From Planctomycetota bacterium (GTDB lineage: Bacteria; Planctomycetota; Planctomycetia; Gemmatales; Gemmataceae): a stretch of DNA of 33,568 bases. The DNA is taken from positions 1-33,568 of the forward strand of contig JAPLNF010000311.1 of the NCBI GenBank assembly GCA_026692965.1. The letters run 5' to 3'. A program made the position numbers and the translations under genes. Positions 1-33,568 of the stretch are shown here, one piece after another (the first letter of the stretch is position 1; each line of letters begins with the position of its first letter). The notes under the pieces are model-generated. The model worked only from the letters and a program-made list of their open reading frames with translations, was not told the DNA's origin and searched no databases.

Positions 1-2966
1 GGCTCGTGAAGCTTCGCGGCATTCGCACGTAAATCATCGTCAGGAATCGACTCCCAAAGTAGGAAACTAAGTCTTGTTGCCAGTTCATTGCCCGACACAG
101 GGCCCCAGCGTGCTACGAGTGCCGGTTGTTCGGCCCGATAAAGGAACCAGGGCGACGAGAGGACACGCGCAAGAGCGGCACGGAAAGCTGGATCGTGCTT
201 GACTCCATCTTTACGATCGGCATGGTAGGACGCGAGAATGGCAGAAAGTTCATCGGCGGCGAGAGGCCGGCGCCAGGCACAGGCAGCAAAAGCTAACAGC
301 GCTTCAAGGTGCTTCGGTTCCGCAGCGACCTGAGCCGCCAGAAACGCCTTCTCTTCTTTCTTAATCTGTTGCTCAAACTCTTGAATGTAGAAGAACATAA
401 TGCGCGCGCCGTCATTCGGCTTACGGTAGTACTGCACGAGCCCTTCATAAGCTATTGGGGTGGCGAGAGGCTGTTCGCTAATAAATTCCAGTTCGCTCCA
501 CAGCCGATCTATCTCCGTCCGGCCCGGATCGTCAAGCAAGAGTCGACGTAACGGTTCGTCCTCTCGGCGGTACAGGAACACGCTGCCTTGAGCATCTCGT
601 GGGATTATCGGTTGAAAGAGGACGGCAGGAGGAAACAACGCGCGAAACTCGGCAGCGGGCTGTGCTCTTTTGGCGGCGACGCGCGGATGTACGATCTGGG
701 CTGCCAGCGGATCGCCCGGCGTGGCTTTGGCGACCGGTTCAGCAAGGTTGCCACCGCCACCCGTGGCAGCGATTAGGAATGCCTGAACCGAGGCAGTTTC
801 TGGACTCGCTTCGTCGATGCTTACATCAGCGCGGAGGAACCGAGGCAGCGTGAGCGCTTTCTGTAACTCTGCAGAAAGTTTCCTCAGATCGATGACGATC
901 TCGGCACCGGATGCCGTAACCAGTGCGGACTTTGGCACTGAGCGGCCCTTGGGGTGGTGGCCAAATTTGAGCCCGGAGGCTTTCTCGATAGCCGCGCCCA
1001 ATTCGGGATGCTCGGCGAACACCAGAGGTGAGCCATCGCCACCTTCCAGTCGCAACCGGTCCCAGACTACGAACGTGTCAGGCTGGGTTGGTAGCGCTAC
1101 CATGCGGAAAAGCGGTTCGCGGGCGGCAGCTTGAACCCGCTCACGAGCGACCACACGACGCAGGTCCTCCCACGCGGGAAAGCCGTTCCCGACCGCTATA
1201 GCCGCATTCTTACGGTAGTTGCCTTGAAACAACTGGTCCTGCATGGCCTTTATAGCAGCTAGAACCGGTGCCGGATCAGTGGTGGCTTCCTGCCAACTTG
1301 CACGCACAAAGGATAAGATGTCAGAAGGCATACCAGCATCCGGAAGACTCATGTGCGTACTACCGAGGTCAGCCAGTGCCTGACCCAAGTCCGGAGCCGC
1401 AAGATGAGACAATTCGAACGAGACCCCATCACCACCACTCGGGTGAGCATCGGTGACGCGGCCCGCGACCAACAACTCACCAGCAATCGGACTCGTCCAG
1501 GCGACCGCTACGGGTCGTTTCTGTCCGGGATGCACGAACACCGATCGTGCGGGCAATGTTGTCCATACTTTGATTGGTTCCGCAGCCGAGTTCACAAAGA
1601 CCGACGGTTCAGAACCGATGCTCCACGATTTCAATTCGGACCGTCCAGCGCTGCTGTCGTTCCGTTGGGTGAGAAACACTGGAGCGGGGGTCGTTTCCAG
1701 AAAGCTCCAACGAGCATCGTGCTTACCCGACGACGGGTTGCCCTTCAAGAGATTAGGCACCAGATCGGCGATGTTCCAAGTCCGTTTATCGCCATTGGTT
1801 TCACGAATCGTCCATTCAATTAGTGTGCTGTCAGCCCCGTAATTTTCGTTCGGAAGCACAGTAAGGAGGAGCAGTTCGCCGCGTTGAACGACGACCTTGC
1901 GTTCGAAGGGAACCGCGCCCCCTTCGGCGACTTTGGATTCCGCAAGGACACGTTTCGATGAAACCCAACGAGACTCGATTGTCTTCTTTGCCGATTGAAA
2001 AGCAGTCTGCCGACGTTGCTTCTCGGCATCGATCTGATTCGCTTTCTCATGCCATTGCTTCGTCTGGGCATTAACTTCCGCTTGCGAGGCCGACTTGCCG
2101 TTGAGTTCCACCCAGAGCTTAGCCAGGTACGTGGCGTTGAGCTTTTCCTCGGTAGCCACTGCGGCGATGGCGGCGGGCCCTCCGCGAATGAGCCTGTCAC
2201 GGTGCTTCAGGGTTGCCGCGAGATGCACCGCCAACGGCGGCTCTCCATTAGGTCCGGCATAGCGAGCGTGGAAACTACGGAGCGTTTTGAGAGCATCCTC
2301 GGTCCAATCAGGGCGCTCCGTCGATGGGGAAAAACGGAAGCCCGTGGGTAGCAGCACCGCCCGCGCGGCGACATCACGTGCAGCCTGATGGTAACGTTCT
2401 ACTAGTCCCGGAGTCACTGGCATAGCCTCCCCGACATTGGCGAACCCCTCGCCGCCAACGCTATCGATGGGAAACTCGCGTGCCCGGGTCGGTCGCATGT
2501 CCACTCCGGTGAGATCACGGATCGCATTATCGTACTCGGTGTTGCTAAGCCGACGCAGGGTCACGGCCCCGGGGTCTCCGGCCCGCGCTGCAGCCTCCGA
2601 GTCGAGCGCCGCCTTGATCCAATCCAAAAGTTGTTTTCGCTCAGACTCGCTCGGCTGCGGTGCTTCCTTGGGGGGCATGTCCCCTGCGTTCAAACGTTCG
2701 GCAATGTCAGCGAGCACCTTGGGTTTGGCGAGGATCGCCTTGGCGGTGCCGAAGCTAACAAGATCGAGATCACTGTTTTTGGGCTTCTGCCCGTGACACT
2801 TCCCGCAAGTCTTAACGAGCAAAGGTTGAATCTTCTTCTCGAATAAATCGCTACTCTTCGCCGAGATCGTCTTTGGAGAGGTTTCATCCGCAGCATAAAA
2901 GCGGCTTACCCAAGCCGCATACACTAGGCCCAGCATCACCACCGAGTAAAAGAAACGATAGCGCAT
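1..2966 (-). CDS. PSCyt1-DUF1587-DUF1595-DUF1592 planctomycete cytochrome protein (3' truncated by window)
   Basis: The minus strand is open without a stop from an ATG at 2966 to the window edge, giving 988 codons; the C-terminus lies outside. An AAGGA sits 9 bases before the ATG. Residues 1-26 form a signal/anchor segment. A haem motif CGKCH lies at residues 54-58, followed by MPPKEAP, as in the planctomycete cytochrome C domain (PSCyt1). Then comes a DUF1587-like stretch (LRRLSNTEYDNAIRDLTG, about 139-205), a long middle part with a charged helical segment and beta-rich sequence (about 210-880), a DUF1595-like stretch (WRRPLAADEL, about 885-950), and the start of DUF1592 (LATRLSFLLWESIPDDDL). 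The usual DUF1588 and DUF1585 domains would follow outside the window. The family is exported and its role is poorly known. The substrate cannot be told from sequence. The domain order is clear; the function is not. Confidence 0.9.
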   Translation of the reverse strand, partial: MRYRFFYSVVMLGLVYAAWVSRFYAADETSPKTISAKSSDLFEKKIQPLLVKTCGKCHGQKPKNSDLDLVSFGTAKAILAKPKVLADIAERLNAGDMPPKEAPQPSESERKQLLDWIKAALDSEAAARAGDPGAVTLRRLSNTEYDNAIRDLTGVDMRPTRAREFPIDSVGGEGFANVGEAMPVTPGLVERYHQAARDVAARAVLLPTGFRFSPSTERPDWTEDALKTLRSFHARYAGPNGEPPLAVHLAATLKHRDRLIRGGPAAIAAVATEEKLNATYLAKLWVELNGKSASQAEVNAQTKQWHEKANQIDAEKQRRQTAFQSAKKTIESRWVSSKRVLAESKVAEGGAVPFERKVVVQRGELLLLTVLPNENYGADSTLIEWTIRETNGDKRTWNIADLVPNLLKGNPSSGKHDARWSFLETTPAPVFLTQRNDSSAGRSELKSWSIGSEPSVFVNSAAEPIKVWTTLPARSVFVHPGQKRPVAVAWTSPIAGELLVAGRVTDAHPSGGDGVSFELSHLAAPDLGQALADLGSTHMSLPDAGMPSDILSFVRASWQEATTDPAPVLAAIKAMQDQLFQGNYRKNAAIAVGNGFPAWEDLRRVVARERVQAAAREPLFRMVALPTQPDTFVVWDRLRLEGGDGSPLVFAEHPELGAAIEKASGLKFGHHPKGRSVPKSALVTASGAEIVIDLRKLSAELQKALTLPRFLRADVSIDEASPETASVQAFLIAATGGGGNLAEPVAKATPGDPLAAQIVHPRVAAKRAQPAAEFRALFPPAVLFQPIIPRDAQGSVFLYRREDEPLRRLLLDDPGRTEIDRLWSELEFISEQPLATPIAYEGLVQYYRKPNDGARIMFFYIQEFEQQIKKEEKAFLAAQVAAEPKHLEALLAFAACAWRRPLAADELSAILASYHADRKDGVKHDPAFRAALARVLSSPWFLYRAEQPALVARWGPVSGNELATRLSFLLWESIPDDDLRANAAKLHE

Positions 2967-3045
2967 CAGATTCGGTCCTTGTGACTTTGGGTGTGGCACG
3001 TCTTCATGGCTGTTCAGACACTCATGTTTATTTCGGTAGTCTCAA

Positions 3046-3357
3046 TCATTCGGCCGGGTCGAGAACAAGCAAATGTACGCCGAGCACATAGTCTTTGATA
3101 TTAACGCGATAAGCCTGCATGTGTGGTGCGACCGAGTGTGCCTTGAGTGCAGCAACATCTTCCCACTTCTCCACAACGACGACCTTATCGGGGCCAACTT
3201 TGGCCTGATTGGACAGATCGGTATGCGAGTCGATCGCGGGGCCGTATTCGAGGCAACCCTTTTCGGCACGGACATCGGCGATGAGTTTGCGGAACACGGC
3301 CAAGTACGGTTCGCGCGTGCCTGGCACGAGTTCTATGGTGGCAATAACGTGGATCAT
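3046..3357 (-). CDS. antibiotic biosynthesis monooxygenase-type protein (putative quinol monooxygenase)
   Basis: 103 residues, the usual size for a single-domain ABM (dimeric alpha-beta barrel) protein of the YgiN kind. The N-terminus (IHVIATIELVPGTRE) is the typical first strand, followed by a helix ending in EKGCLEYG and a later strand around VVVEKWEDVAALKAH, with a conserved-looking H at SVAPHMQAY. Family members oxidise small quinols or polyketide-like substrates without a cofactor, or act in degradation pathways; the substrate here is unknown. Its ATG overlaps the stop of the upstream GntR remnant (ATGA), so the two were once translationally coupled, suggesting that the regulator controlled this gene. 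With the regulator broken, expression may be constitutive or lost. Confidence 0.8.
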   Translation of the reverse strand: MIHVIATIELVPGTREPYLAVFRKLIADVRAEKGCLEYGPAIDSHTDLSNQAKVGPDKVVVVEKWEDVAALKAHSVAPHMQAYRVNIKDYVLGVHLLVLDPAE

Positions 3358-3696
3358 GGCAATCGCTCCTTGTGACTCTCAACGTGCTTTCTCAGTTCCT
3401 CGGTGGCCTCCGTGACCCGCCCTGTGGCGAGTAAATCAACCAGGCGACAATGGCTCTCGATGCCGAGTTGCCATTCCGCCCGCTTCTCGATGAAGCAAAG
3501 GAATTCAGGCGACTTGGTTACCTCACTCAGGCCGAGATGACTTACACCAAACTTCTCGGTAAGCTGCGTTTCCTTGAGCAATCGATTGCCGGGGATGAGT
3601 TTGTTCATGGCGATATACCGTTGGGTCTGTTCGGCGGCTTGATTGCGGAGTTTCGGTAGATGGATCGCGAAGTTTCGGTGGATGGATCACTCGCAT
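3354..3696 (-). pseudogene. GntR-family (FCD-type) regulator, frameshifted and internally deleted
   Basis: An 84-codon open frame from 3608 contains half of a GntR winged helix (KLIPGNRLLKETQLTEKFGVS) and then jumps to the last helices of an FCD effector domain (HCRLVDLLATGRVTEATEEL). A normal GntR/FCD protein is about 220-240 residues, so roughly the middle 120 are missing. Upstream, the helix continues in frame (LRNQAAEQTQRYIA) with no start before a TGA near 3691. A start at 3696 (MRVIHPPKLR) lies in another frame, and the two frames are separated by a 22-base tandem duplication at 3645-3688. Removing one copy joins MRVIHPPKLR to NQAAEQ. GGGGAGAG lies about 10 bases before that ATG and could serve as ribosome site. 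Two lesions make a working DNA-binding regulator unlikely. Confidence 0.7.
3645..3688. repeat. 22-base tandem duplication inside the GntR remnant
   Basis: Two adjacent 22-base units on the plus strand, 3645-3666 and 3667-3688, differ at two positions (gcggagtttcggtagatgga versus gcgaagtttcggtggatgga, each followed by tc). Because 22 is not a multiple of three, the second unit shifts the reading frame of the regulator. The two mismatches show either that the event is not very recent or that the sequence was already diverging. Confidence 0.85.
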
Positions 3697-3704
3697 AGTA
3701 AGAC

Positions 3705-3800
3705 GACTCTCCCCTTTGGGATCTCGTTTTGACCCGAGAAAAGCTCTCTACTATGCTTTTACAATCACCCAAGTTACCAGACACTCCGGTTTTGTCAAGC
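3705..3800 (-). promoter_or_regulatory. upstream element, copy 1 (TTGACA promoter plus conserved leader box)
   Basis: On the minus strand this 96-base stretch begins GCTTGACAA, has a possible -10 TAACTT after a 16-base spacer from TTGACA, and ends with ATCCCAAAGGGGAGAGTC, nine bases before the GntR start at 3696. Copy 2 at 5339-5434 has the same two end blocks at exactly the same spacing (69 bases between GCTTGACAA and ATCCC). The proximal 51 bases agree at about three quarters of positions, while the middle differs. This reads as a shared promoter and leader architecture. The regulator acting on it is unknown. Confidence 0.55.
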
Positions 3801-3875
3801 ACCCTCTCCTAGGGGCTTAATTCCAGTGATTGGCGTGGCAGAACACGGCGTGCGCTTCCCCCGTTCCAAATCGCA

Positions 3876-4310
3876 TTATTTCTGGCTGGTGAGCTCGAAG
3901 TTTAGCTTGTTGTCGCCGGTTTTCAACTCCTGCTTTAGTTCAGATTTGTGGTTGTACTTTGCCGGAACCGCCTCGATGGTCTCTTCCAGCATCGTCCCTG
4001 GAGGCGAAGGCGATCCAGCGGGGATCTGCTTTCCGGTCTTCTTCTGGCCCCTGATTTCAACACGGTAGAGTCCAGGAGGAGGCAGGTTATTTCCTACCAC
4101 CTGAAACTCACCGAGTGTGATAGAAGCTCCGGCGGTCTGGCCCTTGCTCAAGTCATTCGGAATGAAACTGATAGCCCCGGTATCAATGGGTTTGCCGTCC
4201 AGTGTGACATTACCGCGGATGCGGACTTGATTGTCGCCACACCCAGCGGTAAGGAGCAAGAACCCAGCCAATAAGAACGAGGTGAAGGTGAAACGAGAAA
4301 CATTACACAT
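3876..4310 (-). CDS. small carboxypeptidase-regulatory-like lipoprotein
   Basis: 144 residues. The signal peptide ends in a lipobox LTAGC with the acylated Cys at residue 24, so the protein should be anchored to a membrane facing the periplasm. The mature part starts with a beta strand (VRIRGNVTLDGKPIDTGAISFIP), the pattern seen in many planctomycete lipoproteins with a transthyretin/carboxypeptidase-regulatory-like beta sandwich, followed by GLYRVEIRG and a Lys/Glu-rich tail. No catalytic motif is visible. It lies 28 bases downstream of the DUF1559 gene on the same strand, a pairing common in planctomycetes, and is probably co-transcribed with it. The exact role is unknown. Confidence 0.85.
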   Translation of the reverse strand: MCNVSRFTFTSFLLAGFLLLTAGCGDNQVRIRGNVTLDGKPIDTGAISFIPNDLSKGQTAGASITLGEFQVVGNNLPPPGLYRVEIRGQKKTGKQIPAGSPSPPGTMLEETIEAVPAKYNHKSELKQELKTGDNKLNFELTSQK

Positions 4311-4338
4311 CAGCGTCTCTATTTTGTAAGGTTTAGGT

Positions 4339-5301
4339 TCAAGGCAAAGTCACGACCTGACCATCGGCGATCCAAGCCAAGTTCTGCCAAGTGGCAAGTG
4401 GAATGCTGTTGGTGATGAAGCGCACACTACCGTCGCACAGAACGACGTTTACCCCGCCCCCACCATGTTGGCTTCGGGATGTAGCGGCGGCCGTACCGCC
4501 ATCGTCAGCAGTGCAAGGAAGGTTTTGGGCAGGTTGGTTGAAGGTGGAGTTGCATGTGAAAGAATGCATGCGATCCGGTGACGACGAATTCGGCGTTTGA
4601 GCAGCGTTGAGGAACTGGCATCCGGCCCGGTTCGTGTAAAAACCGCCACGAAAATCATTCTCGCTTACACCGGTCAGCCCTTCGGAAATGGCTATCGTGT
4701 TACTCGTGCCGTCGCTGATATCCGTGAGCCGGATGGCCCGATCAGCTCCCATAGAAAACACGGATTTCTGCCCGGCGGGGTAGTTATTGCTCCACAACTG
4801 CTGGTCATTCGTGCCCGAGAAGATACCCAGGTAGTTGCTCGATGGAAGTCGGTTGGAACTGGAGGCTTTGAGCGTGGAGCGGCCATCGCTCGGACAAATG
4901 AATCCGTTGAGCACGAGATTGTTCGCCGCAGCAGGCCATGCGACCGACCAGGGTTTCCCAGGCGTAAAATTGATTTCACCGATCGCCGAGTAATACCCTG
5001 ACTGCTCCAAGAAAGGCAAGAGGTAGTGAAGCAAGTAGGGCCATTCGTTGCTATCGCTGAGGGTAACACCTCTGGTTCCCGGCGGCAGTTTACCCATTGT
5101 ATCGTGGTGATTGGCTAGGGCGATCCCGAGTTGTTTCAAATTATTCTGGCACTTCATTCGCGCAGATGCCTCTCGGACTTTCTGGACGGCGGGCAGCAGG
5201 AGGCCTATCAGGATCGCAATGATAGCGATCACCACCAACAACTCGATGAGTGTGAACGCCCGCCGATGCTTAGGCAGGCCATGGGAGAGGATGCGATACA
5301 T
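4339..5301 (-). CDS. DUF1559 protein with prepilin-type N-terminal methylation site
   Basis: 320 residues. A type IV prepilin-like N-terminus ([20 protein letters not shown]) puts the predicted cleavage before F16, with the expected Glu at position 5 of the mature form (E20). It continues [25 protein letters not shown], the hallmark of the planctomycete DUF1559 (SBP_bac_10-like) family. Near the C-terminus [17 protein letters not shown] is the usual H-x9-DGS motif. The family is greatly expanded in planctomycetes; members are thought to be exported pseudopilin-like proteins, but no reaction is known. A TAGGAG ribosome site lies 7 bases before the ATG. The promoter/leader element at 5339-5434 precedes it and the lipoprotein gene follows. 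Confidence 0.95.
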
Positions 5302-5338
5302 AAATCAACTCCTAGGGAAATGTTCGAGGGCTCTCAAA

Positions 5339-5434
5339 GACTCTCCCTTTTGGGATTTTGTATTGGCGCGATAAAATAGATTTACTACGTCTCTATAGTT
5401 TGCTAGATTAATAAGTTATTTAGATTTGTCAAGC
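5339..5434 (-). promoter_or_regulatory. upstream element, copy 2 (TTGACA promoter plus conserved leader box)
   Basis: On the minus strand it begins GCTTGACAA, with TTGACA at 5432-5427 and a possible -10 TAATCT at 5410-5405 after 16 bases. It ends with ATCCCAAAAGGGAGAGTC, 37 bases before the DUF1559 start. The TCCC-AAAA-GGGA core is an imperfect dyad. The predicted transcript would start near 5398 and carry the dyad in its leader of about 97 bases. Same 96-base architecture as 3705-3800. Confidence 0.55.
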
Positions 5435-5700
5435 AATATCTACCCTCAGGACTTCCATGCCAATTGTTGCCACCACTGATTTCACTTTCCCATCGCACGA
5501 GACCGAAGAAAGGATCGTGAAAAATGCAAGCGAATGCTGGCGATATTCAACGCAATTGCGGGAATGTTCCCGTAGTCGGCCGAACACACGACTATTCCAC
5601 CGCGCGCGGGCCATTTGCCTAAGTTCGCCGAACAGGTAACCATCGAAATCAAAAGAATCGACTCATTAACGAACCCGGTCATCGCAGAAGGAGAATCAGT
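5435..5700. other. intergenic region between divergent DUF1559 and cyclase genes
   Basis: No convincing gene. A perfect dyad CGGGAA-TG-TTCCCG lies at 5559-5572, 128 bases before the cyclase start, and could be an operator. GAAGGAG at 5687-5693 is the cyclase ribosome site. I see no clear -35/-10 pair for the plus-strand gene. Confidence 0.4.
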
Positions 5701-7338
5701 ATGAATTTAACTTTACCCCAGCTATCCTTATCTCACTGGAACTGGTCCACGCTAGCCCCCCTCATCTTCGTATTGAGTCATGGTGTAAATGCGTGGAGTG
5801 AAGAACCGCGATTCATTGACCATTCGCTACTGATCGCTCCGGAGTATCCCTGTACTTGGCCGAGCCATCCGTTCCCGCGATTCGCGATCGTCCATCAACG
5901 GAAGATCGGCCCCGAGTCGGCATACAACATTGACACATTTCTGATCGACGGTAACACCGGAACGCAACTCGACGTGCCACCGCACTCGGTCGCCCGGCCC
6001 GAATTAAAGAGAGAGAAATCAGGCCCACTCGGTCTGTCCTACACCGACAAAATCGAACCGTGGCAGTTCGGCGGCGAAGCCTGTGTCATCGATGTGCGCG
6101 ACCTACTGGATAAGGCCCCCAAGGGAATCAGCCCCTTGGTGACGCCGGCGCATGTCGAACGGTTCGAGAAACAGCAGCGGAAGATTCGATTTGGCGACGT
6201 TGTTCTCTTCCGCAGTGATTACTCGGATAAATACTATCGTCCGCTCCCCGAAGGGCGGAGGTTTATCGCTGATATTCTCGACCGCAAGGCCCCTGGTTAC
6301 CCGGACCCAGATCCAGACTGCATGGAGTTACTCGGCAAACGCGGTGTGCTCGCACTCGGAACAGACAGCGCTAGTATGGGGCCGTTACCCGATCTCGCGG
6401 AGCCAACACACTATGCCGGCCTCAAGTACGGCATGATCTGGACCGAAGGAGCAACGAATCTCGGCGAACTCCCCTCAACTGGTGCGTTCTACTGCTTCCT
6501 CGGACCGAAACACGAAGGCGGCCCCTACAGCGAAGGGCGTGCGTTCTCAATCTCGGGTGGCGATTTGCCCAAACGTTTGATCGAATCGTGCCAAAAGAAA
6601 CGGGCCATTGACCTGTCGCCAACATTGTCGCCAAAATTGCCGTTAACCTCCCCCGGCATCGGCACGGGAAACCATCGCCAAGCCTACCTGAAGATCGATT
6701 TTCTGTACGCGAAGTATCTCGACATGTGGCATCACGGACATTACATGGATTCGATGGCTGGCACGCATTTGGTTCCCCCGGCCTACTCGCTTCCCGACAC
6801 GGATGAACCCGTTGGTTACGAACCAGAGGTTCGCGGCTGGCTGGAACAGTACGAGAAAAAATATGGCAAACGCGGGTCCAGCAAAATGACGACTGAGAAA
6901 GTTCCGCTCGATTGGACTTCCGGCGAAGCGCGCGTGATTGATGTCCGGACTCTAATTGGAAAGACCAAACAACAAGATTGGCCAGCATCGCCAGAAATCA
7001 CCGCCGAGCACATTCAAAACTACGAACGCAGCACACGCAAACTTCAGGTTGGCGACGTTGTGATCTTCCAAACGGGGCACAACGATAAACACCTCAAGCC
7101 TGAACCTGCAGACACAAAGGGAATTCGCTGCATCGCTAGTGATGCACCCGACCTCGGCGGCGTTGACCCTCGCCGGGCGCAGATGACCTACTGGGCACTC
7201 GGCAGTAGGGAGATGGTCGGAGTTGAGATGTTAGTCAACGTGGACAAGATCCCATCAAAAGGTGCGTACTTCTTATTCGCCGCAGTCAAGGTTCGTAACT
7301 GTCACGGCGGCCCAGGGCGAGCCATTATCTTGCATTAA
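5701..7338 (+). CDS. secreted two-domain cyclase-family protein
   Basis: 545 residues; GAAGGAG lies 7 bases before the ATG, and a signal-like hydrophobic segment ends near residue 31. Two cyclase-like (kynurenine formamidase-type, PF04199-like) halves are visible: about 60-300 and 330-545. Matching blocks are EACVIDVRDLL / EARVIDVRTLI, FGDVVLFRSDYSDKYYRP / VGDVVIFQTGHNDKHLKP, and GAFYCFLGPK / GAYFLFAAVK. The family metal motif is HxGTHxDxPxH. Domain 1 reads N85-TGTQLDVPP-H95, keeping D91 and the last H. Domain 2 reads M352-AGTHLVPPA-Y362, keeping only the GTH histidine. Each half lacks metal ligands that the other half partly keeps. The family hydrolyses amide or ester bonds in cyclic or formyl substrates. 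Activity here is uncertain. Confidence 0.8.
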   Translation: MNLTLPQLSLSHWNWSTLAPLIFVLSHGVNAWSEEPRFIDHSLLIAPEYPCTWPSHPFPRFAIVHQRKIGPESAYNIDTFLIDGNTGTQLDVPPHSVARPELKREKSGPLGLSYTDKIEPWQFGGEACVIDVRDLLDKAPKGISPLVTPAHVERFEKQQRKIRFGDVVLFRSDYSDKYYRPLPEGRRFIADILDRKAPGYPDPDPDCMELLGKRGVLALGTDSASMGPLPDLAEPTHYAGLKYGMIWTEGATNLGELPSTGAFYCFLGPKHEGGPYSEGRAFSISGGDLPKRLIESCQKKRAIDLSPTLSPKLPLTSPGIGTGNHRQAYLKIDFLYAKYLDMWHHGHYMDSMAGTHLVPPAYSLPDTDEPVGYEPEVRGWLEQYEKKYGKRGSSKMTTEKVPLDWTSGEARVIDVRTLIGKTKQQDWPASPEITAEHIQNYERSTRKLQVGDVVIFQTGHNDKHLKPEPADTKGIRCIASDAPDLGGVDPRRAQMTYWALGSREMVGVEMLVNVDKIPSKGAYFLFAAVKVRNCHGGPGRAIILH

Positions 7339-7483
7339 ATAGTAAATAATCAATCAAGACTTAACTTAAAGTCTTCAAAACTTAGCTCAGACAATACAGG
7401 TCTAAGCCAAGAAAATTAGAATGTGCATTAATTTAATACTGTATTGAGAAATAGATTAAAAAACGAATTGCGAAATAACCAGA

Positions 7484-7557
7484 TGTCCCCGACAGGAGTC
7501 GAACCTGTAACCTTCGGCTTCGGAGGCCAACGCTCTATCCAATTGAGCTACGAGGAC
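7484..7557 (-). tRNA. tRNA-Arg (anticodon CCG)
   Basis: Full cloverleaf on the minus strand: acceptor GTCCTCG/CGGGGAC, D arm GCTC...GAGC, anticodon stem TTGGC/GCCGA with loop CTCCGAA (anticodon CCG, reading CGG), T arm ACAGG-TTCGACT-CCTGT and discriminator A. 74 bases; CCA is not encoded. Its 3' end faces the GC-rich left part of the window. Confidence 0.95.
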
Positions 7558-7871
7558 GCAACAAAGAGATTATAAGCATTTCAAATATAAATCCAACAAA
7601 TGCATTAACACCAACAAACACTTGGGTAATTAAGTAAGAAAACACAACAGAGAAACTATGTAAACTTAAAAAGAAAAAAAAGGAATCACAAGGCAAAAAG
7701 CAACCCCCTATTTTTCTAGAATTCGCCAACCTGCGAAAAAAGCTACTTTTACCACGCCAACCAACACCCTCCAATCGCGCCAGCTTTGCTTTAGTGTCGC
7801 CGTAAACCGTTTCATGCAAGCAACTTCCGTTCAAGAAGATGCTTCAACAGTCCGATAATTTCCTTGTTGAC
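7558..7871. other. AT-rich intergenic region between tRNA-Arg and the histidine kinase
   Basis: No supported gene. The only open frame (minus strand, 7535-7834) runs into the tRNA and has a low-complexity Phe/Ser-rich stretch, so it is not credible. No strong terminator or repeat is seen. The promoters of the tRNA (leftward) and the kinase (rightward) should lie here, but I cannot place them with confidence. Confidence 0.4.
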
Positions 7872-7900
7872 TGGTAAACACTTGATTTACCTGTTTACCA
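7872..7900. promoter_or_regulatory. perfect 9-base inverted repeat upstream of the histidine kinase
   Basis: TGGTAAACA (7872-7880) and TGTTTACCA (7892-7900) are exact reverse complements separated by 11 bases. The right arm ends four bases before the kinase ribosome site (GAAGGAG, 7904-7910). The position suits a repressor or autoregulatory operator, or an RNA hairpin close to the ribosome site. A TTGACT at 7867-7872 overlaps the left arm, but no good -10 follows. Confidence 0.55.
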
Positions 7901-7919
7901 ATTGAAGGAGATTGCACAG

Positions 7920-8681
7920 ATGCTTGGTGAAGAAATTATCGATATTGTTTCAGAAACAAACGCGCTTAAGCATCAACTTTTTGAAGCACAAAAACTAAGT
8001 AGTGTTGGTGCGATAGCCAGCAGCGTTGCGCACGAGTTTAACAATGTGCTAACCACAATAATCAACTACACAAAAATGGCTCAGCGCACTGATAACGAAG
8101 AAAACCGAAAGCAAGCGTTAGAAAAGATTTTGAAGGGCGGACAAAGGGCAGCAGTAATCGTCAGTTCAATGCTCGGATACGCAAGAAAAGGAAGCCTCAA
8201 AAAAGAAAGTACGGATCTTGCAGCATTGGTTGATGAAGTACTTGTCCTTACCGAAAAAGACTTGCACAAGCACCAGATAAAATTAACCAAGAACTATATC
8301 GACAAACCAAAAGTCCCAGTAATCGCCTCACAAATTGAACAAGTTCTTTTGAACCTTATCATCAATTCCAGACAAGCAATGGACAAAGGTGGTGAACTAA
8401 AAATCGGTTTAAAAATGAATCAAGAAATGGGGCTTGCTGAAATCGCAGTAACAGATTCGGGCAATGGGATTGCACCACAAAACCTGCGTAAAATCTTCGA
8501 TCCATTCTTTACTACTAAAACTCCAGACCAAGCGGGGCAAGGTGGCACAGGGCTAGGATTAAGCGTCTGCAGACAAATCATTGATGACCATTGCGGCAGG
8601 CTTCGAGTTGAAAGTTCACTGGGAAAAGGTACAACCTTCATCATCAAGCTTCCACTAAACCCCGATCAGATGGCTGCGTAA
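7920..8681 (+). CDS. soluble sensor histidine kinase (orphan)
   Basis: 253 residues from the ATG at 7920, chosen because GAAGGAG ends 9 bases upstream; a TTG at 7902 would overlap that ribosome site. No transmembrane segment or PAS/GAF sensor is present. A short helical lead (1-28) precedes the HisKA dimerisation box SSVAHEFNNVL with phosphoacceptor H38. The HATPase region shows the N box (LLNLIINSRQAM), G1 (DSGNGI), F box (FDPFFTTK) and G2 (GGTGLGL), so it should autophosphorylate. No response regulator gene is adjacent, so it is probably an orphan kinase whose input comes through a partner protein. The inverted repeat just before the ribosome site may control it. Confidence 0.9.
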   Translation: MLGEEIIDIVSETNALKHQLFEAQKLSSVGAIASSVAHEFNNVLTTIINYTKMAQRTDNEENRKQALEKILKGGQRAAVIVSSMLGYARKGSLKKESTDLAALVDEVLVLTEKDLHKHQIKLTKNYIDKPKVPVIASQIEQVLLNLIINSRQAMDKGGELKIGLKMNQEMGLAEIAVTDSGNGIAPQNLRKIFDPFFTTKTPDQAGQGGTGLGLSVCRQIIDDHCGRLRVESSLGKGTTFIIKLPLNPDQMAA

Positions 8682-8711
8682 TTAATAAAATCAGAATCAA
8701 CCCGAATAGAA

Positions 8712-9356
8712 TTAAAACTTTTTGTTAAGTGGAGCTGCAGTCTTAAACTTGGCGATTCTTTGAAGCATGATTTGCTCGATATGATTATCTCTGCCAATAG
8801 GAATCCAGTTAGATGCAAAAACTGCATCGTCAATAACTTCAAACTGTCGCTCAACAGTGTTATCGCTGCGGAATGTAGCTGAACCAGCAGTCTGCCTAAC
8901 AGGCCTATCCAAATCTTCCAATTCTTTGAACACTTTAATATCAACAAAAAAGCCACCATCATCGGCAGGCTGAATTGTGACCACAGCACGATGCCTGATA
9001 GACTGGCAAAAAGCAAGAAGGCGCTGCCTAAAATCTGGACTACCTGGTTTCCACGGTTGGCCGATTCCGGGAGCTATACACGGGAAGGTTTCAATTCTAC
9101 CATCGTAACGATTCGAATAAGAGACTTCAAAAAAGTCGTCAACAACATCCATGCATTTTTCAAAAACGACGCCATATGAAGCTGGCCCAAGGGGAACATA
9201 AACAGGGTTTTCGCTAGTTGTTTCAAGTTCGGGTCGAACCACTGCTGGATTTTCAAAAAGAGGACCCGTTGCACAACCAGTAAATGCAAACCCACCAATC
9301 ACCAGTGAAGTTGGCACCAAGAATTTTACAAGATTCAGATATTTCCATCGGCTCAT
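8712..9356 (-). CDS. hypothetical planctomycete lipoprotein
   Basis: 214 residues. Basic N-terminus, hydrophobic stretch and lipobox FTGC with Cys28 predict a lipoprotein. The mature part reads YGVVFEKCMDVVDDFFEVSY, then an alpha/beta segment with RHRAVVTIQPADDGGFFVDIKVFKEL and a C-terminal NWIPIGRDNHIEQIMLQRIA. This resembles the layout of small conserved planctomycete lipoproteins of unknown function; I do not recognise a named domain. AGCAGG lies 6 bases before the ATG. It converges with the kinase gene, 30 bases apart, with no obvious terminator between. The gene is well supported, the function is not. Confidence 0.85.
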   Translation of the reverse strand: MSRWKYLNLVKFLVPTSLVIGGFAFTGCATGPLFENPAVVRPELETTSENPVYVPLGPASYGVVFEKCMDVVDDFFEVSYSNRYDGRIETFPCIAPGIGQPWKPGSPDFRQRLLAFCQSIRHRAVVTIQPADDGGFFVDIKVFKELEDLDRPVRQTAGSATFRSDNTVERQFEVIDDAVFASNWIPIGRDNHIEQIMLQRIAKFKTAAPLNKKF

Positions 9357-9479
9357 GATTAGCCTGCTACTTTATTTTAAAGTTTAAGCAAAAGACAATT
9401 CCTAATGCCAATGATTAGTAGAAATGTCAAGTGCAGGAAACTAACGACAAAGAAGTGGAAGGATAGGTAACACAGGAAG

Positions 9480-10397
9480 CTAAAGTATAGACTTGAGACC
9501 AGCAGGAACATCAAATTTAGGCGAAAACCCAAGCATTTGTTGAGCCTTGGCAATATTGGCAAGAGAATAGCGAACATCGCCCAATCTAGCGGGAAGGTGT
9601 TGGGGGACCAAATTCTTGCCTGTAAGTGTTTGCAAATGAAAAGCTAGGTCAAGCAGCGATGTAGATTTACCCGCGCCAATATTAAAAACATCACCTGAAA
9701 TATTGGGTTTTGTTCCAGCAAGAATCAAAGCTTGAACCGCATCTTTAACAAAAACAAAATCGCGAGATTGCAGGCCATCGCCAAATATAGTTGGGTTAAT
9801 CCCTTTTTTAAACGCCTCTGTAAATATAGCTATAACACCGGAGTAAGGACTATCGCCACGCTGTTTCGGACCAAAAATATTGAAGAATCTAAGCCTAACA
9901 GTTTCTAATCCCATCGCTCTGGCAAAGGCTACGGCATGAAACTCACCAGCCAATTTGGAAGACGCATAAGGTGAAAGTGGATCCAGCAAAGTGTTTTCAT
10001 CAAGGGGAACATTTCCTGTATTGCCATAGGCACTACTACTGGCAGCAAAAACAAATCGCTTGCAATTATTCAATTTGGCTGCTTGAAGAACTTTCAAAGT
10101 GCCGGTGGCACAAATCTCGTGGCTGAGCAGAGGTTGCTCCATGCTTTTTTGAACGCTGGCAACAGCAGCAAGATGATAAACATTCTCAACCCCGGAAGAA
10201 GCCTTCATAAGGTCATCTTCGCTTAAAATCGAACCTTCAATGAAATCAACATCAGATTTTACCGCAGAAAGATTATCAATACGGCCTGTACTGAGATCAT
10301 CAAGTACGCGAACTTTTCTACCCAAGGCAACAAGTGCCTCGACCAAATGTGATCCAACAAAACCCGCCCCGCCTGTAACAAGATCAATTGAACTCAT
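9480..10397 (-). CDS. NAD-dependent sugar-nucleotide epimerase/dehydratase (GalE-like SDR)
   Basis: 305 residues, an extended short-chain dehydrogenase. The NAD-binding loop TGGAGFVGSH is at 8-17, an acidic DDLSTG after strand 2, the active-site serine region FAASSSAYG near 117-125, and the catalytic pair Y144-x3-K148 in YASSK. The substrate region has FFNIFGPKQRGDSPYSGV. This is typical of UDP-glucose or UDP-N-acetylglucosamine 4-epimerases making sugars for polysaccharides; the exact sugar cannot be told. Its ATG overlaps the ftsY stop (ATGA), so it is the last gene of the housekeeping operon. Confidence 0.9.
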   Translation of the reverse strand: MSSIDLVTGGAGFVGSHLVEALVALGRKVRVLDDLSTGRIDNLSAVKSDVDFIEGSILSEDDLMKASSGVENVYHLAAVASVQKSMEQPLLSHEICATGTLKVLQAAKLNNCKRFVFAASSSAYGNTGNVPLDENTLLDPLSPYASSKLAGEFHAVAFARAMGLETVRLRFFNIFGPKQRGDSPYSGVIAIFTEAFKKGINPTIFGDGLQSRDFVFVKDAVQALILAGTKPNISGDVFNIGAGKSTSLLDLAFHLQTLTGKNLVPQHLPARLGDVRYSLANIAKAQQMLGFSPKFDVPAGLKSIL

Positions 10398-11308
10398 GAA
10401 GAAAACAAAGCCTCAACAAAGGATGCAGGATCAAAGGATTCAAGGTCTTCAATTTTTTCACCAACGCCAATGAATTTTACAGGGATGTTCAGGCGCTGTT
10501 TGATACTGAAAATAGACCCACCTTTTGCGGTACCATCAAGCTTGGTAAGAATTATGCCAGTACAGTGAACCACCTTCTGGAAGTTTTCCGCTTGGAGGAC
10601 GGCGTTTTGCCCAGTAGTTGCATCCAAGACCAAAAGAACTTCATGCGGGGAGCCAGGAATAACCTTGCTGGTAACACGATGAATTTTCTCGAGTTCTCGC
10701 ATTAAATGGGTTTGGGTATGCAGCCTGCCTGCAGTATCTACAATTACAAAATCAAACCCCTTGGCCCTTGCTTTATCGCAGGCATCATGAGCAATGCTTG
10801 CAGGATCACTACCTGGAAGCCCCTTAACTATTTCGACCCCAAGCCTTTCACACCAAATTACCAATTGATCGATAGCTGCTGCTCTGAATGTATCGCAAGC
10901 CGCGACCAGTACTTTTTTTCCATCCCGACTCAAGAAACCAGCAAGCTTGGCAATCGATGTGGTTTTACCAGACCCGTTGACCCCAGCGATCATAATAACT
11001 GTTGGCCCATCAGGATTGATTTTGATATCACGCCCACCTTCAATCTGCAAAAGACCAGCAAGGTACTCACGAACAAACATCTCGGTTTCTTTATCAATTT
11101 CCTTATCAAGAAAAGCCTGTTTCATGCGATCAACAAGGCCCGCAGTTGCTGCAGAGCCAACATCAGCCAGGTAGAGTTTCTTTTCAAGTTCTTTAAGGAA
11201 GTCGTGATCAACTCTCCCTTTGAGGCGGAAAAGACCAGCCACCCCTGCAAAGAGATTTCTCGTTTTAGTGAGACCAAGCTTCAGCTTATCTAAGAGAGCG
11301 CGGAACAT
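10394..11308 (-). CDS. ftsY: signal recognition particle receptor FtsY
   Basis: 304 residues, a short form with only the N and G domains and without a long acidic A domain. The N domain (1-95) carries the helical bundle including LEKKLYLADVG. The G domain has the P-loop GVNGSGKTT (109-117), DTFRAAAIDQL (G2), DTAGR (G3), TKLDGTAKGG (G4) and the closing GVGEKIEDLESFDP. It is the GTPase that docks the Ffh-ribosome complex at the membrane for co-translational protein insertion. AAGG lies 9 bases before the ATG. The start lies inside the end of the PHP gene (19-base overlap) and the stop overlaps the epimerase start. Confidence 0.97.
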   Translation of the reverse strand: MFRALLDKLKLGLTKTRNLFAGVAGLFRLKGRVDHDFLKELEKKLYLADVGSAATAGLVDRMKQAFLDKEIDKETEMFVREYLAGLLQIEGGRDIKINPDGPTVIMIAGVNGSGKTTSIAKLAGFLSRDGKKVLVAACDTFRAAAIDQLVIWCERLGVEIVKGLPGSDPASIAHDACDKARAKGFDFVIVDTAGRLHTQTHLMRELEKIHRVTSKVIPGSPHEVLLVLDATTGQNAVLQAENFQKVVHCTGIILTKLDGTAKGGSIFSIKQRLNIPVKFIGVGEKIEDLESFDPASFVEALFSS

Positions 11309-12180
11309 AGCCGGTTGCCTTCTGATCTGAGTTTGATTTTTTCAAGTTCAAGAATGGTGATAGAGGAAGACCCAATGGTTCGCGGAGGAACTCCATGACA
11401 ATCACTGCCACCGCCAATACAAAACTCAAGTTTGAGCGCCCACTCTTTCAATAATTTTCTACGATTCATTTTGAATCCCGGGTATTCAACCTCAATCCCA
11501 TCCATACCAAAACCTTTAAGCAAAGCGAGATCGCTGAGCGTTATATTTTCAGGGGGGTGAGCGAGCATGGAAATGCCGCCTGCATTACGAACCAAATCAC
11601 ATGCTTCCTGAATCGTAAGCCACGCATGATTGTCGTCCTGAAAAAACCTCAAATGTTTCCAATAGGCATTTTGAATCGAATGAGCCTTTTTTTGGTTTAC
11701 GAGAATTTGGGCCAAATGACGACTACCCACGGCATAATCCGGGTTATTCCACTGAGGCTCAAGCTCCTCCATGACGGAACCTGGCTCATTCACCCTGCCC
11801 TTCATAAAATCAATCATTTTCAAAAATCGAGTTTTGCGAATAGTCTTATTTCTTGAAAGCCCTGCTTGCAGTTCCAGATTAAAGGGATCCATCAAATAAC
11901 CTAGCAAATGATAAATTTTAGCATTAAAAATGCAAGTTATTTCTACTCCAACAATCATCTCGGAACGGCCATGGGGAAACGGCGAATGGTGGGCAGCGGT
12001 AGTATCATGATCGGTGATAGAAATGGCTTCAAGGCCAAGTTTACAAGCGGAAGAATAAACCGATTTGGGTGAACAAAGACCATCGCTAAAAGTAGAATGT
12101 GTATGAAGATCAACTCGCCTAGTAGAGGCGTTTTTATAAAGAGACTGACACAAAGAGGTAAAAGGTTGACCTTTAGGCAT
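11290..12180 (-). CDS. PHP-domain phosphoesterase (TrpH/RNase AM-like)
   Basis: 296 residues from the ATG at 12180, which overlaps the nusB stop (AATGCCTAA). The longer frame to 12276 would lie inside nusB and is not family-like. Metal-binding motifs of the PHP domain are all present: VDLHTHSTFSDG near the N-terminus, ITDHDT, E in GVEITC, MLAHPPE, and C-terminal GGSDCHG. Related proteins (E. coli YciV) act on nucleoside 3',5'-bisphosphates or on 5' ends of RNA. Being between nusB and ftsY suggests a housekeeping role in nucleotide or RNA turnover, which is inference. Confidence 0.85.
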   Translation of the reverse strand: MPKGQPFTSLCQSLYKNASTRRVDLHTHSTFSDGLCSPKSVYSSACKLGLEAISITDHDTTAAHHSPFPHGRSEMIVGVEITCIFNAKIYHLLGYLMDPFNLELQAGLSRNKTIRKTRFLKMIDFMKGRVNEPGSVMEELEPQWNNPDYAVGSRHLAQILVNQKKAHSIQNAYWKHLRFFQDDNHAWLTIQEACDLVRNAGGISMLAHPPENITLSDLALLKGFGMDGIEVEYPGFKMNRRKLLKEWALKLEFCIGGGSDCHGVPPRTIGSSSITILELEKIKLRSEGNRLCSALS

Positions 12181-12598
12181 TTTCAGGCTGCGGGCGCTCG
12201 GTGGAACAAATCTTATCCAAGATACCATTAATAAAAGAGGACGAATCAGCGGTTCCAAATCTTTTGGCAAGTTCAATGGATTCGTTTAAAACAACCTCAG
12301 AGGGAGTGTCTTTTTGATGACTAAGTTCAAAAGCACCGAGTCGAAGAAGATTTCGATCAACTGCAGCCATTCTAGGCAAACGCCAGTTTTCTGCAAATTT
12401 AACAAGCAATGCATCAATTTGAGAAAGATTCTGCATGGTTTGTTGGTAAAGAAGAAGAGCAAAATCCCTGCTGATTTGATCATTAATGCGATCTGTTATA
12501 AATTCTGCAACTTGCTTTTTAGTAAGAGAGGGGTTTAAATCGACCCTGTAAAGAAGTTGCAACGCCACTTCGCGTGCTTTAGATCTTCGATATATCAT
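12173..12598 (-). CDS. nusB: transcription antitermination factor NusB
   Basis: 141 residues from ATG 12598 (MIYRRSKAREVALQLLYRVD); a TTG three codons earlier is the alternative start. The N-terminal RRSKAREVALQLLY matches the NusB RNA-binding start, the middle has WRLPRMAAVDRNLLRLGAFEL, and the end SSFINGILDKI is the family signature. NusB binds boxA RNA with S10 (NusE) for rRNA antitermination. It follows ribH by 16 bases, the very common ribH-nusB pairing. Confidence 0.95.
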   Translation of the reverse strand: MIYRRSKAREVALQLLYRVDLNPSLTKKQVAEFITDRINDQISRDFALLLYQQTMQNLSQIDALLVKFAENWRLPRMAAVDRNLLRLGAFELSHQKDTPSEVVLNESIELAKRFGTADSSSFINGILDKICSTERPQPENA

Positions 12599-12614
12599 AG
12601 TTCTCAATTTTTCG

Positions 12615-13088
12615 TTATTTGGGGAGCTTTAAAATCAGATCTGCCATTTCGATTGCGGTAAGGGCAGCTTCGAACCCCTTATTTCCAGCCTTTGCGCCTG
12701 CGCGATTAATAGCCTGTTCCAAAGTATCACAAGTAAGAACACCAAAAATCACAGGTATACCCGTTTGCAACGAAATACCTGCAATGCCATTGGTACTTGC
12801 ACCGGCAACATGATCGTAATGGTCGGTTTCCCCTTTGATAACTGCCCCTAGGCAAATTATCGAAGAAAACTTACCGGAAAGCGCAAGCTTATTGGCTACT
12901 AATGGAATTTCATAGGAACCCGGAACACGAACCAAAGTGATATTTTTATCTGCAACCCCGTGCCTGCGAAGGCCATCCAACGCCCCTTCAACAAGTCGAT
13001 CCACTACAGCCTGATTAAACTTGGCTGCAACGATTGCAAAAGTATGACTTCCAGAATTAAAATGCCCTTCGAGAACATTCAAACTCAT
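12615..13088 (-). CDS. ribH: 6,7-dimethyl-8-ribityllumazine synthase
   Basis: 157 residues, normal length. Seen are the substrate-binding FNQAVVDRLVEGAL, VRVPGSYEIPLVA, the phosphate/active-site loop LGAVIKGETDHYDHVA with the catalytic His at 90, and the TGIPVIFGVLTCDTLEQAINRAG segment. It condenses 5-amino-6-ribitylaminouracil with 3,4-dihydroxy-2-butanone 4-phosphate in riboflavin synthesis; the family forms icosahedral or pentameric shells. AGGGA lies 7 bases before the ATG. No FMN riboswitch was recognised upstream; the gene lies 36 bases after rho. Confidence 0.96.
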   Translation of the reverse strand: MSLNVLEGHFNSGSHTFAIVAAKFNQAVVDRLVEGALDGLRRHGVADKNITLVRVPGSYEIPLVANKLALSGKFSSIICLGAVIKGETDHYDHVAGASTNGIAGISLQTGIPVIFGVLTCDTLEQAINRAGAKAGNKGFEAALTAIEMADLILKLPK

Positions 13089-13124
13089 AACTTATCCCTT
13101 ATTCTTCGAGGTTTGACTTCATCA

Positions 13125-14915
13125 CTACAAGTTCATGCTATTGAGAAATTCATGATTAGTCTTGGTTTTCGCCATTCGGTTCAGCAGCAATTCCATGGCT
13201 TCAACGGGATTCATGTCACTAAGAACCCTTCGAAGCACATAAACTTTCCTAAGTTCTTCTTCACCAAGAAGCATATCTTCCTTGCGGGTGCCAGAACTGT
13301 TGATATCAATGGCAGGCCAAACTCTACGGTCAACCAATTTTCGTTCAAGATGAACTTCCATGTTTCCAGTGCCCTTGAATTCTTCAAAAATAACCTCATC
13401 CATCCTTGAACCTGTATCAACAAGAGCAGTAGCGATAATAGTCAAGCTACCCCCCTCTTCGATATTGCGGGCAGCACCAAAAAATCTTTTAGGCTTCTGC
13501 ATGGCGTTGGCATCAATACCACCAGACAAAATCTTGCCTGAACTTGGCATTTCAGAATTGTACGCACGTGCTAATCTGGTAATAGAATCAAGCAGGATGA
13601 CAACATCCGTGCCGTATTCCACCATCCGTTTTGCCTTCTCAATAACCATTTCACAAACCTGCACATGGCGGGTTGCGGGCTCATCAAAGGTCGAGCTGAT
13701 CACTTCCGTGTTGGGGCCTTTAACCATGCGCTCCATTTCAGTAACTTCTTCAGGGCGCTCATCAATCAGCAAAATAATGACATAGCATTCGGGATGGTTT
13801 TTCAGAATACCATTGGCCATCTTTTGCAGTAGGATCGTTTTTCCAGTGCGGGGTGGTGCAACAATAAGCCCGCGCTGCCCTTTACCAATTGGGGCAACAA
13901 GATCAATAACCCTGCCACAAACTTCAGACGGATCATACTCAAGCTTTAATCTTTCCGTAGGGTGCAAAGGGGTTAAATCCTCAAACATCACCTTTTGGGT
14001 TAAAAGCGCGGGGTCCGCATAATTGATGGCTTCGACCCTTAGGAGGGCGAAATACTTTTCGTTTTCTTTGGGAGGCCGAATCTGCCCGGAAACAATCGTA
14101 CCAGTGCGAAGCCCAAACCTTCGAATCTGCGATGGGGAAATATAAATATCGTCAACACAGGGAAGATAATTGTAATCAGGACTTCGAAGAAACCCAAAAC
14201 CATCGGGCAAGATTTCAAGTGTCCCTTCGCCCAGCATCAAGCCATTTTGCTTTACCCGTTCCTTGATAATCAAAAAGACCAAATTCTGTTTGGCCAAGCC
14301 TTCAACTTCAGTTATCCCAACTTCTTTTGCTATCGCTACCAATTCAGGTAAAGATTTTTGCTGCAAATCGGCAAGATGATTGCTACCTCTTTTAATCTCT
14401 TCATATCGGTTGTTTACTTCATCATCGTAGCCCTTCGATTTAGCCTCTTCACTCTCAGCCGAAAAAGAATCCGATGAAGGTTTTACATTACTCTCTGATT
14501 TAACCCCTGCAGCCATATCTTCAGGCGTAGCTGTATATTTTGGCACATCTTTGATTTTTGGGGGCTCAACGACGGGATTTTCAATCGGGGCAACCACATC
14601 GACTTTTGAGGTATAAGAATCCTTGGCAGGAGTTTTATCCTCAGACTTCTCTACACTTTTAACTTTTACGGGTGTTTTTTTCTTAGGCGTGAAAACCAAA
14701 TCGTCATCCGAAGCATCAATAGTTTGCACAGGTGAATCATCCTTCGAAACCTTTGCAGGCGAATTATCGGAAGGATTATTAAACAAAATGTCATCTGATT
14801 GCTCAGGAGCATTAGCCCTAACTTCATCTGAAGTTTTAGCAGTTTTACTAGGTGCTTTAGCCCGTGCTTTTGGTTTGCTTACTGAACTATCTTTCTTACC
14901 CTTGGCTTCCGCCAT
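13125..14915 (-). CDS. rho: transcription termination factor Rho with long N-terminal extension
   Basis: 596 residues against about 420 in E. coli. Residues 1 to about 175 are a Lys/Ser/Asp-rich, probably disordered extension ([14 protein letters not shown], then acidic [15 protein letters not shown]). The Rho core then begins: N-terminal helical domain ([20 protein letters not shown]), RNA-binding OSB fold ([20 protein letters not shown]), Walker A APPRTGKT near 352-360, [12 protein letters not shown], Walker [18 protein letters not shown]-loop/R-loop region and [21 protein letters not shown]. It is a hexameric RNA helicase ending transcription. TAGGAGA lies 6 bases before the ATG, after a 219-base gap from coaE. 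Confidence 0.97.
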
Positions 14916-15134
14916 TACTAATCTCCTATCTGGCCCAATAATTCGCTGGTTGAGATGTGTTAAAAACCAGTAAACATCAGGGGCAGAAAATATCCCGCTA
15001 ATTAATCAGATCTGCAAATGGAGCGGGCAACCACCTATTTCATTACCAGAAAATCCATATTCCGGCATAAAGGACTTTTATCTAATTACGACAAACACAT
15101 CAAACTTTCAACATTCTGTACTGGAAGAGTACTA

Positions 15135-15749
15135 TCAAGGCAGGTTCCAAAGTTTTAACAAATCATCGACTTGCTTAACCGTGTGATCATAACTTACAGA
15201 ATTATCGACGATATGATCACAGATTGAGGCCTTCTTAGTCAAGGGCATTTGGGCATTTTCTCGATTTTTCCATTCGGCCTCAGTCCAACCTCTGGCCAAG
15301 CAACGCCTTAACCTTTCCGCGTCATTACAATCTATAAACACTATTAAACTGCAAAGGTTTCTCCAGTTCTTCTCTAATAATAGGGGCACATCAAGCACGA
15401 TAAATGAAGATTCCGAGAATTCTGAAAGTTCTTTGATCTTATGCTCAATTTTTTCTAACACCAACGGGTGAAGAATTGACTCCAAAAACAACCTACGTTC
15501 AGCATTATCAAAAATCGCTTTCGCCAGAACCGGCCTCGCAACATTTCCATCTAAATCAAAAACCGTTGCCCCAAAATAATCCAGAATCTTTTTTTTAACA
15601 ATTTCATCCGTGAATAGGGCCCGAACCTCAGAATCTGCGTCAAATAGAATTCCGCCCGAACGCGTAAACAACTTAGCAACTTCACTTTTGCCACTGCCTA
15701 TGCCGCCTACAATTCCAATTACAGGCTTGTTTGCCGGTTTTGCATTCAT
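15135..15749 (-). CDS. coaE: dephospho-CoA kinase
   Basis: 204 residues, family-normal. The P-loop GGIGSGKS is at 15-22, followed by LFDADSEVRAL, HPLVLEKI, VLDVPLLLEKNW and the LID-type CLARGWTEAEWKNRENAQMPLTKK in segments typical of CoaE. It phosphorylates the 3'-OH of dephospho-CoA, the last step of CoA synthesis. Its ATG overlaps the polA stop (ATGA), so the pair is translationally coupled. polA-coaE adjacency is also seen in other bacteria. Confidence 0.95.
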   Translation of the reverse strand: MNAKPANKPVIGIVGGIGSGKSEVAKLFTRSGGILFDADSEVRALFTDEIVKKKILDYFGATVFDLDGNVARPVLAKAIFDNAERRLFLESILHPLVLEKIEHKIKELSEFSESSFIVLDVPLLLEKNWRNLCSLIVFIDCNDAERLRRCLARGWTEAEWKNRENAQMPLTKKASICDHIVDNSVSYDHTVKQVDDLLKLWNLP

Positions 15750-18628
15750 TTGATTTCTTCCTGCGCCAACCAGTTTGGCCCCGCAGAAACCTCAATCGTT
15801 ATGGGAACCTTCAGGTTCAACATTTTTCTGGGCTTAAAAGACATCTCCGCAATTAAAAGCTTTTTAACCGCATCAATTTCCAATTTGGGGCATTCGATCA
15901 CAAGCTCGTCATGGATCTGCAACAAAAGCTTTGCTTCGAGATTGTTTGAATTTAAAGCTTCATCAACGCCGATCATCGCAAGCTTGATAAGATCTGCAGC
16001 AGAACCCTGTATTTCCATGTTGATAGCTTCGCGCTCTGGCTGATTACGCTGCTGGAAAGTGGATCGATCTCGAATACCGTCAATCCTTCTTCTTCTACCA
16101 AGAATCGTACTAACATAACCCGTATTTCTACACTTGGAAAGTAAATCATCCTGATACTTAAGCACATTAGGATAACGAGCAAAATACGCATCAATAAACC
16201 TAGAAGCATCATACCGATCGATTTCCAGTCTCTGAGCAAGGCCATGGGCACTTATACCATAAATGATGCCGAAATTTACAGTCTTGGCAGTTCTTCGCAT
16301 GTCGGGGGAAACCATGGTTTCCGGGATGGCAAAAATTTCGGAAGCCACCTGGGAGTGGATATCTTTTTCATCCTCGAAAGCTTTGATCATATTTTTATCG
16401 TCACAGAAGTGGGCCAAAAGCCTTAATTCGATTTGCGAATAATCTGCAGAAACAAGTGTCCAGCCATCTTTGGGTAAAAATGCTTTTCGTATCTGCTGCC
16501 CCATTTCTCTGCGAACGGGAATATTCTGCAAGTTTGGTGTGCTGGAAGAAAGCCTTCCCGTAGCAGTCACTGTTTGATTAAAAGCTGCATGGATTCTACC
16601 CGTCGAAGGTTGAATCAATTCAGGAATCGCGTCAACATAAGTGCTTTTAAGCTTGGCTAGCTGCCTAAATTCCAAAATCTTTTTAGGTATCGCAGCGCCC
16701 GGATGATCCAGAACAGCAAGCTTTTCCAACGTTTCCTGATCCGTGCTTGCCTCTTTAGATACCCCAGTTTTCTTCAACATAGGCAATTGCAAATCATCAT
16801 AAAGCACCGCCCGTAATTGGGGCAGTGAACTTATTTGAAAAGGTTTGCCTGCAAGAATATGAATCTCTTTTTCAACCCGCTCCAACTCCAAAGCCATCTC
16901 AGCGCCAAGAATTTTCAAGAACTCCGCATCAATACATATCCCACGGAGTTGCATCCTTGCCAAAACGCTCACCAAGGGCATTTCAATCTTTTTGTAAAGT
17001 TCCTGCAGGCGATCCTTGCTTCCATCTACCACGGTTTTCGAAATTTCATCTTCAAGAAAACTGGCTAGTTGAAAAGCTGCATCCGAATCTTCACATGCAT
17101 AAAGTGCTACAATCTCGGAGTTTACTTCACTCATCAACTTTTGAACTTTGTTTTTGCCTTTTACTCCTATTAACTCGGTAATCGAAATCATCTCATGATT
17201 CAAATAGCGTTTTGCCAACTCATCAAGCCCATGGCTTCGCTCTCCCGAATGCAAAAGATAATCAGCAATCATGCTGTCGCCTGCGACCCCCTCTACAGTC
17301 GTACCATTGACGAGAAGAACTAAAAGATCAAATTTGATATTTTGGTTTACTTTTACGATGTCTTTATTTGCAAATATGGGCCTCAATTTATCAAGAACAA
17401 AAGATTCACCTAAACAGGGTTCCCCTATGGGAGTACGAATTGCAACATAACAAGCTTTACTTTTTTCCAGTGAAAAAGAGATGCCTACGATTTTCGAAGT
17501 AAAAGGGTCTAAACCAGTCGTTTCGGTATCAAATGCAAACCTTTTGCACTCCAGAAGTTTGCTGACCAAAACTTCAAAATCTTTTTCATTATTAATAAGG
17601 GTGTAATCATATTGCCAATCACCCCGACCACTTAATTGGATTGGTAGATCAATCGAAAGTTTAGAGCGACTGTTGGTAAACAAAGGGATTTCAGGATGAA
17701 CATGAGCAGTTTCCTGAATAAAAGAAGCATCCGAGCTTTGTTGTTTAAATAACCCCTGCTCTTGAGGCGCTGATTTCTCGATTTGTGCCAATATTCCACG
17801 AAAGCCTAAATTCTGAAAAAGGGCTATCGATTTCTCTGCGTCAATTCCTCTTAAACGCCAGCCTTCCAAATCAAATTCAACCGGGGAGTTGCGATCCAAA
17901 GTGACTAGATTGCGAACCAAAGTAATTCGTTCAGCAAATGCAGCAAGATTCTCTTTCCGCTTCACCCCGCTGATCTTACCCATATTTGCGTAAATGTTTT
18001 CAATCGTGCCAAATTCTTGCAACAAGCTTGAAGCTGTTTTAATCCCAATTCCAACGGCACCCGGAACATTATCCGCGGTATCGCCAACTAATGTCTGCAA
18101 ATCCACCACTTGTTCAGGGGCAATCCCCCAATCTGCAAGCAATTCCGCACGCCCATATTCCAAATGCTTTCTAATATTATACAGAGTGACATTTTCATCA
18201 ATCAACTGCCTACAATCCTTATCCGAGGTTACTAGATAAACTTTTATACCTTTAGATTTTGCATGCTCAGCCACCGTTGCAAGAATATCATCCGCTTCAA
18301 AACCAGCGATACTTATCAAAGGAATATTCAAGGCATCCAGAACTTGCTGGATCATGGGCAATTGCATGATCAAATCAACAGGCGCTTCATCTCGATGGGC
18401 TTTATATTCTGGAAAAGCCACATTTCGGAAAGTAGGCTCAGGCCTATCCCAACCACAAACGATGTAATCTGGTTTTTTATCACGCAAAAACATTAAATCC
18501 CGGGTGAACCCATAAATGGCATTAGTGGGAGTCCCCGTGGGACTCGTCATGTTTGGAATGGCATGAAAAACCTGAAAAATCAAAGACATGGAATCAATCA
18601 GATACATGATTTCGGGATTATTACCCAT
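15746..18628 (-). CDS. polA: DNA polymerase I
   Basis: 960 residues from ATG 18628; a TTG two codons upstream and an ATG at 18607 are alternatives, and the ribosome site is weak. Three domains: 5'-3' exonuclease (about 1-280, LIDSMSLIFQVFHAI, GFEADDILATVAE, LVGDTADNVPGAVGIG), 3'-5' exonuclease (about 325-520) with the proofreading motif FDTETTGLD near 367, hence probably active, and the polymerase (about 560-960) with TGRLSSSTPNLQNIP, SADYSQIELRLLAH (motif A), RRTAKTVNFGIIYG (O helix) and QIHDELVIE (motif C). It fills gaps in repair and removes RNA primers. First gene of the minus-strand housekeeping block. Confidence 0.97.
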   Translation of the reverse strand: MGNNPEIMYLIDSMSLIFQVFHAIPNMTSPTGTPTNAIYGFTRDLMFLRDKKPDYIVCGWDRPEPTFRNVAFPEYKAHRDEAPVDLIMQLPMIQQVLDALNIPLISIAGFEADDILATVAEHAKSKGIKVYLVTSDKDCRQLIDENVTLYNIRKHLEYGRAELLADWGIAPEQVVDLQTLVGDTADNVPGAVGIGIKTASSLLQEFGTIENIYANMGKISGVKRKENLAAFAERITLVRNLVTLDRNSPVEFDLEGWRLRGIDAEKSIALFQNLGFRGILAQIEKSAPQEQGLFKQQSSDASFIQETAHVHPEIPLFTNSRSKLSIDLPIQLSGRGDWQYDYTLINNEKDFEVLVSKLLECKRFAFDTETTGLDPFTSKIVGISFSLEKSKACYVAIRTPIGEPCLGESFVLDKLRPIFANKDIVKVNQNIKFDLLVLLVNGTTVEGVAGDSMIADYLLHSGERSHGLDELAKRYLNHEMISITELIGVKGKNKVQKLMSEVNSEIVALYACEDSDAAFQLASFLEDEISKTVVDGSKDRLQELYKKIEMPLVSVLARMQLRGICIDAEFLKILGAEMALELERVEKEIHILAGKPFQISSLPQLRAVLYDDLQLPMLKKTGVSKEASTDQETLEKLAVLDHPGAAIPKKILEFRQLAKLKSTYVDAIPELIQPSTGRIHAAFNQTVTATGRLSSSTPNLQNIPVRREMGQQIRKAFLPKDGWTLVSADYSQIELRLLAHFCDDKNMIKAFEDEKDIHSQVASEIFAIPETMVSPDMRRTAKTVNFGIIYGISAHGLAQRLEIDRYDASRFIDAYFARYPNVLKYQDDLLSKCRNTGYVSTILGRRRRIDGIRDRSTFQQRNQPEREAINMEIQGSAADLIKLAMIGVDEALNSNNLEAKLLLQIHDELVIECPKLEIDAVKKLLIAEMSFKPRKMLNLKVPITIEVSAGPNWLAQEEIK

Positions 18629-18936
18629 GAGCAACTTTAGCTTTCTTTAATGAAAATGAACATATTCTGCAATTTATATCGGGCATGCAGCTTTTCCAAG
18701 GAATAACTGAAAAAAAACAAAGGATTCACCTTATTCCTAACTCTTACCCAGTTATAATATTGATGTAACTAAAATGTCTCCATAACACGATTTATCCTTA
18801 TTTGCAGAAAAAAACAGCCACTATTCCAATAACACTTGTTTGCATTAATTGACTACTTCAGCTTATGATTTACAATCCTATAGGAGATGTGTAGGTTTTT
18901 CTTAAAACCGTTTACTTCGTATCAAGGTGATGGATC
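18629..18936. other. divergent intergenic region between polA and the coiled-coil membrane protein gene
   Basis: AT-rich, no gene. It must hold promoters for both directions. The plus-strand promoter at 18849-18876 is clear. For polA a weaker candidate reads TTGGAA then TATAAA with a 15-base spacer on the minus strand, which is shorter than ideal. Confidence 0.4.
18849..18876 (+). promoter_or_regulatory. sigma-70-type promoter for the coiled-coil membrane protein gene
   Basis: TTGACT at 18849-18854, 16-base spacer, TACAAT at 18871-18876; both boxes are one base from consensus. Transcription would start near 18883, giving a leader of about 54 bases that contains AAGGTGATGG before the ATG at 18937. 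Confidence 0.65.
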
Positions 18937-20583
18937 ATGGCTGCTAAAGCTAAAGCAATAACTCGAAGTTCTTCCTCACCCAAGGGTGAATCCAAACAAG
19001 GACTGGTTGTCACACTGGTATTCTTTATTCTTGCCACCATTGGCTTAGGTGTTTCCACCTACTTTGGATTTTCTGAACAGGAAACCCTTAGGGCAGAAAA
19101 AGACAAATCCGATGCAACTCAAAAAAACGAAGCAAAACTCATCGATTTCTACAAATTTCAATCAATGCTTTACTGGACTTATATTTCCACTGTCAATGGA
19201 TTTAAACCCGAGGATTTGGATATTTATGAAGGTTTGAGAGCCAAAGCCGATGATGAAACCATTCTCCCAAAAGATGCCAAATATGACCCTAATAAAGAAG
19301 AATTGAAACTAGTAAAAAATAGGATGGAAATGCTTGAAAAGATGGCCTTTAAAGATGCTGCAGATAAAGATTTAACCTTAAAATTCGACAAGGCAACTAA
19401 AAAACCAAGCAATACTTTCGAAGAAATTACTGCTCTTCAATCCAAGAGATACCTCGCACTTAAAGAACGATTCGACAAAGTAGAGATGGAAAAAAAAGAA
19501 GCTCAAGATGCTGAGAAAAAAGCTTTAGATGAATTTACTGTCTTTAAAGCAGATATTAATAAGAAATACGCAGGCCTTACTGATACTGCAAAAAAAGAAT
19601 TTGCTGAATTTGCAAATTTAAGGGACCAACTTAGAAAACAGAAAGATGATTTAACCAAGGCTTTAACAACCGAAAAAACCGAACGCAATCGAGAAAACGA
19701 AGAGCTTACTGAAAAAATAGCCAAACTAGAAAAGAAATCAAAAGACAAAGATTTAGAAATTACAGCCTTGGCTGATCAACTTGTTCTTAACAAAACCAAA
19801 GGTAATGACCTCGGTAAAAACATCCGCCCAGATTACAAAATCGTTAGCATCGATCGCACAGGAGCTTTACCCTACATCAACATAGGCCATGGCGATCGAG
19901 TCAACCCACAAGATACTTTCAGCATACATGGAATAGGAACAGATGGACGTCCGGTTCCTGAAATTAAAGGGACCTTGGAAGTAATCAATATCGTTGGCGA
20001 ACATCTCTCCCAATGTAAAATTTTAACGGTTAAAGATACAAATAAAAACCCGATACTTAAGGGCGATGTTCTTTACAACCCTACCTGGAACCCCAATGCC
20101 AGAAAACGAATTGCAATTATGGGTATCGTTGACCTTACAGGTGATGGAAAGGATCAAATCTACGAATTAATTACCCAACTAGAAAGACAAGGCGTTTTAG
20201 TTGATGCTTTTCTTGATCCTGCAACCTTGGAAATTAGAAACACCCCAGGTATATCACCAAAAACTGATCTTCTTATTATTGGTGATGGAATCGATTCGGT
20301 AAAAGCGCCCAGAGGTGTTATTAATGAAAAAATGAATCAACTAACGAAATCAATTAACGAAATGCGAAATGCAGCCAAAGATAATGGTGTTATTTCTGTT
20401 GATTTGAGAAAATACCTCGAGATGTCAGGTTTCAGGGTACCTAAGAATTATTTCGAAATGGGGCCTAATCCCAATCCAGTCTTTACCACCAAACCTAATC
20501 CGAAGGGGGCACCCGTTAACAAAGAAGAGGCTCCTAAGGAAGAAGGCAAAAAAGGTGAACCTGAAGAGAAAAAAGAGAAGTAG
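18937..20583 (+). CDS. membrane-anchored coiled-coil protein of unknown function
   Basis: 548 residues. A short Lys/Ser-rich cytoplasmic start is followed by one transmembrane helix (about 23-45, LVVTLVFFILATIGLGVSTYF). A charged helical part follows (about 50-290) with clear coiled-coil character near 175-285. Then comes a beta-rich domain (about 295-385, PYINIGHGDRVNPQDTFSIHG), an alpha/beta domain (about 390-500, RKRIAIMGIVDLTGDGKDQIYELITQLERQG split by eye; ending SPKTDLLIIGDGIDS) and a Lys/Glu/Pro-rich tail (about 510-548). The alpha/beta domain loosely resembles a BRCT fold, especially the KTDLLIIGD piece, but this is a visual guess. The gene is monocistronic, with a good promoter and terminator, so it is probably well expressed. 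No known name. Confidence 0.85.
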   Translation: MAAKAKAITRSSSSPKGESKQGLVVTLVFFILATIGLGVSTYFGFSEQETLRAEKDKSDATQKNEAKLIDFYKFQSMLYWTYISTVNGFKPEDLDIYEGLRAKADDETILPKDAKYDPNKEELKLVKNRMEMLEKMAFKDAADKDLTLKFDKATKKPSNTFEEITALQSKRYLALKERFDKVEMEKKEAQDAEKKALDEFTVFKADINKKYAGLTDTAKKEFAEFANLRDQLRKQKDDLTKALTTEKTERNRENEELTEKIAKLEKKSKDKDLEITALADQLVLNKTKGNDLGKNIRPDYKIVSIDRTGALPYINIGHGDRVNPQDTFSIHGIGTDGRPVPEIKGTLEVINIVGEHLSQCKILTVKDTNKNPILKGDVLYNPTWNPNARKRIAIMGIVDLTGDGKDQIYELITQLERQGVLVDAFLDPATLEIRNTPGISPKTDLLIIGDGIDSVKAPRGVINEKMNQLTKSINEMRNAAKDNGVISVDLRKYLEMSGFRVPKNYFEMGPNPNPVFTTKPNPKGAPVNKEEAPKEEGKKGEPEEKKEK

Positions 20584-20598
20584 CGGTTGGGTTGAACC

Positions 20599-20639
20599 AG
20601 AAAAGTCTTTCAGGCCTCTATTGCCTGAAAGGCTTTTCT
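20599..20639 (+). terminator. strong intrinsic terminator hairpin
   Basis: AGAAAAGTCTTTCAGGC (20599-20615), 7-base loop CTCTATT, then GCCTGAAAGGCTTTTCT (20623-20639): a 17-base stem with one G-U pair, ending in a T-rich arm. It starts 16 bases after the stop of the coiled-coil protein gene and separates it from tRNA-Thr. Confidence 0.9.
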
Positions 20640-20658
20640 TATTTATCTTAAGCATATT

Positions 20659-20731
20659 GCCGCCTTAGCTCAGCTGGTAGAGCGACGCTTTCGTAAAGCG
20701 TAGGTCGTGGATTCGAATTCCACAGGTGGCT
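20659..20731 (+). tRNA. tRNA-Thr (anticodon CGT)
   Basis: Cloverleaf: acceptor GCCGCCT/AGGTGGC (one G-U), D arm GCTC...GAGC, anticodon stem ACGCT/AGCGT with loop TTCGTAA (anticodon CGT, reading ACG), T arm GTGGA-TTCGAAT-TCCAC and discriminator T. 73 bases; CCA is not encoded. It lies directly after the terminator hairpin. Confidence 0.95.
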
Positions 20732-21083
20732 CTTGAATTTCACTTTTAACAACCTCACATACGTTCAAATTAACACCGATAAGTTATTAATCAACTTTAA
20801 GATTTTTTACCCCAATTCCCAGTTTCATAAATATCCTCATAAGAATCCAATAAGCATAACCCACAAAACTAAAGAATTTAGTGCTAAGGAACCCATTCAG
20901 CCAAGGTAGCATCTTGCTTCACCCATAAGTCTATATTAATCAAAATAAGTGATCAATCGAGCCAAAGCGAACCCGAAGTCGCCCCCTCAAGATTGAAGCA
21001 TATCGAGGTTCCGATAAAATGCATATGGTTGTAAGCGCAGGCTGTTAATTAGATTCAAGAGAATTCCACACCAGGGAGAAAGA
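20732..21083. other. intergenic region between tRNA-Thr and a small anchored protein gene
   Basis: AT-rich, with no open frame having a credible start, no clear hairpin and no repeat. GGGAG at 21074-21078 is the ribosome site of the next gene. Confidence 0.4.
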
Positions 21084-21557
21084 ATGGAAAACCAATTTAA
21101 TGACACCTTAATAATATGTGAAAACCCTGATTCAAGCGACCAACGCGTGGTTTTGAATTTGACACAACGAACAGCAAGTTTTGAAAACTGCCATTCACCC
21201 AGATCTGGAATTGGGGGATTCGGTTTTGAACCCATTCGAGAATGCAATTTCGATGAGATTTTAGCTGTGACTGATTTTTTGACTGGCGATCACCGCGGTC
21301 TTTTTTACAAAATAGTCTTTGCTTTCAGCCACGTAAACTCAGGCGACCTAGCATCTGTATTCATAAGCACAGATTTCGGTCGCTCTCGAATTTTTGCGAA
21401 GTGGAATGGATTTACTGAACTACGTTCGGAATTACGCCGGATTTGCTCACAGCAATCACGTAGTGGACACTGGGAAGACAATCCACGATTAGTGGCCTTA
21501 TATTTGGGACCTTTGATGCTTGCAATTGTAGGCGGGATAATTTGGCTATTGCTGTAA
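21084..21557 (+). CDS. small hypothetical protein with C-terminal membrane anchor
   Basis: 157 residues; GGGAG lies 5 bases before the ATG. No signal peptide. Residues 1-130 are soluble and mixed alpha/beta (LIICENPDSSDQRVVLNLTQ, FYKIVFAFSHVNSGDLASVFIS, ending in a helix with LRSELRRICSQQ). Residues about 137-157 are one hydrophobic helix (LYLGPLMLAIVGGIIWLLL) that closes the protein, so it should be tail-anchored with the body in the cytoplasm. I do not recognise a family. It is followed by the convergent FG-GAP gene 26 bases away. Confidence 0.7.
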   Translation: MENQFNDTLIICENPDSSDQRVVLNLTQRTASFENCHSPRSGIGGFGFEPIRECNFDEILAVTDFLTGDHRGLFYKIVFAFSHVNSGDLASVFISTDFGRSRIFAKWNGFTELRSELRRICSQQSRSGHWEDNPRLVALYLGPLMLAIVGGIIWLLL

Positions 21558-21583
21558 CCCTTAATTGCAGACGAAATCCCCTA

Positions 21584-23758
21584 TCAGAACCCGCGGCCAC
21601 CTACAAAAACGCCACCTGAAAAATCAATACTGTATGCTTGAAAAGCAAGAATGGCTGGAGGCCCAGACGATGTAAATGTTCGAACATTGGGGCTACCACC
21701 AATCCCGGGCCCGGTAATAATATTAACACTATTGGAAGTAGATGAAGTTATCCCAGTAGCGACCCTTACTCCACCGGTAAAACCTTGATCATAGGCCAAG
21801 AAACTTTGAAGCATGTTTGCATTTTGATCAAAAATTTTAACATACGGCTGCGCCCCCGCGCCTTGGCCCACAACAATACTATCTAAGGTATTAGTGCCAA
21901 ATTTGCCCGCACTAACATAAACGCCACCCAGGAATGACGGATCAAAAGCAAAAAAGTCATTGATAATATTTTGTGAATTGGTTCCATCAAATGTTTTAAC
22001 TCTAGGCCCACCTCCTGCACCTGCACCAACAACGATATCATAAAAAGAATCAGAATTAATCAAACCTGCAGCAACGGAAACCCCACCACTAAAAGTAGAT
22101 TCAAACGCTAAAAAGCTCTGAATTAAGCTGTAATCTTTACCACTGAAAACCTTTACCTCGGGGCTTCCCCCTGGCCCTGCACCAACAATAATATCATCGT
22201 ATAAATCATTATTGATATCTGCAGATGCAATTGTCACCCCACCTAAAAAGCTTGGGGAAAAAGCGTAGAAACCGTAAAGCACGGTTGTGAAATCAGCACC
22301 AGAATAAACCTTGATATGTGGCCCACCCCCTTGGCCAGCCCCTGCAATCACATCAGCAAAACCATCATGGTTCACATCTCCAATTGCGGTTACCACTCCG
22401 CCCGTGAACTCTGGGCTAAACACTAAAATATCAATTATCGGGGTAGTAGGATTAGTACTAAAAGAATCATAGATATGAATCCGCGGTGTTGAATACGATG
22501 TTGGAGAGGAACCAGGCCCAACAGCAAAAATAGGCGAAGGAGGAATTCTAGAATCTGGCCCAAAACTTCCACCAAACCCAGGCACACTGATTACACCACC
22601 GCTACCATTTAACGCAGTATTTATTAATATCCGAATATCACTCGAAGCATAATCAGCGATAATGATATCAAGTTCCGGAAAACAGGGTCCATTCAAATTC
22701 GCCAACTTGACAAAACATGGCATCGTTGGGGAAGTGTAATTGATCTGCCTATCAAAGCTTCCATTACCATATCCCAAAAGAATACTTATATTATTTGATC
22801 CTCCGTTTCCTGCTACAATTTCAAGGTTTCCATCACCATTAAGATCACCTAATGCAACAGAACATGGGGCAGTACCCACACTTAAAGTGGTTTGACATTT
22901 AAAAGTACCATCGCCATTTCCTAAAAGCAAACTTACATTGTTATTGCCTTTGTTGGTTGCAACAACATCCAAAACCCCATCGTTATTAATATCGCCTAAA
23001 GCAATAGAACTAGGGCTTGATCCAAGATCATAAATCGCCTGCCGCTCAAATACACATCCGGGGATGACTTTAGTACATAATAATACGCTAAAATTATTTG
23101 AGTCTTGATTAGCAACAACCACATCTGGGCAATTATCCCCATTGAGGTCACCAATCGCCAAGGCGACCGGAGTTCTTCCAACTGCAAAAGTTTGCTCAAT
23201 ACCAAATGTGCCATCTCCGTTACCTAAAAACAAACTTATATTGTTGGATGTGCTATTCACTGATATTAGATCAACATTCTTATCACCATTAAAATCAAGT
23301 TGCGCCAAAGCCTTAATACCAGTGCCTAAAAGTGGAAGAGTCTGAACATTAAAAGAAACGGTATTAGCGCCATTAGTTCCAGTATTGAGCAGAATACAAA
23401 TATTATTTGAACTAAAACTTGAGGTAGCAATATCAAGCTTACAATCATTATTAAAATCCGCGACAACTACCGAACTTGGATTTGGGGAAACACTAAATGT
23501 CAAAGGAGTTTGATAAGTTCCATTCCCATTACCCAAGAAAACGCTGACATCATTGGAAGTATAATTAGCAACAACAATATCGACTCTACCATCATCATTT
23601 ACATCACCCACATCAACAGAATCAGGATTCGTGCCAGTTGTTAAAGTCGGGGGACTAGTTGGTACAAAATAAACACCAGCAACAGGAACGGTTCGGTGTT
23701 CAAGCGGTTCTAAAAACAGCTTTATATTTCTGGCTTTGTTATGCTTTCTAATCATCAT
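21584..23758 (-). CDS. exported FG-GAP/VCBS two-propeller protein with Gemmata-type leader
   Basis: 724 residues. The N-terminus carries FLEPLEHRTVPVAG (15-28), the short leader motif seen at the start of large surface proteins in Gemmata relatives. Residues about 30-390 contain seven FG-GAP-like repeats of the type GDLNGDGxxDIVVANxxSNNISLLLGNGDGTF, with Asp/Asn-rich calcium-type loops, enough for a seven-bladed propeller. Residues about 415-724 hold a second repeat type, GGVxxAxGDxNxDGxxDIIVGAGxGGxPxVKVF, in about six blades; the last, GGVFVGGRGF, is half a blade and appears to be completed by the first half-blade AVGPGSSPTSYSTPRIHIYD. Probably extracellular, binding or adhesive. GGAG lies just before the start, with two adjacent ATGs. 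Confidence 0.9.
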   Translation of the reverse strand: MMIRKHNKARNIKLFLEPLEHRTVPVAGVYFVPTSPPTLTTGTNPDSVDVGDVNDDGRVDIVVANYTSNDVSVFLGNGNGTYQTPLTFSVSPNPSSVVVADFNNDCKLDIATSSFSSNNICILLNTGTNGANTVSFNVQTLPLLGTGIKALAQLDFNGDKNVDLISVNSTSNNISLFLGNGDGTFGIEQTFAVGRTPVALAIGDLNGDNCPDVVVANQDSNNFSVLLCTKVIPGCVFERQAIYDLGSSPSSIALGDINNDGVLDVVATNKGNNNVSLLLGNGDGTFKCQTTLSVGTAPCSVALGDLNGDGNLEIVAGNGGSNNISILLGYGNGSFDRQINYTSPTMPCFVKLANLNGPCFPELDIIIADYASSDIRILINTALNGSGGVISVPGFGGSFGPDSRIPPSPIFAVGPGSSPTSYSTPRIHIYDSFSTNPTTPIIDILVFSPEFTGGVVTAIGDVNHDGFADVIAGAGQGGGPHIKVYSGADFTTVLYGFYAFSPSFLGGVTIASADINNDLYDDIIVGAGPGGSPEVKVFSGKDYSLIQSFLAFESTFSGGVSVAAGLINSDSFYDIVVGAGAGGGPRVKTFDGTNSQNIINDFFAFDPSFLGGVYVSAGKFGTNTLDSIVVGQGAGAQPYVKIFDQNANMLQSFLAYDQGFTGGVRVATGITSSTSNSVNIITGPGIGGSPNVRTFTSSGPPAILAFQAYSIDFSGGVFVGGRGF

Positions 23759-23792
23759 CGACTCCTACCAACACATTCAACCTTATGCATCT

Positions 23793-23808
23793 TTCCCAAA
23801 TGGGAAAT
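23793..23808. promoter_or_regulatory. palindrome upstream of the FG-GAP gene
   Basis: TTTCCCAAATGGGAAA: arms TTTCCCA and TGGGAAA are exact reverse complements with two bases between, 34 bases before the ATG at 23758. It resembles the TCCCAAAAGGGA dyad before the DUF1559 gene and may be an operator. Confidence 0.4.
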
Positions 23809-23985
23809 CAGATAAAATTGATTCATTCCTAATAATCAGATCGGCATTCGAATGATGGAAGAAACAGATTGTTTTAAAAATATGCTAAAATTCATGAGTA
23901 AAAACATATCTGAAAGCAGGCGAATAGGGGCAATAGGCAATATTTGTGCACTGTTTAAAAAAATTACAACTACCATTTTTAGCCA

Positions 23986-25254
23986 TTAAATCTTCTTACA
24001 ACTTGAAATATCAATTAGATGAAGCTGCCTTCCTTTATCTTCGTAAGGTGAATCTACAACCACCATGGAACCATCATTACTAAACCTCGGATGGGTATCA
24101 CAGCGCCATTCTCCGGCATACTGGACAGGAGAAAGAAAATCCCCAAGCGGAACCTTCTTGCCCGATTTAACATGAAACAAATAAGGGTGCTGAATCCTCT
24201 GCTTGTCAGGATAAGTATCGTTAAGAATCCATTCGTTTCCTGGAAGGTAGGTGCAATGGCCATTTTCAGTCATAACGCCGGCACCAATTTGCTCAATTTC
24301 CGAAGTCTTATCTTTAAACAGGTAGAAACCAGGGCGCTTATCCTTGGGTTGCGTCCATGCAAGAATATGATGTGGATCACGCCAGATAAAATGCGAGGTT
24401 GCTCCCGATGGATCTAGAATATAAAGATCAGACCCATCAATTGAAGCAGTAATCATCCTGGTTTTAAAACTCACCTTACCGGACTGCGGTTTCCAACGAT
24501 GAAGAAAAACAAAGCGGGTACCATCAGTATTAAACAGCAAATGATTAAACCAATGCTTGGCCCCAATCATGTCATCAGTCTGCGGCCCAAATGCTGCAAT
24601 TTGAGCCATCGAAAATAATAGCTTTTGTTTTCCGGTTTGAAGATCAATATGAAACAAACCAGAATCTTTAGGAGCAAGTTCAATAGAGGGATCAGGTACG
24701 CCACTATACCCATAACCTGGCCGGGTATCATGAAGGCGACGAAAATCTGCAGCAATTGCACTTTTACCATCAGGAGAAACGGCATAAATCGGCGCAGGAA
24801 TGGTTCGGATTTTTTTTGTATTCACATCCATAATACGAGCAACGTAATGTGGCTTAGGACTATCTTCACGATCATTCCAAATGATTTCAGATTTGGAACC
24901 TGGCATCCATTGCAACATACACCCTTGTTGCCAACACCAAGCTTTACTGGCACCAAGAGAAATCCATTGGTCATTATTTTTCAAATCGACCATTCCGATT
25001 TGAATAGAGTCATCCGGCTTGGGAGATCGATGTTCAAAATCAACTTTCATACCAAGAACAAATCTGTTGGAAGGGTCAAACTCAAGTTTGTCGTAATAAC
25101 CAAACCAGTGGTAACCAGGTCCTTTAGTAATAACCCTTTTTTTAGGATGATTAGCATCCTCGGATGCGAAAAGATCCCAACCAACTGCAAGCGCACCAGT
25201 AGCCTTGAGTAATTTGCGCCTACCCAACTTATCATTAAACATAAAATCCTTCAT
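23986..25254 (-). CDS. twin-arginine-signal beta-propeller-like protein
   Basis: 422 residues. The N-terminus has a twin-arginine-type signal (GRRKLLKATGALAVG), predicting folded export. The body shows repeated beta-sheet segments with propeller-like turns: FGYYDKLEFDPSNRFVLGMKVDFEHRSP, AVSPDGKSAIAADFRRLHD, FLHRWKP, ILAWTQPKDK, CDTHPRFSNDGSMVVVDSPYEDKGRQLHLID. This resembles TolB/WD40-like or oligogalacturonate-lyase-like beta propellers, but no catalytic residue can be named from sequence. It starts 5 bases after the TIGR03790 gene ends, so the two are almost surely co-expressed. The function may relate to a carbohydrate or redox substrate; this is a guess. Confidence 0.8.
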   Translation of the reverse strand: MKDFMFNDKLGRRKLLKATGALAVGWDLFASEDANHPKKRVITKGPGYHWFGYYDKLEFDPSNRFVLGMKVDFEHRSPKPDDSIQIGMVDLKNNDQWISLGASKAWCWQQGCMLQWMPGSKSEIIWNDREDSPKPHYVARIMDVNTKKIRTIPAPIYAVSPDGKSAIAADFRRLHDTRPGYGYSGVPDPSIELAPKDSGLFHIDLQTGKQKLLFSMAQIAAFGPQTDDMIGAKHWFNHLLFNTDGTRFVFLHRWKPQSGKVSFKTRMITASIDGSDLYILDPSGATSHFIWRDPHHILAWTQPKDKRPGFYLFKDKTSEIEQIGAGVMTENGHCTYLPGNEWILNDTYPDKQRIQHPYLFHVKSGKKVPLGDFLSPVQYAGEWRCDTHPRFSNDGSMVVVDSPYEDKGRQLHLIDISSCKKI

Positions 25255-25259
25255 ATTTC

Positions 25260-26534
25260 TTATTTTCTAATTTGCACCTTGGGACTTGGTTCAATCAATG
25301 ATTCGTTAATCATTGGAGAATTCTTGTAGGGATTATACAAAGGATCGCCAACAAGAACTGTCATCCAACTGGTAAGATAAACGGTGCGGGAATAAGTTTC
25401 AACCAATGTGTATTTTCCAGTGACAAGAAACCCAAAAAACTCAGATGGTTTGGGAAAACCAATAGTGTAAGGTTCCGCAACCGGACCAAGAGTAGCAGCA
25501 ACTCCTTTTTGCAACAAATTTGGGCACCAAACTTTGCTGGCAGGATTTCTTAATGTAATAGCTTCACTACTTGCAAGATGCCATGCCACTGCCCCCTTAA
25601 CATACCTACAACAATCAATGAAATTAGCATGAGAATACCAACCTGAATACAAAGCTGCATCTTTACAGGAATCAGGCTCAAACAATCCCCCCTTATCATC
25701 TAAAGTAACATCCATCCCTACAGATTTAAGTAATGCAGCAGCTTCACGAAACGACTCATCGTAACCACCATACCCAGAGTTATCGCCCGGATTTTTAGGA
25801 TCTAAACCAATTCCCCGTGCATCAAAATAAACTTTACCTTTTAATCCGCTTGCCTCTACTTCAATCGCATCATCCACAAGTCGCTTTGCAATCTCTGCAG
25901 TTGGGCCATCTAACCTGCAAGTCATGAGTGTACTAGGAAACCTCTTTTTGACTTCCTGAGGAGCTTTCCAATAAAGGGGATTTGGTTGCCAACGACTTAG
26001 CTCATATGGTGCCCACCATAAACACATAAGTTCGCTATCAACACACGCAAGGCTTTCAGCCGCGCTAGCGATACGGTGTTGAGAATTAAGCTCTGCAATT
26101 TTCTTCTTGAAGCCATCGAGCTTATCTTTTTCAGCTTTATCTTTCTCAGCAATCTCAAGTTCTTTACGGGAATCATCAAGTTGCTTTTTAATTTCATCAG
26201 CCTTTACTTTTTCATCACCAGAAAGAACCTTGGCACCCACCCGCAAAGGGACTCCGTAAACAGTTAATATAACTTTGAGTTTATCCTTCTTTAATTTAAG
26301 CGCTTCTCGCAATGGTTCTGCAAGCTTAGTTTCAAAATCAGCACGAAGAATATCTTCACCCTTGGGAAGACTCAGCAGAATAATATTATCTTCAGGAACA
26401 TTCCTCTTTTTTGCATAGTACTTTGCTACAGAAATTGATTCCGGCATATCTTTATTGGCAACTATAAAAATGTTTCCAGGTTCCAAAGCAAATAAAGGGG
26501 TGGCACTAAACAATAGAATTAAAAACCGAAACAT
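25260..26534 (-). CDS. TIGR03790 family protein
   Basis: 424 residues with a short signal peptide (MFRFLILLFSATPLFALEP). The start of the mature protein, GNIFIVANKDMPESISVAKYYAKKRNVPEDNII split over two segments, and ILTVYGVPLRVG are hallmarks of the TIGR03790 family, found in planctomycetes and some other phyla, function unknown. An inserted Lys/Glu-rich helix (about 108-155) separates the first region from the rest. Later blocks are YFDARGIG and GAVAWHLASSEA, and the end has LVGDPLYNPY. It is the third gene of a four-gene cluster, between the DUF1648 protein and the twin-arginine propeller protein. Confidence 0.85.
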   Translation of the reverse strand: MFRFLILLFSATPLFALEPGNIFIVANKDMPESISVAKYYAKKRNVPEDNIILLSLPKGEDILRADFETKLAEPLREALKLKKDKLKVILTVYGVPLRVGAKVLSGDEKVKADEIKKQLDDSRKELEIAEKDKAEKDKLDGFKKKIAELNSQHRIASAAESLACVDSELMCLWWAPYELSRWQPNPLYWKAPQEVKKRFPSTLMTCRLDGPTAEIAKRLVDDAIEVEASGLKGKVYFDARGIGLDPKNPGDNSGYGGYDESFREAAALLKSVGMDVTLDDKGGLFEPDSCKDAALYSGWYSHANFIDCCRYVKGAVAWHLASSEAITLRNPASKVWCPNLLQKGVAATLGPVAEPYTIGFPKPSEFFGFLVTGKYTLVETYSRTVYLTSWMTVLVGDPLYNPYKNSPMINESLIEPSPKVQIRK

Positions 26535-26571
26535 AAATATTGCCTCGCTAAAGGTGTAGGAATTTATTGTA

Positions 26572-27147
26572 TTATGCTAGAAATTGATAGTAAATCTGAA
26601 TATCAAAAAACCGAACAGAAACAGGAAGAACCTTTAAAAGATCAACTTTTCTAAATTTCAAGAAAAGCACAACAACCCACGAAAATACACCAAGCAAAAA
26701 CAGGGCCATAAAAACAAAAAAAGGAAGTTTAGGCATGAGAACCGGATAAGAATTATTGGCAAGGACAATGATTACATTAAGACCAACAAAAAAGAAAACC
26801 ATAAGAACCCCAAGTTTACAAGCCATGTTAAACAGATAATCAAGAGTTTGAGTTTTTCGCTCGGGGGCAAACCAATAATCACGATGAGAAATATTCACCA
26901 GCGATGGAAACCAAGCAGGCAATACACCCACCATGAGGACCATAAACAAAGGGAAACAAATAGTAGAAAGGGTGATAAATGATTGATGGTTATGAAGTGT
27001 CATGAAACCATCGGGTTTGCCTGAAAAATCAAAATGCGTTGCAATCTTTTGCGGAAGGCTTAGGGTAAAAACCCAATTTGTAAAAGCACCCATAAAAACA
27101 AAAACAAGAAGAACTAAAGTATGCACGGCTTTATTCATTACTCTCAT
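26572..27147 (-). CDS. DUF1648 integral membrane protein
   Basis: About 191 residues from ATG 27147; the ATG at 27138 (MNKAVH) is an equally possible start. The N-terminal part has LSLPQKIATHFDFSGKPDGF, the DUF1648 signature shared with SdpI-like membrane proteins. Four hydrophobic segments lie at about 8-28, 55-78, 105-128 and 138-163. SdpI relatives act in immunity and signalling, but DUF1648 alone does not show this. It lies 26 bases after the cytochrome gene and 37 before the TIGR03790 gene, in the same orientation. Confidence 0.75.
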   Translation of the reverse strand: MRVMNKAVHTLVLLVFVFMGAFTNWVFTLSLPQKIATHFDFSGKPDGFMTLHNHQSFITLSTICFPLFMVLMVGVLPAWFPSLVNISHRDYWFAPERKTQTLDYLFNMACKLGVLMVFFFVGLNVIIVLANNSYPVLMPKLPFFVFMALFLLGVFSWVVVLFLKFRKVDLLKVLPVSVRFFDIQIYYQFLA

Positions 27148-27173
27148 CAACAAAAATCACTTACTTATCTGGA

Positions 27174-27530
27174 CTATTTTTTAGCCCCGGCCTTAATCCA
27201 ATCCTTAATCAAATCAATTTCTTCTGTGGTTGGTCTGGGTGTAAACTTTTTAGGAGGCATAAGTTTAGCTGCCCCAGTCATAGTCATAACAATTTTGCTT
27301 TTATCAGGATCGCCCGGGACTACCGATTGCTTGCGACTTTTTGCAATGATAGCATCGTAAGAATCCAACCTAACTCCAGCTTTCGGTTTGCTTGCACCAT
27401 GGCATTCAACGCAATATTTAGTCATCAAAGGCTGAATGTCTTTTTGAAAATCAGGCGTTGCGGCAAATATCGAACTAGATAAAACCAAAAACCCTAAAAG
27501 AGGAATTGCATTTAACCTTAAAAATTTCAT
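27174..27530 (-). CDS. exported single-haem cytochrome-domain protein (PSCyt1-like)
   Basis: 118 residues with a signal peptide (cut near residue 24). The haem c motif CVECH lies at residues 40-44, followed by KPKAGVRLDSYDAII, then SKIVMTMTG...LMPPKK, with a Met as likely axial ligand, and a closing IDLIKDWIKAGAKK. This is the short planctomycete cytochrome C domain as a stand-alone protein, presumably in the periplasm. GGGAG lies 7 bases before the ATG. It is the first gene of a cluster with the DUF1648, TIGR03790 and propeller genes. Confidence 0.9.
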   Translation of the reverse strand: MKFLRLNAIPLLGFLVLSSSIFAATPDFQKDIQPLMTKYCVECHGASKPKAGVRLDSYDAIIAKSRKQSVVPGDPDKSKIVMTMTGAAKLMPPKKFTPRPTTEEIDLIKDWIKAGAKK

Positions 27531-27823
27531 TATAATCTCCCAAATCTACTGCAGTAATATAACTGTCAACAAAACAAACCCAAAAACATTTTACAATTGA
27601 ACGTCGTGTTTTCACACCAAATTCAAAGCTGAATTTTCCGTTATAAATATGAGACGTCTAGCAAACACAAAACAAACAATAAAGTTTAAACAATTAACAT
27701 AATTACAAAACTTTTCCGCAATCATCTTTTAATGGCAATATTTCATTCCAATGGTAACATAAAATTGTTGTTTTTTGTAAATTAAGATGTTCGAACAAAT
27801 ACGATTACGAAAGTTTCAACACC
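27531..27823. other. AT-rich divergent intergenic region
   Basis: 293 bases between the minus-strand cytochrome cluster and the plus-strand small membrane protein gene. No gene, repeat or clear promoter pair was recognised, although promoters for both directions are expected. Confidence 0.35.
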
Positions 27824-28171
27824 ATGCTTGAAGAAATACTATTTTTGTTTAACACAACCGGCTTAATATTTGGACCCCTTATTCTGTTAAGTGGTGGCTT
27901 TTCACTTTTTCTATGTTTTAAAGCAACAAGAACGCCAAACGACATAAAACTCATGCGCCAATCATTATTAATCTCATTCTTACCGTTCTTTATAAGTTTA
28001 TTTGGTGCAATGGTGGGATACTTAATTTTAATAAACCATGGGGAAAACAGGAGTATTCAAGTTGCAAATTGGCTAGCGCTCGGCAAATGCTGCCTAGCCG
28101 GTTTAGTCGTTTCGCTATTCCCTTTTTCTTGGTCCATCTTTCTCAACTATCGCAGGGGAATAATTTCTTGA
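27824..28171 (+). CDS. small hypothetical membrane protein with three transmembrane segments
   Basis: 115 residues. Hydrophobic helices at about 10-32, 44-68 and 78-108 (LIFGPLILLSGGFSLFLCF; LISFLPFFISLFGAMVGYLI; CCLAGLVVSLFPFSW). A short basic loop (KATRTPNDIKLMRQ) lies between the first two, and the protein ends with a basic tail. No domain recognised. The ribosome site is weak (GAAAG), so the start is uncertain, but the length and regular helix pattern support a real gene. Confidence 0.6.
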   Translation: MLEEILFLFNTTGLIFGPLILLSGGFSLFLCFKATRTPNDIKLMRQSLLISFLPFFISLFGAMVGYLILINHGENRSIQVANWLALGKCCLAGLVVSLFPFSWSIFLNYRRGIIS

Positions 28172-28336
28172 AGCCCAATATGCTTCTTATTTTTTAAGCA
28201 ATTCTTTCGATTAAAAACTTCTGGAAAACCAATTCGTTTAGGCATACCATACAAAGGTTCGATTTCTTAATTACTCATCCAACACAGAAAATCGATAATG
28301 ATTCGATTTTCATTACCCAACCTAGGATTTATTAGC

Positions 28337-29257
28337 ATGAAACCTATATTACAAGTAACCTTAAAACCAGTTGCACTTTTAATCACGGTGGCATTATTTT
28401 CAATAATCTCATCAACGGCAATAGCTCAAGAAAAATCAAAAACTAAATCAACAGATACTAAATCAGCAGAACCAATCACCAAGGGCCTTAGAGTATTCAC
28501 CTGCGGCCATAGTTTTCATGTCTGGGTACCCGGTATAATAACAGACCTTTGTAAAAAAGCGGGGATAATTGATCATGTACAAGTAGGATTATCCTCGATT
28601 GGCGGTTCGCGAGTGATTCAACATTGGGATATCGCTCCTGAAAAAAACAAAGCTAAGGACGAATTGAAAACCGGTAAAGTAGATGTTTTAACATTGTCGC
28701 CTATCTTTCTGCCCGACGCAGGAATCGAAAATTTCACAAAATTAGCATTGGAACATAATAAAAACATACGCATCATAGTTCAGCCAATCTGGTTGCGATG
28801 GGATATTTATGAACCCACAACCAAACGACCTGAAAAAGTAGATCACAATGCTATTACTGGTGAAGAACTTCGAGAAAGACACGCCGAACACTTTAAAAAA
28901 ATGGATGCTCATATCACGGAACTTAATCAAAAATATGGGAATGTGCTATATATTGCGCCGGCACCTCAGGCAGCTATCGCATTGCGTGAAAAAATTATTG
29001 CAGGCAAAGCCCCCGGATTGAAAGTTCAAGAAGATTTGTTTACCGATGCTCTTGGCCATGGGAAAGCGCCCCTCCAGACCTTGGTGGGGTATGTCGATTA
29101 TGCAGTGGTATACCGCCGTTGCCCAGTGGGTTTACCTGTGCCTGCCATTTTAAAAAGCGCAAAGCTAGGGGATCAGGAAGAAAGTTTAAACTTGTTACTT
29201 CAAGAATTGGCATGGGAAGCAGTTCTAGCACATCCACTTAGTGGCTTACAAAAGTGA
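28337..29257 (+). CDS. secreted SGNH-hydrolase-like protein
   Basis: 306 residues from ATG 28337, chosen because AGGA lies 9 bases upstream and the product then starts with a good signal peptide (cut after STAIAQ, residue 31); the frame also opens at 28298. A Lys/Thr-rich linker follows. RVFTCGHSFHVW (52-63) looks like block I with the nucleophile Ser59, and VQVGLSSIGGSRVIQHW fits the next blocks. Near the end, DALGHGKAPLQTLVGY could supply the Asp and His of the triad. The spacing is D-x3-H, not the classical D-x2-H. If so, it is an esterase or deacylase acting outside the cytoplasm, perhaps on acetylated polysaccharide. Confidence 0.65.
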   Translation: MKPILQVTLKPVALLITVALFSIISSTAIAQEKSKTKSTDTKSAEPITKGLRVFTCGHSFHVWVPGIITDLCKKAGIIDHVQVGLSSIGGSRVIQHWDIAPEKNKAKDELKTGKVDVLTLSPIFLPDAGIENFTKLALEHNKNIRIIVQPIWLRWDIYEPTTKRPEKVDHNAITGEELRERHAEHFKKMDAHITELNQKYGNVLYIAPAPQAAIALREKIIAGKAPGLKVQEDLFTDALGHGKAPLQTLVGYVDYAVVYRRCPVGLPVPAILKSAKLGDQEESLNLLLQELAWEAVLAHPLSGLQK

Positions 29258-29304
29258 ATTTCCCATTACAATTAAGCACAAATATTGCTATAAGGATAAT
29301 TATA

Positions 29305-30111
29305 ATGAATCGGGCTCGCTACCTTTTGCTGATACTAAGTTTAACAGTTTATTCATCGAAAATTTTTGCGATAGATGACGATCTTAACACCCAACTAATG
29401 CGTGCAACATTTAAAATAATGCATGAAAAATCGACAGCAACTGGTTTCATTCTTAAGAAAAACAACACGGAAAAATATATATTAATAACAGCGGCACACG
29501 TTTTAATTAACACACCTGGAGAGGAAACCACACTCCAATTTCGAACAAAAAAAGCAGATGGCGAATACATCAAAGACCCTGTAAAAGTTACCATTCGAAA
29601 AGATGGCAAACCCCTTTGGGCCAAACACCCTACCGAAGATGTTGCCGTCCTTTGGGTAACCCCACCCAAGAATGCAGACTTATCAAACCTTTCAACCGAT
29701 GTTCTTGCTTCTGATGCGTTACTGCAAAAACACAAGGTACACCCAGGAGATTTAGTTTCCGTCTTAGGTTATCCACACAGAGTCGAGTCTAATAACGCAG
29801 GTTTTCCAATACTCAGGCATGGTTCAATTGCAACATTTCCATTATATCCAACAGCAAAAACCCGGACTTTTTTCTTAAGTGGAAATATTTTCGAGGGAGA
29901 TAGTGGCAGCCCAGTTTCTCTATCTAGGCAAAGCTATACCGAACCTGACAAAGAAGAAACAAGGCTCATTCTGGGATTAGTTTCAGCCCAACAATTCCTT
30001 GATGAAGATGTAAAACTTATTTATGGAACGAGTAAGATTCGTCACCGATTGGGCCTTGCAATTATTATTCATGCTTCACTTATCAATGAAACAATTGAAT
30101 TTTTAAAATAA
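29305..30111 (+). CDS. trypsin-like serine protease (HtrA/S1-type fold), secreted
   Basis: 268 residues from ATG 29305, with AGGA 9 bases upstream; an earlier in-frame start at 29254 overlaps the previous gene. Signal peptide to about residue 22. The catalytic triad is complete: H65 in LITAAHVL, D112 in EDVAVLWV, and S200 in EGDSGSPVS. Length and motifs fit a single chymotrypsin-like domain without a PDZ domain, so it is not a full DegP. It probably acts in the periplasm on misfolded or specific proteins. It follows the SGNH-like gene by 47 bases. Confidence 0.85.
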   Translation: MNRARYLLLILSLTVYSSKIFAIDDDLNTQLMRATFKIMHEKSTATGFILKKNNTEKYILITAAHVLINTPGEETTLQFRTKKADGEYIKDPVKVTIRKDGKPLWAKHPTEDVAVLWVTPPKNADLSNLSTDVLASDALLQKHKVHPGDLVSVLGYPHRVESNNAGFPILRHGSIATFPLYPTAKTRTFFLSGNIFEGDSGSPVSLSRQSYTEPDKEETRLILGLVSAQQFLDEDVKLIYGTSKIRHRLGLAIIIHASLINETIEFLK

Positions 30112-30139
30112 ATCATCATCGCAAGGAGGCGACAAAAGA

Positions 30140-30811
30140 ATGATCGAAAAGATATTCCGACCAGGGCCAAGGCCTAATAGTGTTATAAACGAATACGATA
30201 TAATTATCGCAGTTCCTGCAGGCTGGAGTTTACTACCCCCCGGTGACGCCGGTTTAACTAGGCGGGTAAAAGCCGCTGGGGAATATTGGGTAGTCCAAGA
30301 AAAGAAAGGACGAAGGATATTCTCCAAAGGCATTTGGACTGCTGCTACTACCATCGAGAAAACAAGATTAGAATTGGAAACAGAAAGATCAACGGAAAGT
30401 TATAGCAAACGCAAAGAAAGCGCAGCCAAGCGAAGAGATAAAGTTCAATCAGAATACGTGGAAGATTTTACCGGAGCTGTAGTTACTTTTCTGGCATTCC
30501 ACCCAACTCATTCGGAGTTAGCCAATAAACTTGCAAAAGCTGTTGCAGATCACGCTACCCCTGTTGGTAGTGGCACGGTCGCCCGAACCAAAAGAATTCC
30601 GGTAGAACGAAGGGCGGAAGCCGCGGTTATCGCTTGGATGAGGCACCAAACTACAGCCTATGATTCAATGAGCATAGCAAAAATCAAAGGGGAAAGGCGC
30701 GAAGTAAGGCGGATGCTAGCACAACGATCTAAGAGTTTACTGGCACGATACCGCAAAGAAGAATCTGGCAGCGAAGCATGTTTATTGAAAGAAGCTCTAA
30801 AAAACAGTTAA
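30140..30811 (+). CDS. DUF2293-domain protein
   Basis: 223 residues; a strong AAGGAGG lies about 10 bases before the ATG. No signal or membrane segment. The N-terminal part (1-65) is unknown and contains AVPAGWSLLPPGDAGLTRRVKA. A charged helical linker (about 70-110) follows. Then comes VADHATPVGSGTVARTKRIP-VERRAEAAVIAWMRHQTTAYD, which I recognise as DUF2293: basic, with conserved RH and YD positions. The domain is found in bacteria and fungi with unknown function. The C-terminus is very basic (GERREVRRMLAQRSKSLLARYRK), so nucleic-acid binding is a fair guess only. Downstream of the protease by 28 bases. Confidence 0.7.
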   Translation: MIEKIFRPGPRPNSVINEYDIIIAVPAGWSLLPPGDAGLTRRVKAAGEYWVVQEKKGRRIFSKGIWTAATTIEKTRLELETERSTESYSKRKESAAKRRDKVQSEYVEDFTGAVVTFLAFHPTHSELANKLAKAVADHATPVGSGTVARTKRIPVERRAEAAVIAWMRHQTTAYDSMSIAKIKGERREVRRMLAQRSKSLLARYRKEESGSEACLLKEALKNS

Positions 30812-30935
30812 CAGCAATTAAAAACAATAAAAAACACTCCCGTGATGTATTATTTCATCATCATTTCTTTTGATTTTTTATTCTTATCCATTAGATTATT
30901 GATTAGGTTCTCGAATTAACAAAAGTGGAATTATC

Positions 30936-31634
30936 ATGAAAAAAACACCCAAAGATGTAGCACCGAAGAAAGCTAAAAAGCCAGCAACAGCGAAGGCTAC
31001 TCCAAATAAAGACATCAAAAAATTAAAGGCTAAAATCATCTCCCTTGGAAAACAGTTTCATCGCAGGGGTTGGTCGCTTGCAACCAGCAGCAATTACAGT
31101 GCGATTATCAGCAAAAAGCCCTACCAAATTCTCATAACAGCAAGTGGCAAACACAAAGAAAACTTAGGGATGAATGATTTTCTAGTACTTAATGATAAAG
31201 GTGCGCCTTTGGTAAAAACCGAAGAAAAGCCCTCTGCCGAAACAGCTTTGCACCTTATGTTGACCGCTAAAGAAAACATCAATTCTGTGCTGCATGTTCA
31301 CTCGGTTTGGGGAACCTTGCTTTCGGAAAAATACGGGGCCACAGGTGGTTTCTGGGTAGAAGGCTACGAAATGCTTAAAGGGTTATCTGGAATCAAAAGC
31401 CATGAAACCCGCATTTGGATAGATATCTACCCTAATAGCCAAGATATAACAGCATTGGCAAAAAAAGTAAATGAACGCACTTTTTCGAATAAAGATTTTG
31501 TACCCTTTGGGTTTCTTATCCAAAAACATGGTTTGTATGCTTGGGGCTCAAACCTTGAAGAAACTCAAAGACATGTTGAAACTTTGGAATTTCTTTTTGA
31601 AGTAACAGGTAGAAGCTTGCTTCTGCGAGACTAA
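30936..31634 (+). CDS. mtnB: methylthioribulose-1-phosphate dehydratase
   Basis: 232 residues, class II aldolase fold. Zinc ligands H120 and H122 (NSVLHVHSVWG) and H198 (IQKHGLYAWG) are in place, with E102 (PSAETALH) as likely catalytic base; ATSSNYSAII and ITASGKHKENLG form the phosphate site. It dehydrates 5-methylthioribulose-1-phosphate to the diketo phosphate of the methionine salvage pathway. The first 30 residues are a Lys/Ala/Pro-rich tail (DVAPKKAKKPATAKATP), not part of the enzyme. First gene of mtnB-mtnD-mtnC. Confidence 0.92.
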   Translation: MKKTPKDVAPKKAKKPATAKATPNKDIKKLKAKIISLGKQFHRRGWSLATSSNYSAIISKKPYQILITASGKHKENLGMNDFLVLNDKGAPLVKTEEKPSAETALHLMLTAKENINSVLHVHSVWGTLLSEKYGATGGFWVEGYEMLKGLSGIKSHETRIWIDIYPNSQDITALAKKVNERTFSNKDFVPFGFLIQKHGLYAWGSNLEETQRHVETLEFLFEVTGRSLLLRD

Positions 31635-31656
31635 TAATAATTTACAGGAGATAAAA

Positions 31657-32238
31657 ATGGCAGTCGTATTAATACCAGACGAAAACAGGGCGCTGAAATC
31701 TGAAAAAGAAATCCAGGAATTCATTAACCCGCATGGCATCTTTTACGAAAAATGGCCTCTTGCTGAAAGAGTCAACCCTGAAGCGGATGCTGATGATATT
31801 CTCAAAGCATATGCACCAGAGATCGAGGTACTTAAGAAAAAAGGTGGGTATGTGACCGCTGATGTCATGAATGTTTCACCCGAAACACCAAGCCTTGACG
31901 AAATGATGGCAAAGTACAAAATGGAACACACCCACTCTGAGGATGAAGTTCGATTTATTCTTAAAGGGAAGGGTCTGTTTCACATCCACCCAACTAGCGG
32001 GCCTATTTTTGCTATTCAAGTTGAAGCAGGCGACCTCATTAATGTTCCTAGGGGCACTAAACACTGGTTTGGTTTATGCGAAGATAGAACCATACGGGCA
32101 ATACGATTGTTTCAGGACAAATCAGGGTGGACACCACAGTACATTGATAGTGGCATCCATGAAAATTACGCGCCCTTATGCTGGGGCCCCACTTATTTAA
32201 CTGGCGAAGGAAACATGGAAACCAAGCTATCCGTATGA
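31657..32238 (+). CDS. mtnD: acireductone dioxygenase
   Basis: 193 residues, a cupin. The four metal ligands are visible: H91 and H93 (EHTHSEDEVRF), E97, and H136 (GTKHWFGL). It oxidises acireductone (1,2-dihydroxy-5-methylthiopentene-3-one) to the 2-keto acid precursor of methionine plus formate with Fe; Ni-bound forms give a different outcome. It lies 22 bases after mtnB, and its stop overlaps the mtnC start (ATGA). Confidence 0.95.
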   Translation: MAVVLIPDENRALKSEKEIQEFINPHGIFYEKWPLAERVNPEADADDILKAYAPEIEVLKKKGGYVTADVMNVSPETPSLDEMMAKYKMEHTHSEDEVRFILKGKGLFHIHPTSGPIFAIQVEAGDLINVPRGTKHWFGLCEDRTIRAIRLFQDKSGWTPQYIDSGIHENYAPLCWGPTYLTGEGNMETKLSV

Positions 32239-32957
32239 TTAGCGAAAAATACAAAGTGGTTCTTCTCGATATCGAAGGGACCACTTCTGCGATTGATTTT
32301 GTGCATACGACGATGTTTGATTATGCGCGCAATAATCTAGAGGGATTTCTAGATTCTAGTTTTGAAACCAAAGAAACAATCGAAGCCCTTGAAGTTTTCG
32401 CGCAAAACGAAAACTGCCCCACCCTTTCAGTTTTTCTAGAAGGCACTTCTTCCAAGTCTGAAAAAATAACACGCATCGTAACCTTGGCTATCCAGCGCAT
32501 GAAGGAAGATAGTAAAGCAACAGGGTTGAAAGCTTTGCAAGGCTTGGTTTGGCGAAAAGGATTCAACAACGGAGAACTAAAAGGGCATATTTACGAGGAC
32601 GTTCCTACTGCATTCCATCGTTGGAAAAGTGCAAACCTTACCATTGCAATCTATTCTTCCGGAAGTATCCTTGCGCAAAAGATTTACTTCGCAAACACCA
32701 CTGCAGGAAATCTTGGAACGCTGATAACTAATCATTTCGATACAACCTCTGGCCCCAAAAGAATTTCTTCCAGCTACAAAAACATAGCCAACAACCTTTG
32801 TGCCGATGCTTCTGAAATCATATTTCTTTCGGATGTAACCGAGGAACTTGATGCAGCAAAAACCGCTGGTATGGGAACCGGGTTATTAATAAGACCTGGC
32901 AATAAGCCTGCAAGTAATAATGAACATATTACCTACCACGATTTTAACACCATTTAA
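32235..32957 (+). CDS. mtnC: enolase-phosphatase (2,3-diketo-5-methylthiopentyl-1-phosphate enolase/phosphatase)
   Basis: 240 residues from the ATG overlapping the mtnD stop; the longer open frame from 32178 lies inside mtnD. HAD-type motifs: LLDIEGTTSAIDFVH with D12 and E14 (the family has E in place of the usual second D), AIYSSGS (motif II), and IFLSDVTEELDAAKTAGM (motif IV). One protein does both enolisation and dephosphorylation to acireductone, the step between MtnB and MtnD. It ends 2 bases before the converging glmS stop. mtnA and mtnK are not in the window, so the earlier steps are encoded elsewhere or differently. Confidence 0.93.
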   Translation: MISEKYKVVLLDIEGTTSAIDFVHTTMFDYARNNLEGFLDSSFETKETIEALEVFAQNENCPTLSVFLEGTSSKSEKITRIVTLAIQRMKEDSKATGLKALQGLVWRKGFNNGELKGHIYEDVPTAFHRWKSANLTIAIYSSGSILAQKIYFANTTAGNLGTLITNHFDTTSGPKRISSSYKNIANNLCADASEIIFLSDVTEELDAAKTAGMGTGLLIRPGNKPASNNEHITYHDFNTI

Positions 32958-32959
32958 AA

Positions 32960-33568
32960 TCATTCCACCGTAACACTTTTGGCAAGATTTCTTGGCTTAT
33001 CAACATCGCACCCACGAAGTAAAGCCATGTGATAGGCAAACAATTGCATAGGAATATTGCTAACAACAGGTTGAAGATATTCTGCAACTTTAGGAACAAC
33101 AATAACTTCGTCAGCTTTCCTCGAAAGCTCTGATATTCTCTCTGAAGCAACTGCGATAACAGGTCCACCTCTTGCTTTTACCTCTTCAAGATTGCTCATC
33201 ACTTTATTAAACATCAGCCCACGGGAAATTAAAAACACCGAAGGTGTATCGCTATCCACAAGTGCAATGGGCCCATGCTTCATCTCTGCAGCAGGGTACC
33301 CTTCTGAATGAATGTAGCTGATTTCCTTCATTTTTAATGCTGCTTCAAGTGCAACCGGATAAAGATACTGCCTGCCCATGAACAAGATCTGAGGCGAATT
33401 GCAGTAACGCATTGCAATTTCACGAATCTGTGCTTCTGTAGCCAATACCTGACGAACAGCTTCTGGTAATTCCTTTAAAGACTCTACAACTTGGGCTCCT
33501 TGAAATGCAGAAAGATGCCTCATTCTTCCCAAATGCAGAGCTAACATCGCAAGCACAACAACTTGATT
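32960..33568 (-). CDS. glmS: glucosamine-6-phosphate synthase, C-terminal part (5' truncated by window)
   Basis: 203 codons, open to the window edge, hence the C-terminal third only. The SIS isomerase domain shows ILFMGRQYLYPVALEAALKMKE, the signature SYIHSEGYPAAEMKHGPIAL, and the C-terminal NLAKSVTVE needed to close the active site in the GlmS family. It makes glucosamine-6-phosphate from fructose-6-phosphate and glutamine for cell-envelope amino sugars. The glutaminase part lies outside. It meets mtnC tail to tail, with a 2-base gap. Confidence 0.95.
   Translation of the reverse strand, partial: NQVVVLAMLALHLGRMRHLSAFQGAQVVESLKELPEAVRQVLATEAQIREIAMRYCNSPQILFMGRQYLYPVALEAALKMKEISYIHSEGYPAAEMKHGPIALVDSDTPSVFLISRGLMFNKVMSNLEEVKARGGPVIAVASERISELSRKADEVIVVPKVAEYLQPVVSNIPMQLFAYHMALLRGCDVDKPRNLAKSVTVE

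Follow-up and report, generated by a model that had tools for sequence, protein, structure and literature searches.

The gene at positions 5701–7338 of the window, i.e., the whole 33,568-nucleotide stretch of Gemmataceae DNA analysed here, encodes a protein with two cyclase domains of the PF04199 family in one chain. This protein is likely a single-chain PF04199 pseudo-dimer, in which the first half (half 1) has a working, altered metal site, the second (half 2) acts as scaffold and hairpin donor, and the whole is probably an exported hydrolase. Compared with characterised enzymes, the two halves probably form a fused, asymmetric pseudo-dimer with a modified active site close to a type already known to be active in MGS0169.

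PF04199 enzymes are usually homodimers; here the two protomers would be joined in one chain. Half 1 would provide the working site and bind a divalent metal through N85, Q89 and D91 together with H237 and E249, with H95 as the general base, as in MGS0169, an esterase of the QQDH type. Half 2, as a pseudo-protomer, would complete the scaffold of the dimer and contribute its swapped beta-hairpin (M342/H344) to the substrate pocket of half 1. The probably exported enzyme would hydrolyse a lactone, ester or amide, and the product would enter a hydroxy-acid/acylpyruvate catabolic pathway, which is encoded alongside in relatives. The family offers a clean example, and a widely conserved one, of a homodimer that turned into one specialised chain: judging from the sequences, one half appears to keep the chemistry, and the other decays yet is retained under selection.

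Domain organisation

PF04199 is the sole Pfam family above cut-off and matches the protein in two stretches (3e-27, 96 bits for the whole protein). In the PF04199 search of the genome, half 1 scored 60.5 bits and half 2 36.4 bits, against a curated cut-off of 23.1, which supports the pair of cyclase-like domains proposed in the first-pass annotation. The assignment to PF04199 is based on the profile; some members are experimentally active although they lack the classical motif (PMC5341072). A Pfam match to PF00877 (0.034, under the cut-off) was taken as chance. The N-terminal hydrophobic stretch, recognised by inspection only, suggests that the protein is exported. The features of the gene are as follows.

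5701–7338, + strand: coding sequence of the two-domain PF04199 protein, 545 aa (88 aligned full-length homologues, PF04199 profile)
5701–5802, + strand: probable N-terminal export signal or hydrophobic helix, aa 1–34 (AF2 helix 12–32 with low pLDDT; inferred from inspection)
5803–6570, + strand: cyclase domain of half 1, approximately aa 35–290, presumed catalytic
5953–5985, + strand: proximal motif of half 1, N85-TGTQ89-L-D91-VPP-H95
6409–6447, + strand: distal site of half 1, H237...E249, equivalent to KynB His161/Glu173 (invariant in 88 homologues)
6601–7335, + strand: cyclase domain of half 2, approximately aa 301–545, degenerate
6688–6750, + strand: beta-hairpin of half 2, strands 330–337 and 342–350, with M342, H344 and H347 (AF2 strands)
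6754–6786, + strand: motif of half 2, M352-AGTH356-L-V358-PPA-Y362
7116–7117, + strand: approximate point at which 81 nt (27 aa) are missing in frame compared with the aligned homologues, between residues 472 and 473 (DNA alignment, pLDDT)
7189–7227, + strand: distal site of half 2, Y497...E509, His replaced by Tyr (Y497 in 84/88, E509 in 88/88)

Conservation of the motif residues

The two-domain protein was matched in 21 of the 99 sampled relatives. Altogether, 98 encoding stretches were confirmed in genome contigs, of which 80 were kept, and the alignment comprised 88 homologues, the window copy counted among them. The gene was also present at three loci titled Verrucomicrobiales, Actinomycetota and Kuenenia, titles which may be misassigned.

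The classical HxGTHxDxPxH is found in neither half: half 1 reads NxGTQxDxPxH and half 2 MxGTHxVxPxY, and the residues quoted earlier for both (N85, Q89, D91 and H95; M352, H356, V358 and Y362) are correct. In half 1, Q89, D91, H95, H237 and E249 are each invariant among the 88 homologues, and position 85 is Asn in 83 and His in the remaining five. In half 2, H356 is kept in 81 homologues and replaced by Asn in seven, position 352 varies (Met 63, His 11, Thr 8, Gln 4), position 358 is mostly Val, and position 362 is always Tyr or Phe. The first-pass annotation had asked whether the replacements persist in planctomycete homologues. Indeed they do, and since they are conserved across the 88 sequences, they are fixed features of the family. 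Chance or a sequencing error behind the motif changes is ruled out by the same conservation. The first-pass annotation did not name H237 and E249, which complete the set of half 1.

Single-domain planctomycete relatives nearly all carry the HHDH-H-E set, so the motif change is specific to the two-domain family. Deviating single-domain proteins were also observed. One PF04199 group (L125, L130, L137) has Q-H-D-H with a distal Glu replacing His (E-E, not H-E). The single-domain PF04199 protein of the source genome itself (L001:1321–2064, contig C17 of G000) reads HTGTHVGVAAH, the metal Asp being replaced by Gly and the distal His by Asn.

Comparison with known enzymes

In the kynurenine formamidase KynB, one zinc is bound by His50, His54 and Asp56, His161 and Glu173 belong to the other site, and His60 has been proposed as the base (PMC4243253). 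The fold is alike, and the equivalents of Asp56, His60, His161 and Glu173 are present in half 1. In contrast, KynB is a binuclear zinc enzyme of separate chains, and its His50 and His54 correspond to Asn and Gln in half 1. The six-residue set of KynB is therefore incomplete in both halves: half 1 lacks the first two residues, and half 2 has only the equivalents of His54 and Glu173, without the Asp, the general base and the distal His. No NCBIfam family, the curated model for KynB included, matches the window protein. Half 1 thus keeps four of the six site residues, with a substitution of a type known elsewhere, and half 2 keeps two of six; invariant columns number 40 in half 1 versus 15 in half 2. 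The loss is asymmetric, not reciprocal as the first-pass annotation had proposed.

A close parallel to half 1 is MGS0169 (PDB 5IBZ), with Gln127-Gln131-Asp133-His137 together with His286, Glu299 and Arg87 (PMC5341072). It is an esterase stimulated by Mn2+/Mg2+, with a kcat/KM of ~2e5 M-1 s-1 on p-nitrophenyl acetate, and it is impaired by alanine substitutions at these residues; the H137A protein was insoluble (PMC5341072). Half 1 shares with it the Gln in place of the second His, a first residue other than His, the Asp/His pair and the distal His/Glu; five of the six positions of N-x3-Q-x-D-x3-H plus H237 and E249 are identical. The differences are that MGS0169 has a single domain, forms dimers or a tetramer, and has Gln at position 1, where half 1 has Asn. 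The fold match to 5IBZ has E-values of ~4e-8 to 3e-7 at ~15% identity, and L161, a single-domain protein from a planctomycete that has N-x3-Q-x-D-x3-H, matches 5IBZ at 4e-23. No assayed Asn-Gln-Asp-His member was found. The trans-dienelactone hydrolase of Pseudomonas reinekei MT1 is said to have the same modified Q-x3-Q-x-D-x3-H motif as MGS0169 (PMC5341072).

Isatin hydrolase (4J0N, 5NNA, 5NMP) is the top PDB match by sequence and by fold, and shares the hairpin-swapped fold. Unlike the window protein, it is a homodimer with two equal Mn sites of the classical HxGTHxDxPxH type. The isatin hydrolase motif HxG[T/A]HxDxPxH is missing in the window protein (membership also takes GLQC/GLAS), and at the distal position the protein has Glu, like KynB.

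A changed metal or substrate, one of the possibilities raised earlier, is plausible for half 1. Another, a binding protein without catalysis, fits half 2 and does not fit half 1. It is unlikely that the protein as a whole serves in binding or regulation without catalysis. The absence of both early His in half 1 and the degenerate state of half 2 speak for this explanation, but D91, H95, H237 and E249 are invariant, the QQDH precedent is active, and in relatives the gene lies within a catabolic operon, flanked by genes for a hydrolase, dehydrogenases and a transporter.

Predicted structure and the substrate pocket

Confidence is high for both AF2 models: that of the window protein has a pLDDT of 90.6 and a pTM of 0.89, and that of a full-length relative (L034) 94.7 and 0.91. 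Isatin hydrolase, 8F9X, KynB and 5IBZ were the Foldseek matches in the PDB, all of them single-domain chains. Judging by homology, the two halves of the chain would be expected to adopt the hairpin-swapped dimer arrangement.

In both isatin hydrolase (Trp59/Trp61) and KynB (Val40/Val42; PMC4243253), part of the pocket lining comes from the partner, namely its residues at positions -10 and -8 relative to the first motif residue. Furthermore, the pocket of MGS0169 is lined by the hairpin of the partner and takes from it Phe117, at position -10 (PMC5341072), and the same arrangement is predicted for half 1. In half 2, these positions are M342 and H344, and the hairpin with M342, H344 and H347 is predicted, by this analogy, to line the half 1 pocket.

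A composite metal site could be built in this way if H344 replaced the lost His50/His54-type ligand of half 1. It lies at -8, where its equivalents Trp61 of isatin hydrolase and Val42 of KynB enter the partner's pocket, and it occurs with N85 only (76 of the 83 homologues with N85, none of the five with H85). The replacement of a lost ligand is therefore weakly possible. Nevertheless, it is improbable: the position is Phe in seven N85 homologues, only a handful of evolutionary events lie behind the pattern, and MGS0169, for which no partner His is reported, is active with Q-Q-D-H. Just as doubtful is the wider reading in which such a donation of H344 by the decayed half made the fusion indispensable for catalysis.

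The composite site first suggested would bring D91 and H95 of one half together with H356 of the other in a single pocket. Beyond the retention of H356 noted above, very little speaks for it: H356 is Asn in seven homologues, half 1 already has H237 and E249, and in the KynB dimer ~30 Å separate the two active sites (PMC4243253). By that homology, H356 would be expected in the other pocket, at about this distance from the half 1 site. Such a site is not required and is probably wrong because half 1 holds a full alternative set close to the active QQDH...H...E of MGS0169. Since E509 and H356 are kept, half 2 may have a residual metal site of its own.

Duplication and asymmetric divergence

The domain tree included 96 domains, with single-domain PF04199 proteins sampled alongside. 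All first halves formed one clade (support 99) and all second halves another (97); the two clades are mutual sisters, split from the sampled single-domain proteins with a support of 100. As each half is monophyletic and the two are sisters, this topology shows, at the level of sequence, a single tandem domain duplication within one gene in an ancestral planctomycete, followed by asymmetric divergence. The internal duplication proposed in the first reading is thereby confirmed. Fusion of two different families is ruled out by the same tree.

Intermediates survive in deep branches (L015, L018, L019 and L144), where half 1 is H-Q-D-H and half 2 mostly H-H-V-Y/F, with Asn in place of Val in half 2 of L019. 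It follows that the His54 to Gln change in half 1 and the loss of the Asp and the base in half 2 were early, and the His50 to Asn change came later. Purifying selection is strong in both halves, with an overall dN/dS of ~0.06 (Nei-Gojobori).

A second double PF04199 protein is encoded in another planctomycete (L143; G200:C1:3335500–3338200). It is likewise a fused tandem with one complete half and one decayed half, but the domain tree gives it a separate origin and the order is opposite to that of the window family, half 1 being decayed (NHVA) and half 2 complete (HHDH). With the intermediates and this independent fusion, decayed in the opposite half, the order of losses becomes testable. The literature search found no described tandem PF04199 protein. 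In a Gemmataceae MAG from Baikal, a second partial copy of the C-terminal part of the cyclase was observed 3' of the full gene (L035:5702–6097).

Operon context and function

At least one of twelve recurring neighbours was found at 51 of 81 loci. Upstream, these are a GntR/FCD regulator on the opposite strand (19 loci), a D-2-hydroxyacid dehydrogenase (34), DHDPS (8), Mqo (5), Ldh_2 (20) and an FAA hydrolase (17), which usually abuts the cyclase gene. Downstream, there is either an MFS transporter resembling galactonate or 4-hydroxyphenylacetate permeases (21 loci) or an Nramp transporter (27), together with an SDR (42), a fused PDH-type E1 (33) and an E2 (27). A kinase-like gene occurs on either side at nine loci. 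The two-domain cyclase also flags a planctomycete catabolic operon.

This catabolic operon in homologues suggests an exported hydrolase of a lactone, ester or amide; our best guess is that it feeds hydroxy-acid catabolism. In the source genome (G000; a 3.3-Mb assembly of 360 contigs, ~74% complete), the window copy lies outside the operon, with MFS-SDR-E1 on contig C8 and the end of E1 plus E2 on C320. This operon part (L163 and L164) has no adjoining cyclase, and its MFS gene is in two overlapping frames.

Deletion in the window copy

In the window copy, 81 nt are missing in frame from half 2, past residue 472. The gap takes out a helix of half 2, its 27 residues being present in every other aligned homologue, and pLDDT falls below 50 at aa 465–473 of the model. 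It could be a recent event or stem from faulty assembly. Compared with a relative of the same genus, divergence is 0.37 at synonymous and 0.023 at non-synonymous sites, which indicates that the gene has been under purifying selection. A pseudogene was rejected given the absence of stops and the dN/dS of ~0.06, though the 27-aa deletion is peculiar to the source genome. Given this deletion and the separation from the operon, the window copy may have ceased to function in this strain. Shortly 3' of the cyclase gene, a tRNA-Arg gene (anticodon ccg) lies at 7484–7557 on the - strand.
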